A stretch of DNA of 64,000 nt, from the NCBI GenBank assembly GCA_020852835.1, contig JADZAC010000005.1, forward strand, positions 1-64,000. Reading direction: 5' to 3'. The DNA comes from Flavobacteriales bacterium (lineage in GTDB: Bacteria > Bacteroidota > Bacteroidia > Flavobacteriales_F > PHOS-HE28). Below the pieces are notes generated by a model. It was not told where the DNA came from, did not search any database, and saw only the letters and a list, made by a program, of their open reading frames with translations. The translations under genes were made by a program, and so were the position numbers. Of this stretch, positions 1-64,000 are shown piece by piece (the first letter of the stretch is position 1; each line of letters starts with the position of its first letter).

Positions 1-2
1 CG

Positions 3-203
3 GAAGTGTTGGTGCAGGGCTTCGCCGGAGAGGACTGCTTATTGCACCTGATGGACCTCACCGGCCGGACGGTGGTGCGGGAGGTGCGGTTCAACGGCAA
101 CACCACGCTGCCGCTTCACGCGATCCGGCCCGGCACGTACTTGTGCCGGATCACCACGGATGGCGGAAGGACCTGGACGGGGCGCCTGGTGGTGGGCTTG
201 TAG
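3..203 (+). CDS. C-terminal fragment of a T9SS cargo protein (type A sorting domain)
   Basis: Only the last 66 residues are inside the window and the gene begins upstream of base 1. The visible part looks like the end of a type A T9SS sorting domain: a beta-rich stretch with 'LMDLTGR' (the usual L-x-D-x-x-G-R/K turn), then 'RPGTYLCRI', then a short strand and stop. In this family the domain directs a Sec-exported protein through the SprA translocon to the cell surface. Nothing can be said about the passenger domain. The frame is open to the left edge with no start codon that fits a complete protein. Confidence 0.75.
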   Translation, partial: EVLVQGFAGEDCLLHLMDLTGRTVVREVRFNGNTTLPLHAIRPGTYLCRITTDGGRTWTGRLVVGL

Positions 204-434
204 CCCTTCACTGTGAACACCAGGACCCGTGCGGCCCGGCGGGAAGCCCGACAGGCAGGGAGCGGTTCCGTGTGCGCGCTTCAAGCGCGCCTCGATCTTC
301 GCCCGCGTTTGCAAACGCGGGTGAGCGAGGTATCTCGCCCGGTCCACTTCGCGTCTTCGCGCGGGCCCCCATGCCCCTTTCAGCAGGCCTCGCCGTTCTT
401 CGCGTTCTTTGCGAAAGCTATTCAACGAGCAACC
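204..434. other. Non-coding stretch with hairpins and TTCGCG modules
   Basis: No gene is supported here. The stretch holds a small hairpin (274-290), a perfect 20-bp palindrome (302-321) and two copies of a 'CTTCGCGTCTTCGCG'-like module (348-362 and 396-415) that end about 20 bases before the next start codon. An open frame continues upstream of 435, but its residues are low complexity and do not belong to the NdpA family. Confidence 0.5.
274..321. repeat. Two adjacent palindromes
   Basis: The first is an 8-bp stem GCGCGCTT/AAGCGCGC with a single-base loop (274-290). The second, 302-321, is a perfect 20-bp palindrome centred between 311 and 312 (CCCGCGTTTG/CAAACGCGGG). It lies after a convincing gene end and could act as a terminator hairpin, although no T tract follows, or be a dispersed repeat. 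Confidence 0.6.
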
Positions 435-1457
435 ATGGTGAACGGAAAGGAAGGACTGGTGGAGGAGTTCGTGCTCCACCGCATCGGCACGGACGAGGAG
501 AGCAGCGTGTTCAGCGACTTCAGCGCGGTGATCAAGGGCGAGGAGGAGCAGCAGTTCCTGCGCAGGCTCTTCCTGCGGCCCTTCGCCAACATGGCCTTCA
601 CCTCGGAATTCGCCTCGGACGGCAGGAAGGACGCCAACGTCCTCCAGATGCACTGTGCCGCCATCCACAAGGGCGACGGCGTGGTGGAACGGTCCGAGGC
701 CATTGCCAAACACCTGCTGGCCGTGGCCGAAGGGCATGACATGCCGCCGGGCGAGCTGATCGTGGCGCGCTTCAGCGATGTGGAGATGGGCGGCGCCGCG
801 CACGATGCCGTGGGCATCTTCAAGTTCGACGACAAGGAGGTTTTCCTGGAAAGCCGCGTGGAAAAGCAGAACGTGCTGCTGCGCATGAAGCGCGGTTTGG
901 GCAACAACAAGCCGAAGAAGGCCTGCCTGGTGCTGTTCACCGCCAAGGGCCACACGCTCTTCCTCATCGACGACCAGAGCAGCACCGACTACTGGCAGCA
1001 GGACTTCGTCAGTGCGCGGCCCAAGAAGGACCACGTCAACAGCACCAACGACGTGATGCAGCTCACCAAGACCTTCATCACCGAGCAATTGCCGCAGGAT
1101 TTCGTGGTGGAGAAGGCCGACCAGATCGATCTCTTAAACCGCTCGGTGGAATACTTCAAAAGCCACGAGGCCTTTGACAAGCAGGAGTTCGCCAACGAGG
1201 TGTTCCAGCAGGAAAGCACCATCCGCTCCTTCAACCAGTTCAGCGACCGCTTCCAGGAGGAGAAGGACGTGCAGTTGCAGGACAATTTCGAGATCTCCGC
1301 CCAAGCCGTGAAGCGCCAGTCGCGCGTGTTCAAGAGCGTGCTGAAGCTGGACAAGAACTTCCACATCTACATCCACGGCGACCGCAACAAGATCGAACAG
1401 GGCGTGGATGAGAAGGGCCGGAAGTACTACAAGATCTACTACGAGCAGGAGGCGTAG
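435..1457 (+). CDS. Nucleoid-associated protein, NdpA/YejK (NA37) family
   Basis: The protein has 340 residues, close to the usual length of the 37-kDa nucleoid-associated family. Members bind DNA in the cytoplasm, but their exact role is unclear. The family pattern runs throughout: an N-terminal region with 'EFVLHRIG', a central part with 'FKFDDKEVF' and 'CLVLF', and a charged C-terminal half. The ATG at 435 is chosen because the protein-like sequence starts there; the upstream in-frame extension is composed of repeat-derived, low-complexity residues. It stands alone on its strand, with a hairpin-rich leader region. The family call is firm, but function in Bacteroidota is not established. 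Confidence 0.85.
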   Translation: MVNGKEGLVEEFVLHRIGTDEESSVFSDFSAVIKGEEEQQFLRRLFLRPFANMAFTSEFASDGRKDANVLQMHCAAIHKGDGVVERSEAIAKHLLAVAEGHDMPPGELIVARFSDVEMGGAAHDAVGIFKFDDKEVFLESRVEKQNVLLRMKRGLGNNKPKKACLVLFTAKGHTLFLIDDQSSTDYWQQDFVSARPKKDHVNSTNDVMQLTKTFITEQLPQDFVVEKADQIDLLNRSVEYFKSHEAFDKQEFANEVFQQESTIRSFNQFSDRFQEEKDVQLQDNFEISAQAVKRQSRVFKSVLKLDKNFHIYIHGDRNKIEQGVDEKGRKYYKIYYEQEA

Positions 1458-1510
1458 CCTGGCAGGGCGTTGTTGTCAGTTGTTCGTTGCCAGGCGGGGC
1501 CGAAGTCCCA

Positions 1511-1536
1511 TCAAGGTCTCGCAAGGCGGACCTTGA
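1511..1536. repeat. REP-like hairpin, copy A
   Basis: TCAAGGTC (1511-1518) pairs perfectly with GACCTTGA (1529-1536) around a 10-base loop. It lies between the convergent ends of the NdpA gene and the small gene at 1564. Its outer sequence resembles copy B at 1887-1914, so the two look like members of one short dispersed palindromic family. Confidence 0.55.
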
Positions 1537-1563
1537 CGCACAGCAAAGAAGCCGCTCACCTCT

Positions 1564-1875
1564 TCACCGAACGGCGCCATGCTGTTCACCTGGACGGTCT
1601 GTGATATTGAGCTTGAGCAGCGAGGAGTAGATCCGATTTCCCAAATCCACCCCGCCTTCTGTAATGAAATCGTCCCATTCACAGGTGGGCGCAAACCACC
1701 AAAGCAATCGTTCCATAACCGAGGTGTCCCCGGCTTTCAGTTTCACAACCGCTTCAGACAAATCCTTATGGAAATCTTCAGCAGAAAGGTACTCGCCCGA
1801 ATACCCGCCAGTGAAATGAGCGGATAAATGAACGGCTGTATCGAGATCGACAAGAAGGGTATTCAAGTCTGTCAT
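1564..1875 (-). CDS. Uncharacterised small protein (103 aa)
   Basis: I do not recognise a named family. The protein is soluble, acidic and has no signal peptide. It has the ordinary composition of a folded protein, with notable stretches 'HFTGGYSGEYLS' and 'WWFAPTCEWDDF'. The start codon overlaps the stop of the gene upstream by four bases (ATGA at 1872-1875), so it is probably translationally coupled to that gene and is third in a moaA operon. A role related to molybdenum cofactor is possible only by position. Small proteins of this type can also be immunity-like, but there is no evidence for a partner toxin here. Confidence 0.65.
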   Translation of the reverse strand: MTDLNTLLVDLDTAVHLSAHFTGGYSGEYLSAEDFHKDLSEAVVKLKAGDTSVMERLLWWFAPTCEWDDFITEGGVDLGNRIYSSLLKLNITDRPGEQHGAVR

Positions 1876-2174
1876 GATGCTGCTCCATCAAGGTCTCCCG
1901 CAGGGGCCCTTGATGTTGGACTCTTCTTCCGGATCACGAAGTTGCCTTTGTCTTCAGGTTTGTTCCGTGCGGTGAACCCAGGCCGGTCGAAGCTGCGCAG
2001 GAACCACATAAATCGCTCATGCGGCGTCAACTCCAAGAACTCGCGTTCCCGTCGCGCATTGGCCTCCTCCTTGGTCTCAAACCGGATGCGCTTGTCCATG
2101 GCACGTTGATGATCAAAGGTAGGTCTCAGTAGCACGTTGAACTCGATCTGCGCACCCCGTCGCGGCCTAGGCAT
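1872..2174 (-). CDS. Uncharacterised small basic protein (100 aa)
   Basis: The core 'RFETKEEANARRERE...TPHERFMWFLRSFD' reads as a helical, charged protein and ends near 'GNFVIRKK'. No named family is assigned. The ATG at 2174 is preceded by a GGAGAG ribosome binding site and by four 8-bp tandem repeats in the 44-base gap from moaA. The last 12 or so residues (from 'RAPAGDLDG') are encoded by REP-like copy B, so the natural C terminus was probably near the lysines and has been extended by repeat insertion. The stop overlaps the next start (ATGA). It is the second gene of the moaA operon. Confidence 0.65.
   Translation of the reverse strand: MPRPRRGAQIEFNVLLRPTFDHQRAMDKRIRFETKEEANARREREFLELTPHERFMWFLRSFDRPGFTARNKPEDKGNFVIRKKSPTSRAPAGDLDGAAS
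1887..1914. repeat. REP-like hairpin, copy B, inside a reading frame
   Basis: ATCAAGG (1887-1893) pairs with CCTTGAT (1908-1914). It shares the outer bases ATCAAGGTCTC and CCTTGA with copy A at 1511-1536. It is translated as the C-terminal end of the 100-residue protein on the minus strand. Confidence 0.55.
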
Positions 2175-2181
2175 TCTCTCC

Positions 2182-2213
2182 TCTGATTCTCTGATCTTCT
2201 GATCTTCTGATCG
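2182..2213. repeat. 8-bp tandem repeat in a gene leader
   Basis: Four head-to-tail units of TCTGATCT (first and last with one or two changes) lie between the moaA stop and the start of the next minus-strand gene. On the coding strand the unit reads AGATCAGA and is followed directly by the ribosome binding site. Confidence 0.7.
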
Positions 2214-2218
2214 TCCTA

Positions 2219-3208
2219 TCACCCCCCAATGCTCACCATCGGCCGGGTGCTCAAGCCGTGCAGCACCTCCTGCTGCGTATCCGGTTGGAAGGGCGGGAGC
2301 CCGCCCAGCATCTTGTGCTTGGCCTGTACGTTGGAAACGATCAATGCAGTGAGGTCCTCGCCACGGCGAAGGGCGCCCAACAGGTCCGTCTCCTCGCGGG
2401 CGAAGAGGCAATTGCGCATCTTTCCTTCGGCCGTTAGGCGCAGGCGGTCGCAGTTGCCGCAGAAGGGTTCCGTTACCGTGCTGATCACCGCGAAGGTGCC
2501 CGCCCAGCCCTTCACACGATAGGCCTTCGCCGTGCTGTGCGGGTCGTCGTCCAGCTTTTCAATGGCGTAGGCGCTGCCGATGTGCCCCAGCATTTCGGCG
2601 TAGGTGTACACCCGTTCACGGCCCCAGTGGTTGCCCGCGAAGGGCATGAACTCGATGAAGCGCACATGCACGGGGCGTTCCCGCGTGAATTCCACGAAGC
2701 GCAGCAGCTCATCGTCGTTGATGCCGCGCATCACCACCATGTTCACCTTCACGTGCAGGCCGCGGTCGATCGCTTGTTGGATGTTGGCGAGGACCTTTGC
2801 GTGCCCATCGCGCCGGGATAGCTTTTTGAAGCGCTCCGCATCGAACGTGTCCAAGCTGATGTTGATGTGCTTCAGGCCCGCATCCACCAGGCGGCCCAGG
2901 AAGAGGTGCAGGCGCGTGCCATTGGTGGAGAGCCCCAGCTTCACCGGCAGTGCCGCAAGGTCCCGCACGATCTCCACCACGTCCGGCCTTACCAAGGGCT
3001 CACCGCCGGTCAGGCGGACCTTGGTGATGCCGTAGCGTTCGACGAACAGCGTGGCCAGCGAGCGGATCTCCTCCCGCGTCATCAGATTTTCCTTGGGCAG
3101 GAAGTGCTGCTCCTCCGGCATGCAGTACGTGCAGCGCAGGTCGCACTTGTCCACGATGCTGATCCGCAGGCTGCGATGGGTGCGCTGATGGAGGTCGGTG
3201 AGTTCCAC
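2219..3208 (-). CDS. moaA: GTP 3',8-cyclase MoaA
   Basis: This is a radical SAM enzyme of molybdenum cofactor synthesis; it converts GTP to 3',8-cyclo-7,8-dihydro-GTP in the cytoplasm. The 329-residue protein carries the N-terminal [4Fe-4S] motif C22-x3-C26-x2-C29, the SAM 'GGEP' segment and the C-terminal cluster motif C250-x2-C253-x13-C267. It ends in the family's Gly-Gly tail. A GTG start at 3208 is preferred over one at 3250: the family normally begins only a few residues before this point, and a TACCTTTG promoter element ends four bases upstream. Two small unknown genes follow in the same operon. No other moa genes are in the window. Confidence 0.93.
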   Translation of the reverse strand: MELTDLHQRTHRSLRISIVDKCDLRCTYCMPEEQHFLPKENLMTREEIRSLATLFVERYGITKVRLTGGEPLVRPDVVEIVRDLAALPVKLGLSTNGTRLHLFLGRLVDAGLKHINISLDTFDAERFKKLSRRDGHAKVLANIQQAIDRGLHVKVNMVVMRGINDDELLRFVEFTRERPVHVRFIEFMPFAGNHWGRERVYTYAEMLGHIGSAYAIEKLDDDPHSTAKAYRVKGWAGTFAVISTVTEPFCGNCDRLRLTAEGKMRNCLFAREETDLLGALRRGEDLTALIVSNVQAKHKMLGGLPPFQPDTQQEVLHGLSTRPMVSIGG

Positions 3209-3212
3209 CAGG

Positions 3213-3220
3213 CAAAGGTA
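3213..3220 (-). promoter_or_regulatory. -7 promoter element TACCTTTG for moaA
   Basis: This is a perfect match to the Bacteroidota -7 consensus TAnnTTTG. Only four bases (CCTG) separate it from the GTG at 3208, so the transcript would start at or next to the initiation codon. Confidence 0.6.
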
Positions 3221-3342
3221 CCCAAGCACAGGTCCACTAAGGGATAGCACTGGGCGGGCCTGTGTGCAGGTGCACCACGGATCCCCGTTCTCTTCGCGCC
3301 TCCGCGCCTTCGCGTGAAGTTCCAGTGCCGAACTTCGCCCGC

Positions 3343-3921
3343 ATGAAGCCCGACGGAAAGCCCCGTTGCCCTTGGTGCCTGAAGGACGACATCTACAGGC
3401 GCTACCACGATGAGGTGTGGGGCGTGCCCGAGCACGACGACCGCAAGCTATTTGCCAAGCTGGTGCTGGATGGCGCCCAGGCTGGCCTCAGTTGGTACAC
3501 CATCCTCATCCGCAGCGAGGGCTACCGAAAGGCGTACGACAACTGGAGCATTGAAAAGATCGCGCGCTACGGGGAGAAGGACATCGCCCGCCTGATGAAC
3601 GATGCGGGGATCATCCGCAACCGCGCCAAGATCAATGCCTCCATCGGCAACGCGAAGGCCTACCTAAAGATCATGGAAGGAGGCCCGGGATCTTTTGACC
3701 GGTTTTTGTGGAAGCACGTGGGCCACACAACCAAGTTGAACCGTTGGAAAGAGCCTGCCCAAGTCCCGGCCACTTCCCCGGAAAGCGATGCCATGAGCAA
3801 GGACCTGCAGGCGCACGGCTTCAAGTTCGTGGGCAGCACCATCGTGTATGCCTTCATGCAGGCCTGTGGCATGGTGGACGACCACTTGGTATCGTGCTGG
3901 CGGAGGACCAAAGGCCGGTAG
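3343..3921 (+). CDS. tag: DNA-3-methyladenine glycosylase I
   Basis: This base-excision repair enzyme removes 3-methyladenine from alkylated DNA. The 192-residue length matches the family. The zinc-site residues of Tag are present: the N-terminal Cys in 'PRCPWC', His in 'YHDEVWGVP', and the C-terminal His and Cys in 'DDHLVSCW'. The family segment 'FAKLVLDGAQAGLSW' is also clear. The ATG at 3343 is chosen because the preceding in-frame residues derive from a TTCGCG-rich repeat. It is divergent from moaA across a 134-base gap. The toxin-antitoxin pair starts 15 bases downstream under its own promoter. Confidence 0.93.
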   Translation: MKPDGKPRCPWCLKDDIYRRYHDEVWGVPEHDDRKLFAKLVLDGAQAGLSWYTILIRSEGYRKAYDNWSIEKIARYGEKDIARLMNDAGIIRNRAKINASIGNAKAYLKIMEGGPGSFDRFLWKHVGHTTKLNRWKEPAQVPATSPESDAMSKDLQAHGFKFVGSTIVYAFMQACGMVDDHLVSCWRRTKGR

Positions 3922-3922
3922 G

Positions 3923-3930
3923 TATCTTTG
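3923..3930 (+). promoter_or_regulatory. -7 promoter element TATCTTTG for the toxin-antitoxin operon
   Basis: This is a perfect TAnnTTTG match lying directly after the glycosylase stop codon and six bases before the antitoxin ATG. It supports independent transcription of the toxin-antitoxin pair from an almost leaderless mRNA. Confidence 0.6.
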
Positions 3931-3936
3931 TGCATT

Positions 3937-4140
3937 ATGGAGCGCAGCGCCATCATCATCACCCCGAAAGACAAGGAAGAGGAGAAGCTCATTGAGGCGC
4001 TGGTGAAGCGCATGGGATTGAAAGGGAAGAAGCTGAGCGGGGAAGACCTGGAGGATGCCGGGTTGGCCATGGCCATCGCCAAGGCGGACAAAACCAAGGT
4101 TGCGGACCGTGATCGCGTGATGCGCAAACTGCGCAATTGA
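3937..4140 (+). CDS. Putative antitoxin of a type II toxin-antitoxin system
   Basis: This is a 67-residue charged protein directly upstream of a RelE/ParE-type toxin, with only two bases between them. Antitoxins in this position usually neutralise the toxin by direct binding and repress their own operon. The N-terminal 'SAIIITPKD' strand followed by helical Glu/Lys-rich sequence would fit an antitoxin, but no DNA-binding fold can be named with certainty. The ATG at 3937 is preferred to a TTG three codons earlier, because that codon lies inside the TATCTTTG promoter element. The call rests mainly on gene pairing. Confidence 0.7.
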   Translation: MERSAIIITPKDKEEEKLIEALVKRMGLKGKKLSGEDLEDAGLAMAIAKADKTKVADRDRVMRKLRN

Positions 4141-4142
4141 GC

Positions 4143-4406
4143 ATGCAGGTCGGGTTCTTGATCGCGTTCGAGAAGGACCTGGCCAAAGTGCCTCGTCCGG
4201 TCCGGAAGAGGGTCTTGGCGCTGGTTGGCCGGTTGGAGGCTGCGGGTTCCATTCGCCAGATCGGGCAAGTGAAGAAGCTGGCCGGCCATAAGAACGCTTA
4301 CCGCATCCGGATCGGGAATTTCAGGCTCGGCATTTTGGTGCAGGGCAATAAGGTGATGTTCGCACGGATATTGGACCGCAAAGAGGTTTATCGCTTCTTC
4401 CCATAG
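4143..4406 (+). CDS. Type II toxin, RelE/ParE family
   Basis: The protein has 87 residues, the normal size for RelE/ParE toxins, which cleave ribosome-bound mRNA or inhibit gyrase. Family features are visible: a helical N-terminal half with 'FEKDLAKVP', then 'KKLAGHKNAYRIRIGNFRLG', and the C-terminal strand 'RILDRKEVYRFF'. The sequence does not distinguish RelE from ParE activity with confidence, although the Arg- and Lys-rich central strands and the C-terminal Tyr-Arg fit the RelE side. It ends 10 bases before fdhD, so read-through into fdhD is possible. Confidence 0.82.
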   Translation: MQVGFLIAFEKDLAKVPRPVRKRVLALVGRLEAAGSIRQIGQVKKLAGHKNAYRIRIGNFRLGILVQGNKVMFARILDRKEVYRFFP

Positions 4407-4416
4407 GCCTATTCCC

Positions 4417-5262
4417 ATGCCAGCACCCGTTTCCAGTGCATCCATCATCCGCATGGACAATGGCCATGCCACTGGTGACCAGGCCATTTTGGTCACCGAG
4501 GAACCGCTGGAGATCCGCTTGGGCCACGGCCCGCTGGATGACCGCCGGGAAATGCGGCTGAGCGTCACCATGCGCACACCGGGCCAGGATGTCGAATTGG
4601 CCACGGGGTTCCTGTTCACCGAAGGGATCATCAGCGGGGTTGACCAGCTCTTGCGCGTGGAGCATTGTGAAAGCGTGAAGGAGGAGGAGCGCGGCAACGT
4701 GGTCCGCGCGGAGCTGCATCCTTCCGTGGAATTGGACCTGGAAAAGCTCCAGCGCAACTTCTACACCACCAGCAGTTGCGGGGTGTGCGGCAAGGGCAGC
4801 ATTGAGGCCGTGCATGTGCAATGCAGGCAAGGCCTGGTGCCGTTCGGCCCCGTGGACCCCGCAGTGGTGGCCAGCCTGCCGGACCGCATGCGCGATGCGC
4901 AGACGCTCTTCAAGCACACCGGTGGCATCCATGCGGCCGCGTTGTTCGACCATTCCGGAAAACTGCTGCTGCTGCGCGAGGATGTGGGCCGCCACAACGC
5001 CGTGGACAAAGCGATCGGCGCGCTGCTCATGGACCGGCTGCCGGCTGCTAACTGCCAACTGCTCGTCAGTGGCCGCGCCGGGTTTGAGCTGGTGCAGAAG
5101 TGCGTGGTGGCGGGCATTCCGCTGATGGCCGCTGTGGGTGCACCATCATCCCTGGCCGTGAGGCTGGCTCGCGAAAGCGGGCTCACGCTCATCGGCTTCT
5201 TACGGGGTGACAAGTTCAACATCTATACTTCCCGTCCCACACCGGGGGCATCTGCCGGCTGA
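4417..5262 (+). CDS. fdhD: Formate dehydrogenase sulfurtransferase FdhD
   Basis: FdhD transfers sulfur from a cysteine desulfurase to the molybdenum cofactor so that formate dehydrogenase becomes active. The 281-residue protein has the essential C121-x-x-C124 loop ('SSCGVCGKGS'), the 'ATGFLFTEG' segment and the C-terminal 'ARESGLTLIGFLR' typical of the family. Its presence implies a molybdenum- or tungsten-dependent formate dehydrogenase elsewhere in the genome; none is in this window. Together with moaA and the MOSC protein at 18165 it points to active use of molybdenum enzymes. Confidence 0.93.
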   Translation: MPAPVSSASIIRMDNGHATGDQAILVTEEPLEIRLGHGPLDDRREMRLSVTMRTPGQDVELATGFLFTEGIISGVDQLLRVEHCESVKEEERGNVVRAELHPSVELDLEKLQRNFYTTSSCGVCGKGSIEAVHVQCRQGLVPFGPVDPAVVASLPDRMRDAQTLFKHTGGIHAAALFDHSGKLLLLREDVGRHNAVDKAIGALLMDRLPAANCQLLVSGRAGFELVQKCVVAGIPLMAAVGAPSSLAVRLARESGLTLIGFLRGDKFNIYTSRPTPGASAG

Positions 5263-5341
5263 CGATCGTCAGGATCCGCTCCGCGGCACACCGGTACCTT
5301 GCGATCCCTTGAAAAAGGCCGCTCAGATCGCTCCTTGGAAC

Positions 5342-5761
5342 ATGCAGGAAGTACCGGTACAGCCCCACCTAGCCAGGGGAGACATCAACACCTTGGCCGA
5401 CGTGCGCCTGCTGGTGGACACCTTCTATGGCCGCGCCCGGCAAGACGAGCTGATCGGGCCTGTCTTCAACAACACCATCCAAAACCGATGGCCGGAGCAT
5501 CTGGAAAAGTTGTACCGCTTTTGGCAGACCATCCTGCTGGGAGAGCGTACCTATCAGGGTGCACCTTTTGTTCCCCACTTCCCCTTGGGCATCGATGAGC
5601 GCCACTTCGACCGGTGGCTCGTGGTCTTCCACGCTACCATCGATGAGCTCTATACGGGGCCCAAGGCCGATGAAGCCAAGCAACGCGCGGTGATGATGGC
5701 GCAAATGTTCCAGTATAAGATCGCCTCGCATGCCCGCATGGGCACAACGCCCATTCGCTGA
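5342..5761 (+). CDS. Group III truncated haemoglobin
   Basis: A 139-residue cytosolic globin of the short 2-on-2 fold. The pattern 'LVDTFYGRARQDELIGPVFN' at the N terminus, 'HLEKLYRFWQTILLG' and 'PHFPLGIDERHFDRWL' match group III truncated globins; the proximal haem ligand would be the His in 'DERHFDRW'. Such proteins are often linked to nitric oxide or oxygen handling. It lies 79 bases after fdhD and directly before the RIC/YtfE gene, in a likely common transcript. Its TGA overlaps a possible small reading frame (TGATG). The ATG at 5342 is chosen by family length. Confidence 0.88.
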   Translation: MQEVPVQPHLARGDINTLADVRLLVDTFYGRARQDELIGPVFNNTIQNRWPEHLEKLYRFWQTILLGERTYQGAPFVPHFPLGIDERHFDRWLVVFHATIDELYTGPKADEAKQRAVMMAQMFQYKIASHARMGTTPIR

Positions 5762-5904
5762 TGGCAACGGGCCCCGCATCCACGCACCTCCTCCGGAACG
5801 ATGCGCAACGCCGCCGGGCGAACATCGGCACGGGCAGCCAGCCCCATGCCATTCCCAACCGCGCCGGCAACCCGGCATTCACCGATCAAACCATTTCATC
5901 ATGA
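5761..5904 (+). CDS. Possible 47-aa coupled small protein
   Basis: A short reading frame fills the gap between the globin and RIC genes exactly. Its ATG overlaps the globin stop (TGATG at 5759-5763) and its TGA overlaps the RIC start (ATGA at 5901-5904). The residues are polar and rich in Arg, Asn and Pro, with no signal peptide or membrane segment. I do not recognise it. It may be a real small protein, a coupling leader that carries ribosomes to the RIC start, or chance. Double overlap in a 139-base gap is the only evidence. Confidence 0.35.
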   Translation: MATGPASTHLLRNDAQRRRANIGTGSQPHAIPNRAGNPAFTDQTISS

Positions 5905-6635
5905 AGATCACACCGGAACGGACCGTTGGGTCCATTGTGGCCGAGGACTACCGGGCGGCTGCCGTGCTCACCAAGTACGGCATTGACTTTTGTTGCAAGG
6001 GCGGCCGCTCCGTGCAGGAGGTTTGTGAAAAGCAGAACATCGACCACCACAAGCTGGCTGAGGACATCACCGCAACGTTGGCACGCGATGCCAAAGGAGG
6101 TGATGATGTGCGTACCTGGCCCCTGGACCAACTGGCCGACCACGTGGAGACCGTGCACCACCGCTACGTGGAGGAGCGCGGACCCATCTTGCAGCAATAC
6201 CTCGACAAGCTCTGCCGGGTGCATGGCGACCGCCATCCCGAGCTCTTCACCATCCAGGAGGAGTTCACCACCTGCATTGGGGCCATGGCCATGCACATGA
6301 AGAAGGAAGAGCTGATCCTCTTCCCCTTCGTGCGCAACCTGGCCCGCAGCGAACGGAACGGAGAGCCCTTCCGCCCTCCGCATTTCGGCACCGTGGAGAA
6401 CCCCGTGCGCGCCATGATGGCCGATCATGATGATGAAGGTGAACGCTTCGTGCGCATGAACGCCGTCAGCGGCAACTTCACCCCGCCTGCCGACGGCTGC
6501 ACCACGTATGCCACCGCATTCCGCATGCTCAGGGAGTTCGAGGAGGACTTGCACCTGCACATCCACCTGGAGAACAACATCATGTTCCCCCGGGCCATTG
6601 AATTGGAGAAGCGCTTGGCGGATGCCGCCCGTTGA
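5901..6635 (+). CDS. ric: Iron-sulfur cluster repair di-iron protein RIC (YtfE/ScdA/NorA type)
   Basis: The 244-residue cytoplasmic protein begins with the short DUF542 domain ('TVGSIVAEDYRAAAVLTKYGIDFCCKGG') and continues as a hemerythrin-like four-helix domain. That domain carries spaced His/Glu ligands, for example 'HVETVHHRYVEE', 'HMKKEE', 'DHDDEGE' and 'HLHIHLENNIMFP'. RIC proteins restore Fe-S clusters damaged by nitric oxide or peroxide. The location after a truncated haemoglobin and before a second hemerythrin-type protein supports a nitrosative-stress operon. The last 14 bases overlap the next gene. Confidence 0.92.
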   Translation: MKITPERTVGSIVAEDYRAAAVLTKYGIDFCCKGGRSVQEVCEKQNIDHHKLAEDITATLARDAKGGDDVRTWPLDQLADHVETVHHRYVEERGPILQQYLDKLCRVHGDRHPELFTIQEEFTTCIGAMAMHMKKEELILFPFVRNLARSERNGEPFRPPHFGTVENPVRAMMADHDDEGERFVRMNAVSGNFTPPADGCTTYATAFRMLREFEEDLHLHIHLENNIMFPRAIELEKRLADAAR

Positions 6636-7086
6636 ACGCTTGCCCGAGCTGCAGGGCATCAGCCGTGAGCATCACGACGGGCTGCTGCTCTGCTGGAAGA
6701 TCCGGGTGGGCCTGGCAAAGAACGTGGCACCTTCCCGCATCCGGGAGTACTGCCGCCGGTTCCTCAAGAACCGTCTCAAGCCCCACTTCGAGGTGGAGGA
6801 AGATGTGCTCTTTCCCGTGCTGGGCTACAACGATCCCGATGTGCGCCGGGCCATGGCCGAACACCGCCGGTTGCAGCGGCTCATCAATGGCCGCAGTGAT
6901 CCCGCCGTGGCCATCTCCCTATTGGAAGAGGAACTCGAGGCGCACATCCGCTTCGAAGAGCGGTTGCTGTTCAACCGCATTCAACAACAAGCCACCCCCG
7001 AGGAGCTTGCCCGCATAGTAGCAGCCCATGCCGCACTTCCTGCACATGTTGCCGAGGATCGCGACGAGGATATTTTCTGGAAGTAG
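6622..7086 (+). CDS. Hemerythrin domain-containing protein
   Basis: A 154-residue cytosolic protein with the hemerythrin cation-binding pattern: 'SREHHDGLLLCWK', 'HFEVEEDVLFP', 'MAEHRRLQRL' and 'LEAHIRFEERLLF'. These supply the His and Glu ligands of a non-haem di-iron site that binds oxygen or nitric oxide. The ATG at 6622 lies inside the end of the RIC gene, so the two are translated together. The product is likely a companion of RIC in sensing or buffering O2/NO or iron. The C terminus ends in acidic residues and a short 'DIFWK' tail. Confidence 0.87.
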   Translation: MPPVERLPELQGISREHHDGLLLCWKIRVGLAKNVAPSRIREYCRRFLKNRLKPHFEVEEDVLFPVLGYNDPDVRRAMAEHRRLQRLINGRSDPAVAISLLEEELEAHIRFEERLLFNRIQQQATPEELARIVAAHAALPAHVAEDRDEDIFWK

Positions 7087-7108
7087 CAGGTGAGGCCGGA
7101 CCGGGTGC

Positions 7109-7129
7109 CGACAGGTGCGGTACCTGTCG
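7109..7129. terminator. Hairpin between convergent genes
   Basis: CGACAGGT (7109-7116) and ACCTGTCG (7122-7129) form a perfect 8-bp stem with a 5-base loop. It sits midway between the convergent stops at 7086 and 7131 and could end transcription from both sides. No strong T tract follows. Confidence 0.6.
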
Positions 7130-7130
7130 A

Positions 7131-7514
7131 TCAGCGGGCGTTCACCAGCCACGCGTGCCGGTCGTTGCCGTCGGCGCTTTCCCACAGGTAGCAGGCATGG
7201 CCCCCGGGATCGGCCAGCAGCGCCACCAGTTCGGGCACGTCCATGCTGCCATAGCTCAGGTGGATCCGCCCTTGCTCCCGATCATACCACGGCGCGGGCA
7301 GCGGCTCCGGCCCAGCCGCAATGGTCACTTGCACGCTCCTGGCCAGGCTGGCAGCGGTACCGGGCGTGCCCTTGAACAGCAACAACTCCGGGTGCCTGCG
7401 GGAGCGCCGCTTGATACGGACCATCTCCACGTGGCCTGCGCCGGGCAGATCTTGCCCATGTGCAACCTGCTTGCCGCTCGGGGCGGCGCTGGGCGGTGAT
7501 CGGCGTTTGCGCAT
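7131..7514 (-). CDS. Uncharacterised protein (127 aa)
   Basis: I do not recognise a family. The N terminus is basic and probably disordered ('MRKRRSPPSAAPSGK'); the rest is a compact alpha/beta sequence with 'GRIHLSYGSMDVPELVALL' and 'HACYLWESADGNDRHAWLV'. No signal peptide or membrane helix is present. The ATG at 7514 is chosen because an upstream extension would run through the likely promoter (TTATTTTG at 7555-7562 on this strand). It is transcribed alone, convergent with the hemerythrin gene and divergent from the transporter. Confidence 0.65.
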   Translation of the reverse strand: MRKRRSPPSAAPSGKQVAHGQDLPGAGHVEMVRIKRRSRRHPELLLFKGTPGTAASLARSVQVTIAAGPEPLPAPWYDREQGRIHLSYGSMDVPELVALLADPGGHACYLWESADGNDRHAWLVNAR

Positions 7515-7669
7515 GGCGGTAGCGGGTGGGCAGTTACCGGTGCGGGGCTGGGGGTGCAAAATAATCACCTCGCCGAAATGCAAGGAGTTGGCATTGGCCG
7601 CAGCCCGAGTTGGGCAACCTTTGCGGCCCCAATACCCGCCATGCAGCTTGTGCTGCGGGCCCCCGTTCC

Positions 7670-8566
7670 ATGGACCGCCGTAACCAGGCTTTTGCCGCCC
7701 TGTTCTTTGTCAACCTGCTCTACGGCATCAACTACGTGGTGGCCAAAGGCCTCATGCCAGCGGTGATCGGTCCCTCAGGCTTCATCCTATTGCGCGTGGT
7801 GGGCGCAGGCGTGCTGTTCTGGTGCGTACATGCGTTCCGGCACAGGCCGGTGGCTTGGTCCGATGCCATGCGCCTGGTGCTCTGCGGCCTCACCGGGGTG
7901 GCCATCAACCAGCTGATGTTCTTCCACGGGCTGATGCGCACCTCGGCGGTGCACGCCAGCATCATCATGGTGGCCACGCCGATCCTGGTGCTGGTGCTCA
8001 GCGGGGTGCTCATCGGCGAGCGCATTACCCCCGCCAAAGCCGCAGGCGTGGCCTTGGGTGCTACCGGTGCCTTGCTGCTCATCCTGCTCGGCGGCGGGCA
8101 CAGTGATGGTTCGTCCATCTTGGGCGACCTCTTCATCCTGGTCAATGCCAGCTCCTATGCCGTTTTCCTGGTGCTCGCAAAACCCTTGATGGCCAAATAT
8201 TCGGCCACCACGGTAATGGCTTGGTGTTTCCTGGTGGGCAGCCTGCTCGTGGTGCCCTTCGGCTGGCAGGACTTGATGGCGGTGGATCGGGCCGGGCTCA
8301 CTGCGGAACAGGCCGGGGGCCTGGCCTTTGTGGTGGTCATGGTCACCTTTGTGGCCTACCTGCTGAACACCTGGGCCCTGCGCCTGGTACAGCCCAGCGT
8401 GGCGGGCACGTTCATCTACCTGCAGCCCGTACTGGCCTTGCTGGCCACCTGGCTTGCCGTGGAGGGCGGCGTGGAGCTGGGATGGATGCAGGGTGCGGCC
8501 GCAGGGTGCATCTTCACCGGCGTGTGGCTCGTAGGCCGCAAGGAGCAAACGCACCGGCCAGCGTAG
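7670..8566 (+). CDS. EamA/DMT-superfamily transporter
   Basis: The 298-residue inner-membrane protein consists of about ten hydrophobic helices arranged as two EamA repeats, the normal build of drug/metabolite exporters. Family marks are 'FFVNLLYGINYVVAKGL' in helix 1, 'MRTSAVHASIIMVATPILV' in the first repeat and 'QPSVAGTFIYLQPVLALL' in the second. Substrates of this family range from amino acids to nucleotide metabolites and cannot be read from the sequence. The ATG at 7670 places helix 1 directly after a short basic N terminus. The gene precedes the yicC operon by 50 bases but that operon has its own promoter. Confidence 0.85.
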   Translation: MDRRNQAFAALFFVNLLYGINYVVAKGLMPAVIGPSGFILLRVVGAGVLFWCVHAFRHRPVAWSDAMRLVLCGLTGVAINQLMFFHGLMRTSAVHASIIMVATPILVLVLSGVLIGERITPAKAAGVALGATGALLLILLGGGHSDGSSILGDLFILVNASSYAVFLVLAKPLMAKYSATTVMAWCFLVGSLLVVPFGWQDLMAVDRAGLTAEQAGGLAFVVVMVTFVAYLLNTWALRLVQPSVAGTFIYLQPVLALLATWLAVEGGVELGWMQGAAAGCIFTGVWLVGRKEQTHRPA

Positions 8567-8602
8567 CCAGCCGTGCCCGGGCCGGCCATTGCCGCATGCC
8601 GC

Positions 8603-8610
8603 TACCTTTG
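8603..8610 (+). promoter_or_regulatory. -7 promoter element TACCTTTG for yicC-gmk-nadD
   Basis: Perfect TAnnTTTG, six bases before the yicC ATG at 8617. It predicts a transcript with almost no 5' leader for the three-gene operon. Confidence 0.6.
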
Positions 8611-8616
8611 GCGCCC

Positions 8617-9486
8617 ATGTTGTGCTCCATGACCGGCTTTGGCCGGGCCGAAGGCTTGGTGGGCGGGAAAAAAGTGACCGTCGAACTGCGCTCGCTCAAC
8701 AGCAAGCAACTCGACCTGCTGGTGAAATTGCCCGGGGTATGGCGCGAAAAGGAAGCCGAAGTGCGCCAGTGGGCGGCCGAGCGTGTTTCGCGCGGCAAAG
8801 CAGAACTGGCCGTGGGCATCGACGGGGTGAAGGCCTTGAAACGTTCGGCCATCAACCCCGAACTGGTGCATGCCTACTATGATGAACTGCGTGCCGTGGC
8901 CCGCCAAGTGGCCCCCGAGGCCGGCACAGACCTGTTGGGCCTGGTGCTGCGCATGCCCGACGTCATGACCAACGCCCGCGAAGAGTTCGACCCCGCCGAG
9001 TGGCGTTCCGTGGAAGCCTTGCTCGAACAGGCGGGCAACGCGTTCGAGGCATTCCGGGCCGCGGAAGGCGCCAAGTTGCAGGCCGAGCTCGAGGTGCGCA
9101 CCGGCAACATCCGGCAGCTTTTGGATGAGGTCGCGGCCATGGACGGCGCGCGGATCGAACGCACCCGCGGGCGGCTGCTGGCCAAGCTGCAGGAGCTGCA
9201 AGCCAAGGTGGACCATGACCGCCTGGAGCAGGAGTTGGTATTCTACTTGGAAAAACTGGACGTTGCCGAGGAAAAGCTCCGCCTGGCCACTCATTGCAAC
9301 TACTTCCTGGAAACCATGGACCAAGGCGTGCAGCAGGGCCGCAAGTTGGGGTTCATTGCCCAAGAGATGGGGCGCGAGATCAATACCTTGGGTTCCAAGA
9401 GCAACGATGCCGACATGCAGAAACGCGTGGTGCTCATGAAAGATGAGCTGGAGAAGATCAAGGAGCAGGTGCTGAACGTACTATGA
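8617..9486 (+). CDS. yicC: YicC family endoribonuclease-like protein
   Basis: The 289-residue protein starts with the signature 'MLCSMTGFGRAEG' (family: SMTGFGR) and ends with 'EMGREINTLGSKSNDADMQKRVV...ELEKIKEQVLNV', the conserved C-terminal helix of YicC. YicC proteins have been reported to act as RNases affecting small RNA turnover; the precise role here is not known. The ATG at 8617 fits the conserved N terminus. It is followed by gmk with a 4-base ATGA overlap, an arrangement also common in other phyla, where yicC precedes gmk. Confidence 0.93.
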   Translation: MLCSMTGFGRAEGLVGGKKVTVELRSLNSKQLDLLVKLPGVWREKEAEVRQWAAERVSRGKAELAVGIDGVKALKRSAINPELVHAYYDELRAVARQVAPEAGTDLLGLVLRMPDVMTNAREEFDPAEWRSVEALLEQAGNAFEAFRAAEGAKLQAELEVRTGNIRQLLDEVAAMDGARIERTRGRLLAKLQELQAKVDHDRLEQELVFYLEKLDVAEEKLRLATHCNYFLETMDQGVQQGRKLGFIAQEMGREINTLGSKSNDADMQKRVVLMKDELEKIKEQVLNVL

Positions 9487-10067
9487 CCACCCGCAACATG
9501 CACCCGGGCAAGTGCATCATTGTCTGTGCCCCTTCGGGCGCCGGCAAAACCACCATCGTGCGCCACCTGCTGGGCCGTGACCTCGGCTTGGACTTCTCCG
9601 TTAGCGCCACCAGCAGGCCGCGGCGCAGCCATGAACAGGATGGCCGTGATTATTTTTTCCTCACCTCCGACGAGTTCCGCGCACGCATCCGGCAGGAGGC
9701 GTTCATTGAATGGGAGGAAGTGTACCCGGGCCGGTTCTACGGCACCCTGCGCAGCGAGCTCGATCGTATTTGGGCTGAAGGCCGCCATCCCATCTTCGAT
9801 GTGGACGTGGTCGGCGGGCTGCGCCTCAAGGAGCTCTTTGGCAACCGGGCATTTGCCCTGTTCGTTGCGCCCCCCAGCATAGAGACTTTGGAACAGCGTT
9901 TGCAATTGCGCGGCACCGAAACTCCTGAAACCCTGCGCACGCGCATGGACAAAGCCGCCTATGAACTCTCCTTCAGCACGCGGTTCGACCGTGTGCTGCT
10001 CAATGACGAAATGCACCGCGCCTGTGCCGAGGCCTATGAGCTGGTGCGCACCTTCCTGCACCCATGA
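9483..10067 (+). CDS. gmk: Guanylate kinase
   Basis: Phosphorylates GMP to GDP with ATP in nucleotide metabolism. The 194-residue protein has the P-loop 'APSGAGKTTIV', the GMP-binding 'SATSRPRRSHEQDGRDYFF' segment and 'EWEEVYPGRFYGT'. Start and stop both overlap neighbours by four bases (ATGA), linking yicC, gmk and nadD into one translationally coupled operon. Length and motifs are complete. Confidence 0.95.
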   Translation: MTTRNMHPGKCIIVCAPSGAGKTTIVRHLLGRDLGLDFSVSATSRPRRSHEQDGRDYFFLTSDEFRARIRQEAFIEWEEVYPGRFYGTLRSELDRIWAEGRHPIFDVDVVGGLRLKELFGNRAFALFVAPPSIETLEQRLQLRGTETPETLRTRMDKAAYELSFSTRFDRVLLNDEMHRACAEAYELVRTFLHP

Positions 10068-10654
10068 AGGTAGGTTGCCTCTTCGGTTCTTTTGATCCCC
10101 CGCACCTGGGCCACATCCAGTTGGCACAGTACGCGATGGACCACTGCGGGCTGGAACAAGTTTGGTTGGTGGTCACCCCGCAGAATCCCTTCAAGCAGGA
10201 CCGCCGGCTGAGCCCCAGCAAGCACCGCATGGCCATGGTTCAGCTGGCCGTGCAGGGCCATGAGGCCATCAGCGCCAGCGGCTTGGAGCTGGACCTGCCC
10301 CAGCCCAACTACACAGTGGACACCTTTGCCTTCATGCGCAGGCGCTGGCCCCAACATGAGTTCTCCTTGATCATCGGCAGCGATAACCTGGCAAGCCTGC
10401 ACCGCTGGAAAGAGGTAGGGCGGTTGCTGGAAATGGTGCAAGTGCTGGTGTACCCGCGGCCGGGCATGGAAGAGCACCTGGCCCAAGCTGAATTGCTGTA
10501 CCATCCTGCCGTGAGGCTGCTGCCAGAGGCGCCGCAGACGCAAACGTCTTCCACCGGGATCCGGGTGCGGCTCAGGAACTGGAAACCCACCGAGGGCCTG
10601 CTGGACCCCAAGGTGCTGGCCTATATCCGCCAGAACGGCCTCTACGCCGATTGA
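10064..10654 (+). CDS. nadD: Nicotinate-nucleotide adenylyltransferase
   Basis: Makes deamido-NAD from nicotinate mononucleotide and ATP in NAD synthesis. The 196-residue protein contains the nucleotidyltransferase motif 'GSFDPPHLGH' near the N terminus, 'VVTPQNPFK' and the C-terminal 'SSTGIR' loop, all typical of NadD. It overlaps gmk by four bases and is last in the operon. It converges on udk with a 15-base gap and no visible terminator. Confidence 0.94.
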   Translation: MKVGCLFGSFDPPHLGHIQLAQYAMDHCGLEQVWLVVTPQNPFKQDRRLSPSKHRMAMVQLAVQGHEAISASGLELDLPQPNYTVDTFAFMRRRWPQHEFSLIIGSDNLASLHRWKEVGRLLEMVQVLVYPRPGMEEHLAQAELLYHPAVRLLPEAPQTQTSSTGIRVRLRNWKPTEGLLDPKVLAYIRQNGLYAD

Positions 10655-10669
10655 CCGCGGAACAAGGGA

Positions 10670-11314
10670 TCACCGCGCAGCGGCCCAGGCCTCCACTCCT
10701 GCGTAGCGGGCCAGATGGTCGTGCAGCACGCGCAGGGCGCGGTCATGCCGCGCTTCGTTCACCACGAACAGGTCGCATTCGTGGCGGTAGGGCAGCAGGT
10801 GCGCGCGGTAGGCCGGCATTACATGGTGCTCCCACTGGTAGGTCACGTCCTCCCGGCTGTAGCCGCGTTCCCGCAGGTCCCGCATGATGCGCCGCTGCAA
10901 CTGCGCAGCCTCGCTGGCCTCCACGAACACCTTCAGGTCGAACAGTTCCCGCAGGCCCGCGTGTTGGAACAGGAACAACCCCTCGACCAAGATCACCTTG
11001 GCCGGTCGGATCTCCAGCCATTCCGGTTCCACACCGGGCTGCTCATAGGTGTATTGTTTCCGGTAGATCGGCTCCCCTTGGGCCAGGCAGCGCAGGTCCT
11101 CCGCCATAAGGTCCAGGTCCAAGGCCCCCGGAAGGTCCCAATTGATGCGCCCGTGGGCATCCTCCACTTGCTCGGCCAGCGGCCGGTAGTAGTCATCCTG
11201 GGAAACGATGCATGCGCTGCCCGGAGGCAACAACTTGCACAGCGCGCGCACCAAGGTGGTTTTCCCCGAGCCGCTGCCGCCGGCCACGCCAACCAGGTAA
11301 GCGCCACGGTGCAT
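10670..11314 (-). CDS. udk: Uridine kinase
   Basis: Phosphorylates uridine (and cytidine) in pyrimidine salvage. The 214-residue protein has the P-loop 'GVAGGSGSGKTT', the 'SQDDYYRPL' segment, 'NWDLPGALD', and 'VILVEGLFLF', in the order seen in uridine kinases. The ATG at 11314 is chosen over one at 11341: a TACCTTCG promoter-like element (11321-11328) lies between them, six bases before the chosen ATG. The gene stands alone on this strand. Confidence 0.9.
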   Translation of the reverse strand: MHRGAYLVGVAGGSGSGKTTLVRALCKLLPPGSACIVSQDDYYRPLAEQVEDAHGRINWDLPGALDLDLMAEDLRCLAQGEPIYRKQYTYEQPGVEPEWLEIRPAKVILVEGLFLFQHAGLRELFDLKVFVEASEAAQLQRRIMRDLRERGYSREDVTYQWEHHVMPAYRAHLLPYRHECDLFVVNEARHDRALRVLHDHLARYAGVEAWAAAR

Positions 11315-11320
11315 CAGTGG

Positions 11321-11328
11321 CGAAGGTA
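11321..11328 (-). promoter_or_regulatory. -7-like element TACCTTCG for udk
   Basis: It matches TAnnTTTG at seven of eight positions and sits six bases before the udk ATG, the same spacing as at yicC and the antitoxin gene. Confidence 0.5.
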
Positions 11329-11454
11329 GCGAAGGCTTCATCCGGCCGGGATATGCAGCGCGTTGATACGCGGAAACCGGCCAGGGGAGCGGAAAAGAGA
11401 AATTTGGCATGGCTTTGGAAATGTGCTGCGGGAAACCAAGAAACCGCCAACGCG

Positions 11455-11592
11455 ATGAGAACCAATGTTGAGCGCGCCGCCAAATTGCAGCAGACGGCCA
11501 CCCGCATGATGTTGGAGGGCAATGTGCAGCGCTACCTGCATGCCCTGCGCCTGCTGGTCGCCGTGCGTCGGCGCAACTTGGCCCTGGCCTGA
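11455..11592 (+). CDS. Possible 45-aa basic helical protein
   Basis: A short reading frame from ATG 11455 encodes an amphipathic, Arg-rich helix ('VERAAKLQQTATRMM', 'RYLHALRLLVAVRRR'). The composition is clearly more protein-like than that of the surrounding non-coding sequence. No family is recognised. It lies in the 410-base gap between divergently placed udk and the next small gene, 140 bases upstream of udk. It could be a true small protein; a longer in-frame extension to the left runs antisense through udk and is rejected. Confidence 0.45.
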   Translation: MRTNVERAAKLQQTATRMMLEGNVQRYLHALRLLVAVRRRNLALA

Positions 11593-11724
11593 CGGGGCGG
11601 ACCGGAAAGCGGGGGGCAGGGGTCTTGCCCGACGGTAGGGGCACCGGGCGGGGCCAAAGGCCGGAACCCCGAAGAATTTTCCTGCAACTGGATCTTTTTG
11701 CCCCCGGCTGCCGTTGAAGGTCAC

Positions 11725-11901
11725 ATGACCAAGAAGGACAAAATAGCCTTCATCAAGAGCAGCAAGCGCAAATCACACGTGTACAACGACCTGGACCGCT
11801 ACTCGGACCACCAGCTCGACGAGCTGATCCGTGAAATAGTACAAGGGTTGCTGCGCGAAAGCGAGTTGATCGCCAACGCATACGTCAACGGATACCGTTG
11901 A
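11725..11901 (+). CDS. Uncharacterised small protein (58 aa)
   Basis: A 58-residue charged protein: a basic N-terminal part ('TKKDKIAFIKSSKRKS') followed by an acidic/amphipathic helix ('YSDHQLDELIREIVQGLLRESELI'). No signal peptide or membrane helix is present. I do not recognise it, but the ATG, helix periodicity and the terminator 55 bases after its stop support a real monocistronic gene. The function is unknown. Confidence 0.65.
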   Translation: MTKKDKIAFIKSSKRKSHVYNDLDRYSDHQLDELIREIVQGLLRESELIANAYVNGYR

Positions 11902-11955
11902 TGCACTTGGTGGCGCTTCCCTCCTGACGGGGCTCTAAACGGACAGGTGGACCAG

Positions 11956-11982
11956 CCTCGGCAAACTTGCCGGGGCTTTTTC
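11956..11982 (+). terminator. Rho-independent terminator
   Basis: An interrupted GC stem built from CCTCGGCAA and TTGCCGGGG-type arms (11956-11975, with one G:T pair) is followed by CTTTTTC. It ends the small gene at 11725 before the long T9SS gene. Confidence 0.65.
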
Positions 11983-12084
11983 ACGTCAGTACACGCAGTC
12001 ATATCCCTGTTCCCGGCCCGGTGCAGGGCAAACCCTTCCAAGGGTTTGCCGCATTTGGGGCCGGTTACCTTCGGCCGGGCGGCG

Positions 12085-12092
12085 TTAATTTG
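12085..12092 (+). promoter_or_regulatory. -7-like element TTAATTTG
   Basis: It matches TAnnTTTG at seven of eight positions and lies seven bases before the ATG at 12100 of the T9SS type B protein. Confidence 0.45.
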
Positions 12093-12099
12093 GAAGATC

Positions 12100-14475
12100 A
12101 TGTATACAGGCATACTCCGAACACTGGCTGCGGCAATCTGCTGTGCCATGCTGATCGGCGCCCGGGCGCAGTTGGTGGTCACCGGCAGCGTACCGCCCGC
12201 CACGGTGGTGCAGGATGTGCTGCTGGGGCCCGGGGTCACGGCCTCCAACATCACCTATACCGGTAACATTGCGCAGTTGGGCACCTTTGTGGGCGTCAAC
12301 TGCTTCCTCGGCCTGGATTCCGGCATGGTGATGTCTTCCGGTGCCGCCTTCGGCGCGGCCGGACCGAACAATACGGATGGATTCACCCTGCCTTCCGGGG
12401 GGTACGACGGCCCCGGCGACAACGACCTCTGGATCGCTTCGGGGTCGGGCTTTGCCCAATCCTATGATGCAGCCGTGCTCCAATTCGATTTTGTGCCCAC
12501 CGGTGATTCCTTGTCGTTCCGTTTTGTCTTCGCCAGCGAGGAGTACTTGGAGTTTGTGAACAGCATCAACGACGTGTTCGGTTTCTTCCTGAGCGGGCCC
12601 GGGATCACCGGTCCGTACAGCAACAATGCCGCGAACATTGCCCTGATCCCCGGCACCACCATGCCCGTGTCCATCAACAACGTGAACAACAACGTCAATT
12701 CAGCCTATTACATCGTCAATGGGGACGGGACCAACGCACCGTACAATTCCAACCCCCAATACATCCAGTACGATGGCCTCACCACGGTGCTTACGGCCAA
12801 TGCCAATGTGATCTGCGGGGAAACCTACCACATCAAGATCGCCATCTCCGACATTTCGGATGGGATCCTGGATTCCGGTGTGTTCCTCGAAGCAGGCAGT
12901 TTCCAAAGCAATTCCGTGCTGCTTTCCGCCCAGATCAACGGTGGCGGTGCCGACAGCACCTTGTACGAAGGTTGCGGCAATGCCACATTCCACATCGTGC
13001 GCCAAGGCGACTTGTCCTTCACCGACACGGTGGCCCTGTCGGCGGGGGGCATCGCCACCGAGGGCGTCGACTACAACGGCATCTCTTCCCAATTGATCTT
13101 TCTACCCGGAGAGGATACCCTCTCCATTACCGTGAGCGCCCTGCTGGACGGAGTGCCCGAGCCTCCGGAGCTCATCGACCTCATGGCCGTGTGGACCGGC
13201 GATTGCGGCAGCGACACCGCCAACCTGCATTTCTACATCGCGGATACGCCCCCCATCCTGCTGTCGATCAATGCGGATACGATGCTCACCTGCCAGGACA
13301 GCACCCTGATGCAAGCCCAGGTTTCAGGCGGGTTCGGCATGCTTACGCTGGATTGGAACACCGGGCTTGCCGATGGGGATACCGCCGCTTGGCTGCATCC
13401 GCCGCAAACCACCCTGTACATCCTTTCGGTCACCGACGAGTGCGGGGTCTTCAATCCGGTGGACTCCATGCTGCTGAGCATCTTCGAGCCGGACACCTTT
13501 GTGCTGGCCATGCACCCCGACACGTTGGTGCACTGCCCGGAAACCCCGCTCACCTTGTTCGGTGCGGTATCGGGCGGCACACCGCCCTACACCTACGCTT
13601 GGGCCGGGGGGCTGGGCGCCGGTGCCCAGTTGGCCGTGGCGCCGCCCGTGACCCAAACCTTCGCGTTGCAGGTGCAGGACCTGTGCGGCAACCTGTTGGC
13701 GGGCGCCACTACGGTCACGGTGGATTATGATTCGGTACGCGTTCATGCCGGCCCGGACACCTTGATCTGCTACCACGATTCCATCACCGTTCGTGCGTTT
13801 CCCTCGGCAGGCTACGGCGCCATCAACCTGCACTGGTACATGGGCGCCACCATCGACAGCATCCGGGTGAACCCCCAGCAGTTGACCCACTATTGGGTGG
13901 TGGCCACCGACCAGTGCGCCATCAGCGATTCGGCATACGCCGCCGTGGAGGTGGAGAGGCCCATCGCCGATTTCACCATCGACGGCAGTGTGTGGGAAAG
14001 CACGTTTCCGATCGTGTTCCGCGACCTCAGTACCGGAGCCATCAGTTGGGCATGGGATTTTGGCACTGCCGGATTGTACAGCACGGAGGTGAACCCGGTG
14101 ATCACCTATCCCGGGCCGGGCACTTTCCCCGTGCAATTGGCCATCGTGGACACCTTGGGCTGCGTGGATACCTTGGTGAAATTCATCCGCGTGGCACCGG
14201 AGTTCAACCTGTACCTGCCCAACGCCTTCAGCCCTGACGGGGACGGGATCAATGAGGTGTTCGCCGTGCAGGGTACCGGCATCCTGAAGTTCAAGCTGCA
14301 GATCTTCGATCGGTGGGGGCGGCCGGTTTTTGAAACTGAGGACCCCGCCCAAGGATGGGATGGCACCATCGACGGGCAGCGGCCGGTGCCGGGCATCTAC
14401 CCCTATCTGTTCCGCTTCCTCGGCCCTGCGGGCCAAACGGCGGATCGTTATGGCAGCGTGATGCTTGTGCGCTGA
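12100..14475 (+). CDS. Secreted T9SS type B protein with choice-of-anchor L domain
   Basis: The 791-residue protein starts with a Sec signal peptide ending near 'GARAQ'. Residues of about 25-280 match the choice-of-anchor L domain, marked by 'GDNDL' and 'FRFVFASEEYLEFV...NDVFGFF'. Further immunoglobulin-like segments follow, and a PKD domain lies near residue 630 ('WAWDFGTAG'). The last 90 residues ('LPNAFSPDGDGINEVF', 'FDRWGRPVFET', 'WDGTIDG') are the CHU_C/type B sorting domain used by the T9SS. The product is predicted to be a large surface adhesin or shed extracellular protein. The ATG at 12100 gives the correct signal peptide; a longer upstream frame has none. Confidence 0.88.
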   Translation: MYTGILRTLAAAICCAMLIGARAQLVVTGSVPPATVVQDVLLGPGVTASNITYTGNIAQLGTFVGVNCFLGLDSGMVMSSGAAFGAAGPNNTDGFTLPSGGYDGPGDNDLWIASGSGFAQSYDAAVLQFDFVPTGDSLSFRFVFASEEYLEFVNSINDVFGFFLSGPGITGPYSNNAANIALIPGTTMPVSINNVNNNVNSAYYIVNGDGTNAPYNSNPQYIQYDGLTTVLTANANVICGETYHIKIAISDISDGILDSGVFLEAGSFQSNSVLLSAQINGGGADSTLYEGCGNATFHIVRQGDLSFTDTVALSAGGIATEGVDYNGISSQLIFLPGEDTLSITVSALLDGVPEPPELIDLMAVWTGDCGSDTANLHFYIADTPPILLSINADTMLTCQDSTLMQAQVSGGFGMLTLDWNTGLADGDTAAWLHPPQTTLYILSVTDECGVFNPVDSMLLSIFEPDTFVLAMHPDTLVHCPETPLTLFGAVSGGTPPYTYAWAGGLGAGAQLAVAPPVTQTFALQVQDLCGNLLAGATTVTVDYDSVRVHAGPDTLICYHDSITVRAFPSAGYGAINLHWYMGATIDSIRVNPQQLTHYWVVATDQCAISDSAYAAVEVERPIADFTIDGSVWESTFPIVFRDLSTGAISWAWDFGTAGLYSTEVNPVITYPGPGTFPVQLAIVDTLGCVDTLVKFIRVAPEFNLYLPNAFSPDGDGINEVFAVQGTGILKFKLQIFDRWGRPVFETEDPAQGWDGTIDGQRPVPGIYPYLFRFLGPAGQTADRYGSVMLVR

Positions 14476-14500
14476 CCGGGTGCCGGATGCCCAAGGGCGA

Positions 14501-16114
14501 TCAGCGGCGCCCCTTGTCCGGTAGGGAAGGGGGGCTGCGCTTCACCGCACCATTTTCGTACACCACGGAGGAGATCACCTTGCCCGCGTCATCATAGCGG
14601 GTCATCGGGCCGTCCAGCTTGCCGCCGCGGTAGTTCATTTCCTGCACCACCCTGCCCCTCCGGTTGTACACCAGGCAAGCGCCTTCGGGCGCACCGTTGA
14701 GAAAGCCCTGCTCACGCTCCTTCGCCCCGGTTTTGTCGTAGTACGTCCAGCGCCCGGTAGGCGTGCCCTTGGCGTACTGGCCTTCGCCGGTCAGGGTGCC
14801 GTGGTCGTTGTACTCCAGCCACCGTCCGCTGCGCAAACCTTCGGCAAAGCTGCCTTCCTCCTGCAGCTTGCCGTTCTCATACCAGCTTTTCCACGGGCCG
14901 TTTTTCACGTTCATTTTCCAAGTGGCCTGGTAGCGTTGGGTGCCGTCCGGCAACCAGCCTTGCCACAGGCCGTCCATCTGGCCTGAAGCATACGTCCCTT
15001 TGTCCTTCACCTTGCCGTTCTCATACCAGCTGTTCCATGTGCCTTCTTCCTTGCCCTTGGTGTAGTTGCCTTCCTGCAGTTTTTGGCCGGTTTCGAACCA
15101 GGTGGTCCACAGCCCTTCCTTTTCGCCGTTGCTGAACGTGCCTCGTTTCCAGTTCTGGCCACCGTCATAGTAGTACACCCATTCGCCTTCCTGCTTGCCG
15201 CTGCGGTACAGGCCTGTGGCGCTGAGCTGCGCGTTGGGGTACCAGTATTTCCAAAGGCCGTTCTGCAGGTCCTCCTTGAAGTTGCCCAGCATGTCCCTGG
15301 CACCGGTGGTGGTAAACCAGGTCCATGTACTGTCCTTGAGCCCATGGTCGTAGTATCCGCTGATGTTCACCTGTCCGTTGCTGAACCAGGTGGTGTACGG
15401 GCCGTGCAGCTTGCCCAGCTGCCAATGCTCGCTGCGTTCGGGTGCGTTGGCGGAAGTGCGGTATTCCCACGGCCCGTCCATCACGCCGCCGGTCCACATG
15501 CCTTTGGCCTTCAAGTTGCCTGCCGGCCAATAGACGCGCTGCTCACCGTTGCGCACGCCCATCCGGTAGTGGACCGATCCGGCCGTATCTCCCGAGGGGA
15601 AGAGAGTAATGATGCGGCCCTCGCCTTGCTTGAGCGTTTGCTTCCTGTCCGGTGCCCAGGCATTGATGCTCAGGCATGTGCCCTTGTCGCATGCCTCGGT
15701 GAGCATGGTGTCTCCGGCAGGGTAGAAGTATTGCCAAGGACCCTGCTTGGCGCCATCCCGGTAGTGCCCTTGCTCCATCAGCTGCCCGCTGCGGTAGTAG
15801 CTGCGCATCAAACTGTCCTGCTTGCCGCGGTGGATCCAACCGTCATGCTGCTTTTGGCCGTTGTCGTAGTAGATCACCACATGCCCGTCGCGCTCACCGC
15901 TCTTGAAGTCGGATACCTCGCTGAGCTGCCCGGACCTGTCCCAGAATTTCCATTCGCCCCACTCGCGCCCGTTCACCAGCAGTCCTTCGCTCTTCTTTAC
16001 GGTCTTCAAGCTGTCCCAATGGTCCACGTAAGGCTGCACGGATTGGGCGGCGGCCGTGATCGGCCCCAGCAGCAAGGCCGCGAGCGGCAGTTGGTATTTC
16101 AGCAGGTAGCACAT
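14501..16114 (-). CDS. Exported MORN-repeat (YwqK-like) protein
   Basis: A signal peptide ('LLKYQLPLAALLLGPITAAAQ') is followed by about 500 residues of tandem MORN_2-type repeats with the pattern G-x-W-x-x-[FY/W]-x-x-[ND]-G, for example 'GEWKFWDRSGQ', 'GPWKSWYENGK' and 'GRWTYYDKTGAK'. Similar proteins are labelled YwqK-family, after a Bacillus antitoxin, but in Bacteroidota they are mostly exported repeat proteins of unknown function, and no toxin partner is next to this gene. There is no T9SS tail. The ATG at 16114 is supported by the signal peptide and by a perfect TACTTTTG five bases upstream. Confidence 0.85.
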   Translation of the reverse strand: MCYLLKYQLPLAALLLGPITAAAQSVQPYVDHWDSLKTVKKSEGLLVNGREWGEWKFWDRSGQLSEVSDFKSGERDGHVVIYYDNGQKQHDGWIHRGKQDSLMRSYYRSGQLMEQGHYRDGAKQGPWQYFYPAGDTMLTEACDKGTCLSINAWAPDRKQTLKQGEGRIITLFPSGDTAGSVHYRMGVRNGEQRVYWPAGNLKAKGMWTGGVMDGPWEYRTSANAPERSEHWQLGKLHGPYTTWFSNGQVNISGYYDHGLKDSTWTWFTTTGARDMLGNFKEDLQNGLWKYWYPNAQLSATGLYRSGKQEGEWVYYYDGGQNWKRGTFSNGEKEGLWTTWFETGQKLQEGNYTKGKEEGTWNSWYENGKVKDKGTYASGQMDGLWQGWLPDGTQRYQATWKMNVKNGPWKSWYENGKLQEEGSFAEGLRSGRWLEYNDHGTLTGEGQYAKGTPTGRWTYYDKTGAKEREQGFLNGAPEGACLVYNRRGRVVQEMNYRGGKLDGPMTRYDDAGKVISSVVYENGAVKRSPPSLPDKGRR

Positions 16115-16119
16115 GCGCC

Positions 16120-16127
16120 CAAAAGTA
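16120..16127 (-). promoter_or_regulatory. -7 promoter element TACTTTTG
   Basis: Perfect TAnnTTTG on the minus strand, five bases before the ATG of the MORN-repeat gene. It lies in the 101-base divergent gap shared with the cytochrome gene. Confidence 0.6.
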
Positions 16128-16215
16128 CAGGCCGGTGCAACGGGCCTGGCCGAAGAACGCGCAACGGGGCAATTTGGTGCGGTTCCACGCACGGGGCGCA
16201 TAACTTGCACGCACC

Positions 16216-18165
16216 ATGGCACAGCGTTCCACGATCCGTCGAAAGGCACGCGTACTGGCCGGACTGGCCGCGCTGGTGTTCCTGCTGGTGGGATGGACCA
16301 CCGCTACCACACCGGTTAAAGGGCCGCATGGCGCCTTGCAATTGGCTGTTGCACGGGAGCTGATCCAAGGATTGCCGGTACAGTTCGGAACCTACTTCGT
16401 CACCGCCGGCCGTTGTGCCGGATGCCACGGGCATGATGAACTGGGCATAGCCATGGTGGCGGGGGAGGAGGATGTGAACGTGGTGGACGACTGGCGCAGT
16501 TCGATGATGGCCAACAGCGCACGCGACCCCTTCTTTCTGGCCAAGGTGGAGCATGAAGGCCTGGTGAACCCGGGCTTCAAGGAACAGATGGAGCACAATT
16601 GCATGAAATGCCATGCGCCGCAAGCCGTCTTCGAGCAGCAGTTGTTGGGCAACCCCCCCTTCACCTTGGCCCAGTTCGACACCAGTGTGATGGCCCAGGA
16701 CGGCGTGTCCTGCCTCTCCTGCCACATGCAGAACCCGGATTCCGCCGGCCGGTACTTCTCGGGCGATCTGCACTTCGACAGTGCCCGCGTTTGGGGGCCG
16801 TATACCGATGAGCAGATCAACCCGGCCATCATGCAGTATTTCATCAACTACACCCCGGACCAAGGATCGCACATCCTGGACGGCCGCGTGTGTGCCGGCT
16901 GCCATACCGCCATCAACCAAAGCCAAGATCTCCAAGGCGAGCCTACCGGCACCTTCTTCTTTGAACAAACCATGTGGCAGGAATACGTGAACTCGGTGTA
17001 TTACGGCACGGAACAGAACTGCCGCAGCTGCCACATGCCGCGCATCCAGGATTCCGTGGTGCTGGCCTCCGAGTACATCTTCCTCAATGGCCAATCGCCC
17101 TTCGGGAAGCACCACTTGGCGGGAGGCGGATCATTCATGCTGAAGCTGATGCGGGACAACCTCAGTGCACTGGGCATTCCGGCCACGGCGGCCCAGTTCG
17201 ACAGCTCGATCGCGCGCACCGGCCGCACCCTCAAGGCGTCCGTTGAATTGGACCTCGTGGTGGCCGACCGCACCGTGGACACCTTGTTCGCGGACGTGGG
17301 CCTCACCAACATCACCGGCCATAAGTTCCCCAGCGGTTTCCCCAACCGCCGTGCCTTCGTGCAGGTGGTGGCGCTCACCGCCACGGGCGATACCCTTTTC
17401 CGCAGCGGCACCTGGGACAGCACCTTCGAAGTGCACGGCCATGATGCGGCCTATGAGCCCCACCACCAGGTGATCACCGATGGTGATCAGGTGCAGATCT
17501 ACGAGCTGGTCATGGGCGATGTGAATTACGGCGTGACCACCACCCTGCTGCGCGCGGTGCACAAACTGAAGGACAACCGGCTGGTGCCCCTGGGCTTCAC
17601 CACGGCGCATGCCAGCTACGACACCGTGGCCATCGCGGGGCTGGCCACCACCGATGCGGACTTCAATCACGGCGCGGGAGGGCAGCAGGGCAATGGTGGC
17701 GATATCGTGCACTACCATATTCCCATGAACGGATACGGCGGTGCCGTGCAGGTAAAGGCCAAGGTGTACTACCAGCAGGTGCCGCCACGGTGGAATGCGG
17801 AGATGTTCAGCCATCAAGCCCCGCGCATAGATGCGTTCCGCGCCATGTACAACGCCGCGGACGGCACGCCGGACCTGGCCGCCGCGGATTCGTTGGTGGA
17901 CCTGGGCACGGGGATCGCACCGGTGGGCACCTTCGCTGCGCAAGCCTTCCCCAATCCCACGCGGAATGGCATGGTGACCATTGCTGCGCAGGATGTCACC
18001 CGCATCGTGGCATATGACCCGGCCGGCAAGCGGGCCGCCTTGCATGCCGTGCGTACTGATGCAGGCTGGCGGTGCACGCTCCCCGAACAGCCTGGCGTGT
18101 ACCACTTGGTGCTTGCAACACCGCACGGCCAACAACTGCTGCGCGTGGTGCGTACCGCCGAATAA
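16216..18165 (+). CDS. Pentaheme c-type cytochrome with a T9SS sorting domain
   Basis: The 649-residue protein has an N-terminal signal peptide (hydrophobic stretch about 13-30). Five CxxCH haem-attachment motifs lie at residues 67-71 (CAGCH), 129-133 (CMKCH), 166-170 (CLSCH), 226-230 (CAGCH) and 269-273 (CRSCH). A beta-rich region of about 300 residues without haem motifs follows. The last 75 residues ('FPNPTRNGMVTI', 'YDPAGKR', 'PGVYHLVL') are a type A T9SS sorting domain. Haem would be attached in the periplasm and the protein then carried to the cell surface. Its electron-transfer partner is not visible. The stop overlaps the next start (TAATG), coupling it to the MOSC gene. Confidence 0.87.
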   Translation: MAQRSTIRRKARVLAGLAALVFLLVGWTTATTPVKGPHGALQLAVARELIQGLPVQFGTYFVTAGRCAGCHGHDELGIAMVAGEEDVNVVDDWRSSMMANSARDPFFLAKVEHEGLVNPGFKEQMEHNCMKCHAPQAVFEQQLLGNPPFTLAQFDTSVMAQDGVSCLSCHMQNPDSAGRYFSGDLHFDSARVWGPYTDEQINPAIMQYFINYTPDQGSHILDGRVCAGCHTAINQSQDLQGEPTGTFFFEQTMWQEYVNSVYYGTEQNCRSCHMPRIQDSVVLASEYIFLNGQSPFGKHHLAGGGSFMLKLMRDNLSALGIPATAAQFDSSIARTGRTLKASVELDLVVADRTVDTLFADVGLTNITGHKFPSGFPNRRAFVQVVALTATGDTLFRSGTWDSTFEVHGHDAAYEPHHQVITDGDQVQIYELVMGDVNYGVTTTLLRAVHKLKDNRLVPLGFTTAHASYDTVAIAGLATTDADFNHGAGGQQGNGGDIVHYHIPMNGYGGAVQVKAKVYYQQVPPRWNAEMFSHQAPRIDAFRAMYNAADGTPDLAAADSLVDLGTGIAPVGTFAAQAFPNPTRNGMVTIAAQDVTRIVAYDPAGKRAALHAVRTDAGWRCTLPEQPGVYHLVLATPHGQQLLRVVRTAE

Positions 18166-18962
18166 TGCACACCGTCGTTGCCTCCATGCACATCTACCCG
18201 GTCAAATCCCTGGGCGGTTTCAGCGTACGGCAAGCGAAGCTCACGGACCGGGGCCTGGAGCATGACCGCCGTTGGATGCTGGTGGATGCGGACGGCAAAT
18301 TCCTGTCGCAGCGCGAAGTGCCGGTGATGGCATGCTTGCACTGCGCCCCTGCCGACAAGGGCTTCTCGGTCACCGATGTGCGCACCGGGGGAGCGCTGGA
18401 CATTCCATGGGCACTGCTTGAGGGGGAAGCGGTCCAGGCACGGGTATGGAACGATGAGGTGGAATTGTTGCTCGCTCCCGCATCCATGCATCAATGGTTC
18501 AGCGATGCGCTGAAGCGGCACGTGCACCTGGCCTACATGCCGGATTCCACGGTGCGCCCCACCGATCCCCTATACGCCAAGGCCCGCGTGGCGCTCAATG
18601 ATGCCTTCCCGGCCTTGATCATCTCGCAAGCTTCCCTCGATGAGCTGAACACACGCCTGGCCATGCCTGTTCCCATGGACCGGTTCCGGCCCAACCTGGT
18701 GATCGCCGGAGGCGAAGCATTCCAGGAGGACCGATGGAAGGACCTGGTGATCGGAGAGGCCAGGTTCAAGAGTGTGAAGCCTTGTGCGCGTTGCGCCGTG
18801 ACCACCACGGACCAACGCACGGGCGTGCGTTCACAAGAGCCCCTGCGCACCTTGGCAGCATACCGTTCGGTGGGCAACAAAGTGCTCTTCGGCATCAACG
18901 CCGTCTTTGATGCTCCCGGCATGGTACGGGCAGGCGATCCGGTACGGCCCGTCGACCATTAG
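18165..18962 (+). CDS. MOSC domain-containing protein (MOSC N-terminal beta barrel plus MOSC)
   Basis: The 265-residue cytoplasmic protein has the beta-barrel N-terminal domain ('IYPVKSLGGFSV', 'LEHDRRWMLVD') and the MOSC domain. The latter carries the conserved cysteine segment 'VKPCARCAVTTTD', expected to bind the molybdenum cofactor or sulfur. Relatives include mARC- and YcbX-type enzymes that reduce N-hydroxylated compounds; activity cannot be assigned further. It is translationally coupled to the pentaheme cytochrome (one-base overlap), which suggests joint expression although the two products act in different compartments. Confidence 0.88.
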   Translation: MHTVVASMHIYPVKSLGGFSVRQAKLTDRGLEHDRRWMLVDADGKFLSQREVPVMACLHCAPADKGFSVTDVRTGGALDIPWALLEGEAVQARVWNDEVELLLAPASMHQWFSDALKRHVHLAYMPDSTVRPTDPLYAKARVALNDAFPALIISQASLDELNTRLAMPVPMDRFRPNLVIAGGEAFQEDRWKDLVIGEARFKSVKPCARCAVTTTDQRTGVRSQEPLRTLAAYRSVGNKVLFGINAVFDAPGMVRAGDPVRPVDH

Positions 18963-19060
18963 CGACAGGCACATTCAAGACTTGCCATGGAGCTTTGAGC
19001 CGCGCACGTAGGCCGGGAATCGGCAGCCGTCGGAAGTACAACTTCGAACCAGCACCTTGC

Positions 19061-19846
19061 ATGATCCACGCCATCCTCAACGACAAGGCCACGCGGCTCT
19101 TCATAGTGCTCGGTGCCTTCTTCACCGCCAGTGCCATCGTGGCGGAGATGATCGGTGTGAAGCTTTTCCAGCTGGAAACGGCGCTGGGCTTGGCCCAAGC
19201 CGATTTCACCCTCCTCGGCCAGCACCACCTCTCCTTCGTGCTCAGTGTGGGCGTGCTGCCCTGGCCCATCATCTTCATCATGACCGATGTGATCAACGAC
19301 TATTACGGCGTACGCGGCGTGCGCTTCATCACCCTGGCCACGGCGGCGCTCATCGCCTTCACCTTCCTGCTCGTTTGGCTGGCCATCCGCATGCCGCCGG
19401 ACCTGGGCTGGTGGACGACAAGCAGCGCCGCCCAGGGCGTGCCCGACATGCAGTCCGCTTTCAAGAGCATCTTCGGGCAGGGCAACAACATCATCATCGG
19501 TTCGCTTACCGCCTTCATCATCGGGCAATTGGTGGACGCCTTCACCTTCCGCCGGCTCAAGCGGCTCACCGGCGACAAGCGCATCTGGCTGCGCGCCACC
19601 GGCAGCACGCTCGTCAGCCAGCTCATCGACAGTGTGGTGGTGACCTACGTGGCCTTCTGGGTGTTCAAGGGCATGCCCTTCGCCCAGTGCACGGCCATGG
19701 TGATCACGGCCTATTGCTACAAGTTCCTCGTGGCCCTGCTGGCCACGCCAATGGTATATCTGGCGCATGCCGCGGTGGAACGCTACCTGGGGAAAGAGCG
19801 CGCCATGGCCATGCGCACGGCCGCGATGAAGACCCAGGTCGGCTAG
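19061..19846 (+). CDS. Queuosine precursor transporter (YhhQ/VUT family)
   Basis: The 261-residue inner-membrane protein has about six hydrophobic helices. Family segments are 'AEMIGVKLFQ', 'FIMTDVINDYYGVRGVRF', 'IIGSLTAFIIGQLVDAF' and 'GSTLVSQLIDSVVVTYVAF', which match the VUT family that imports preQ0/preQ1 for queuosine modification of tRNA. The ATG at 19061 is chosen because the upstream in-frame residues are hydrophilic and not part of the family. The epoxyqueuosine reductase queG, which acts at the end of the same pathway, is at 33231. It converges on a cytochrome gene with a 6-base gap. Confidence 0.88.
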   Translation: MIHAILNDKATRLFIVLGAFFTASAIVAEMIGVKLFQLETALGLAQADFTLLGQHHLSFVLSVGVLPWPIIFIMTDVINDYYGVRGVRFITLATAALIAFTFLLVWLAIRMPPDLGWWTTSSAAQGVPDMQSAFKSIFGQGNNIIIGSLTAFIIGQLVDAFTFRRLKRLTGDKRIWLRATGSTLVSQLIDSVVVTYVAFWVFKGMPFAQCTAMVITAYCYKFLVALLATPMVYLAHAAVERYLGKERAMAMRTAAMKTQVG

Positions 19847-19852
19847 GCGGCA

Positions 19853-20836
19853 CTATTCCGCCGGCGACCAGTATTGCACCTTGTTGGCCACGGGCTTCAA
19901 GGCATGCAGGTAGTCATAGATGGCCCCAAGGTCTTCTTCCGACATGCCCGCGTACATCGTCCATGGCATCACGGTCTGTTGGTCATGGGCCTGCCAGTCC
20001 ACCAGGGCCGGGGTATATGAGCTGTCCGCGAACAGCTTGAACTTGCGGATGAACGTGGCCTTGTCCCATGCACCGATGCCGTTGATCTTGTCCGGTGTGA
20101 TGTTGGAGGAACGCGCAATGGAACCATCCGGGAACTGGAACTCGAATCCGCCGGCGAACGGCTCGCCCACTTCCTTCCCGTTTTCAACCTTGGTATGGCA
20201 CACCTTGCACCCGGCGGCATTCACCATGTACGCACCGTATCCGGGGGCACCGGGCTCGGGCCGTTGCACGGGATGCGCCGCTTCGGGAATGGTGTGCAGA
20301 ATGATGTTCATGGGGAAGTCTGCCTTGGAATAGCCGGGATGGCTCTCGATCGAGGGCAGTGTGCGCAAGTACGTGATAATGCTGTACACATCCTCGTCGG
20401 CCAGGTGGTTGTAGTTCAAATAGGGCATTACCGGAAAGAAGGGGTGGCCGTCCTTGCTTACTCCGCTGGTGATGGCCCGATAGAGCTCGCCATCGGTCCA
20501 GCCTTGCAGGTTGAACGGTGTGATGTTCTTGGAGACAAAATGCCCGGGAAAGTTCATCTTCCGGTCGAACACTTCACCCCCCTTGCCCAAGGTGCCCGGC
20601 ACCAATGGCCCGGAGAACTTGTTCCAGTCGCGTGTGCTGTGGCAATCCATGCAGAGCGTGACGTGGTTGGCGAGGTATTCCCCGCGCGCCACGCGTTCCG
20701 GTGTTCGTTCCACGCGCAGGTCCGCGGGCACCGGGATATCGGGCAGGGCCTGGGTGACGTACGTAATGGAGCCTGCCACGACCACGATGAGCGCCACCAC
20801 CAAGAACAGGAGGATCTTCAGGAGCTTTTTCATCAT
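19853..20836 (-). CDS. Membrane-anchored diheme cytochrome c
   Basis: The 327-residue protein has one N-terminal membrane helix (residues 5-22) without an obvious cleavage site, so it is probably anchored with its body in the periplasm. Two CxxCH motifs are present, CMDCH at 62-66 and CKVCH at 210-214, each followed by a cytochrome c fold with downstream Met residues as possible sixth ligands ('FFPVMPYLNYNHL', 'MPWTMYAGM'). The layout resembles the diheme subunits that pass electrons from periplasmic dehydrogenases to oxidases. No dehydrogenase partner is adjacent. An ATG one codon downstream (20833) is an equally good start. Confidence 0.87.
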   Translation of the reverse strand: MMKKLLKILLFLVVALIVVVAGSITYVTQALPDIPVPADLRVERTPERVARGEYLANHVTLCMDCHSTRDWNKFSGPLVPGTLGKGGEVFDRKMNFPGHFVSKNITPFNLQGWTDGELYRAITSGVSKDGHPFFPVMPYLNYNHLADEDVYSIITYLRTLPSIESHPGYSKADFPMNIILHTIPEAAHPVQRPEPGAPGYGAYMVNAAGCKVCHTKVENGKEVGEPFAGGFEFQFPDGSIARSSNITPDKINGIGAWDKATFIRKFKLFADSSYTPALVDWQAHDQQTVMPWTMYAGMSEEDLGAIYDYLHALKPVANKVQYWSPAE

Positions 20837-20897
20837 TCCGGAATTGGAGGAACGAAATTAAGGTGGCCGGAATGCTTCACCAGATGGGGCTGCGTCG

Positions 20898-20905
20898 CAA
20901 CTTTG
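20898..20905 (+). promoter_or_regulatory. -7-like element CAACTTTG
   Basis: It differs from TAnnTTTG only at the first base and lies four bases before the ATG at 20910. The four intervening bases are CCTG, the same as at moaA. Confidence 0.45.
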
Positions 20906-20909
20906 CCTG

Positions 20910-21080
20910 ATGACGGCCAAAAAGCGGATCTCGAAAAAAGAGCTGCTGAAGCTCGAGCGCTCTGCCGTACGGGAGGAGCGCAAGCAGCAAGGTGCGCTCG
21001 ATGGCCGCTTCCGGGAGAAGGTGGAGAAGAGCAAGAAGGCTTGGACGCGGAAGAACAAGCACAAAGGGAATGGTCCTTGA
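20910..21080 (+). CDS. Small lysine-rich protein (56 aa)
   Basis: A 56-residue, strongly basic protein ('MTAKKRISKKELLKLERSAV', 'REKVEKSKKAWTRKNKHKG'). No hydrophobic stretch is present. The pattern of Lys/Arg with scattered Glu resembles nucleic-acid-associated or ribosome-associated small proteins, but no family is recognised. Support comes from the clear start, the promoter-like CAACTTTG four bases upstream, and the coding-like composition between two annotated genes. It is divergent from the diheme cytochrome and convergent with the FISUMP lipoprotein. Confidence 0.6.
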   Translation: MTAKKRISKKELLKLERSAVREERKQQGALDGRFREKVEKSKKAWTRKNKHKGNGP

Positions 21081-21130
21081 GCCTGTGGCCGGGATGCGCC
21101 CACCACGCATGGCTGCCATTGGGCGGTTGC

Positions 21131-21895
21131 TCAATCCTCCACGCAGCGCACGGAATTGCCGAAGATTTTCATTGCCGCAAACCGGAAGATGCCGTTATCG
21201 TTGTTCAGCAACCTCCGTTGCATGGCCTGGGTGGAATCAAAGGGAGAGGAGCTCCACCAGTTGCCTTGTACGCCAATGGCGTAGAAACCGCCGCTGTTGC
21301 TGCGCCCTCCGCCCGGGTATGCCGTAAAGCCGCTGCTGTTGTCCGCACCGGCATTGGGGGCGGCCCACAGGTCCGTGGACTTCATTCTTCCTCCTGTATT
21401 GGCGGCGCTGCCGCGGGGCCCTGTGCTGTTCAACGTGCTATCCGGCACGCCTAATGCAAGTTCCAGCTGTTTCCACTCCTCATCGGTGGGCACATGCCAG
21501 CCGGTGGGGCATGCATTCCTTGGATCGATCACCGTGTACCAGTTGTACAGCTTGCCATAGTGCACCTCATACGATAGGTCATTGTTGTAGGCCGTCCACG
21601 CCCCGGTCGTCAATCCGCCCCAATCGGCGTTCACGGGCTGGTACGGGATCGGGCTCCCATTGGCGTAGTGTGTTGTCTTCAGGTTTTCTGCAAACCAGCG
21701 TTTGCCGCTGATCACCGTGGTGGCGTATACGTTGCCATCGATGTCGGCCACCATGCCGGGCGGCACGCCCGTTGTATCCACCACGATCACCGTGTTCGTG
21801 GCTGGCCCAGGGACTTCCTTGGTGCATGCGCTGCCGACCAACATGGCCAAGCATAATGCCCCGAAGCTGCTGCGTATCCGGGTTGTTGCTCCCAT
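21131..21895 (-). CDS. Lipoprotein with FISUMP domain
   Basis: The 254-residue protein has a lipoprotein-type signal peptide ending at Cys24 ('LVGSAC'). It then carries the Fibrobacter succinogenes major paralogous (FISUMP) domain: 'DIDGNVYATTVISGKRWFAENLKTTHYANG', 'GKLYNWYTV', 'CPTGWHVPTDEEWKQLE', 'GGRMKS' and a final 'GNSVRCVED'. These domains occur on surface lipoproteins and secreted proteins of Bacteroidota and Fibrobacterota; their role is unknown, and the fold is related to C-type lectin/sulfatase-modifying-like modules. The ATG at 21895 gives a normal 24-residue leader; an ATG at 21916 is also possible. It is transcribed alone. Confidence 0.85.
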   Translation of the reverse strand: MGATTRIRSSFGALCLAMLVGSACTKEVPGPATNTVIVVDTTGVPPGMVADIDGNVYATTVISGKRWFAENLKTTHYANGSPIPYQPVNADWGGLTTGAWTAYNNDLSYEVHYGKLYNWYTVIDPRNACPTGWHVPTDEEWKQLELALGVPDSTLNSTGPRGSAANTGGRMKSTDLWAAPNAGADNSSGFTAYPGGGRSNSGGFYAIGVQGNWWSSSPFDSTQAMQRRLLNNDNGIFRFAAMKIFGNSVRCVED

Positions 21896-22091
21896 CAGTT
21901 TTGCAGTTTCCGCCATGTTGGCCACGGTGCGGCCTCTCTCTGCATGGTAAAATGCATGAACCAGTGGATGACGAAAATAGACAAATGACCGGGTAAACAG
22001 ATCGCCAGTTTCCTTGAATGAGCGCTCCGGACCGGCCATGGCCGCTTCATGTTGGCAGCCGCTACCTTCGCCGCCCAATACAGCCCCTCCC

Positions 22092-23231
22092 ATGAATTTC
22101 GCCACCAAGGCCGTCCACGCCGGTGTGGAGCCCGATCCCTCCACCGGCGCCATCATGACGCCCATTTTCCAGACCAGCACCTATGTGCAGGCCGCGCCGG
22201 GCGACCACAAGGGCTATGAGTACAGCCGCACGCACAACCCCACCCGCACGGCGCTGCAGAAGGCGCTTGCCGCCTTGGAGAACGGCAGGCACGGTCTCTG
22301 TTTCGCCACAGGCATGGCCAGCATCGATGCCGTGGTGAAGCTGCTCAAACCCGGCGACGAGGTGGTGAGCACAAACGACCTCTACGGCGGCACCTACCGC
22401 ATCTTCACCAAGATCTTCGAGCCCTTCGGCATTCGGTTCAAGTTCGTGGACATGGAAGACCCGGCCAACGTGGCCGCCGCCATCACGGACAAGACCCGCC
22501 TGGTGTGGGTGGAAACTCCCACCAACCCCACGCTGCGCATCGTGGACATCGCCGCCATCGCCAAGCTCACCAAGGGCAAGAACATCCTCCTGGCCGTGGA
22601 CAACACCTTTGCCTCGCCCGCCTTGCAGAACCCCATGGACCTGGGCGCGGACATCGTGATGCACTCGGTGACCAAGTTCCTCGGCGGCCACAGCGATGTG
22701 GTGATGGGCGCACTGGTGGTGAACGACGATGCGCTGGCCGAGCGGCTCGCCTTTATCCAGAACAGTTGCGGTGCCACACCGGGGCCGCAGGACTGCTTCC
22801 TGGTGTTGCGCGGCTTGAAAACGTTGCACTTGCGCATGGAACGCCACTGTGCCAACGGACAGGCGGTGGCCGAATTCCTGGCCCAGCATCCCAAGGTGGG
22901 CAAGGTGTATTGGCCCGGCTTGCCCGGCCACCCGAACCACGCCGTGGCCAAGCGCCAGATGCGCGGCTTCGGTGGTATGATGAGCTTTACCATCAAAGGC
23001 GACAACATGGAGGATGCCCTGCACTTCCTGCGCACCTGCAAGCTGTTCTCCCTTGCCGAATCTTTGGGCGGCGTGGAATCGCTCATGGGGCACCCGGCCA
23101 GCATGACCCATGCCAGCATTCCACGGGAGGAACGCCAGCGTACCGGCGTCACCGACTCCCTGATCCGCCTCAGCGTGGGCGTGGAGGATGCAGCGGACCT
23201 GCTCGCCGACCTGCAAGCCGCGCTGGGCTGA
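22092..23231 (+). CDS. Cystathionine gamma-synthase / PLP-dependent trans-sulfuration enzyme
   Basis: The 379-residue PLP enzyme has 'YEYSRTHNPTR', 'CFATGMASIDAV' and the Schiff-base Lys195 in 'HSVTKFLGGHSD', plus the C-terminal 'SLGGVESLMGHPASMTH'. This is the Cys/Met metabolism family. The sequence fits gamma-synthase or gamma-lyase best; the exact reaction (homoserine ester plus cysteine, or cystathionine cleavage) cannot be decided by inspection. The ATG at 22092 starts at the conserved 'MNFATKAVHAG'. A TACCTTCG element lies at 22063-22070. No other methionine genes are adjacent. Confidence 0.88.
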   Translation: MNFATKAVHAGVEPDPSTGAIMTPIFQTSTYVQAAPGDHKGYEYSRTHNPTRTALQKALAALENGRHGLCFATGMASIDAVVKLLKPGDEVVSTNDLYGGTYRIFTKIFEPFGIRFKFVDMEDPANVAAAITDKTRLVWVETPTNPTLRIVDIAAIAKLTKGKNILLAVDNTFASPALQNPMDLGADIVMHSVTKFLGGHSDVVMGALVVNDDALAERLAFIQNSCGATPGPQDCFLVLRGLKTLHLRMERHCANGQAVAEFLAQHPKVGKVYWPGLPGHPNHAVAKRQMRGFGGMMSFTIKGDNMEDALHFLRTCKLFSLAESLGGVESLMGHPASMTHASIPREERQRTGVTDSLIRLSVGVEDAADLLADLQAALG

Positions 23232-23312
23232 ACCGTTGGCGACGCCCGTTTGGATACCAAGGGTGCAGGTCGAATGACACGATCCCGGCAAGGCGCCCGA
23301 ACGCCGGCCTTG

Positions 23313-23320
23313 TAAATTTG
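23313..23320 (+). promoter_or_regulatory. -7 promoter element TAAATTTG
   Basis: Perfect TAnnTTTG, 37 bases before the ATG of the M43 protease at 23358. Confidence 0.55.
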
Positions 23321-23357
23321 ATTCTCTTGAACCGTTTCAAACCCGATAGACGGCAGA

Positions 23358-25442
23358 ATGCGAACCACTTTATTTTTCCTGGCCACGGCATGGCTGTTGC
23401 CCTTCCTTTCCAACGCACAGAACAGCGGCTTCATGTGCGGGGCGAATGAACTCCACCGCATGGGGGACATCATCAGTGGCCATCCCGAGCGCCTGCAGCA
23501 GATCGAACAGTACCGCTCCGAGCTGGAGCACTTCACCCAGGCCTGGCAGGCTGATGCCACGCGCGACCAGGACGACAATACCTACATCATCCCGGTAGTG
23601 TTCCACATTGTGCACAACAACGGTGCGGAGAACATCAGCGATGCCCAGGTGCTCGACGGACTTCGGGTGATGAACGAGGACTTCAACAAGCTGACACCCG
23701 ATTGGGACCAAGTGCAACCCGAATTCCTCGATCGGGTGGCCGATATGGAGGTGACCTTCAAAATGGCCCAATTGGACCCGGACGGCAACTGCACCAACGG
23801 CATTACGCGCACGGTGAGCACGCTGACCTATGAGGGCAACCAGGAAATGAAAGACCTGGTCCGTTGGCCGCGCGACCGCTACCTGAACATCTGGGTGGCC
23901 TCCGCAGCGGGGGGCGCAGCAGGCTATTCCATGTATCCGTCATCCGTAGCGGGCCCGTGGGGCGAAGATTCGGACGGCATCGTGGTGATGAGCAGCTATG
24001 TGGGGGCCATCGGCACCAGTGATGAGAACAAATCACACACGTTGAGCCATGAGGCCGGCCATTGGATGAACCTGAAGCATTGCTGGGGTGATTCCAACGA
24101 ACCGGGCCTGGAATCCAACTGCAACATGGACGACAACGTGTCCGACACCCCGAACACCAAAGGTTGGCAGAGCTGCAACCTGCAGGGAGCCACCTGCGGT
24201 TCGCCCAAGGACAACGTGGAGAACTTCATGGAATATTCCTACTGCTCCAAGATGTTCACAACCGGCCAAAAAAACCGTGTACACGCCGCGCTCAATAGCG
24301 GCACGGCCTCGCGGAACAACCTTTGGAGCGCCTCCAACCTGGCCCTCACCGGGGTGAACAACGAGCCGGAGATCTGCGCCGTGGCCTTCACCAGCACCAT
24401 GCGGACCATTTGCGCCGGAGGCTCCGTCACCTTCACCGATGCCAGCTACAACGGGGTGACCGAATGGAACTGGAATTTTAACGGCGGCTCACCGTCCACG
24501 GCCAACACGGCCAACCCCACGGTGACCTACGACACGCCGGGGGTCTATGACGTCAGCCTCACCGTTGGCAACGGCATCGATGATCTGGGGGCCGTGGAAC
24601 AGCAGTACATCACCGTGCTGCCCATGACCGGGGATGCGTTGCCCATCGCCGAAAGCTTTGAAGAGGGAACGACCTTTACGCCCACCATTTGGACCGCCGC
24701 TGAAGTGGCCTCCGGTACCAACTTCGAAGTCTCCTCCACGACTGCCTTCACCGGGTCGAACAGCGTGAAGCTCTCCAACAGTTCCTCCACGAACGGTAGA
24801 ACCTTCGAGCTGGTCAGTTCCACCGTGGACATCACCGGAGACCCACCGGCCGTGCTGAGCTTCCGGTATGCCTTTGCCAAGCGCCTCAACAGCAATGAAG
24901 ATGCCTTGCGCGTCTTCGCCAGCCGGGATTGCGGTGCCACCTGGAGCCTGCGCCGCGCGCTGGTGGGCGACGACCTGGCCACCGCGCCCAACACGGGCGG
25001 CTCATTCGTGCCCAACGGGCCGGGCCAATGGGGCTACAACGAAACTTCGCCCATTGGCGGGCTGTATGAGGTGAGCAACCTGCGCTTCAAGTTTGTATTT
25101 GAGAGCAATGGCGGCAACAACCTCTGGTTGGACGATATCAATGTGAACGGCGCCTCAGTGGGCATTTCGGAGCTCGGATCCACCGCCGGGCAGGCGTTGT
25201 ACGTGGTGCCGAATCCGGCCAAGGACCGCGCCGAGGTGAGCACGTTCCTGGCCGAGGCCGGCAGGGTGAAGGTGGAATTGGTGGACCTGCTGGGCAGGCC
25301 CTTGAAGGTGATCGCGGAAGGCGTGGCGCCGGCGGGCGAAGCCCGCTGGACCATGGACTTGGGCGAATTGCCGGCAGGCATGTACTTCGTGCGCGTGCAG
25401 CAAGCCGCAGGCAACCGGGTGGCCAAGTTCACCAAGGAGTAG
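23358..25442 (+). CDS. Secreted M43-family zinc metalloprotease with PKD and T9SS domains
   Basis: The 694-residue protein starts with a signal peptide (cleavage near residue 20, 'LSNAQ'). The pappalysin-like (M43) domain has the zinc motif HEAGHWMNLKH (His231, Glu232, His235, His241) and a downstream Met-turn ('VENFMEYSYCSKMFT'). A PKD domain follows at about 350-430 ('TEWNWNFNGGSPST'), then a jelly-roll-like module ending in 'NNLWLDDINVNG'. The last 80 residues ('VVPNPAKDRAEV', 'LLGRPLKV', 'LPAGMYFVRV') are a type A T9SS sorting domain. It is predicted to be a surface or extracellular protease. In the motif, Asn replaces the usual Gly before the third His. Confidence 0.9.
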   Translation: MRTTLFFLATAWLLPFLSNAQNSGFMCGANELHRMGDIISGHPERLQQIEQYRSELEHFTQAWQADATRDQDDNTYIIPVVFHIVHNNGAENISDAQVLDGLRVMNEDFNKLTPDWDQVQPEFLDRVADMEVTFKMAQLDPDGNCTNGITRTVSTLTYEGNQEMKDLVRWPRDRYLNIWVASAAGGAAGYSMYPSSVAGPWGEDSDGIVVMSSYVGAIGTSDENKSHTLSHEAGHWMNLKHCWGDSNEPGLESNCNMDDNVSDTPNTKGWQSCNLQGATCGSPKDNVENFMEYSYCSKMFTTGQKNRVHAALNSGTASRNNLWSASNLALTGVNNEPEICAVAFTSTMRTICAGGSVTFTDASYNGVTEWNWNFNGGSPSTANTANPTVTYDTPGVYDVSLTVGNGIDDLGAVEQQYITVLPMTGDALPIAESFEEGTTFTPTIWTAAEVASGTNFEVSSTTAFTGSNSVKLSNSSSTNGRTFELVSSTVDITGDPPAVLSFRYAFAKRLNSNEDALRVFASRDCGATWSLRRALVGDDLATAPNTGGSFVPNGPGQWGYNETSPIGGLYEVSNLRFKFVFESNGGNNLWLDDINVNGASVGISELGSTAGQALYVVPNPAKDRAEVSTFLAEAGRVKVELVDLLGRPLKVIAEGVAPAGEARWTMDLGELPAGMYFVRVQQAAGNRVAKFTKE

Positions 25443-25469
25443 TTGCCGTGCCCTCGGGTACGCAGGCGG

Positions 25470-25494
25470 GGCCGCTCCGAGTGCCGGAGCGGCC
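25470..25494. terminator. GC-rich hairpin after the M43 protease
   Basis: GGCCGCTCCG (25470-25479) and CGGAGCGGCC (25485-25494) form a perfect 10-bp stem with a 5-base loop, starting 28 bases after the protease stop. No T tract follows. Confidence 0.65.
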
Positions 25495-25687
25495 TCGCGC
25501 GTTTGGGCCATTCCCGTCGTTCAGATCCGCCCGGGCTTCGGCCGTGGACAGCCTCGAATGGATAAGTTGATGTCCTGCAGTGGTTTCCCGATCAGTGAAA
25601 CCGGGCCATGGCAGGTGTCTGTCCCGAGGCGGTGGAAAACGTTCTGGACCTTCCCCAATTCCCGGGGCGCTTGGATCTGCTGCATAC

Positions 25688-25720
25688 AAAAGGGCCGTTC
25701 CCGCCGGGAACGGCCCTTTT
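25688..25720. terminator. Strong bidirectional terminator
   Basis: AAAAGGGCCGTTCCC (25688-25702) and its exact complement (25706-25720) form a 15-bp stem with a 3-base loop (GCC). A-rich and T-rich edges make it a valid terminator in both directions. It ends the minus-strand operon that stops at 25736. Confidence 0.85.
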
Positions 25721-25735
25721 TATGCTGGCGGCAGC

Positions 25736-26170
25736 CTATTTGTAGCCCAGCAAAATGGCCACGCACCCCACGGTGAGCAGGTTATTGCCCCCTTGGTCGC
25801 CCTTGGGCACGGAGAGCAGTACGGAGAGCTTTTGCGTGGTGGCCACCTTGAAGTCGAAATGATCCTTGGGGGCCTCGGGCGTGCTTTCGAACAGCACCTG
25901 GCCGGAAGCATCGGCCAGCTGCCAGCCCACGTTGCCCAAGATGGGATGCGCGCACACCAGCAGGCGGTATTCCTGCCCGCTGTAAAAGGTGAGGTCCACT
26001 TGCGCCTCTTCGCCGGGCGCCAACTGGGCGGCGTTGAAGGTCTCGTTGAACTTGTACGGTGCCATGGCAGGCATGCACTTGTTCTTGGCGAAGCTGCGGC
26101 ACTGGGCGCTGGAAACAACGGGGAGCGCGAACAAGAGCAGCGCGGCAAGGATCGGGGTAAGGTGCTTCAT
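25736..26170 (-). CDS. Uncharacterised exported protein (144 aa)
   Basis: A signal peptide ('HLTPILAALLLFALPVVSSAQ') precedes a 120-residue beta-rich domain with four Cys residues ('CRSFAKNKCMP', 'LLVCAHP', 'TVGCVAIL') that could form disulfides. No family is recognised. It starts nine bases after the upstream lipoprotein gene and so forms a two-gene operon with it, ending at a strong terminator. The product is probably periplasmic or surface-exposed; its lack of a T9SS tail argues against secretion through that route. Confidence 0.72.
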   Translation of the reverse strand: MKHLTPILAALLLFALPVVSSAQCRSFAKNKCMPAMAPYKFNETFNAAQLAPGEEAQVDLTFYSGQEYRLLVCAHPILGNVGWQLADASGQVLFESTPEAPKDHFDFKVATTQKLSVLLSVPKGDQGGNNLLTVGCVAILLGYK

Positions 26171-26178
26171 GTCCGGGA

Positions 26179-27066
26179 TCAGTTGATGTAGCTGGCGCGG
26201 ATGGTTGCGGCGGCCTCGGAGATGGCCTTGAGCTGTTCGTCCGTCAGGGTGGCCGTAGGCGCAGTGCCGCCGATGGTGGCCACGCCGTTTTCCTCGGTTA
26301 CCGTGCTGTTGCCTCCGGGGGTGACCACCTGCGCGTACAGTCCTTGGAGCTGTTGGAGGTCCTTGAGCACCGAGGCGATGGTAGGATCGTCCGGGCTGTA
26401 GGTCTTCACCAGTTCGAGCAGATCGTCCAGCGGAATGCGTTGTTCGGCGATGCGTTGGCGCAGCTCCGGGGTGTCGTGCAGCTTGGTTACCTGAGTGGCG
26501 ATGTACAGGCCTTCCACCCAACCTCCGGTCACCATCAACGCGCTGATGTTGTCGCGGCCGTTTTCCTTCAGGTAGCCGTCCACATGCCAATACGTCTCAC
26601 TGATGATGCTCAAGAGGGAGTCCCGGTTGTTCCGGTTCTTTTCCAAGCGTTCCACCACCTGCTGGTTGAAGGCGCTGACCACATCGAGCTTCTTGGCCAG
26701 CTTCTGGGCGCAGCTGGTGTAGAGCATGCTTTCCTGCGTGTTGTTGTACACGCTGGCATAGCTGAGGTCGGCGCCGTAGATGCCCAGGTTGATGGCTTGT
26801 TTGCTGGCAGCCGTGTAGTTGTCCACGTTCTTCACATCGTTCAGGATGTCCTTGTCGTACTCGGCCCCGGCCTTCTTCAACAGCCCGGCGGTTTCCATGG
26901 GCGACGGAATGTTGTGGAAAATGCTGCGGGTACGTTGAGAGCGCAGGATGGCCGTGGAATCCACCGTCGGCACGTTCAAGCTCTCCTGCGGCGGCTGTTC
27001 GGCACCTCCGCAGGCGGCCAGGAGCAGGGTGAAGCTTGCGGCGAGAAGGATCGGGGTCTGTCGCAT
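26179..27066 (-). CDS. Uncharacterised lipoprotein (295 aa)
   Basis: The leader ends in the lipobox 'LLAAC' with Cys19. The mature part is mainly helical, with 'VDNYTAASKQAINLGIYGADLSYASVYN' and 'LTDEQLKAISEAAATIRASYI' at the C terminus. I do not recognise a named domain. It is the first gene of a two-gene operon with the exported protein at 25736 (9-base gap) and follows polA by 59 bases, so it may also be read from the polA transcript. Location: outer or inner membrane, periplasmic face. Confidence 0.78.
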   Translation of the reverse strand: MRQTPILLAASFTLLLAACGGAEQPPQESLNVPTVDSTAILRSQRTRSIFHNIPSPMETAGLLKKAGAEYDKDILNDVKNVDNYTAASKQAINLGIYGADLSYASVYNNTQESMLYTSCAQKLAKKLDVVSAFNQQVVERLEKNRNNRDSLLSIISETYWHVDGYLKENGRDNISALMVTGGWVEGLYIATQVTKLHDTPELRQRIAEQRIPLDDLLELVKTYSPDDPTIASVLKDLQQLQGLYAQVVTPGGNSTVTEENGVATIGGTAPTATLTDEQLKAISEAAATIRASYIN

Positions 27067-27125
27067 GGTCGTGCGGTCTTCAGGGGAATGGGACGCGGTA
27101 AAGGTGCCTGCCCTTGGCGCTGGGA

Positions 27126-29978
27126 TCAATGGGCTTCCAACCAGTTTTTCCCCACGTTCATGTCAACAACGAGGGGAACAGCCAGTTGCACGGCCCCTTC
27201 CATCAGGGCTTTTACGCGTTCCCGTACGGCAGGTTCCTCCTCCAAATGGCAGTCGAACACCAGTTCGTCATGCACCTGCAGCAGCAGCTTGCTGCGCAGG
27301 CGCTCCTGCTCCAGCCAGGCGTGGATCTGGATCATGGCCACCTTGATGATGTCCGCTGCCGTGCCCTGCATGGGCGCATTGATGGCCACGCGTTCCGCGG
27401 CCGCCCGCACGGTGTTGTTGGCACTGCGGATGTCCGGCAGGTAGCGACGGCGGCCCAGGAGCGTTTGCACATAGCCGTGTTCGCGGCAGAAGGCGATGGT
27501 TTGGTCCATGTAGCCCTTTACGCCTGGGAACTGCGCGAAGTAGCCGGTGATGATCTCCTGGGCCTCGCCCCGTGGGATGCCGAGGTTCTGGCTGAGGCCG
27601 AAGGCGCCCTGCCCGTAGGCGATGCCGAAGTTGACGGCCTTGGCACGGCTGCGCTGTTCGCGCGTCACCTCGCCGATGGGCACATGGAACACCTTGGCGG
27701 CGGTGGCCGCATGGATGTCCAGCCCCTGGCGGAAGGCTTCCTGCATGTTGGGGTCGCCGCTCATGTGGGCGATGATGCGCAGTTCGATCTGCGAGTAGTC
27801 GGCGCTCAGCAGGCCGTAGTGCTTGTCGCGCGGCACGAAGGCCTTGCGGATCTCGCGCCCTTTCTCCGTGCGGATGGGGATGTTCTGCAGGTTGGGCTCA
27901 TCGCTGCTCAGGCGGCCGGTGGCCACCACGGCCTGCCGGTAGTTGGTGTGGATGCGCCCATCGGCGGGATCCACGGCCAGGGGCAGCGTGTCCACGTAGG
28001 TGCTCTTGAGCTTGCGCAGGCTGCGGTAGTCCAGGATAAGCGGGATGGCGGGGTGCTCGTGGGCCATGGCGCTCAGGATGTCCTCGCTTGTCTGGTATTG
28101 GCCCGTGCGCGTTTTCTTGGGCTTTTCGCCGCCCAGCTTCAGCGTTTCAAAGAGCACGTCGCCGAGCTGCTTGGGCGAGTCGATGTTGAACGGTACCCCG
28201 CAGGCGGCGATGATCTTCTCCTGCAGGTCCAGGATGGCCGTGCCCAGCTCCGCACTGAACGCCTTCAAGGCCTCCACGTCCAGGCGGATGCCTTCCGTCT
28301 CCATGTCGGCCAGCACCTGCACCAGCGACATTTCCAGTTCGGTGAAGAGCTTTTCCTGCTGCTGCTCCTTCAGCCGGGGCGCCAGCAGTTCGTGCAGTTG
28401 CCAGGTGATGTCGGCATCCTCGGCGGCGTATTCGGCCACCTTTTCCACCGGTACGTCACGCATGCTCTTCTGGTTCTTCCCGGCGCCGATCAGCTCGCTG
28501 ATGGGCTGTGGCCGGTAGTGCAGCAGCGTTTCGGCCATGTAGTCCATGCCGTGCCGCAGGTCGGCCTCCAGCAGGAAGTGCGCCAGCATGGTGTCGAACT
28601 GCGGGCCGCGCACGCGCACGCCGTAGCGGTGCAGCACGCGCAGGTCGTACTTGATGTTCTGGCCTACCTTGGTGATGCGCCCGTCCTCCAGCGGCTTGCG
28701 GAAGCGTTCCACCACGGCTTGCGCGGCCTCGCGCCCTGCGGGCACCGGCACATACCAGCCCTCGTGCGCCTTCCAGCTGAAGGAAAGGCCCACCAGCTCC
28801 GCTTGTTGCAGGTCCAGCGCGTCAGTCTCCGTATCGAAACAGAATTTCCCCAGCCCCGCCAGCTCCTTGGCCAAGGCTTCCTGCTCCTCCGCCGTGGCCG
28901 CGATCCGGTAATCGTGCGGCACCGTGCTGAGGTCACCCATGGCACGGTCATCGCGAGGCCCTGCGAAGCGATCCACCCCGTGATCCGTTTCGCCCCCACT
29001 GAAAAGATCCGGCTGCTGCGCTTTCGGCGTCACCTTCATGCGCGGCGGTGCCGTTGCCGTTTCCGTCTGTGCCTCCCCGCCCAGCACCGTCTTCAGCAGC
29101 GTCTTGAACTCCAGCTCCTCGAACACTTCGCGCACTTTCTCCTCATCGGGCGGGTCCAAGTGCAGGGCCTCGTGGTCCAACACTACCGGTGCATCGGTGA
29201 TGATCGTGGCCAGCGCCTTGCTCATGCGGCCTTGCTCCGCAAAGGCCAGCACGTTCTCCTTCTGCTTGCCTTTGAGCTGCTCCACACCTTCCAGCACGCC
29301 CTCCAAGCTGCCGAATTGTTGGATCAGCTTCATGGCCGTCTTCTCGCCGATGCCCGGGATGCCGGGGATGTTGTCCACCGCATCGCCCATCAGCCCCAGG
29401 ATGTCGCGCACCTGGTCGGGGTGCTCCAGGCCCCAGCGTTCGCACACCTCCTTGGGCCCCAGCACCTCCGGCGGCGCGCCGCTCTTGCCCGGCTTGTACA
29501 TCAGCACCTGGTCGCTCACCAACTGCCCGAAATCCTTGTCGGGCGTCACCATGTAGGTGGTGTACCCTTCCTTTTCGGCCTGCTTGGCCAGGGTGCCGAT
29601 CACGTCGTCGGCCTCGTAGCCCGGGCTTTCCAGCACGGGAATGTTGAACGCCTCGATGATGCGGCGGATCCACGGCACGTTGCTGCGGATGTCGTCCGGC
29701 GTTTCATCGCGGTTGGCCTTGTACTCCGGGTGTACGTCCAAGCGCACTTGCGGCGCGCCCTTGTCGAACACCACGGCCAGGTGCGTGGGCTTTTCGCGCT
29801 TGATCAGGTCCAGCAGCGTGAGCGTGAAGCCGAAGGCCGCGCTGGTGTTCTGGTGCTTGCTGTTGATGCGCGGGTTGCGGATGAAGCTGAAGTAGGCGCG
29901 GAAGATCAGCGCGTAGGCATCCAGCAGGAAGAGGCGCTTATCGTCGTTTCCGTTGGTGGAAGGGGTGTGCAGGGACAT
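27126..29978 (-). CDS. polA: DNA polymerase I
   Basis: The 950-residue enzyme has the three expected domains. The N-terminal 5'-3' exonuclease is marked by 'LLDAYALIFRAYFSF', 'YEADDVIGTLA' and 'DKDFGQLV'. The 3'-5' exonuclease keeps an Asp-x-Glu motif ('FDTETDALDL'), so proofreading is probably active. The polymerase has 'SADYSQIELR' (motif A), the 'RAKAVNFGIAYG' O-helix (motif B) and 'QVHDELVF' (motif C). It works in replication primer removal and repair. The ATG at 29978 follows a TACCTTCA promoter-like element by eight bases. A lysine- and proline-rich linker of about 60 residues separates the exonuclease domains. Confidence 0.95.
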   Translation of the reverse strand: MSLHTPSTNGNDDKRLFLLDAYALIFRAYFSFIRNPRINSKHQNTSAAFGFTLTLLDLIKREKPTHLAVVFDKGAPQVRLDVHPEYKANRDETPDDIRSNVPWIRRIIEAFNIPVLESPGYEADDVIGTLAKQAEKEGYTTYMVTPDKDFGQLVSDQVLMYKPGKSGAPPEVLGPKEVCERWGLEHPDQVRDILGLMGDAVDNIPGIPGIGEKTAMKLIQQFGSLEGVLEGVEQLKGKQKENVLAFAEQGRMSKALATIITDAPVVLDHEALHLDPPDEEKVREVFEELEFKTLLKTVLGGEAQTETATAPPRMKVTPKAQQPDLFSGGETDHGVDRFAGPRDDRAMGDLSTVPHDYRIAATAEEQEALAKELAGLGKFCFDTETDALDLQQAELVGLSFSWKAHEGWYVPVPAGREAAQAVVERFRKPLEDGRITKVGQNIKYDLRVLHRYGVRVRGPQFDTMLAHFLLEADLRHGMDYMAETLLHYRPQPISELIGAGKNQKSMRDVPVEKVAEYAAEDADITWQLHELLAPRLKEQQQEKLFTELEMSLVQVLADMETEGIRLDVEALKAFSAELGTAILDLQEKIIAACGVPFNIDSPKQLGDVLFETLKLGGEKPKKTRTGQYQTSEDILSAMAHEHPAIPLILDYRSLRKLKSTYVDTLPLAVDPADGRIHTNYRQAVVATGRLSSDEPNLQNIPIRTEKGREIRKAFVPRDKHYGLLSADYSQIELRIIAHMSGDPNMQEAFRQGLDIHAATAAKVFHVPIGEVTREQRSRAKAVNFGIAYGQGAFGLSQNLGIPRGEAQEIITGYFAQFPGVKGYMDQTIAFCREHGYVQTLLGRRRYLPDIRSANNTVRAAAERVAINAPMQGTAADIIKVAMIQIHAWLEQERLRSKLLLQVHDELVFDCHLEEEPAVRERVKALMEGAVQLAVPLVVDMNVGKNWLEAH

Positions 29979-29986
29979 GCGGGGCG

Positions 29987-29994
29987 TGAAGGTA
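29987..29994 (-). promoter_or_regulatory. -7-like element TACCTTCA for polA
   Basis: It matches TAnnTTTG at six of eight positions, eight bases before the polA ATG. Its position fits the pattern at other genes in the window. Confidence 0.4.
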
Positions 29995-30010
29995 GCAGTG
30001 GGTTGTGATG

Positions 30011-30200
30011 AACCACGGATAACGCCCAGGGCTATCGCCTTTTAATACTGCGCCTGACGGCGCTTATCCAATACTTGCGCGAACCACGGATCCACACGGA
30101 TGGACACGGATCGCGAACGTCTCCGGGAATCGGACGCAAAGTCGTGGCCCACTTCCTGCATCGCGCATTTATCAGAGTTCATACGCGTGCATCCGTGGTT
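30011..30200. repeat. Dispersed AACCACGGAT/ACACGGAT repeat element
   Basis: AACCACGGAT occurs at 30011-30020 and again at 30082-30091, where it continues as two more ACACGGAT units to about 30111. An inverted copy ATCCGTGGTT ends the element at 30191-30200. The layout (tandem CACGGAT units with an inverted end) is a common type of intergenic bacterial repeat. It accounts for most of the 434-base stretch between polA and the thioredoxin remnant (29979-30412), in which I see no gene. Confidence 0.65.
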
Positions 30201-30412
30201 GGGAATTCGGGAATGTCGCGACCGCAGGGTGCGCAAGAGGCGATTGCCCTGGATGAACGCCGTGAACACGGATCCAGCTGGATGGAGCGGAGTGCCGCTT
30301 GTTCGGCATCCCTCTCCATCTCCGTCCATTGGGATTGCTTGGTGTACTGCAATGGCTGGCTTGCCTATGTAGTCAGCCGGATCACGGTCCATTTGAAAAC
30401 CCGGAAGCCTAC

Positions 30413-30616
30413 ATGACACGGCTCCATCGGAAAAAATCGCTGGGAGGCACCAGCCTTTTTGCCGACGCGGACCGGACGAAGGCGCTGAACGAAGCCTACA
30501 ATTTCAACGGCATCCCGCACTTTGTGCTGATCGGCAAGGACGGAAAGTTGGTTGACGCCAACACCTATCCGGGCGAGGAGGCCTCGGCCATGATCACGGA
30601 AGCCTTGGCGCGGTAG
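30413..30616 (+). pseudogene. Remnant of a thioredoxin-like protein
   Basis: The 67 codons give the C-terminal part of a thioredoxin fold: 'YNFNGIPHFVLIGKDGKLVDANTYPG' has the cis-Pro loop (Gly-Ile-Pro) and the final strands and helix. The N-terminal half with the Cys-x-x-Cys site is absent. Upstream sequence is repeat-derived, so the 5' part was probably lost through repeat-associated deletion. The codon use and composition still look protein-coding, which suggests a recent loss or a residual product. No promoter is clear. Related intact thioredoxin-like genes lie at 34589, 37314 and 37938. Confidence 0.65.
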
Positions 30617-30740
30617 GTGTATTCCGCGGATGTTCGACTGCGGATCCCCGATGCCATGAGGCGCGCCGATAATTTTTTGGCCGTGATCAAACCGGGCCGC
30701 CTACTTTCAGGTCATCAATCGGCTAAAGACCATCTTGTCC

Positions 30741-33080
30741 ATGTTGCAAAAACGCACCCTGTTGTTGATCGGCATATGGTTGCCGGCGCTTGTCGTCCGC
30801 AGCCAAGAACTGCCTTTGGAAATGTACTATTCCGCCAATGGGCACCAGTTGCACACGGGCGGACAGCCCAGTGCAGGGTTCTACCAGAAAGAGGTGATCC
30901 GCACCTTGGACCTCAGCTTCACGCAGCCCAACTACTGGGTGCTGCTGAAGCAGAACTATTCCAGCGGAACCGACCTGCCCGGCACCTTGGTCTGCGAGGG
31001 CATCACCTACGATAGCGTCGGTGTGCGCTTCAAGGGGGAAACCAGCTACTTCATGCTGGCGCCCAATGAGGAAAAACGCTCCTTCAACATCACCTTGGAC
31101 CATGTGGTTGAGGACCAGAACATCATGGGGTACGAAACCCTCAACCTGAACAATGCCTTCCAGGACGCCTCCTTCCTGCGGGAAGTGGTCTACCTGGAAC
31201 TGATCCGCGACCATGTGCCTGCGGCAAAGGCCAACTTCGTGCACTTGAACATCAATGGGGAAAGCTGGGGCATCTACCCCAACGTGCAGCAGCTCAACAG
31301 CGAGTTCCTCAAGGAGTGGTACTTCAGCAACAACGGCAGCTTATGGCGTGCCGACCGGCCCGATGGGGCAAGCGGCCCCGGCGGCAGTTGGGGTGATGGC
31401 ACCGCTGCACTGAACTACCTGGGGGACGATACGGCCACCTACCAGAACTACTACACACTGAAACGCTCCGAACAGCAGTACCCATGGGATGAGCTGGTGC
31501 TTACCTGCCAAAAGCTGGACCAACTGCCCATGGAACAGCTCGAGGACAGCTTGAACCATTACATGGATGTGGACCGCACCTTGTGGTTCTTGGCCTCGGA
31601 GATCGCTTTCAGCGATGATGACAGCTATGTGCACAAGGGCAAGATGGACTACTACCTGTACTGGGACGAGGAGACAGGCCGGATGACCCCGCTGGAGTAT
31701 GACGGCAACAGTGCGATGAAGGCCAGTGCGTCGGACTGGAACCCCTTCTTCAACGAGGATAATGCGAACTACCCCCTGATGAACCGCCTCTTTGCCGTGC
31801 CGCACCTGCGCCAGCGCTACTTGGCCCACCTGCGCACGATCATTGCCGAAAAGATGCAGAGCCCGGCGTTTGACGCCCTGATCGATGCCTACGCCGCCCT
31901 GATCGATGCCGAAGTGCAGGCCGACCCCAAGAAGCTATACTCCTACACCGCATTCACCACGCAGCTCAACACGCTGAAGACCTTCATCGCCGACCGGCGC
32001 AATTTCCTCATGGCCAACAGCGAAGTGGCCCAAGCGGGCCCAGCGATCAGCGGCGTGGCGCACCGGGTGAATGAGGTGGAATGGGCCCAGCCCATGGCCA
32101 ATGAGCCAGTGGACGTGCGCGCCACGGTAAGCTCGGCCAATGGCATATCGGCGGTCACCTTGTACTACTGCCCGGGCCTCTATGGCGCATTCCAGCGCGT
32201 GGCCATGGCCGATGACGGCATCCACAACGACGGGGCCGCCGGTGACGGGATGTATGGTGCCAGCATCCCCCCGCAGGCGGCCATGGCACAGGTGCGCTAT
32301 TATGTAGAGGCCGCCGCCGCAGACGCCGCCTTGAGCGTGGCCTATGCGCCGCCCGGCGCGGAGCATGACGTGTACACCTACCAAGTGGAATACGTGCAGG
32401 TGGTGGACCCGCCCGTGGTGGTGAACGAACTGATGGCGCAGAACACCGCCACCGCCACGGATGATGCGGGCGACTACGAGGATTGGATCGAGCTCCACAA
32501 CCCATCGAACAGCGCGGTGGACCTGGGCGGCAGTTGGTTGAGCGATGACGCAGCCGATCCCCAGAAATGGCAGTTCCCGGCCGGTACCACCATTGCCGCC
32601 GGCGGTTATTTGGTCATCTGGGCTGATGATGAACCGGAGCAAGGCGATCCACACGCCGCATTTAAGTTGTCGTCCAGCGGCGAAGAAGTGGTGCTTTCCG
32701 GCTCCGATGGCCAGCTATGGGACCACGTTCCGTTCGGCCCGCAACAAGCGGACATGGGCTATGCCCGCATACCCAACGGTACCGGCCCCTTTGTGATCCA
32801 GGCCCCCACCTTTGCGGCCAACAACGAACTGGCCACCGAAACGGCCGGGCCTGCACCGGTGCCGGAGCTCACCTTTTTCCCGAACCCGGTGAACGGCCGG
32901 TTGACCCTGCAAGGCCATGGGGCATTGCCCGGGGAGGTCACCATCATGGATGCCACCGGCAGGCCGGTGTGGGCCGCCAATGTGGCCGGTACGGTGCAAG
33001 TGGATACGGGCAGTTGGCCGGCTGGCGCCTACTTTGTCCGCCACGGAAGAGGCGTGGCGAAGTTGATCGTGATGCAATAG
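30741..33080 (+). CDS. Secreted CotH-family protein with lamin-tail and T9SS domains
   Basis: The 779-residue protein starts with a signal peptide ending near 'VVRSQ'. The first 400 residues match the CotH kinase family, with 'VRFKGETSYF', 'LNNAFQDASFLREVVYLELIRD' and 'DYYLYWDEETGRMTPLEYDGN'. A choice-type beta domain and a lamin-tail domain ('VVNELMAQN', 'DYEDWIELHNPSNSAVDLGG') follow at about 560-690. The end ('FFPNPVNGRLTL', 'ATGRPVW', 'PAGAYFVRH') is a type A T9SS sorting domain. Spore CotH is an atypical protein kinase; where that enzyme has Trp-Asp, this one reads Glu-Tyr-Asp, so activity is uncertain. It is predicted to be on the cell surface. Confidence 0.87.
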   Translation: MLQKRTLLLIGIWLPALVVRSQELPLEMYYSANGHQLHTGGQPSAGFYQKEVIRTLDLSFTQPNYWVLLKQNYSSGTDLPGTLVCEGITYDSVGVRFKGETSYFMLAPNEEKRSFNITLDHVVEDQNIMGYETLNLNNAFQDASFLREVVYLELIRDHVPAAKANFVHLNINGESWGIYPNVQQLNSEFLKEWYFSNNGSLWRADRPDGASGPGGSWGDGTAALNYLGDDTATYQNYYTLKRSEQQYPWDELVLTCQKLDQLPMEQLEDSLNHYMDVDRTLWFLASEIAFSDDDSYVHKGKMDYYLYWDEETGRMTPLEYDGNSAMKASASDWNPFFNEDNANYPLMNRLFAVPHLRQRYLAHLRTIIAEKMQSPAFDALIDAYAALIDAEVQADPKKLYSYTAFTTQLNTLKTFIADRRNFLMANSEVAQAGPAISGVAHRVNEVEWAQPMANEPVDVRATVSSANGISAVTLYYCPGLYGAFQRVAMADDGIHNDGAAGDGMYGASIPPQAAMAQVRYYVEAAAADAALSVAYAPPGAEHDVYTYQVEYVQVVDPPVVVNELMAQNTATATDDAGDYEDWIELHNPSNSAVDLGGSWLSDDAADPQKWQFPAGTTIAAGGYLVIWADDEPEQGDPHAAFKLSSSGEEVVLSGSDGQLWDHVPFGPQQADMGYARIPNGTGPFVIQAPTFAANNELATETAGPAPVPELTFFPNPVNGRLTLQGHGALPGEVTIMDATGRPVWAANVAGTVQVDTGSWPAGAYFVRHGRGVAKLIVMQ

Positions 33081-33218
33081 TTTCTTGGCACCGCAGTGAG
33101 GTCTGCTACCAGCACTCCCGGCATCGAAGCCGGTCACCGCGCCATGCACGACCGGTGGAGCCAAAGGATCGGAATGCGATCGCCGTGATACCGTCTCATG
33201 GCAATACCTTGACTGTCC

Positions 33219-33226
33219 TACCTTTC
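33219..33226 (+). promoter_or_regulatory. -7-like element TACCTTTC for queG
   Basis: It matches TAnnTTTG at seven of eight positions and is four bases from the queG ATG. Confidence 0.5.
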
Positions 33227-33230
33227 GCCA

Positions 33231-34154
33231 ATGCCCGGCTTGGCGGAACGCTCCCGCGCCATCAAGGCCAAAGCCTTGGAGCTGGGATTTTTGGCCTGCG
33301 GGATCGCCAAAGCTGACTTCTTGGAGGAGGAAGCCAGCCGCTTGGAACAATGGCTGCACGCAGGCAAGCACGGCCAAATGGATTGGCTGGCGCGCAATTT
33401 CGACCTGCGCACGGACCCGCGCCAACTGGTGCCCGGTGCCAAGAGCGTGATCAGCCTGGCCTACAACTACTACACCTCGGTGCAACAGACCGATCCGGCG
33501 GCGCCCAAGCTGAGCATGTACGCCTACGGGCGTGATTACCACAAGGTGATCAAGCAGCGCATGAAGCCGCTGCTGCAGTACATCACGGAAACGTACGGTG
33601 CCGTGGAGATGCGCTGCTTTACGGACAGCGCGCCGGTGCTGGAAAAAGCGTGGGCCGAGCGCGCGGGCATCGGCTGGCGCGGCAAGCACAGCCTGATCAT
33701 CCGCAAAGGAGTGGGGTCCTACTTTTTTCTGGCGGAGATCATCCTGGACCTGGAACTGGCGCCCGATGCGCCGGCCACGGACCACTGCGGCACGTGCAGG
33801 CGCTGCATCGATGCGTGCCCCACGCAGGCCATCGAACTCTATGGCATCAACGCCAGCAAGTGCATCAGCTATTACACCATTGAGCTGAAAGACCAGATCC
33901 CGGCGGAAGCGGGTGATTTCCGCAACTGGGCCTTCGGCTGCGACATCTGCCAGCAGGTGTGCCCGTGGAACCGCTTCAGCACGCCGCATGCAGAGCCGGA
34001 CTTCAACCCTAAGCCGGAATTGATGGAGCTAACTGCGCCGGAATGGAACGAACTGACCGAGGAACGCTTCGATAAGCTCTTCTTTGGCAGCCCGGTGAAA
34101 CGTACGAAGTACACGGGCCTGATGCGGAACGTGCGGTATTTGAAGGGAAGCTGA
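33231..34154 (+). CDS. queG: Epoxyqueuosine reductase
   Basis: This cobalamin-dependent enzyme carries out the last step of queuosine synthesis on tRNA (epoxyqueuosine to queuosine). The 307-residue protein has the catalytic Asp132 in 'TDSAPVLEKAWAERAGIGWRGKH' and two [4Fe-4S] motifs, C186-x2-C189-x2-C192-x3-C196-P and C237-x2-C240-x3-C244-P. The ATG at 33231 is supported by the TACCTTTC element. The presence of both QueG and the YhhQ-type transporter (19061) shows that queuosine is made here, with at least the option of precursor salvage. It is convergent with a small gene. Confidence 0.94.
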   Translation: MPGLAERSRAIKAKALELGFLACGIAKADFLEEEASRLEQWLHAGKHGQMDWLARNFDLRTDPRQLVPGAKSVISLAYNYYTSVQQTDPAAPKLSMYAYGRDYHKVIKQRMKPLLQYITETYGAVEMRCFTDSAPVLEKAWAERAGIGWRGKHSLIIRKGVGSYFFLAEIILDLELAPDAPATDHCGTCRRCIDACPTQAIELYGINASKCISYYTIELKDQIPAEAGDFRNWAFGCDICQQVCPWNRFSTPHAEPDFNPKPELMELTAPEWNELTEERFDKLFFGSPVKRTKYTGLMRNVRYLKGS

Positions 34155-34200
34155 AGGCGTGCAGCTTGGGAAGAACAGCTGTGTGCTCCAGGACGTGTAT

Positions 34201-34425
34201 TCAGGTGCGGATGGAGTGCTGGAACACCTCCAGGATCACATCCTTGTACAGGTGGCCGAAGGTGGCCAAACACCACGCTTTCAGCAGGAGCTGATCCTTG
34301 CCGCGGACCCAGCGGGCGGCCTTTACGAGCTCCTTGCGGAACAAACGCGGGTCAAAGCTCACTTTTTGAAGTACCTGCTGGCTGAGTTCCAGCATCTTTT
34401 TTCCATTCTCCTTCATCATCATCAT
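34201..34425 (-). CDS. Uncharacterised small protein (about 71-74 aa)
   Basis: A mostly helical, basic protein with 'MLELSQQVLQKVSFDPRLFRKELVKAARWV' and 'LLLKAWCLATFGHLYKDVILEVFQ'. The second block has the character of a conserved Bacteroidota small protein, but I cannot give a name. Four ATG codons in a row (34425, 34422, 34419, 34416) are possible starts; a GAGGAA ribosome binding site seven bases upstream of 34425 favours the first. A full promoter lies upstream: TTG at 34495-34497 and TACCTTCA at 34467-34474, 20 bases apart. Confidence 0.75.
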   Translation of the reverse strand: MMMMKENGKKMLELSQQVLQKVSFDPRLFRKELVKAARWVRGKDQLLLKAWCLATFGHLYKDVILEVFQHSIRT

Positions 34426-34466
34426 GGTTCCTCGTTAGGCAATGGCTTGCAGGTCCAATAGTGGGT

Positions 34467-34497
34467 TGAAGGTAGCACGATCGGCAGCCTTTTGCAA
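34467..34497 (-). promoter_or_regulatory. Promoter: -33 TTG and -7 TACCTTCA
   Basis: TTG (34495-34497) and TACCTTCA (34467-34474) are separated by 20 bases, the spacing expected for the Bacteroidota primary sigma factor. The gene start is 41 bases further on. Confidence 0.6.
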
Positions 34498-34588
34498 TGG
34501 GCAATACCGATCGTGCACAACTTCAGTCTGTGGATAACAGGCCTGCAAAGGGTATAGAACGCGGTGTTGCGCGGATCCTTGCGCGCGG

Positions 34589-35437
34589 CTAGGGTTCAAG
34601 TTCGCGCTCGGTCACCTGTTTCACCTCGTACTGGTCAGCGCTGGAGGTGCTGTAGGCATAGGCCACCACGGCACAATTGGCCGGTTGCAGCACGTTCGAA
34701 GGCAACGGATAGCTGAAGCTGTAGTTGACGCTGTCGCCCACCTGGGCGTTTGCGGCAAGGAAGGCTTGGCCCCATGAACCGTTCAAGGCCCCGCGCAGCA
34801 CATGGCGGTGGTCGTAGTTGGGCACATCGGGCGGGTTGACCTGGTTGTTGATCTGCCAATCGATCACGTGGTCCTCGGTGAGGTAAAGGGTAATGTTGTG
34901 CGCGGCAGCCAGGGGATGAAGCAGGATGCCCCTGACATTGCCGGAAACGGTGTTGGTACCCGCATCAAAGTGCAAGGAATCTATTTCCAGGGCCAAGTCG
35001 GCCTCTTGGTCGATCATGCCCGCCACGGCCGTGCTCCAGCTATAACGGCTCACCAGGATACTGTTGTTGAAGGTCTTCCTGTTCACCAATCCGATGGGGA
35101 GTGCGGTGATGTTGAAGGTGGTTTCGTATTCCGTGCCCGCGGGCGTGCGGAAGTCCGTGACATAATTGGGCGGTTCAGGTGCTGCGAACGAGTTCACCAT
35201 GTGGACGCCCACCACCACCAGGCGGTCGCCGTAAGTATCTTTCAACTGTAGTGCTATCTGCGCAGCTGAGGGGCAATTGTTGCAGCGAAAACCGGTGCAA
35301 TCTTCCAAGAGCACATTACGGGTAACCGTGGTGCCTGGTAGAGGGGCGGGCTGGGCATTCTGGCCTTTGGGCATGTCCACAATATCGCAGCTGGCGAGGG
35401 TCGCAAGGAGCAAGAGGGAAGAAAGGGGAAAACGCAT
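34589..35437 (-). CDS. Omp28-related outer membrane lipoprotein
   Basis: The 282-residue protein has a lipoprotein leader with Cys17 ('LASC'). A thioredoxin-like domain follows with the Omp28 motif 'LEDCTGFRCNNCP' (Cys47, Cys52, Cys55), then a beta domain ('YDHRHVLRGALNGSWG'). Omp28-like proteins are surface lipoproteins of Bacteroidota; a redox role through the Cys pair is possible. It begins three bases after the DUF6029 gene and is second in an operon with it. The C terminus has no T9SS tail. Confidence 0.85.
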   Translation of the reverse strand: MRFPLSSLLLLATLASCDIVDMPKGQNAQPAPLPGTTVTRNVLLEDCTGFRCNNCPSAAQIALQLKDTYGDRLVVVGVHMVNSFAAPEPPNYVTDFRTPAGTEYETTFNITALPIGLVNRKTFNNSILVSRYSWSTAVAGMIDQEADLALEIDSLHFDAGTNTVSGNVRGILLHPLAAAHNITLYLTEDHVIDWQINNQVNPPDVPNYDHRHVLRGALNGSWGQAFLAANAQVGDSVNYSFSYPLPSNVLQPANCAVVAYAYSTSSADQYEVKQVTERELEP

Positions 35438-35440
35438 GAT

Positions 35441-37129
35441 CTAGAAGGTTGTGGTAATGGAGGCGGTGAGGCCGTTTGCTGCAGGCACTACGCGGCACAC
35501 ACCGCCCACGCAGAAGATGCCCGCGCGCTGCCGCCCATAGCTGAAGGTGAACCGTGAGCCGCCCCGGATGTAGCCTACGCTGCCGATGGGGTAGTGGACG
35601 CGATCATCCTCCACCTCATTGCCGTAGTTGTATTGGTCCATCACGGCCAGGAACCAGTGAGGGCTGAAGGTGAATTCGGCCAATGCGGTGGCCCAGTCGC
35701 CGTGGTCCTGCTTGGTGGAGAGCTGCTGGAGCTCGAAGCGCACGGAGTTGCGGTCGTTGAAGTTGTACAGGCCTTCCAGGATGAACATGTCGGCATAGAT
35801 CACCGGCTTGCCGGCCTTGCCCTGCACGGTCTCGATGTCGTACACCAGGTTGAGGTAGGTGAGGGCCAGTTCCCAATCGGCGCTGAGCTTTTTGCGCAGC
35901 TCCATATTGAAGTCGCTGAAGTATTGGCGCTTGCCCATGGCGAAGAAGTTGGTCTTGTAGCCCATGAGGTGTACGGTGTCATTGGGCAGGCGGGCGGTGT
36001 CCAAGCTCCAGGCGCCGCTCCAGTTGGCGGTGATCTTGGTACCGTATTTGCCGCCCAGCTTGCTGCCGCGCTTGAACTTGTAGAATACCTCGCCTTGGTA
36101 GGAAACCTCGCCGTTGGGCTGTGTGGCGTAGGGATAGAGCGTGGCCGGCAGGTTGTAGGTGTGCTGCTTGGCGAGCGTGGGCAGGTAGTTGATGTTCAGG
36201 TCGAACAAGCTCGGCGCGCCGCGGTCGCTCTGGTACACCATGTTGTCGTAGGTGTGGGCGCCTGCGCTGATGCCCAAGCCTTTGGTGCTGTAGGAAGCCG
36301 TGGCCATCAGGGCCTGGCCGGGCTTGTAGATGTTGTTGTTGCTGCCGTTGGGGTCGTTGATCTTGTAGGCGTATTCGCTGTACAGGTCCCAATTGGCGGT
36401 GGTGTAGTGGGCGCGCCCCGCCCAGAGGCCCACGTTCTCGGGCAGTTCCAGCTGCGGGTCCTGGTCGGGCTGGAATTTGCTTACGAAGGAGCCGCCGAGG
36501 GTGAAGTTGTTGCCTTTTTGGGCCAGGCCGGTGAAGAAGTGCGGGAATGCTTCAACCAAGGAAATTTCACCGTCGATGCCGCGCACGATGCCCACGCCCT
36601 GCGTGTTGCCCTTGTCGAAGGCCAAACGCTGGGTGCCGATGATGCCCTTGAGGTAGATGCCGGTGTCCGGGCTGAACTTCACCCGTACGCCGTCCATGGC
36701 ATTGTCCACGCCCAAGGCGCGTTCCTCATAGCTTCTGAAAGCCAGCCCTTGGCCGAACTGTTCATAGAAGTTGCCCGCGGTGATCTCCAATCCGTCCGCT
36801 CGGAAGGTGGCGTAACGGTAACCGATGCCTGATCCTTTGTAGGCCGCGCCGGCCGGGTAGCCGAGCAAGGCGGGTTCGTAGCTCTCCAAGCGGAGGCCGG
36901 CGTCGAAATTGCCCTTGCCGTTGCGGTAGTTCAGATTGCTCCACGCGTTGTAGCCGAAGTCCGCCGGGGGTTTCACCGCGCCGATCTCCTCATCGTCATT
37001 GTACAACTGGCCGTCCATGCTGAAGTTGCCGTGGACCTGGCCGCCATCTTGGGCCATCAGGGGGGCGACAGCTGTGCAGGCAAGGGTGAGGGCGGATAAG
37101 CGGGCAATGGCCGTGAACAATGGGTGCAT
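35441..37129 (-). CDS. DUF6029 family outer-membrane protein
   Basis: The 562-residue protein has a signal peptide ('RLSALTLACTAVAPLMAQ') and then a long series of alternating aromatic/polar beta-strands, for example 'GNFSMDGQLYNDDEEIG', 'GNFYEQFGQGLAFRSYEER' and 'FTFSYGRQRAGIFCVGGVCRVVPA'. It ends in aromatic Phe ('SITTTF'), typical of an outer-membrane beta-barrel. DUF6029 proteins of Bacteroidota often sit beside Omp28-like genes, as here. Function is unknown; a channel or a partner barrel for the lipoprotein is plausible. The ATG at 37129 is supported by the signal peptide and a full promoter at 37159-37188. Confidence 0.85.
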   Translation of the reverse strand: MHPLFTAIARLSALTLACTAVAPLMAQDGGQVHGNFSMDGQLYNDDEEIGAVKPPADFGYNAWSNLNYRNGKGNFDAGLRLESYEPALLGYPAGAAYKGSGIGYRYATFRADGLEITAGNFYEQFGQGLAFRSYEERALGVDNAMDGVRVKFSPDTGIYLKGIIGTQRLAFDKGNTQGVGIVRGIDGEISLVEAFPHFFTGLAQKGNNFTLGGSFVSKFQPDQDPQLELPENVGLWAGRAHYTTANWDLYSEYAYKINDPNGSNNNIYKPGQALMATASYSTKGLGISAGAHTYDNMVYQSDRGAPSLFDLNINYLPTLAKQHTYNLPATLYPYATQPNGEVSYQGEVFYKFKRGSKLGGKYGTKITANWSGAWSLDTARLPNDTVHLMGYKTNFFAMGKRQYFSDFNMELRKKLSADWELALTYLNLVYDIETVQGKAGKPVIYADMFILEGLYNFNDRNSVRFELQQLSTKQDHGDWATALAEFTFSPHWFLAVMDQYNYGNEVEDDRVHYPIGSVGYIRGGSRFTFSYGRQRAGIFCVGGVCRVVPAANGLTASITTTF

Positions 37130-37158
37130 TGAAGAGGGGGTGACGGTTCTGAACAGGG

Positions 37159-37188
37159 TGAAGGTAGCGGCACGGCGCCAATGGCAAA
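37159..37188 (-). promoter_or_regulatory. Promoter: -33 TTTG and -7 TACCTTCA
   Basis: TTTG (37185-37188) and TACCTTCA (37159-37166) are 18 bases apart. The pair lies 29 bases before the DUF6029 ATG and drives that gene with the Omp28-like gene. Confidence 0.6.
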
Positions 37189-37313
37189 GCACCCGAGGTT
37201 GAAGTTTGCGGTGATGCTTAGATTGCCAAGGATGGGCCTGGAAGCCGCCGGGGCCGCACACGGCTGTTTCCAACCTGTGCAGCCCCGGCCGCAGTTCCGC
37301 CGTTCGGCAGTAC

Positions 37314-37805
<492 letters not shown>

Positions 37806-37885
37806 GGGGATGTTGGAAGGGCTGTGCGATAGCGGGAGCGCCGGTGGATGGAATTTGCGGGTCTGCTTCAAACTACGGGCCAAAG

Positions 37886-37922
37886 AAAAGGCCGACGGAC
37901 CAAGTGGGTCCGTCGGCCTTTT
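37886..37922. terminator. Strong bidirectional terminator
   Basis: A perfect 16-bp stem, AAAAGGCCGACGGACC (37886-37901) with its complement (37907-37922), and a 5-base loop with A/T-rich edges. It ends the T9SS thioredoxin gene (stop at 37938) and separates it from the TlpA gene. Confidence 0.85.
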
Positions 37923-37937
37923 TCAATGCGGTCGGTC

Positions 37938-39377
37938 TTACTTGTTTACGGTCACGGTGCGGGTGGCCTGGTACTTGCCGGCGTCGAGCTTCAGCAGATA
38001 CATGCCGTTGCCGAGGGTGCCCAGGTTGATGGTTTCACGCTGCAGGCCCGTGGCCACGTTGAGCGTCTGTTCCATCACCACTTTGCCAAGCACGTCGGTC
38101 ACCATCAGCTTCATGGCGGTGCCCTGCTCCAGGTTGTACTCCAGGTTCACCAGGCCGCTGGTGGGGTTGGGGTACACGTTCAGGCTGCGCTCCAGTTCGT
38201 TGGAACCCACGCTGGCCACGGCGTTGTTGGTCAGGAAGTTCTTGGTAGTGGAAGCGCCGAACTGTCCGCCTTGCAGCACCACGATGCCGTTCCACTCCAG
38301 CTTGAAGTAGCCTTGGCCGTAGCTGCAGCACATGCCATCGCCGTAGGCATCATACACCTCCAAGCGGTAGCACTCCATGTCGTCCAGGGTCCAGTCGTAC
38401 ACGTGCTCGGTCTGGGTGGTGCCATTGGTGTAGGGGCCGCCCTGTTCCACCACGGCGTTGCTGCTGTTGAACAATTTCCAAGTGGTCTCCGAGGCGTATT
38501 GGTCGCCCTTCACCTTGAAGGTGGCATTGGTGCCGGAGATGGAAGTGGAGGCCGTTACCAGTTGGCTGGCGGTATTGTTGGCGGCGTTGCCGTCGGCGGT
38601 GGTGATCTCCAAGGTAATGTTGGAGGAGCCGGTGGGGGCGAAATTCGCCACGGTCACATCTTCCACTTCATACGTGTCCAAGTTGCCGGTCCAGTTGGTG
38701 GAGCCGAGCACGGTGGTGCCAAGGCGGGCCTGGATGGTGGCGCTGGTCAGCGGCTGGGTGCCCAGGTTCTGCAGGCGTGCCGTAAGGCCCACGTCCGAGC
38801 CGGCACAGCCGGTGATGCTGCCCATGGAGGGGAGCAGGCCGGCATCCGTTCCGGTCATGGCTTCCTGGCAGCTGCCCACGGAGTTCCACAATTGCGTGGT
38901 GGGAATCTGGCCCACTTCGGTGATCACCCGGTTGGGGCACACCTTGTAGATGGTGGGGAAGTAGGTGATCTCCAGCAGGTTGGCGATGCTGGCGTTGTCA
39001 ATGATGGGGTAGGTGGTTCCGTCGATCCAGTCACCTTGGGTTTGTGCCGTATTGCCTTGCAGGTCGGCCAAGGTGGTGCTGGCATCGCCTTCGATGAAGA
39101 AGGCACGCACCTTGTTCTCGGCAGTGCCGGGACCATAGGTGTCATACAGGTTGCGGATCGCATGGGTGTTATGGTAGCTCCAGCAGGGTCCGCACCAAGT
39201 GGCGCTCACATCAATGATCACCGTGTAGCCGGAATCCAACAGGGAGTATAAGTTGTGGGTATTCCCGTTCAGATCCGTTCCGGTCCAATCCGGGCAGATG
39301 GTATTGTCCGGGAGCTGGGCCAAGGCCGGGCCGCTGAGCAACGCCAAGGAGGCGGCTACGAGTAAGGACTTTTTCAT
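37938..39377 (-). CDS. Secreted thioredoxin-like protein with T9SS type A sorting domain
   Basis: The 479-residue protein has a signal peptide cleaved near residue 20 ('GPALAQ'). A thioredoxin-like domain follows with the active site W-Cys62-Gly-Pro-Cys65 and 'TYFPTIYKVCPNR'. Beta domains include 'DDMECYRLEVYDAYGDGMC'. The type A T9SS sorting domain is at the end ('VYPNPTSGLVNLEYN', 'DVLGKVV', 'NGMYLLKL'). It would place a redox-active thioredoxin fold on the cell surface or outside the cell. The ATG at 39377 is supported by the signal peptide and a full promoter (39429-39458). Confidence 0.9.
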   Translation of the reverse strand: MKKSLLVAASLALLSGPALAQLPDNTICPDWTGTDLNGNTHNLYSLLDSGYTVIIDVSATWCGPCWSYHNTHAIRNLYDTYGPGTAENKVRAFFIEGDASTTLADLQGNTAQTQGDWIDGTTYPIIDNASIANLLEITYFPTIYKVCPNRVITEVGQIPTTQLWNSVGSCQEAMTGTDAGLLPSMGSITGCAGSDVGLTARLQNLGTQPLTSATIQARLGTTVLGSTNWTGNLDTYEVEDVTVANFAPTGSSNITLEITTADGNAANNTASQLVTASTSISGTNATFKVKGDQYASETTWKLFNSSNAVVEQGGPYTNGTTQTEHVYDWTLDDMECYRLEVYDAYGDGMCCSYGQGYFKLEWNGIVVLQGGQFGASTTKNFLTNNAVASVGSNELERSLNVYPNPTSGLVNLEYNLEQGTAMKLMVTDVLGKVVMEQTLNVATGLQRETINLGTLGNGMYLLKLDAGKYQATRTVTVNK

Positions 39378-39428
39378 GTGGGGGTTTTTGTTGGTTCCGG
39401 TTGCTTGCAGGCGGAATTGTCTGCAACC

Positions 39429-39458
39429 CAAAAGTAGTTGTCCCTGCCAAGGATGCAA
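39429..39458 (-). promoter_or_regulatory. Promoter: -33 TTG and -7 TACTTTTG
   Basis: A perfect TAnnTTTG (39429-39436) has a TTG (39456-39458) 19 bases upstream. It is the best complete promoter in the window and lies 51 bases before the ATG of the secreted thioredoxin. Confidence 0.7.
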
Positions 39459-39534
39459 CCGAATCCGCAGCTTCCCTTGGATTCCTTTCCATTCGGGGGC
39501 CATCCGGCGGTGGCGCCCGGAGCATGCCGGCGGC

Positions 39535-39542
39535 TATCTTTG
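39535..39542 (+). promoter_or_regulatory. -7 promoter element TATCTTTG
   Basis: Perfect TAnnTTTG, 23 bases before the ATG at 39566 of the T9SS protein on the plus strand. Confidence 0.55.
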
Positions 39543-39565
39543 CATGCAAGGAACCTTCAAATTGC

Positions 39566-40339
39566 ATGTTGAGCATGGCAAAGCACGCTACACTCCTTTT
39601 GGCCTCAGGGCTGTTGGCCGTGACGGGCGCATTGGCCCAAACGCCGGTGGTCACCCTCACCAACGGGGAGGCCCAGGTGGTCAACGCCACCACGATCCAG
39701 ATCAACGCGGCCGTTACGGACACCGACCAAACGTTGGGCATGGGCTTGTATGCGGAGAACACCAGTGGTACCGCTCGCACGATCAACGTGAAGCGCTATG
39801 AGCTGGATGTGCTGCACGGCACCACCAACTACTTCTGCTGGGACCTGTGCTACGGTGAGCGCAATGCGGGCGCCTCCCCGTTGTGGATCGGTGCGGACCC
39901 GATCCCGATGGCGGCAGGCGGAACGGCCAACGGCTTCCATGCCTATTACAAGCCCAAGGGCTACACGGGTGTTTCCACGTTCCGGTATGTATGGTATGAC
40001 ATGGCCTCGGAGAATGACAGTACCTGGGTTGATTTCGTGTTCAATGTTACCGAAGCCGTGGGCATTGAGGAAGCAGGCGCCGTGCGCGGGTTCAATGCAT
40101 GGCCCAACCCGGCCAGCGGGGGCAACATCACCATCAACTACGATCTGGCCCAGGTGGCCACGGGTGACCGCTTGGCGGTGTACAACCTGTTGGGCGAGCG
40201 CAAGCTGGTAAAACGGTTGGGGGCGGCACAAGGCCAAGTGGTACTGGAGCAAACCGAGCTGGGCAGCGGCGTATGGTTCGCCGTGTTGGAGCGCAACGGG
40301 AAGGCCATGGCCACCAAGCGCCTGGTGGTGGTGCGCTAA
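39566..40339 (+). CDS. Uncharacterised secreted T9SS type A protein (257 aa)
   Basis: A signal peptide (cleavage near 'GALAQ') precedes one beta-sandwich domain of about 150 residues ('VVTLTNGEAQVVNATTIQINAAV', 'FRYVWYDMASENDSTWVDFVFN') with two Cys in 'YFCWDLCYG'. A type A T9SS sorting domain follows ('AWPNPASGGNITINYD', 'NLLGERK', 'GVWFAVLERNGK'). No named passenger family is recognised. The ATG at 39575 is an alternative start. The TAA overlaps the stop of the convergent sirtuin gene. Confidence 0.82.
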   Translation: MLSMAKHATLLLASGLLAVTGALAQTPVVTLTNGEAQVVNATTIQINAAVTDTDQTLGMGLYAENTSGTARTINVKRYELDVLHGTTNYFCWDLCYGERNAGASPLWIGADPIPMAAGGTANGFHAYYKPKGYTGVSTFRYVWYDMASENDSTWVDFVFNVTEAVGIEEAGAVRGFNAWPNPASGGNITINYDLAQVATGDRLAVYNLLGERKLVKRLGAAQGQVVLEQTELGSGVWFAVLERNGKAMATKRLVVVR

Positions 40340-41040
40340 ACCAATTCCTTCCGCAACAGATCAGCCAGCATGGGTACGCCCATGCTGGCTTTTTCGTTCC
40401 AGTAACGGACGGCGGTGCGGCCAGGATGCCTGGCCATTGGTGTTTCCTCGGCCTTGGGGTCCACCACATGGATACGTGCATGTGCCGGAGCTGCAAGCGC
40501 CAAGGCGGCTGCGGGCCATACCTGCAAGGAGGTGCCCACCACCACCAGCACATCGGCCAAGGCTACGCGAGCGGCTGCTTCTTCCAGCAGGGGCACCTCT
40601 TCCCCGAACCACACAATGTGGGGGCGCAGCTGGGAACCCAACGGGCACCGGTCGCCCAGGTTAAGCTCCGGCCCCTGCACCGGCACCACCACAGCAGGGT
40701 CGGCCGTGCTGCGCGCCTTGAGGATCTCCCCGTGCAGGTGCAGCACCCGGGTGCTGCCGGCGCGTTCGTGCAGGTCGTCCACATTTTGTGTCACCACCTG
40801 CACATCGGCCACCGCTTCCAGGGCGGCAATGGCCTTGTGGGCGGCATTGGGCGCGGCAGCCAGCACTTGTGCCCGGCGCATGGAATAGAAGCGCAGCACC
40901 AGGGCCGGATCGCGGGCGAAGGCCTCGGGCGTGGCCACATCCTCCACGCGGTACTGTTCCCACAGCCCGCCGCTGTCGCGAAAGGTGGCCAGGCCGCTTT
41001 CCGCGCTGATGCCGGCGCCGGTGAAAAAGACGATGCGCAT
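40336..41040 (-). CDS. NAD-dependent protein deacylase (sirtuin), SIRT5/CobB-like
   Basis: A 234-residue sirtuin with 'TGAGISAESGLATFRDSGGLW', 'TQNVDDLHERAG' and the catalytic His103 ('LHLHGEI'). Tyr52-x-x-Arg55 (YSMR) matches the motif that binds succinyl- or malonyl-lysine in SIRT5-type enzymes, so desuccinylation is likely. Only one Cys (Cys132) lies where four zinc ligands normally sit, so the structural zinc site is missing; the surrounding 'GDRCPLGSQLRPHIVWFGE' is otherwise normal. Its stop overlaps the convergent T9SS gene. A CACCTTTG element at 41046-41053 is five bases before the ATG. Confidence 0.9.
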   Translation of the reverse strand: MRIVFFTGAGISAESGLATFRDSGGLWEQYRVEDVATPEAFARDPALVLRFYSMRRAQVLAAAPNAAHKAIAALEAVADVQVVTQNVDDLHERAGSTRVLHLHGEILKARSTADPAVVVPVQGPELNLGDRCPLGSQLRPHIVWFGEEVPLLEEAAARVALADVLVVVGTSLQVWPAAALALAAPAHARIHVVDPKAEETPMARHPGRTAVRYWNEKASMGVPMLADLLRKELV

Positions 41041-41045
41041 GGATG

Positions 41046-41053
41046 CAAAGGTG
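41046..41053 (-). promoter_or_regulatory. -7-like element CACCTTTG for the sirtuin gene
   Basis: It differs from TAnnTTTG only at the first base and is five bases before the ATG at 41040. Confidence 0.45.
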
Positions 41054-41747
41054 CGCCTGATGCCGTTGGCGCAGGGTCCGCCAATTACCGGAGGCATTTT
41101 TGGGCATTCTCCTGCGTCAACGGCGGATCTTCGGGCTGGCCACGATCCAAGCTTGGCTTGAGCATGCCTTGGCCCGCAGTTGAATAGGCCTGTCGGAGCG
41201 GTGGTACTCCACGATATCTGCCCACGGGCCGATCCGGCAACAAGCAAGGCCTGATGCGGTGCTGAAGGCACGGCACATTTCCGCCATTGGCACCGCCACG
41301 GGCTGAAATGTGCGTAGATGCGGTGGAGGGCTGAAGGCCCGGAACATCATGCGCCTTGTTCTTCTATTGCCTTGGTCTACCTGGCCTGTGTGCGTGGCCT
41401 TCAACCCCGCTCGAACCCGTGCTGTACGCCCATGGCACCGCGATGGGCGTGCATGTTGCGGGCTTTTGGCCCTGTGAAGCGGTGCCCACGGAGCAGCTGC
41501 ACCAGGCAGGGCTTCGGCCTTGTTTTCCTTGCGCAAAGCACCCAAGAATGTTCCAACGATGATCAAACCGCCCGCATGGACCTACAATGCCCCATGAGCA
41601 GGAAGCATTAGACGCGGTTGCCCTGGGAAGCTGCGCAGGCGGTTTGGCGGTTCCGCTTATTTTGCAGCCCTTTTCATCAACCCCTTGTTGCATCGAACCA
41701 CGAGTACCCCGTGCCCACTGCAACCCAAACCGGGTGGGCGGACCTGA
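41054..41747. other. Gene-free stretch upstream of ruvA
   Basis: About 690 bases without a credible gene; open frames on both strands lack family signals and have low-complexity composition. It holds the repeat pair at 41253-41342 and a promoter-like TTATTTTG (41657-41664) about 83 bases upstream of ruvA. A decayed gene cannot be excluded. Confidence 0.5.
41253..41342. repeat. REP-like direct and inverted repeats
   Basis: A 9-bp inverted repeat, GCACATTTC (41273-41281) and GAAATGTGC (41305-41313), is flanked by two related blocks, GATGCGGTGCTGAAGGCACGG (from 41253) and GATGCGGTGGAGGGCTGAAGGCCCGG (from 41317). On the minus strand the second block reads CCGGGCCTTCAGCCC, a GGGCTTCAGCCC-like palindrome seen in dispersed REP elements. 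Confidence 0.55.
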
Positions 41748-42359
41748 ATGATAGACAGCCTTCGCGGCGAGCTTGTGGAGCGTTCGGCCACCCATGTGGT
41801 GGTGGAGTGCGCCGGTGTGGGGTACTTGGTGCACATCACGCCGGAGACCGGTGCGCGGTTGCCGGAAAAAGGAACATGCCGTTTCCATGTGCACTACGCG
41901 GTAAGCGTGGACGTGCGCAGCGGGCAAAGCGAGCACAAGCTCTTCGGGTTCCTGGACCCGGAGGAACGGCAGCTGTTCCGGCAGCTGATCACGGTGCAGG
42001 GGGTGAGCGCCACCATCGGCATGGCCATCATCGGCGCCCGGTCAGCCATGGACCTTCGCACGGCGATCATGGTGGGCGATGAAGGCGTGCTGAAGGCGGT
42101 CAAGGGCATCGGCCCCAAGCTGGCCCAGCGCATCGTGCAGGAGCTGCGCACCAAGCTGGTGGCGGACCCCATCGAAAGGCGTGTGCCTGTTTTGGCCGGG
42201 GGCGATACTACGGCCAAGGCCGAAGCGTTATCGGCTCTGATCTCCCTGGGGTTGGACCGGGCCAAGGCCGAACGGGGATTGCAGCGGGTGATGAACGAAC
42301 ACAAGGACGACCTCCCGGGCGTGGAGGAACTGATCCGGCTTACCCTGAAGAACGGTTGA
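41748..42359 (+). CDS. ruvA: Holliday junction DNA helicase subunit RuvA
   Basis: The 203-residue protein has the N-terminal OB domain ('MIDSLRGELVE', 'VGYLVHITPETG'), two helix-hairpin-helix motifs ('LITVQGVSATIGMAII', 'LKAVKGIGPKLAQRIVQEL') and the flexible C-terminal domain III ('ALSALISLGL'). RuvA binds four-way junctions and loads RuvB for branch migration. It is 19 bases upstream of sprA, an arrangement found in other Bacteroidota, so the two are probably co-transcribed. Confidence 0.94.
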   Translation: MIDSLRGELVERSATHVVVECAGVGYLVHITPETGARLPEKGTCRFHVHYAVSVDVRSGQSEHKLFGFLDPEERQLFRQLITVQGVSATIGMAIIGARSAMDLRTAIMVGDEGVLKAVKGIGPKLAQRIVQELRTKLVADPIERRVPVLAGGDTTAKAEALSALISLGLDRAKAERGLQRVMNEHKDDLPGVEELIRLTLKNG

Positions 42360-42378
42360 CCTGGTTGCTGCCCCCCGG

Positions 42379-45300
42379 ATGAACTACCCATCGCCCTTGA
42401 AGACCCTGCTGCGCCATGCAGCCTTGTGGGCCGTGCTGCTGGCCGCCGCCTCCACGGTGCAGGCTTCCGCACTCCGCGCACCGGCGCTCCAGGTGGACAG
42501 CCCGCAGATCGACCTGCACTACCCCATCACGGACCCGCCCGGCGCAGGTGACGGAAATACGGGCACCATAGACCTGGGCACCCCGGGCAACGTGACCAAT
42601 GAGGTGGTGTACGATCCCGCGACCGGGCAGTACATCCTGCGCAGCCGCATGGGCGAGAACATCGACTACCGGCCGCCGCAAAGCATGTCGTTGGAGCAGT
42701 ACATGAACTACGACATGCAGCAGGCCATGCAGACCTACTGGATGGAGAAGAACCAGGAGGAAACCGAACGGGCGGCCAAGGGATTGATCCCCAGCATCCA
42801 GGTGCGCAGCGAGGCGTTCTGCCGGATCTTCGGGGGCTGCAACATCGACATACGCCCACAAGGCAGCGCGGAAGTCACCTTTGGGCTGAACACCAGCAAG
42901 ACCGAGAACCCGCGGATCCCGGTGGACCAGCGCAAGATCACCACCTTCAACTTCGACCAGAAGATCCAGCTCAACCTGGTGGGCAACATCGGCACCAAGC
43001 TGAAGATCAACACCAGCTACAACACCGAGGCCACCTTTGATTTCGAGAACCAGGTGAAGCTCAACTTCGCCGGCGAGGAGGACGACATCATCCAGAAGCT
43101 GGAGGCGGGCAACGTGAGCCTGCCGCTCACCGGCCAGTTGATCCAAGGCAGCCAGAGCCTCTTCGGCCTGAAGACCGAGCTGCGCTTCGGGCGCTTGACG
43201 GCCACGGCCATCTTCAGCCAGGAAAAGGGACAGCGCAAGAACATTGCCGTGGCCGGCGGGGCGCAAACCACCAACTTCGAGATCAAGGCCGACCAGTACG
43301 AGGCCAACAAATACTACTTCCTCAGCTACTATTTCCGCGACAATTACGAGAACGCCCTGCGCACCCTGCCCACGGTGAACAGCGGCATCCAGGTGACCAA
43401 GGTGGAAGTGTGGGTGACCAACACCCGCAGCGATTACACCAACAACCGCAACATTGTGGCCTTCACCGACCTGGGCGAAGATGCCAGCGCGGCCAGCGCG
43501 GCGGCAAACCGCGTCAGTGCCAACCTGGTCAATTCGGGCTTTTTGGTGGACGGCCCGGGCAACTTGCCGGGCAACGGGGCCAACAACCTGTACAACCTGG
43601 TGGCCAACAATGCCGGCATCCGGTCCTTCACCTCGGCGGGCGCGGCGTTGCAGGTCATGGGCATGCAGGCCAGCAAGAACCACGAAAAGCTCGAGAGCGC
43701 ACGCCTGCTGCTGCCCAGCGAATACACCTTGAACGAACGGCTGGGCTTCATCGGCCTCAACCAGAACCTGAACAACGACGAGGTGCTGGCCGTGGCCTTC
43801 CAGTACACCTACCAAGGGCAGACCTTCCAAGTGGGTGAATTCAGCACCGATGGGGTGGCCCCGCCCAATGCCTTGGTGGTGCGCCTGCTCAAGAGCACCA
43901 TCACCGACCCGCGGCAGCCCCTGTGGGACCTGATGATGAAGAACGTCTACTCCTTGGGCGCCTTCCAGGTGAATGCGCAGGACTTCCGCCTGGAGCTGCT
44001 CTACAACAACCCCACCACGGGGGTGGACCTCAACTACATCCCCCGCCCGCCCATCGACCAGAAACCCTTGCTGCAAGCCTTGGGCCTGGACCGGTTGGAC
44101 ATGCAGAACGCGCCCAACCCGGACGGCTGGTTCGATTGGGTGGACAATGCGGCCACCACCGGGGGCACGGTGAATGCGCAGAACGGCCGCATCTTCTTCC
44201 CGGTGCTGGAACCTTTCGGCAGCTTCCTGAACCGCCAATTGATCGGACCGGACCCCAACAACCCGGTGCAGGATACGCTGGTGCGCAAGAACATCGTCTT
44301 CCAACAACTGTACGACAGCACCAAAACGGCGGCGGAAAACCTGCCCGAGCTCAACCGCTTCAAGATGAAGGGCAGCTTCAAGAGCGCCAGCAGCGATGTG
44401 ATCAGCCTCAACTCGGTGAACATCCCCCAAGGTTCGGTGAGCGTAACCGCCGGGGGCGTGCGCCTGGTGGAGAACCAGGACTACACGGTGGACTACAACC
44501 TGGGCCGGGTGAAGATCCTCAACCAAGGCATCCTGGAAAGCGGCACCCCGATCAACGTGAGCCTGGAGAGCAACACCCTCTTCAGCATACAGACGAAGAC
44601 CCTGGCGGGAGCGCGGTTCGACTACAAGGTGAACAAGGACCTGGTGCTGGGCGGCACGGTGATGAACCTTTACGAGCGCCCGCTCACCCAGAAGGTGAAC
44701 GTAGGGGATGAACCCATCGCCAACACCATCGTGGGCCTGGACGGCAGCTGGAAAAAGGAAAGCGGTTTGATCACCCGCCTGCTGGACAAATTGCCCCTGT
44801 ACGCCACCAAGGAAACCAGCAGCATGGATGCCAATGCCGAGGCGGCCTACCTGATCCCCGGCCACAGCAAGGCCATCGGCAAGGGCGGTACCAGCTACAT
44901 CGATGATTTCGAGGGCAGCGTGAGCAACATCGACATGCGCACACAAAGCCAATGGTTCATGGCCGCCACGCCGCAGGGCCAAACCGGCGACCTCTTCCCG
45001 GAGGGAGAGTTCATCAACGAACTGGCCACCGGCTTCAAGCGCGCACTGCTCTCCTGGTATGTGGTGGACCCGCTCTTCTTCAACAACAACAGCCTGAAAC
45101 CACCCTTGCCCGACGGATCGGACACGGACAACCGCTCGCGCGAGGTGCTGGAAAAGGAGGTGTTCCCCAACCGGCAGCTGGCCACGGGCACCCCCAGCAA
45201 CATCCCCGTGCTGGACCTGGCCTACTACCCCGCCGAACGGGGCCCGTACAACTACACCACCAATTTGGACGACAACGGCAACCTGCAAGATCCCGAGGGG

Positions 45301-48300
45301 AATTGGGCGGGGATCCAGCGGCGCATCACCACCACGGATTTTGAAGCGAGCAACATTGAAACCGTGCAGTTCTGGGTGATGGACCCGTTCAACACGGCCG
45401 TGAGCAACGCCAACGGGGAGCCCGCAAGCAACGAGGACTCCCAGAACACCACGGGCGGCGACCTTTACATCAACCTGGGCAACCTCAGCGAGGATGCCCT
45501 GCGCGACGGCCGGAAAAGCTTTGAGAACGGCCTGCCCAAAAACCCCTCGGACCAGGCCGCCACCACCGACCAGACCAACTGGGGCGTGGTGCCCACCACC
45601 CAAAGCGTGGTGAACGCCTTTGCCATCACCGACCAGAACACCTACCGGTACCAGGACGTGGGCATGGACGGGTTGGCCAACAGCGACGCCAATGCGTTCC
45701 AATCCGGCTTGAATGAGCAGACGTTCTTTGCCGACTACCTCAATGCGCTCAGCCCGGGCGCCCGCTCGCGCTGGGCAGGAGACCCTTCCGCGGACGATTA
45801 CCACTATTTCCGGGGCAGCGACTACGACGGGCCGCCCCTGAGCATCCTGGACCGGTACAAGCGCTTCAACGGCCTGGAGGGCAACTCCATCACCGATGAG
45901 GACAGCCCGGAAGACTACCCCACGCAGGCCACTACCCTGCCCACCTCCGAAGATGTGAACCAGGACCAGAACCTGAGCGAAAGCGAGGCTTATTTCCAAT
46001 ACCGGATCAACCTGCGTCCATCGGAAATGGTGGTGGGCCGCGGGTTCATCACCGACCGGGTGCTGGGCCGCACGCCCAGCGGCAAGGAAGTGTACTGGTA
46101 CCAGTTCAAAGTACCGGTGCGGCAGCCGGAGAAAGTGGTGAACGGCATCCAGGACTTCCGTTCCATCCGGTTCATGCGCCTGTACGTCAAGGGCTGGTCG
46201 CAGCCCACCGTGCTGCGTTTCGCGCGCCTGGATTTCGTGCGGGGCGAATGGCGCAAGTACACCCAAAGCCTGGAAGCGCCCGGGGAAGTGATCGGCGGCG
46301 ATCCCGACCAGACCACCTTCGATGTGGCCGCCGTGAACATTGAGGAGAACGGGAACCGCGTGCCGGTGAACTATGTGCTGCCCCCCGGCATCAACCAGGA
46401 AACCGACATTGCCAGCGCCAACCTGCGCAACCTCAACGAACAATCCTTGGAATTGAGCACCTGCGGGCTGCGCGACGGGGATGCGCGCGCGGCCTTCCGC
46501 AACGTGAGCTTCGACATCCGCAGTTACAAGAAGCTGCGCATGTACGTGCACGCCGAATCCGCCGATCCCGACCGGCCCGTGGCCTATGGGGACGTGAGCG
46601 TGTTCATCCGCCTGGGCAACGACTACGAGCAGAACTACTACGAGTACGAGGTGCCGGTAAAGCCCTCGGCCTTCTTCAACAGCGACCCCTACAACGTTTG
46701 GCCCGAGGACAACAACATGGTGGTGGAGTTCGCGCGCCTGAACGATGTGAAGATCCAGCGCAACCAGCAGGGCTTCCCCATGAACCAGCGGTTCTCCACC
46801 ATGGAAGGCGATCGCCGGGTGACCGTGGTGGGCAACCCCAACCTGAGCCAGATGAACACCATCATGATCGGCATCAGGAACCCCAAGCGCGACGGCGACC
46901 AGGCCAATCCCTGGGCCAATGACGACGGCAGCGCCAAATGCGTGGAGGTGTGGGTGAACGAACTGCGGCTCACGGATTTCGACCAGCGAGGCGGCTGGGC
47001 GGCGATCGCCCGGGTGAACACCACGTTGGCCGACCTGGGCACCCTGAGCGTGGCGGGCAATTACAGCACGCCGGGCTGGGGCAGCATCGACAAGAAGGTG
47101 AGCGAGCGCCAGCGCGACACGCGTTACGGCATTGATGTGAGCGCCAACCTGGAAATGAGCAAATTCCTGCCGGAAAAGGCCGGAGTGAAAGTGCCCATGT
47201 ACCTAGGCTATTCCGAGCAGGTGATCAACCCGCAGTACGACCCGCTGAACCCCGACATCGAGTGGGAGGATGCCACCCGTTCGCTCACGCGGGAAGAAAA
47301 GAAGCAGCGCCTCAAGGAGCTGCGCACCTATACGCGCCGCAGGAGCATCAACCTGACCAATGTGCGCAAGGAGAGCGCACCGGGCAAGGAGCGGGAACAC
47401 TTCTACGACGTATCCAACTTCGGTCTCTCCTATGCGTACAGCGACCAGGAGTTCCACGATGTGAACACCCAGTACGAAAACACGCGCACCTACCGCGGGT
47501 CGCTCAGCTACCAGCACAACCCCAAGCCGCGGCCGGTGAAGCCCTTCGAGAACGTGGCCTTCATCGGCAAGAGCAAGTGGCTGCGCCTGGTGAAGGATTT
47601 CAATTTCAATTTCGGGTTCAAGCAGATCACCGCCCGCACCGCCATCGACCGCAGCTACCTGGAGCGCCTGATCCGGCCCAACCCGGACATCCAAAGCCTG
47701 CCCCCGGCGCCCACGTACAACAAAACCTTCAATTGGACCAACCAGTACGGCTTCCGCTACGAGCTCACCAAGAGCCTGAAGGTGGATTTCAATGCCAACA
47801 ACAACTCGATCATCGGCGAGCCTGCCGGGCGCGTCAACACCGATGACCGCGACCAATACGCCATCTGGAAAGACAGCGTGCTGGCCAGCATGAGGAATTT
47901 CGGGGAAACCACCACCTATGACCACGCGGTGAACGTGACCTACACGCTCCCGCTGGACAAGCTCCCGCTGACCGACTGGATCACCTCCTCGGTGACCTAT
48001 GGTGCGGGCTACAAGTGGGACCGCGCGCCGCTCACCCAGGACAGCATCGGCAACACCATCCAGAACTCGCGCAACATCAACCTCAGCGGGCAGTTCAACT
48101 TTGTGAGCCTGTACAACAAGGTGAAGTACTTCAAGAAGATCAACGACAAGGCGCGTGCCGGTTCACGGGCACCTGCAAACCGCAGGGCCGGGCAAGAGGC
48201 CGGGCAGGCGGAAAAGCCCAAGGAGCCCGCAGCGGACGGAAGCAAGTTCAACCCCTTGGAAGGCCTGGCCCGCGTGCTGATGACCGTGCGCACGGGAACG

Positions 48301-49626
48301 ATCACCTACAGCCAGAACAACGGTATTCTGTTGCCGGGCTGGCAACCGGGCAGCAATGTCCTCGGCATGGCCCCGGGCTTCGGTGCTCCGGGCTTCGGGT
48401 TCATCCTGGGCGAGCAGAACCAGGACCTGTCCGGCAATTACATCCGCGATTTCGCCACCGAGGCCGCAGCGAACAACTGGCTGGTGCGCACACCGAGCAT
48501 CTTCAACCCCTACACCAACACCCGCACCGAGACCATCAACGGGCGCTTGTCCCTGGAGCCGTTCAAGAGCATGCGGATCGAGCTGATGGCCACCCGCACC
48601 CAAAGCGAGAACCACAGTTCCTTCTTCCGGTGGAACGCTTCCGAAGGGCGCTATGTGAACGACAGCCCGCAGGATTTCGGCAACTTCAGCGTGAGCACCA
48701 TCAACTGGGCCACCACCTTCAGCCGGGACGACGAGAACTTCGTGAACGACATCTTCCTGCACATGCTGGAGGCCCGCGAGGTGATCAGCAGGCGTTTGGG
48801 CCAGGCCGACGCGCGCAGTTCGCCCACCGACAGCGCCTACTGGAGCGGCTACGGAGCGTTGAACCAGGATGTGGTGATCCCGGCGTTCCTGGCGGCCTAT
48901 TCGGGCAAGAGCGCGGAGCGGGTGGAGCTCAACCCCTTCAAGCTCATCCCCCTGCCCAACTGGGACATCACCTATGACGGCCTCACGAAGATCAACCTCT
49001 TCAAGAAGTTCTTCCGCACGTTCATGGTCAAGCACAGCTACCGCAGCACGTTCAACATTGGCGGCTACCAGACCAACCTGCTCTACGAACCCGGCGGCAG
49101 CGTGCTGGACGTGGGCGGCAACTTCCTGCCCGAGCGCCAGATCCAAACGGTGACCATCTCGGAGGTGATGCATCCGTTCATCACCTTCGACGCCACCTTG
49201 CAGAACAGCCTGATCGCCAAGTTCGAATACAATCGCGACCGCAACCTCAGCCTGGGCCTCACCAACTACCAAGTGACCGAAGTGCGCGGCATTGAATACG
49301 TGATCGGCAGCGGCTACCGGTTCAAGAACGTGAAGTTCCCCTTCCAGTTGGGCGGCAAAACCCCGCAAAGCGACCTGAACTTGCGGGTGGACCTGAGCTG
49401 GCGGCAGAACAACACGGTGATCCGCAAAATGGAGGAAGGCCAGAACCAGGTCACCGCCGGCCAGGACATCATTTCGGTGAAGACCAGCGCGGATTATGTG
49501 ATCGACCAACGCCTGAACCTGCGGGCGTTCTATGAGCGGGTGATCAACAAACCGGTGATCAGCACCTCCTTCCCGAGCGCCAATACCAACTTGGGCATCA
49601 GCTTGCGCTTCACGTTGACCCAATAA
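42379..49626 (+). CDS. sprA: T9SS outer-membrane translocon protein SprA (Sov)
   Basis: At 2415 residues this is the largest gene in the window and has the normal SprA length. A signal peptide ('LKTLLRHAALWAVLLAAASTVQA') is followed by long beta-rich sequence with typical SprA blocks such as 'NYDMQQAMQTYWMEKNQEE', 'KITTFNFDQKIQLNLVGNIG' and 'TSYIDDFEGSVSNIDMR', and it ends in an outer-membrane strand ('NLGISLRFTLTQ'). SprA forms the very large beta-barrel pore of the type IX secretion system, through which all the sorting-domain proteins of this window must pass. It is also needed for gliding in Flavobacteria. It follows ruvA by 19 bases. Confidence 0.95.
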   Translation: MNYPSPLKTLLRHAALWAVLLAAASTVQASALRAPALQVDSPQIDLHYPITDPPGAGDGNTGTIDLGTPGNVTNEVVYDPATGQYILRSRMGENIDYRPPQSMSLEQYMNYDMQQAMQTYWMEKNQEETERAAKGLIPSIQVRSEAFCRIFGGCNIDIRPQGSAEVTFGLNTSKTENPRIPVDQRKITTFNFDQKIQLNLVGNIGTKLKINTSYNTEATFDFENQVKLNFAGEEDDIIQKLEAGNVSLPLTGQLIQGSQSLFGLKTELRFGRLTATAIFSQEKGQRKNIAVAGGAQTTNFEIKADQYEANKYYFLSYYFRDNYENALRTLPTVNSGIQVTKVEVWVTNTRSDYTNNRNIVAFTDLGEDASAASAAANRVSANLVNSGFLVDGPGNLPGNGANNLYNLVANNAGIRSFTSAGAALQVMGMQASKNHEKLESARLLLPSEYTLNERLGFIGLNQNLNNDEVLAVAFQYTYQGQTFQVGEFSTDGVAPPNALVVRLLKSTITDPRQPLWDLMMKNVYSLGAFQVNAQDFRLELLYNNPTTGVDLNYIPRPPIDQKPLLQALGLDRLDMQNAPNPDGWFDWVDNAATTGGTVNAQNGRIFFPVLEPFGSFLNRQLIGPDPNNPVQDTLVRKNIVFQQLYDSTKTAAENLPELNRFKMKGSFKSASSDVISLNSVNIPQGSVSVTAGGVRLVENQDYTVDYNLGRVKILNQGILESGTPINVSLESNTLFSIQTKTLAGARFDYKVNKDLVLGGTVMNLYERPLTQKVNVGDEPIANTIVGLDGSWKKESGLITRLLDKLPLYATKETSSMDANAEAAYLIPGHSKAIGKGGTSYIDDFEGSVSNIDMRTQSQWFMAATPQGQTGDLFPEGEFINELATGFKRALLSWYVVDPLFFNNNSLKPPLPDGSDTDNRSREVLEKEVFPNRQLATGTPSNIPVLDLAYYPAERGPYNYTTNLDDNGNLQDPEGNWAGIQRRITTTDFEASNIETVQFWVMDPFNTAVSNANGEPASNEDSQNTTGGDLYINLGNLSEDALRDGRKSFENGLPKNPSDQAATTDQTNWGVVPTTQSVVNAFAITDQNTYRYQDVGMDGLANSDANAFQSGLNEQTFFADYLNALSPGARSRWAGDPSADDYHYFRGSDYDGPPLSILDRYKRFNGLEGNSITDEDSPEDYPTQATTLPTSEDVNQDQNLSESEAYFQYRINLRPSEMVVGRGFITDRVLGRTPSGKEVYWYQFKVPVRQPEKVVNGIQDFRSIRFMRLYVKGWSQPTVLRFARLDFVRGEWRKYTQSLEAPGEVIGGDPDQTTFDVAAVNIEENGNRVPVNYVLPPGINQETDIASANLRNLNEQSLELSTCGLRDGDARAAFRNVSFDIRSYKKLRMYVHAESADPDRPVAYGDVSVFIRLGNDYEQNYYEYEVPVKPSAFFNSDPYNVWPEDNNMVVEFARLNDVKIQRNQQGFPMNQRFSTMEGDRRVTVVGNPNLSQMNTIMIGIRNPKRDGDQANPWANDDGSAKCVEVWVNELRLTDFDQRGGWAAIARVNTTLADLGTLSVAGNYSTPGWGSIDKKVSERQRDTRYGIDVSANLEMSKFLPEKAGVKVPMYLGYSEQVINPQYDPLNPDIEWEDATRSLTREEKKQRLKELRTYTRRRSINLTNVRKESAPGKEREHFYDVSNFGLSYAYSDQEFHDVNTQYENTRTYRGSLSYQHNPKPRPVKPFENVAFIGKSKWLRLVKDFNFNFGFKQITARTAIDRSYLERLIRPNPDIQSLPPAPTYNKTFNWTNQYGFRYELTKSLKVDFNANNNSIIGEPAGRVNTDDRDQYAIWKDSVLASMRNFGETTTYDHAVNVTYTLPLDKLPLTDWITSSVTYGAGYKWDRAPLTQDSIGNTIQNSRNINLSGQFNFVSLYNKVKYFKKINDKARAGSRAPANRRAGQEAGQAEKPKEPAADGSKFNPLEGLARVLMTVRTGTITYSQNNGILLPGWQPGSNVLGMAPGFGAPGFGFILGEQNQDLSGNYIRDFATEAAANNWLVRTPSIFNPYTNTRTETINGRLSLEPFKSMRIELMATRTQSENHSSFFRWNASEGRYVNDSPQDFGNFSVSTINWATTFSRDDENFVNDIFLHMLEAREVISRRLGQADARSSPTDSAYWSGYGALNQDVVIPAFLAAYSGKSAERVELNPFKLIPLPNWDITYDGLTKINLFKKFFRTFMVKHSYRSTFNIGGYQTNLLYEPGGSVLDVGGNFLPERQIQTVTISEVMHPFITFDATLQNSLIAKFEYNRDRNLSLGLTNYQVTEVRGIEYVIGSGYRFKNVKFPFQLGGKTPQSDLNLRVDLSWRQNNTVIRKMEEGQNQVTAGQDIISVKTSADYVIDQRLNLRAFYERVINKPVISTSFPSANTNLGISLRFTLTQ

Positions 49627-49630
49627 CAAG

Positions 49631-49638
49631 CATCTTTG
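49631..49638 (+). promoter_or_regulatory. -7-like element CATCTTTG for gcvH
   Basis: It differs from TAnnTTTG only at the first base. It lies between the sprA stop and gcvH, 36 bases before the gcvH ATG, and would allow separate expression of gcvH and vanZ. Confidence 0.45.
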
Positions 49639-49674
49639 CACCAGCATACCATTCAACTCAATCCAGGAACTGCG

Positions 49675-50052
49675 ATGAACATCCCGGCGGAACTGAAGTA
49701 CAGCAAGGACCACGAGTGGGTCCGTGTAGAAGGCAATGTGGCCATAGTGGGCATTACGGACCATGCCCAAAGCGAGCTCGGCGACATTGTGTTCGTGGAC
49801 ATCAACACGCTGGGTGAAACCGTGGCCCAGGAAGCGGTGTTCGGGACGATCGAGGCGGTGAAGACCGTGAGCGACCTGTTCATGCCCGTTGGCGGCAAGG
49901 TGCTGGAGGTGAACACGGCCCTGGCCGACGATCCTTCGGCGGTGAACAAGGATCCCTACGGGGCAGGCTGGCTGGTGCGCGTGGAAATGGCCGATGCCAA
50001 GCAATTGGACGGCCTGTTGACCTCCCAGCAGTACGGGGCGACCATCGCCTGA
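49675..50052 (+). CDS. gcvH: Glycine cleavage system protein H
   Basis: The 125-residue lipoyl carrier protein shuttles the methylamine group between the P, T and L proteins. It has the lipoylation Lys63 in '[12 protein letters not shown]' and the family blocks '[25 protein letters not shown]' and 'DPYGAGWLV'. It is placed directly after sprA as in other Bacteroidota. No gcvP or gcvT is in the window. The ATG at 49675 starts the conserved N terminus. Confidence 0.95.
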
Positions 50053-50055
50053 GCG

Positions 50056-50451
50056 GTGCATTTCCTGCGGTTCATCAAGCGCCATGCAGGCCGCTGGGCC
50101 GGCCTGTGGGCGGTGCTCATCCTGGTGCTCACCTTGATGCCGGTGAGCGAGGTGCCGCGATGGACCTGGGCCGACGTGATCTATTTGGACAAGTTCGTGC
50201 ACGCCTTCCTGTTCGGTGTGCAAGGCGTGTTGTTGGGCATGGCCTGGACCAAGCCCGGCACAAGCGCCAGGAACAGGTATGCGTGGGCGCTTGGGGCCGC
50301 AGTGGCCTTTGGCGGCGCCGTGGAACTGGTGCAGCAGGGCATGGGCCAAGGCAGGCACGGTGATGTGCTGGACCTGCTGGCCGATGCCGCCGGGGCGTTG
50401 GCCGGGTATGCGTGGTTGCACTGGCGCCTGCGGCGCGGGGCAATGGCCTAA
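50056..50451 (+). CDS. VanZ-like membrane protein
   Basis: The 131-residue integral membrane protein has about four hydrophobic helices and the VanZ-like pattern 'DKFVHAFLFGVQG...GGAVELVQQGMGQGRHGDVLDLLADAAGALAG'. The family is of unknown function outside teicoplanin resistance in Gram-positives, and a resistance role is not implied here. It starts with GTG three bases after the gcvH stop and is thus last in the ruvA-sprA-gcvH-vanZ block. Its stop overlaps the convergent cysN stop by four bases. Confidence 0.85.
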   Translation: MHFLRFIKRHAGRWAGLWAVLILVLTLMPVSEVPRWTWADVIYLDKFVHAFLFGVQGVLLGMAWTKPGTSARNRYAWALGAAVAFGGAVELVQQGMGQGRHGDVLDLLADAAGALAGYAWLHWRLRRGAMA

Positions 50452-51719
50452 ACGATCATGCCGGCCGCAACGGTCTCGTTGGTCGCCTCGTCCACCAGGA
50501 TCAGGCTTCCGGTGCTGCGGTTGCGGCTGTACGGATCGAAATGCAGGGGCACGGTGGTGCGCAGGTGTACCCGCCCGATGTCGTTCATGCCGATGGCCTT
50601 GTTGTCATCGGGGAACTTGCGCAGGGTGTTGATGTCCATTTTGTAGGCCACTTCCTTCACCATGCAGCGTGCATCGCGCGTGGTGTGCTTCACCACGTAT
50701 TTCCCGTTGGGCTGCAACGGGCGCTCGTTCAGCCAGCACAGCATCACGTCCACGTCCTGGCTGCTGTTGGGCAAGTTGTTCGGGCCTACGATCATATCGC
50801 CGCGGCTGATGTCGATCTCATCCTGCAGGGTCACGGTAACGCTCTGCGGGGCGAAGGCTTCGTTCACCTCGTGCTCGCCCATGTGGATGGACTTGATGGT
50901 GCTCTGGAAGCCGCTGGGCAGCACCTGCACGGGGTCGCCGGTGCGGAAGATGCCCGCGTTGATCTGGCCGGCGAATCCGCGGAAGTCATGCCATTCATCG
51001 GTCATGGGCCGGATCACATGTTGCACCGGCAGGCGGCGGTCGATGTGGTTGCGGTCACCGGAGATATGGATGTTTTCCAGCATGTACATCAGGGTGCTCC
51101 CCTGGTACCAGTCCATGCGGTTGCTGCGGATCACCACATTGTCGCCTTTGAGCGCGCTGATGGGGATGAAGTTGAGGTCGCGCACGTCCAACTTGCTGCT
51201 GAAATCCTCCAGCTGGTGCTGGATGTCCTTGAAGACCTTCTCATCGTAGTCCACCAGGTCCATCTTGTTGATGCAGAACACGATGTGCGGGATGCCGAGC
51301 AGTGAAGCGATGAAGGCGTGGCGGTTGGTCTGTTCCTGGATGCCTTTGCGGGCGTCCACCAGGATGATCGCCAGGTTGGCGGTGCTGGCGCCGGTGACCA
51401 TGTTGCGGGTGTACTGGATGTGCCCGGGCGTGTCGGCAATGATGAATTTGCGCCTGGGCGTGGCGAAGTAGCGGTAGGCCACATCGATGGTGATGCCCTG
51501 TTCGCGTTCGGCACGAAGCCCGTCGGTGAGCAGGCTCAGGTCCACCTCACCGCTGCCCCGCTTGGAGCTGGCTTTTTCCACGGCTTCCAGCTGGTCATCG
51601 AAGATCGAGCGGCTGTCGTACAGCAACCGGCCGATCAGGGTGCTTTTTCCGTCGTCCACGCTGCCCGCAGTGGTAAAGCGGAGCAGGTCCATGTCCAAAT
51701 ATCCGTTGGTAGAGCTCAT
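50448..51719 (-). CDS. cysN: Sulfate adenylyltransferase GTPase subunit CysN
   Basis: The 423-residue EF-Tu-like GTPase drives the ATP sulfurylase reaction (sulfate plus ATP to APS). It has the P-loop G19-SVDDGKS-26, 'DTPGH' at 96-100 and 'NKMD' at 151-154. The APS kinase domain found fused to CysN in some bacteria is absent, and a separate cysC is present upstream. It is third in a cysC-cysD-cysN operon, 48 bases after cysD. Its stop overlaps the convergent vanZ stop. Confidence 0.94.
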   Translation of the reverse strand: MSSTNGYLDMDLLRFTTAGSVDDGKSTLIGRLLYDSRSIFDDQLEAVEKASSKRGSGEVDLSLLTDGLRAEREQGITIDVAYRYFATPRRKFIIADTPGHIQYTRNMVTGASTANLAIILVDARKGIQEQTNRHAFIASLLGIPHIVFCINKMDLVDYDEKVFKDIQHQLEDFSSKLDVRDLNFIPISALKGDNVVIRSNRMDWYQGSTLMYMLENIHISGDRNHIDRRLPVQHVIRPMTDEWHDFRGFAGQINAGIFRTGDPVQVLPSGFQSTIKSIHMGEHEVNEAFAPQSVTVTLQDEIDISRGDMIVGPNNLPNSSQDVDVMLCWLNERPLQPNGKYVVKHTTRDARCMVKEVAYKMDINTLRKFPDDNKAIGMNDIGRVHLRTTVPLHFDPYSRNRSTGSLILVDEATNETVAAGMIV

Positions 51720-51767
51720 GTCTTGTCGATGATGCGTTTGATGTGCGGCAGGCCTTGCAGCTTCCGC

Positions 51768-52673
51768 TCAGAAATAACCTTCCTTCTTGCGGTCTTCCAT
51801 GGCCGCTTCGCTGCGTTTGTCGTCCATGCGGGAGCCGCGTTCGGTGGTGCGTGTGGAGGCGACCTCCTCGATGATCTCCTCCAAGGTGGATGCGGGGGAA
51901 TCCACGGCACCGGTGCAGCTCATGTCGCCCACGGTACGGAAGCGCACGCGCTTCATGTAGGGCTTTTCATCGGGCTTCAGGCGCATGAAGGAGGAGTTGG
52001 CGTAGATCACGCCGTCGCGCTCGAACACCTCGCGTTCATGGCTGAAGTAGATGCTGGGGATGGGGATCTTTTCCAGCAGGATGTACTGCCACACGTCCAT
52101 CTCGGTCCAGTTGCTGATGGGGAAAGCGCGGAAATGCTCACCCGGGCGCTTGCGTCCGTTGTAGAGGTTCCAGAGTTCGGGCCGCTGGTTCTTGGGGTCC
52201 CACTGGCCGAATTCGTCGCGGTGGCTGAACACGCGCTCTTTGGCGCGTGCTTTTTCCTCATCGCGGCGGGCACCTCCGATGGCGCAATCGATCTTGTGCG
52301 TCTCGATGGCTTCCAGGAGCGTGTGGGTTTGCAGTTTGTTGCGGCTGGCGTAGTAACCGGTTTCCTCCTGCACCTTGCCTTCGTCGATGCTCTTCTGCAC
52401 GCTGCCCACCAAGAGGGTGGCCCCATGCTCTTTTACCAGGGCATCGCGGAAATCGATGGCCTCGGGGAAGTTGTGGCCGGTGTCCACGTGCAGCAGGGGG
52501 AAGGGCACCTTGGCGGGGTAGAAAGCCTTGCGGGCCAGGTGAAAGCACAGGATGCTGTCCTTGCCACCGCTGAACAGCAGGGTGGGGTTGTCGAACTGGG
52601 AGGCCACTTCGCGCAGGATGTGGATGCTCTCGCTTTCGAGTTCCTTGAGGTGAGTGAGGCGATAGGAATGCAT
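51768..52673 (-). CDS. cysD: Sulfate adenylyltransferase subunit CysD
   Basis: The 301-residue catalytic subunit of ATP sulfurylase has the PP-loop 'LLFSGGKDSILCFHLA', 'PLLHVDTGHNFPE' and the C-terminal 'RFRTVGDMSCTGAVDSPA' and 'ERGSRMDDKRSEAAMEDRKKEGYF', all standard for CysD. It makes APS with CysN. The ATG at 52673 is 11 bases after the cysC stop. No cysH, cysI or cysJ is present in the window, so the APS/PAPS made may serve sulfation rather than, or as well as, sulfate reduction. Confidence 0.95.
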   Translation of the reverse strand: MHSYRLTHLKELESESIHILREVASQFDNPTLLFSGGKDSILCFHLARKAFYPAKVPFPLLHVDTGHNFPEAIDFRDALVKEHGATLLVGSVQKSIDEGKVQEETGYYASRNKLQTHTLLEAIETHKIDCAIGGARRDEEKARAKERVFSHRDEFGQWDPKNQRPELWNLYNGRKRPGEHFRAFPISNWTEMDVWQYILLEKIPIPSIYFSHEREVFERDGVIYANSSFMRLKPDEKPYMKRVRFRTVGDMSCTGAVDSPASTLEEIIEEVASTRTTERGSRMDDKRSEAAMEDRKKEGYF

Positions 52674-52684
52674 GTCGGTTCTGT

Positions 52685-53290
52685 TCAGTTCCGGTTGATA
52701 CGCTGCACCACGTGCAGAAAAAGTTCTTGGGAGGTGTCCTCCACGCCACGCCCGGCCGTGGTCAGGCGCAAGGCCGGTGCCGCAGGGGCCTCGAACGGGG
52801 CGCTGATGCCGGTGAAATCCTTGAGTTCCCCGGCGCGTGCCTTGGCATAGAGCCCCTTTACGTCCCGCCGTTCGCACTCTTCCAAGGGGGTGTCCACGAA
52901 GACTTCCACGAAGTCGGTGGCGCCGATGATCGTGCGGGCCTGCTCGCGGATGGCGATGGTGGGGCTTACGAAGCTGCAGATCACCACGGCCCCGTTCTGC
53001 ACGAAGAGCTTGGCCACCTCGGCGATGCGGCGGATGTTCTCCGTGCGGTCGGCCCCGCTGAAGCCCAGGTTGTTGTTGATGCCCGTGCGGATGTTGTCCC
53101 CGTCCAGCACCACGGTGTAGCGGCCGGCCGCGTGCAGCTTGCGTTCGAGCGCAATGGCGATGGTGCTCTTCCCGCTGCCGCTCAGGCCGGTCATCCATAC
53201 CGCGCAGCCACGCTGCTGCAACAAGGCCTCCTTGTCCGTGCGCTGCAGCATGCGCTCAAAGACAGGGTGGATGTTGGCAGGGGTGCTCAT
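52685..53290 (-). CDS. cysC: Adenylylsulfate kinase CysC
   Basis: Phosphorylates APS to PAPS, the donor for sulfotransferases. The 201-residue protein has the P-loop 'MTGLSGSGKST' (residues 33-43), 'VLDGDNIRTGINNNLGFS', 'RRIAEVAKLFVQNG' and 'FVDTPLEECERRD', in the family order. It is first in the cysC-cysD-cysN operon; the promoter lies at 53333-53363. The nearby sulfotransferase at 63189 is a natural consumer of PAPS. The ATG at 53290 fits the family N terminus. Confidence 0.94.
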   Translation of the reverse strand: MSTPANIHPVFERMLQRTDKEALLQQRGCAVWMTGLSGSGKSTIAIALERKLHAAGRYTVVLDGDNIRTGINNNLGFSGADRTENIRRIAEVAKLFVQNGAVVICSFVSPTIAIREQARTIIGATDFVEVFVDTPLEECERRDVKGLYAKARAGELKDFTGISAPFEAPAAPALRLTTAGRGVEDTSQELFLHVVQRINRN

Positions 53291-53332
53291 TCGGGCTTGA
53301 ACGTGGAACCGGGGGTTCTGGTTTTCGGGGTG

Positions 53333-53363
53333 CAAAGGTCGGGTTTTTCAACTTGGGAATCAA
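53333..53363 (-). promoter_or_regulatory. Promoter: -33 TTG and -7 GACCTTTG for cysCDN
   Basis: TTG (53361-53363) is 20 bases upstream of GACCTTTG (53333-53340), which matches TAnnTTTG at seven of eight positions. The cysC ATG is 42 bases further on. Confidence 0.55.
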
Positions 53364-54382
53364 GGCGCTGCCAAATACCGGCCGGCATCGCGCTTGAAGG
53401 CGGCACAGAAGGCCCTGGCCCCGGTGTTGTTCAAGTGGGCGCTGTTCTTGAAGGCGCTGTCGGGCAGCTGCATGTGGGAATAGTCGTAGAAGTGCAGGTT
53501 GGGGTGGTGCTGCTGCAGCGAATCGAACAGGGCAGTGATCTCGCCGTAGTTGGCAATGCCCTTGAGCTCGCTCCAGTGCTGCGGGGTGTAGGCCACCAGC
53601 ACCTGGCGGTCGGGCCTGCTGGCCACCAGTTCGGCGAAGCGGGCCACGCGTTCCTTGGGGGCGCTGAAGAGCAGCAGGGTGTTCAAGGCCTGGAGCTTGT
53701 AACGGTCCTCGGCCGAGATGGCTTCCTTCACATCGTCCTTGTCGTGTTCGAGCTTTTCGCGCAAGGCGATGGAACGTTCGCGGGCGGCGACCTGGTTGGC
53801 CAGCTGCACGGGCGGTGCGGCGCGCTCGGTGAACAGTCCGCCCTTGACGGACACGCGGGTGGAGGTGCCGTCGTCGTCCATGCCTTTGCGCACATAGCCT
53901 TCGATGCTGCCGAAGTAGCGCAGGCCGGGCACCATGAAACGGGTTTCCAAGCGGTCGCTTTTCCGCAGGAAGTCCTTTACGCCCGGCTCATTGATGTTGG
54001 GCGCGAAGGTGGCCATGTCAATGGTGTACTGCGGGGCGTGCACGAAGTAGCGGTGGTTGAACTCGAGCAGCACCGGGGTGGTGCGCGGTTTGGCCAGTTC
54101 GGTTTCCAGCAGGAACTCGACAATGTCGAAGTTGCCGCGCTCCATGGAATAGTTGTACACCGTGGGGGCCAGGCTGTCCGGGATGAAGGCGCTGCGGCCT
54201 TTGGAGCTGCCGAACACGGGGATCTCTGCCGGGTCGGTGCTTTGCACCAAGCGGCGGATCTTGGAGGGGTTGCTGGCCTTGTCGTTGAAGATGAACCAGC
54301 GCTGCACCACGAGGTCCGTGCAGAGGGCCACCACGATGAAGGCGATGATGAAAAAGGCGGAATTGCGCACCAGGGTCTTCAT
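53360..54382 (-). CDS. SGNH/DltD-like partner of an MBOAT acyltransferase
   Basis: The 340-residue protein has one N-terminal membrane helix ('NSAFFIIAFIVVALCTDLVV') and a periplasmic domain with a nucleophile-like 'PVFGSSKGRSAF' (GSS/GSSK block) and a C-terminal 'NSAHLNNTGARAF' carrying the Asp/His-type segment seen in SGNH esterases. Such proteins work with MBOAT membrane acyltransferases to pass an acyl group to a polysaccharide (AlgX/AlgJ- or DltD-like). It follows the MBOAT gene by six bases. The SGNH reading is tentative; the pairing with MBOAT is clear. Confidence 0.75.
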   Translation of the reverse strand: MKTLVRNSAFFIIAFIVVALCTDLVVQRWFIFNDKASNPSKIRRLVQSTDPAEIPVFGSSKGRSAFIPDSLAPTVYNYSMERGNFDIVEFLLETELAKPRTTPVLLEFNHRYFVHAPQYTIDMATFAPNINEPGVKDFLRKSDRLETRFMVPGLRYFGSIEGYVRKGMDDDGTSTRVSVKGGLFTERAAPPVQLANQVAARERSIALREKLEHDKDDVKEAISAEDRYKLQALNTLLLFSAPKERVARFAELVASRPDRQVLVAYTPQHWSELKGIANYGEITALFDSLQQHHPNLHFYDYSHMQLPDSAFKNSAHLNNTGARAFCAAFKRDAGRYLAAP

Positions 54383-54388
54383 CTCCGG

Positions 54389-55780
54389 TCAGAATTGGAA
54401 GTAGATGAACTGGTTCATGGAATCCGATCCAAAGATGAAGATGATCACCAGCATGCCCAGGACGTACAAGTTATCGTACTTGAAGCGCAGGCTGCGGGGC
54501 AACAATGTAGTGGCCACGGCCAGCAGGGCGAAGAAGATGGCGAGCACCATCTGGGAGAAATAGCCCGAGCGCAGGTCTGCCATGGAGAGGCGGAAATCGG
54601 TGAACATGTGGTGGATCACCGTGAAGGAATCGGTGGCGCTGTTGCGGAAGAAGATGCAGGAGAAGATGATCAGGCTGCTGTTCCACACCGTCCAAACGGC
54701 CTTCATGGGGGCGGTGTTGTTGAAGTTCTTGAGGGCCTTGATGCGGATGTACTGGCGCTGGAGCACCATGGCCACGCCGTGGAACAGGCCGAAGAGGATG
54801 AAGTTCCAAGTGGGCCCGTGCCAGAAGCCGATGATGACGAACACGGCGATGGTGATGAACACGATCTTGTTGGGGGCACTGCGCACCCATGGCCTGTAGA
54901 GGTAGTCGCCGATCCAGGAGGTGAGCGATATGTGCCACTTGGCCCAGGCCGCATTGAGGTTGGTGGTGAGGAAGGGCCGGTCGAAGTTCTCCATGATCCT
55001 CACGCCCATGAGGCGGGCCGAGCCGATGGCAATGTCCGTGTAGCCGCTGAAGTCGCAGAAGAGCTGCACGGTGAAGAGCACGGCTGCGATGGCATACTGC
55101 AGGCCGGAGGCGCTGGGCACGTTGCCGTAGAGCTGGTCCACAAAGGGGCCGATGTTGTCGGCCACCACCACTTTCTTGAAGAAGCCCAGCAGGATCTTGT
55201 TGAGGCCGTAGCGAATGTCGTCATTGGTGGCGGGCACATGGGCACGCAGCTGCGGGATCAGGTTGCCGGCGCGTTCAATGGGGCCGGCCACCAGCTGGGG
55301 GAAATAGCAGACGTACAGGGCGAAGTAGCCGAAGTGGTGCTCTGCCTTGTCCTTGCCTTTGTACACGTCGAAAGTGTAGCTCAGGCTTTGGAAGGTGTAG
55401 AAGGAGATGCCCAAGGGCAGGATGATGTTGAGCACGGGGGAGTCATAGTACACGCCGACCTCACCGAAGAGCACCTCGATGTTGTAGGAGAAGAAGTTCA
55501 TGTACTTGAAGAAGAAGAGCAGGCCCAGGTTGCCCAGCATGCTGGCCGCCATGTACATGCGGCGGGTCTTCGCGTCGGTGGAGGCCTCCATTTTGATCGC
55601 GGACCAATAGTCCACGATGGTGGAGAAGAGCATGAAAACCGCGAAGAACGGTTTCCACCACATGTAGAACAGGTAACTGGCCCCCAACAGCATCACCCAG
55701 CGGTGCGCCTTGGGGATCATGTGGTACAAGATCAGTACCACGGGCAGGAATACGAGGTAGGCAACGGAGTTGAAGAGCAT
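54389..55780 (-). CDS. MBOAT family O-acyltransferase
   Basis: The 463-residue multi-pass membrane protein (about 11 helices) has the MBOAT pattern 'CYFPQLVAGPIERAGNLIPQL', 'LFCDFSGYTDIAIGSARLMG', 'NAAWAKWHISLTSW' (residues 277-289) and the catalytic His321 in 'FWHGPTW' (319-325). It is of the AlgI/DltB type and would transfer acetyl or other acyl groups across the inner membrane to a polysaccharide. Position between a glycosyltransferase and an SGNH-like protein supports O-acylation of the exported glycan. It follows the glycosyltransferase by nine bases. Confidence 0.92.
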   Translation of the reverse strand: MLFNSVAYLVFLPVVLILYHMIPKAHRWVMLLGASYLFYMWWKPFFAVFMLFSTIVDYWSAIKMEASTDAKTRRMYMAASMLGNLGLLFFFKYMNFFSYNIEVLFGEVGVYYDSPVLNIILPLGISFYTFQSLSYTFDVYKGKDKAEHHFGYFALYVCYFPQLVAGPIERAGNLIPQLRAHVPATNDDIRYGLNKILLGFFKKVVVADNIGPFVDQLYGNVPSASGLQYAIAAVLFTVQLFCDFSGYTDIAIGSARLMGVRIMENFDRPFLTTNLNAAWAKWHISLTSWIGDYLYRPWVRSAPNKIVFITIAVFVIIGFWHGPTWNFILFGLFHGVAMVLQRQYIRIKALKNFNNTAPMKAVWTVWNSSLIIFSCIFFRNSATDSFTVIHHMFTDFRLSMADLRSGYFSQMVLAIFFALLAVATTLLPRSLRFKYDNLYVLGMLVIIFIFGSDSMNQFIYFQF

Positions 55781-55789
55781 AGGGGGCGG

Positions 55790-56998
55790 CTATGGTCCTT
55801 GGGGGGGCAGTAAACTTCGGAGGCTTTGGACGTGATCGTCCAATAAAGGGTTCCAACCTAATTCATTTTTTGCCTTCGATCGGCCTTGGTCGCGCAAGGT
55901 TTCCCACGTTTTGCTGTTGGTCAAGAGCGTGTGGATGCTTTTGGCGGTGCCGTCCGCATCGTCGGCCAGGAAGATCTCCTGGCCGTTGACCAAGGCCAGC
56001 CCTTCCGCGCCTACCGTGGTGGTTACGCATGGCAGGCCCCTGTACAGCGCGGTGATCACCTTCACTTTGGTACCGCTGCCGAAACGCAGGGGAGCAATGA
56101 ACACCTTGCTCTTTTGGTAGAAGGGCTCCAAGTCGTCCACAAAGCCATGCAATTGTGCGCCGGTGGCGTGTGCCACGGCGGTTTCCAGCTCCGCAGAGGC
56201 CCCGCGCCCGATGATGTCCAGGGTGAGCGCGGGGTGGGCTGACTTCAGGCCGGGCCACACGGCGGAAAGGAACCATAGCAGGCCGTCGGCATTGGCGGGC
56301 CAGCTCAAGGTGCCCACGTAGAGCAGATTGTCCGAAGCCGCGTGGAACTGCAAGGCCGGGGCGTACAGGCCGCTGTCGTCGCCCAGGTGGAAGGTGGTGT
56401 GGAAGCGTTCTTTGGGCACGCCCAGTTTGGCCAGTTCTTCCTGGTCGTTGGGGGCTGCGAAAACCAGGTCTGCCCGCAGGCAAGCCTGGCGTTCAAAGCG
56501 TTTCACACGTTGGGTTTCGATGGCCAGCACCACTCTCTCGGCCATGTTGCGGGCCACCTTTTTCGAACGCTCCCACATCACAAATTCCGCATTGTGCTGG
56601 TGCAATACCACAGGGATGGCCGTTTGCGCAGGCACATAGGGAAACACTTCCAGGTGGTCCACCAGGACCAGGTCGGCACGGGCGATGGCCTGGGCGGTGG
56701 CGTGGTGCAGTTGGCGGCAGGCCGTGCGGTACACGTTCAGGGTGGGGGCCATCACCAGGCTGCGCAGGAAATTCAATCCTGTGCGGGGCCGCTCCACAGG
56801 GGCGCAGTGCACCTCCACCCCGGGCAGGGCGGCCTTCATTTCAGCCAGGTATTGTTCGTCCTCACCTTTAAGCGGAGCGATCAACACCACGTCAAAGGCA
56901 TCCGCCAACCGCCGGAGCAGCCGCCAGGATTTGATGACGCCTCCGCTGCGGGGAGGGTAGGGCAGCTGGTTGGTGATGAATACCAGGCGCTTGCGCAT
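55790..56998 (-). CDS. Glycosyltransferase (GT4-type)
   Basis: The 402-residue cytoplasmic enzyme has the GT-B layout: 'PYPPRSGGVIKSW' at the N terminus, 'VLHQHNAEF' in the linker region, and the donor-binding segment 'SKVFIAPLRFGSGTKVKVITALYRGLPCVTTTVGAEGL' in the C-terminal half. It would add a sugar to the growing polysaccharide repeat unit. Sugar specificity cannot be read. The ATG overlaps the co-polymerase stop by one base (TGATG), so the genes are coupled. It is the only glycosyltransferase visible in this locus. Confidence 0.9.
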   Translation of the reverse strand: MRKRLVFITNQLPYPPRSGGVIKSWRLLRRLADAFDVVLIAPLKGEDEQYLAEMKAALPGVEVHCAPVERPRTGLNFLRSLVMAPTLNVYRTACRQLHHATAQAIARADLVLVDHLEVFPYVPAQTAIPVVLHQHNAEFVMWERSKKVARNMAERVVLAIETQRVKRFERQACLRADLVFAAPNDQEELAKLGVPKERFHTTFHLGDDSGLYAPALQFHAASDNLLYVGTLSWPANADGLLWFLSAVWPGLKSAHPALTLDIIGRGASAELETAVAHATGAQLHGFVDDLEPFYQKSKVFIAPLRFGSGTKVKVITALYRGLPCVTTTVGAEGLALVNGQEIFLADDADGTAKSIHTLLTNSKTWETLRDQGRSKAKNELGWNPLLDDHVQSLRSLLPPQGP

Positions 56999-59289
56999 CA
57001 GCGGCCCAGTGCCCGGTTCCAGTTGTAGCGGAAGAAGCCGAAGAGGCCCAACCGTTGTTCACCTTTCCGTTTGGCCAGGCCGAACCAGGGCAGGGGTTTG
57101 TCCTTCACGCTGTCCAACACCAGCAGCAATGCCGGCAGCTGGCCATTGGCTTGGGCGTTGGCGATCCGTTGCAGGTCGTTTTTGGCGGTGATGCCGGGTT
57201 GGCACACCACCAATGCGCGGTCCAACTCACCTACTTTGGGCATGATCACCAGGTTGTCTGCCGAGGTGCCCGTGACGATGGCGAAGGCGGCATCCGTGGC
57301 GCGGGCCCGTTCCTGAACGGCGGGCAAGGCCAAGTTGCCCGTATCCAGGAAGGACAAACCGGCGGGCGCATCGGCGGTTTGCGGCGCCTTGCCTTGGCCG
57401 TGGGCCAGGAGCACCTTGTTCCCGCGTACGGCCAGCATCCATGCCAACCGCTCTGCGGTAGCGCCCACCGCTTCCTTGCCATTGGCGCCGCACACCAACA
57501 GCAGCTCGGGCAGGGAGCTGCGGCCTTGTTCCAACAGGGCGGCCAATTTGGCCACTTCCAAGTGGGCGGCGCTGGCGGGGTTGGCCAGCAATGCGCGCGT
57601 GGTGCGGTTCGAGGTGTAGGGCACCTTGGCCGCCAAGGCCACACCGGGCAAGGCCCGGGCCAGGTCCTGCGGGCCGGCAATGGCCTCGCTGAACAGTGCC
57701 TTGAACACGAGGTAGCCCAAGGGCACCATCAAGGCCAGCAGGAAGGCCACGGCCAACAGGATGACGATATCAGGGAAGAAGGGCTCCTCATCGGTGAGGT
57801 AGGCCGGTGCGGTAACGTACACGTTGGGCGTGATGGCGGCGTATTGCACCTTCAGGCTGCTGAGCCGCGATACCATGTCGTTGATGGCGGTTTCCAGCAT
57901 GCGCTGGTCGCGCTGCAGGTCCATGAGCACCCGGTCCTGGCCGGGCACCTTGCCTTGTTTGGCGAGCAGGCCATCGCGTTGCGCATCCACGTTTTTCAGG
58001 CTGATGCGGGTGTTGGCCTGGAAGCCTTCGACGGTAATGAGGATGTTGGCGCGCTTCTGTTCCAACAGGCGGATCAACCGGGTGTACTGGGGGTTCGAGG
58101 TTTTCCCCTCGGCGCGCATCATGGCCACGTCGGACTGCAGCGAGGTGTACTCGGCGGTCATGTCGTTCAACAGGGGGTCCGTGATCCCGTAGGCCTTGGG
58201 GCTGGGCGGCTGGCTGTCGGCACTGCGGCGCAGGATCGCCACCAGGTTGTCGTAGTAGCTGGAGGTGACCATCAAGGATTCACGCTGGGCGTTCACCGAG
58301 CGCATTTCCTCCTGCAGCATGATGGTGGAGTGCGTAAGGTCGGTTATGGCCGAGCTGGTCTTGAATTGTTCAAGGTCCTTGCTGGCGGAGTTCATCTGAT
58401 TGGTGGAGGCGGCGATCTCCTTCTCCATGGAGGAGATGGCTTTCTCCAGTTCGCTGCGCTGCTCGGCAAGGTGCACCGTGGTGTAGGTTTCGCCGATGGC
58501 ATTCAGCACGTCAAGCACCTTTTGTTTGGGCCCGGCCGTCAGCGTCACGTTTACCGTGGTAGCCTCGGCTATGCCCGGTTCACCCAACAACGAGCCCATG
58601 AGCTCCAGGGTCACCACGTTGATGTCCTTGATCACAAAGCCGTAGGAGCTGGCGCCATCCCCTTCCAAGGGCAGTTTGCTGTTGCCGTTGCGCAGCACGC
58701 GCAGGCGCATGCTGTCCAGCATGATCCATTCGCCGAATTGCCCTGGTTTTTCCACCTCGATCTCCAGGTCGTCCGGGCCGTAGGTGCCGTCGCCGACCAA
58801 GGTGAACTTGTCACCGCTCACATCGTGAAGATAAAAGGGCACCCCGAAGGGTACGCGCCCCGGGTTGCGCAGCGAGTTGGTGTCCAGTTCCACAACGATG
58901 GGGGTGTTTTTGTACACGTCCCAATCCATGGGCCAGCGCTCTTCCACATACTGGGTGCGCAGGTTCAACTTTTTCACCACCTCCCGCACTATGGGCTGGG
59001 AGGTGATCCGGACCTGTTCGTTCAGGTAGTAGTTCTTGTCCGTGCGGGCCACCGGGTCTCTGGGCTGCACCAAGCGGTTGGGGTCGTCATACCGCATGGG
59101 GGTGTTGATCACGATGCTGGTGCTGCCGGAGTACATGGGCGGCACGGCCATCATGATGAAGATGACCAATGCCAGCAAGGCCAGGCCGGCAACGCCGATC
59201 AAAGGCCAAGCGCGCAGGTATCGTCCCAGAAATGACTTCAGGTCCGTGTCCTCATGGGTGGAGGCCTGTTGCATGGGGTCTTGGCTCAT
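56998..59289 (-). CDS. Wzc-like polysaccharide co-polymerase with degenerate kinase domain
   Basis: The 763-residue inner-membrane protein has TM helices at about 28-50 and 507-530 flanking a large periplasmic Wzz domain and coiled-coil ('LEKAISSMEKEIAASTNQMNSASKDLEQF'). The cytoplasmic C-terminal part has the shape of a BY-kinase, but its nucleotide motifs are degenerate: the P-loop site reads G601-A-N-G-K605-E606 instead of ending GKS/T, and the Walker A' strand (626-632, 'VLLAHGQ') lacks the Asp. The C terminus has no tyrosine cluster. It probably controls chain length as a structural co-polymerase without kinase activity. Overlaps the Wza-like gene by four bases. Confidence 0.88.
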   Translation of the reverse strand: MSQDPMQQASTHEDTDLKSFLGRYLRAWPLIGVAGLALLALVIFIMMAVPPMYSGSTSIVINTPMRYDDPNRLVQPRDPVARTDKNYYLNEQVRITSQPIVREVVKKLNLRTQYVEERWPMDWDVYKNTPIVVELDTNSLRNPGRVPFGVPFYLHDVSGDKFTLVGDGTYGPDDLEIEVEKPGQFGEWIMLDSMRLRVLRNGNSKLPLEGDGASSYGFVIKDINVVTLELMGSLLGEPGIAEATTVNVTLTAGPKQKVLDVLNAIGETYTTVHLAEQRSELEKAISSMEKEIAASTNQMNSASKDLEQFKTSSAITDLTHSTIMLQEEMRSVNAQRESLMVTSSYYDNLVAILRRSADSQPPSPKAYGITDPLLNDMTAEYTSLQSDVAMMRAEGKTSNPQYTRLIRLLEQKRANILITVEGFQANTRISLKNVDAQRDGLLAKQGKVPGQDRVLMDLQRDQRMLETAINDMVSRLSSLKVQYAAITPNVYVTAPAYLTDEEPFFPDIVILLAVAFLLALMVPLGYLVFKALFSEAIAGPQDLARALPGVALAAKVPYTSNRTTRALLANPASAAHLEVAKLAALLEQGRSSLPELLLVCGANGKEAVGATAERLAWMLAVRGNKVLLAHGQGKAPQTADAPAGLSFLDTGNLALPAVQERARATDAAFAIVTGTSADNLVIMPKVGELDRALVVCQPGITAKNDLQRIANAQANGQLPALLLVLDSVKDKPLPWFGLAKRKGEQRLGLFGFFRYNWNRALGR

Positions 59290-60134
59290 CGGTTCAGGGT
59301 GGCATAAACACTGACAACGGAGACGAGGAAGGTCAACAGGCTGATGACCACGCCGGGGTCCCTGCCGGTGAATTTGCGCCGCTTGAGCGGGTCTACGATG
59401 ACCACATCATTGGGTTGCAGGTAGAAATAGGGGTTGGACAACACGTTTTGGTCGTTGAGGTCCACATGGTACAGGTGGTTGGCCCCCTCGCGTGAACGCA
59501 TCACGCGGATGCGCGATCGGTCGGCCAGCACGGTCATGTCGTTGGCCATGGCCAGCCCCTCGAGCATGTTTATTTCATTGTTGTACACGGGGTAGCGCCC
59601 CGGGCGGTTCACTTCACCTACAACGGAAATGGCGAAGTTGAGCATGACCACCTTCACCACGGGGTCCGAGAAATACTCGGCGGCTTTGGCCAACACGATC
59701 TGTTCGGCTTCGCGGATGGACTTGCCCAGCACGTTCACCTTTCCCAGTTCAGGCACTTCAATATTGCCATCCTTGTCCACCGTGTGCCCGATCAAGTAGG
59801 GGTGCTGGATGGACCGGTAGAGGTCCATGTTCTTCAGGGTGGTCTGGGGCACAATGTCCTTTACCAGTTGGGAATGCTCCACGGTCACCATCAACACATC
59901 ACCCGGCCGGATGGTGAAGGCCGGCGGGTTGGCGAGCCAGGTCTTGTCCACCAGTGATTCATAGGGCTTGAACGCTTCTTGGTCCTGGAGCAGCACGATC
60001 TTGCGGTTGCTCACGCACCCTCCCAGCAGGAGCACCAAGGCGAGCAGGCTGAACAGTGCGGTATGGGGCGCGGAGGATCCACGATTGAACCGGGGGCGGA
60101 ACGAAGGGAACCGCCTTGGGGTCTTTGGCAGCAT
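59286..60134 (-). CDS. Polysaccharide export lipoprotein (Wza-like)
   Basis: The 282-residue protein has a lipoprotein leader ending at Cys40 ('LLGGC'), then the poly_export domain ('FTIRPGDVLMVTV', 'PYLIGHTVDKDGNIEVPELGKVNVLGKSIREAEQIVLA') and a SLBB-like segment ('FAISVVGEVNRPGRYPVYNNEINMLEGLAMAND'). A hydrophobic C-terminal helix ('GVVISLLTFLVSVVSVYATL') may anchor it as in related Bacteroidota proteins. It forms the outer-membrane exit of the polysaccharide. First gene of the minus-strand arm; its ATGA overlaps the co-polymerase start. Confidence 0.9.
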   Translation of the reverse strand: MLPKTPRRFPSFRPRFNRGSSAPHTALFSLLALVLLLGGCVSNRKIVLLQDQEAFKPYESLVDKTWLANPPAFTIRPGDVLMVTVEHSQLVKDIVPQTTLKNMDLYRSIQHPYLIGHTVDKDGNIEVPELGKVNVLGKSIREAEQIVLAKAAEYFSDPVVKVVMLNFAISVVGEVNRPGRYPVYNNEINMLEGLAMANDMTVLADRSRIRVMRSREGANHLYHVDLNDQNVLSNPYFYLQPNDVVIVDPLKRRKFTGRDPGVVISLLTFLVSVVSVYATLNR

Positions 60135-60470
60135 GTGTGTTGCTTTTAGTCCGGCCGTTGGGGCCGCCTTTAAAGTCCGGCGGCAAATATGGGGCAACAT
60201 TGCCTGGTTGTAAACCGTAGCAACGGCAATTTCATGGCTTTTTTCACCCAAGTATGGTCGATAATCCAGATAGTCCACTTGAACGCGGCAAAGCCGTCCG
60301 GCGATGGGCGTGTGCCCTGAGGCCGACGGCCTTGGCCGGGCGGTGTACCGTGGCTGATCGCCACTGGTGGCGCCCATTTGCGCGGTTCACCCATATTTGG
60401 GGACGGTAAAATATTTCATTGACCCCGCCTGAAAGGAACTGCTTCCACGATCTTTGCCCGAAGAGAATCC
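60135..60470. other. Divergent promoter region of the polysaccharide locus
   Basis: This 336-base stretch is the AT-richest around. It holds two inverted CATATTTG motifs (60184-60191 on the minus strand, 60392-60399 on the plus strand), each one base from TAnnTTTG, and GATCTTTG at 60449-60456 before the plus-strand gene. No gene is seen. The symmetric motifs could serve divergent transcription of both arms. Confidence 0.5.
60449..60456 (+). promoter_or_regulatory. -7-like element GATCTTTG
   Basis: It matches TAnnTTTG at seven of eight positions and lies 14 bases before the ATG at 60471. Confidence 0.45.
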
Positions 60471-61847
60471 ATGGCCAGATACGAGCGCTACGTTTACCTG
60501 ATCATCGAATTGCTGGCCTTGGCGCTTGCCTTGGTGTTGGCCAGCTACTTCACCGATGGCGACCTCGACATTTTCCATTCGCCGCTGTTCCGGCTGCTGC
60601 TGGGCTGCACGGCGTTGATCTGGGTGATCGTTTCCCTGTTGGGGGCCTTCCGGCCGATGGACCGGCGGCTGAGCGGCGGTGCGGTGGTACAAGACCTTGT
60701 GGCCTCTTTGGTGACGGCGCTGTTCGGCACCTTGGCCGTGAGCTACATGGTGGACATCCAAGGGCTGCCTGCCAACCTGATCGGTTGGCAGTTCCTCTTC
60801 TTCTCGCTGCTGGTGGGTTTTACGCGCATCGCCATTTGGAGCGGCATCCGGGCTTACCGCGCCGCAGGCTACAATTTCAAACGCATTGTGATCGTGGGCT
60901 CCAACCCGGTGAGCAAGCGCTTCATGGACGAAATGGGCGAGCACCCCGAGTACGGATACAAGCTCATGGCCCGTTTCGGCCTGGACACGGATGAACCCCG
61001 GCCGGGCCAGCTGCCCCTGAGCGAATTCGACCATTACGTGGTTTCGCACCGGATCGACCAAGTGTACATTGCCGAAGAGCGGATCAACCGCAAGGTACTG
61101 GCCATTGTACGGTTCTGCACGTTGAAGGACATCCGGGTGGTGTTCATCAACAACCTGATCGACCAGCTGCACCGCTCCGGTTTCCGGGCCTATTTGGATG
61201 ACGGCGGCATGACCGCCCTGGTGGCCATCGACCCGCGGAAATACCGGAACATCCTGGGCCGCTCGCTCAAGCGGCTGTTCGACCTGGTGTTCAGCTTGGT
61301 GGTGATCGTGCTGGTGATGCCTTGGCTCTATCCCATCGCGGCCTTGCTGATCAAATTGAGCTCTCCGGGCCCTGTGCTCTTCATCCAGCAGCGCACCGGC
61401 CTGGTGAACCGGCCCTTCGGTTGCATGAAGTTCCGCACCATGCGCATGAACGTTGATTCGGACAAACGGCAAGCGGTCAAGGGCGACCCGAGGATCACGC
61501 GCATCGGCCAATTCCTGCGCAAGAGCAACCTGGATGAGATGCCCCAGTTCTTCAACGTGTTCCTGGGCCACATGAGCGTGGTGGGGCCGCGGCCCCACAT
61601 GCTCTCGCACACCGAGGAATACAACAAGCTGATCGGCCCGTACATGGAACGGCTTTGGCTCAAGCCGGGCATCACGGGCTTGGCCCAGGCCAAGGGATTG
61701 CGCGGGGAAACCCATGAGCTCTTCCTGATGGAAAAGCGCGTGGAAGCCGACCGCTACTACATCCTCAATTGGTCGTTCGCTTTGGATGTCTATGTCATCC
61801 TGTTGACCATTTGGAACATGGTGACTTTAAAAAAGCAGGGCGCGTGA
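60471..61847 (+). CDS. Undecaprenyl-phosphate sugar phosphotransferase (WcaJ/WbaP type)
   Basis: The 458-residue membrane enzyme has four N-terminal helices, a nucleotide-binding-like middle ('KRIVIVGSNPVSKRFMDEM') and a C-terminal phosphoglycosyltransferase domain. The latter carries 'KRLFDLVFSLVVIVLVMPWLYPIAALLIKL', 'KFRTMRMN', 'LRKSNLDEMPQFFNVFLGHMSVVGPRP' and 'KPGITGLAQ'. It transfers a sugar-phosphate to undecaprenyl phosphate and so starts the repeat unit. It opens the plus-strand arm. Its stop overlaps the GTG of the flippase by four bases (GTGA). Confidence 0.93.
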   Translation: MARYERYVYLIIELLALALALVLASYFTDGDLDIFHSPLFRLLLGCTALIWVIVSLLGAFRPMDRRLSGGAVVQDLVASLVTALFGTLAVSYMVDIQGLPANLIGWQFLFFSLLVGFTRIAIWSGIRAYRAAGYNFKRIVIVGSNPVSKRFMDEMGEHPEYGYKLMARFGLDTDEPRPGQLPLSEFDHYVVSHRIDQVYIAEERINRKVLAIVRFCTLKDIRVVFINNLIDQLHRSGFRAYLDDGGMTALVAIDPRKYRNILGRSLKRLFDLVFSLVVIVLVMPWLYPIAALLIKLSSPGPVLFIQQRTGLVNRPFGCMKFRTMRMNVDSDKRQAVKGDPRITRIGQFLRKSNLDEMPQFFNVFLGHMSVVGPRPHMLSHTEEYNKLIGPYMERLWLKPGITGLAQAKGLRGETHELFLMEKRVEADRYYILNWSFALDVYVILLTIWNMVTLKKQGA

Positions 61848-63208
61848 AGCTGCGGAAGCTCCTTCGGAAACTGCCGGTGAAAAAAGGCCAGCGCGAGCTG
61901 GTGGGCGGCGGTGCGGTGGCCTTTGCATACCGGATACTGGGTTTTCTGTTCACCTACGGGCTGATGCTGTTGGTGGCGCGCCGCTTCGGCGCTGAAGGCA
62001 ACGGCTACTTCAACCTGTTCACCGCCTGGATGGCCGTGCTGGGGGTGTTGGCCACCCTGGGGCTGAGCAGCTCCAACGTGCGCTCCGTGGCCGAGTACCG
62101 GGCCAAGGGGGAGTGGGGCAAGCTCCGGCCGCTGCACAACGGGGTGCTGCGGACGGTGGTGCCGTTCTCGCTGTTCCTGGGCTTGCTGTTCCTGGCGTGG
62201 CGCGAACTGGCCATGCGGGGCGTGGTGGGAGATGGCGGCCTGCCGCCCCAAGTGATGCTGGCCATGGCGGCAACCCTGCCGTTCAGCGCGCTGCTGCTGG
62301 TGAACGTGGAGTTCATCCGCGGCACCAAGCGGGTGGCGGTATCTGAATTGCTGCGTTCACCGGCCGTGCTGGGCCTTACGTTGCTGGCGGTGCCGTTCAT
62401 TCCCGGTGATGCGATGGCACCGGTAGTGGCCAATGCGGCGGTGATCGCCGGATGTTCGCTGCTGGGCTATTGGCTCGTTCGCCGCTATATCGGCATGATC
62501 GAAGCCCAGCAGGGCGCAAAGCCGCAGGCCATCAGCATGCGCGAGCACCTGGCCCTGGCCCTGCCCATGATCATCACCGCGTTGTCCAGCAGCCTCAATG
62601 GCCGGCTGGACACGATCATGCTGGCCTGGTACCGCCCTTCGGACATCATCGGCATTTACGGCACCGCCGTGAAGATCTCCATCGGCATTGAGTTTGTCAT
62701 CGGCGCCATCAAGACCATCGCCATGCCGAAGATCGCCGAGATGTACCATTCCGGCCGGCATGCTGAACTGCGGGAAACCCTGGACTACGCGGCCAAACTG
62801 GTGTTTTGGACCACAGCGCCGGTGACCGTGGTGCTCATCGTGTTTGCCGGGCCCATCATGGGCATATTGGGCCCGGAGTTCGTGGCGGGCGCACCTGTGC
62901 TGAGGATCATGGCCCTGGCGCATTTCATCTCCGCCAGTTCCGGCATGGTGGGCGCATTCCTGAACATGACCGGCGGGCAGGTCGCCTTCTCGCGCATCGT
63001 GGTGGCCGCCGTGGGCGTGAACGTGGTGCTGAACCTGGTGCTCATACCGACATACGGCATGCTGGGCGCGGCCACCGCCGCCGGGGTCACCCTTAGCCTG
63101 TGGAACATCGCCGGGGCGGTGCTGATCTACCGCAAGCACGGCATCAACATGTACTACGTGCCGGGCTTGTCCAACAAACGCAGCAAGCATGGAGGTGAAC
63201 TTGGATGA
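61844..63208 (+). CDS. Wzx-like flippase (MATE/MOP superfamily)
   Basis: The 454-residue integral membrane protein has about 12-14 helices and the polysaccharide flippase pattern: 'VGGGAVAFAYRILGFLFTYGLMLLVARRFGAEGNGYFNL' near the start, 'LALPMIITALSSSLNGRLDTIMLAWY' in the middle and 'NVVLNLVLIPTYGMLGAATAAGVTLSLWNI' near the end. It would move the lipid-linked repeat unit to the periplasmic face. A GTG start at 61844 overlaps the upstream stop. The last 20 bases overlap the sulfotransferase gene. Confidence 0.88.
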   Translation: MKLRKLLRKLPVKKGQRELVGGGAVAFAYRILGFLFTYGLMLLVARRFGAEGNGYFNLFTAWMAVLGVLATLGLSSSNVRSVAEYRAKGEWGKLRPLHNGVLRTVVPFSLFLGLLFLAWRELAMRGVVGDGGLPPQVMLAMAATLPFSALLLVNVEFIRGTKRVAVSELLRSPAVLGLTLLAVPFIPGDAMAPVVANAAVIAGCSLLGYWLVRRYIGMIEAQQGAKPQAISMREHLALALPMIITALSSSLNGRLDTIMLAWYRPSDIIGIYGTAVKISIGIEFVIGAIKTIAMPKIAEMYHSGRHAELRETLDYAAKLVFWTTAPVTVVLIVFAGPIMGILGPEFVAGAPVLRIMALAHFISASSGMVGAFLNMTGGQVAFSRIVVAAVGVNVVLNLVLIPTYGMLGAATAAGVTLSLWNIAGAVLIYRKHGINMYYVPGLSNKRSKHGGELG

Positions 63209-64000
63209 TATCGGCCCGGTGCGGCTTCCCGACATCATGCTGGTGGGCGCCGCCAAAAGCGGCACCACCTCCTTGGCGCACCAGTTCACGCGCCACCCCA
63301 GGGTGTTTTTGCCCATGGCGAAAAAGGAGCCGCATTTCTTTTCCTTCAACGGCCAACCACCGCCATACACGGATGCCGCCTTTGTGAAGACCCTGGTGTG
63401 GAAACCCCGGGAATATGCCGCGCTTTACGCCCCGGCGCCCGCGGATGCCCTCATCGCCGATTGCTCCACCTCCTACCTTTACCGGCATGCCATCGCCATT
63501 CCGCACATCCAACGGGTCTATGGCGGGCAGGCGGCGAAACTGAGCATGGGCGCCATACTCCGCGACCCCGTGGAACGGGCTTACTCGCACTGGCTTTACC
63601 TGGTGCGCAACGGGCATGAGGACCTGCCCTTTGAGCGGGCGGTGGATCCTGCCGTTGTGGAGCGGCGCCGGCACGAGCGTTGGGGTTTTGACTATTTGGG
63701 CTACGGCCTGTATGCCGAAGCGGTGGAGCACTTTCAGGCGTCCTTCCCCGATTTCAAGGTCTATTTGCTGGAGGATCTCAAAGACCTGCAAGGCACCTTC
63801 GATGACATTTGCCGCCGGGCGGGCGTGGAGCCATGCGCGGTGGAAAAGGTCCGGTCCAACCCGGGCGGCGTGCCCAAGAACAAAGGGCTGGTGCGCACCA
63901 TTCGGCGCAATCCCCTGATCCGTTCCTTGTCGCACCTGCTCCCTGCGGGCTTGCGCAACAAGGCCAGGGCCCAACGGGACCGCCTGTTGAAGAACGCGTT
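63189..64000 (+). CDS. Sulfotransferase (PAPS-dependent), partial at window end
   Basis: The frame from ATG 63189 is open to the last base, giving 270 visible codons. The 5'-phosphosulfate loop 'LVGAAKSGTTSLA' is at residues 18-30, and the 3'-phosphate segment 'RDPVERAYSHWLY' is at 125-137; both are hallmarks of PAPS-dependent carbohydrate sulfotransferases. The start overlaps the flippase by 20 bases. The enzyme would sulfate a sugar of the exported glycan, using PAPS from the cysC-cysD-cysN operon about 10 kb away. The end of the gene lies outside the window, and no membrane helix is seen in the visible part. Confidence 0.88.
   Translation, partial: MEVNLDDIGPVRLPDIMLVGAAKSGTTSLAHQFTRHPRVFLPMAKKEPHFFSFNGQPPPYTDAAFVKTLVWKPREYAALYAPAPADALIADCSTSYLYRHAIAIPHIQRVYGGQAAKLSMGAILRDPVERAYSHWLYLVRNGHEDLPFERAVDPAVVERRRHERWGFDYLGYGLYAEAVEHFQASFPDFKVYLLEDLKDLQGTFDDICRRAGVEPCAVEKVRSNPGGVPKNKGLVRTIRRNPLIRSLSHLLPAGLRNKARAQRDRLLKNA

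Follow-up and report, generated by a model that had tools for sequence, protein, structure and literature searches.

Introduction

ExtKL, Gsu2801 and the pentahaem cytochromes (PHC) of cable bacteria have been placed in one group with structural homology to cytochrome c552 of Thermochromatium tepidum (5ze8), and members of the ExtKL/PHC group are described as a haem domain combined with an Ig-like domain (PMC11976967). The same work counts this group among potentially catalytic cytochromes with a pentacoordinate haem and suggests a link to the nanowire protein AvECN, which its fold resembles. A mixture of haem and beta domains is also found in the surface decahaem cytochromes OmcA and MtrC. 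Type A cargo of the T9SS, such as RgpB, HBP35 and the F. johnsoniae proteins NucA and RemZ, ends in a C-terminal beta-sandwich sorting domain. Such cargo is recognized via its C-terminal domain (CTD) in SprA/PorV, and c-type haem is attached to proteins outside the cytoplasm. Fusions of mCherry to a CTD have been found bound to this type of translocon (PMC10994853). Cytochromes go unmentioned in a review of T9SS cargo (PMC11205867), and in the open-access literature (subscription papers lay outside our scope) we found no report that joins the T9SS with multihaem cytochromes, nor one of a multihaem protein crossing SprA.

Here we analyse a gene from a Flavobacteriales bacterium (GTDB lineage Flavobacteriales_F; PHOS-HE28), a sludge-type member of the Bacteroidota. 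It lies on contig JADZAC010000005.1, in a window of 64,000 nt that represents the whole stretch of DNA analysed. Every part of the encoded protein is already known; the combination of a T9SS tail with a multihaem cytochrome seems to be unreported.

Results

A five-haem cytochrome with a c552-like core

The gene (P0001) occupies positions 16216–18165 of the forward strand, as an earlier note, made from the sequence alone, had correctly read, and encodes 649 aa. Its N-terminus (aa 1–36; positions 16216–16323, forward strand) has the charged n-region and hydrophobic core of a putative Sec signal peptide. The structure model has a helix at aa 4–31, within this segment, and some homologues have A-x-A sites at the aligned N-terminal place (for example VAHA/YHT). 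A predicted haem domain, collinear with 5ze8, follows at about aa 58–340 (16387–17235, forward strand). Its five c-type haem sites, all on the forward strand, are CAGCH at aa 67 (16414–16428), CMKCH at aa 129 (16600–16614), CLSCH at aa 166 (16711–16725), CAGCH at aa 226 (16891–16905) and CRSCH at aa 269 (17020–17034). All five motifs are invariant across an alignment of 66 homologues, and 20,000 composition-preserving shuffles of the protein never yielded more than one CxxCH, against five in the real sequence, which bears out the initial reading of five haem motifs on a single protein.

The same reading found no recognised domain in the C-terminal 300 residues. This was mistaken: an Ig-like domain with a GHKFPSG motif lies at about aa 341–562 (17236–17901, forward strand) and is followed by the sorting domain. 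A profile of the family gave E 3.1e-8 for c552 (5ze8) and E 1.2e-5 for MccSep, a multihaem selenoprotein; the match was strongest at aa 337–398, beyond the haems. The core model, compared by VIA, aligns with 5ze8 with a Z of 11.1 (310 of 385 residues aligned, rmsd 4.5, 20% identity), and the runner-up, an unrelated entry, reaches Z 6.9; 5ze8 also came first for the full-length model with both Foldseek and VIA. Model confidence is low for the haem part (mean pLDDT 56–60 over two models), and the folding alignment was shallow (17 sequences). Structures of AvECN, OmcE and MtrC were absent from the structure-match lists, which is uninformative in either direction. Together, the profile and structural matches indicate that the haem and Ig-like domains have the predicted fold of the Thermochromatium c552/ExtKL group. 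We abandoned an attempt to read axial ligands from the model because of the low confidence of the haem domain.

Comparison with c552 shows a common arrangement: five CxxCH motifs in one order, with W-x-x-S-M following haem 1, haem 2 reading CHAP and haem 5 CHMP, and, beyond the haems, an Ig-like domain with a conserved H-x-x-P-x-G. The two proteins differ in that they share about 20% identity, in that c552 ends after the Ig-like domain and lacks a sorting domain, and in one potential ligand position: the His of the SMH motif in c552 corresponds to Met98 of the cytochrome, a Met in 65 of the 66 aligned homologues. Met98 would fit a His/Met haem.

The pairing of a pentahaem domain with an Ig-like domain is shared with ExtKL, MccSep and the cable-bacteria PHC (PMC11976967), and the ExtKL model NF040886 matches 54 of 56 homologues. 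Unlike ExtKL, the cytochrome is encoded by a single gene and has an added T9SS tail; its NF040886 score of 19.3 bits is far below the equivalog cut-off of 250, and we saw no ExtI-type porin cluster near the gene. It is thus related to the c552/ExtKL/PHC group without being an ExtKL equivalog. With OmcA/MtrC it shares the character of a predicted surface-directed multihaem protein of mixed haem and beta domains, as well as local matches to TIGR03507 (OmcA/MtrC decahaem; 22.2 bits, against a cut-off of 209 and ten haems) and to the MtrC/MtrF-domain Pfam PF22113 (31.6, just above the cut-off of 30). It differs from them in having five haems, not ten, a T9SS signature instead of a lipobox, and no MtrB partner that we could find.

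The C-terminus is a T9SS type A sorting domain

The protein ends in a beta-sandwich (aa 574–649; 17935–18162, forward strand) detected with TIGR04183, a profile of distant tails, and VIA. TIGR04183 aligns aa 578–645 to model positions 2–70 of 72. The earlier note had named this model as the check on the proposed tail and the lack of a significant score as its refutation; the match is present and lies at the extreme C-terminus, but the score of the single sequence, taken literally, is weak (13.9 bits, E 0.041 with 18,950 models searched, versus a curated cut-off of 23 bits, which is a limit for detection and not a biological property).

Across the family, TIGR04183 matches 49 of 56 aligned homologues (E up to 1; best E 2.9e-11) and PF18962 matches 26 of the 56. 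The tail of a paralogue in the same genome passes the TIGR04183 cut-off, at 25.6 bits. Against a profile made solely from the tails of Saprospiraceae, the paralogue clade and one further family, the tail of the cytochrome scores 52.3 bits, compared with 7.0 bits for the best of 2,000 tail shuffles. At the tail residues, the family profile also matches solved T9SS CTDs, those of RgpB and of translocon-bound cargo from F. johnsoniae. The tail part of the model has a pLDDT of about 85, and its highest match in VIA, when compared alone, is the NucA CTD bound to SprA/PorV (8glk_D; Z 7.7 over 71 residues); the RgpB CTD (7pq4) scores Z 6.9. For the whole protein, the top two Foldseek matches are 5ze8 and then the T9SS cargo HBP35. 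The sorting domain is C-terminal in all tailed homologues. Because the homologues, the paralogue, the distant-tail profile and the predicted fold agree, we accept the identity of the tail despite its own 13.9 bits: this family evidence confirms a sorting domain of T9SS type A in the last ~76 residues, as first proposed from the sequence. Unlike known type A cargo, the passenger here is a multihaem cytochrome.

The tail marks one branch of the cytochrome family

A search for homologues of the same architecture, which the earlier note had advised, found them among the paralogues of the genus, in Saprospiraceae and in other Bacteroidota. Within the genus, 44 of 45 sampled genomes have homologues, usually as two paralogues; the second copy in our genome (contig C65) is 47% identical over its whole length. 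G022 is the only sampled genome of the genus with neither paralogue, though it is 92% complete. Phylum-wide, homologues occur in 22 of 395 genomes. Saprospiraceae and other MAGs have them as well. Outside the Bacteroidota, a 396-kb plasmid of Sulfurovum mangrovi (NZ_CP087125.1; L071:5857-7524) encodes a homologue of about 35% identity with a lipobox-like N-terminus (FVGC) and no tail.

Twelve sampled Bacteroidota copies have the same core and no tail. In a tree of the core, eleven of these form one clade (support 100) and the tailed copies fall together opposite it; the one exception is a tail-less copy in genome G346 that is the sister of its tailed tandem twin (support 100). Rooted with the single Sulfurovum sequence, this tree reads as a single gain of the tail followed by one loss or more. 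The sampled orthologues and paralogues of the genus have kept the tail, as have other tailed lineages.

We rejected the idea that tail presence tracks the presence of the T9SS, since SprA is found in all 22 homologue-bearing phylum genomes, the tail-less ones included. In the genomes with tail-less copies that we tested, the number of other TIGR04183 tails ranges from 8 to 79. Because these genomes possess both SprA and other tails, the sorting tail is tied to a branch of the cytochrome family and not to the export machine.

Fragments of the cytochrome were also seen in four genomes (G005 C62, G006 C74, G032 C6 and G026 C215). They comprise a copy that is split, N-terminal stubs within frames of 146 aa, and a tail on its own, encoded in a frame of 73 aa that lies 4 kb away from the gene.

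Export and electron-transfer genes

A complete gene for SprA, the T9SS outer-membrane translocon, lies about 24 kb from the cytochrome in the same window (42568–49617, forward strand; TIGR04189, 2563.7 bits). Over 120 other places in the genome score above the TIGR04183 cut-off, and haem-attachment genes of the CcmF/CcsA type are present. Two of the T9SS tails agree in score, query range and frame length (G000:C5:42-194, at a contig start, and G000:C54:78745-78897) and are perhaps a repeat that ends the contigs.

For an MtrB/PioB porin, a search of the genome with PF11854, which covers the MtrB type, gave no match. An MtrC-type multihaem probe of the genome recovered only this gene and an ActA-like protein with six CxxCH motifs; it missed the paralogue and is thus not exhaustive. 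By inspection, the ActA-like protein, encoded beside ActB- and NrfD-like genes, is an alternative complex III subunit.

Neighbouring genes are lineage-specific

The downstream gene (18165–18962, forward strand) encodes a protein with MOSC_N and MOSC domains, as identified with Pfam, and by synteny is a neighbour rather than a proven partner. The one-base overlap with it is real: in the sequence TAATG, the cytochrome stop spans 18163–18165 and the MOSC start 18165–18167. The earlier note had called this an odd pairing of a surface product with a cytoplasmic one. Of the 29 orthologous loci that have sufficient sequence, 19 have the MOSC gene next to the cytochrome, and in the other ten it is displaced or absent; neither the paralogue nor the other families have it nearby. 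We therefore rejected an obligate partnership and regard the arrangement as synteny.

On the other side, a divergent gene with many MORN_2 repeats (PF07661; 14501–16249, reverse strand) stands beside the cytochrome in most orthologue loci. A diheme cytochrome c, probably membrane-anchored (19853–20836, reverse strand), is encoded close to the cytochrome at each of the four long orthologue loci and is sometimes directly adjacent to it (L014). It is a possible electron donor, or its position may be mere synteny. In two tail-less genomes the homologue begins 27 bases after the gene for a 430-aa monohaem-type cytochrome c (L081:6105-9079 and L082:6356-9330), a possible periplasmic electron partner of the tail-less protein. 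Clustering of neighbours over 25 loci identified lineage-specific neighbours and none common to the whole family. Directly downstream of the paralogue on C65 is an M28 peptidase with a weak T9SS tail of its own (L072:9347-10534), an arrangement kept in four loci.

Discussion

Our computations give the domain architecture, its conservation, the identity of the tail and the presence of SprA. Given SprA, the 120-odd other tails and the haem-attachment genes, the natural reading is haem attachment in the periplasm followed by export through SprA, as the earlier note had supposed. We consider it likely that this c552/ExtKL-like pentahaem cytochrome with a T9SS type A tail is loaded with haem, exported by SprA and active as a surface redox protein; its haem loading, export, final location and redox role are the parts that we infer. 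The cytochrome would be exported by Sec, five haems would be covalently attached in the periplasm and the protein would then fold. SprA/PorV would recognize its C-terminal domain, and the folded holoprotein would pass through SprA. The sorting domain would then be removed, as it is from type A cargo in general, and the cytochrome would end up on the cell surface or beyond it. There it could relay electrons, with a partner in the envelope or outside the cell at one end and an acceptor, soluble or solid, at the other.

Two readings would deny the protein its surface address. The last 76 residues might be an ordinary Ig-like binding domain and not a sorting signal, and the VIA list for the tail does include many unrelated Ig domains with Z near 7. 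Profile matches nevertheless go specifically to T9SS CTDs, the position at the C-terminus holds in all tailed homologues, and the top match of the tail alone is a translocon-bound CTD; we think this reading very improbable. Alternatively, the tail could be degenerate or unused, so that the cytochrome stays in the periplasm, the presumed location of its tail-less relatives. The sub-threshold TIGR04183 score would agree with this, as would the 12 tail-less copies with the same core and the occurrence of a tailed and a tail-less copy in tandem (L059, L091). Retention of the tail in the genus orthologues, the paralogues and the other tailed lineages, its confidently predicted CTD fold and its 52 bits with the distant-tail profile argue to the contrary, and make a periplasmic cytochrome quite doubtful.

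The remaining alternatives concern what a haem-loaded protein would do at the surface. As a terminal reductase for minerals, electrodes or partner cells, fed by an outer-membrane conduit of unspecified type, it would serve respiratory extracellular electron transfer, one of the two roles suggested in the earlier note. Its relatives include the cable-bacteria sPHC and also ExtKL, for which a part in the extracellular electron transport of Geobacter has been proposed, and a link of this fold to AvECN has been suggested (PMC11976967); the PF22113 match (31.6 against 30) and the predicted surface address point the same way. Set against these are the genome's lack of a detectable MtrB/PioB porin (other conduits can be missed), a multihaem probe that returned only this gene and the ActA-like subunit (cytochromes can be missed), and an NF040886 score of 19 where 250 is the cut-off. 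We regard that role as unlikely. The cytochrome could instead be a catalytic surface enzyme that acts on a small molecule outside the cell (reducing a metal ion, an oxyanion, a sulfur or nitrogen compound, or peroxide) with no long-range wiring, its active haem being either of the His/Met kind or one that lacks a sixth ligand. This is a possibility that we take seriously without expecting it to be the answer: the ExtKL/PHC group has been classed as potentially catalytic with a pentacoordinate haem (PMC11976967), the SMH His of c552 is replaced by Met98 here and by Met in nearly all homologues, and no MtrB conduit was detected, but the electrons would still need a donor. Because no MtrB/PioB was found and the MtrC-type probe gave so little, we find a local role at the surface, redox or catalytic, more probable than respiratory transfer.

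Returning to the surface-exported holoprotein that we favour, a tail that behaves like those of other cargo would mean that a large five-haem protein crosses the outer membrane in its finished form. The T9SS could then export multi-cofactor redox proteins, and sludge Bacteroidota would have redox activity at their surface that escapes the customary search for porin-cytochrome clusters. More tentatively, and with the balance tilting somewhat against it, this may be the Bacteroidota's own route, in which a five-haem holoprotein folds in the periplasm and is pushed through SprA with no porin-cytochrome conduit, one clade having acquired a sorting domain and, through it, a place at the surface instead of the periplasm. 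With sister clades that have and lack the tail, and a tandem pair within a single genome, the question lends itself to direct testing. That pair, in G346 (C1:3407559-3410924, minus strand), consists of one tailed and one tail-less copy and could be a periplasm-to-surface pair.
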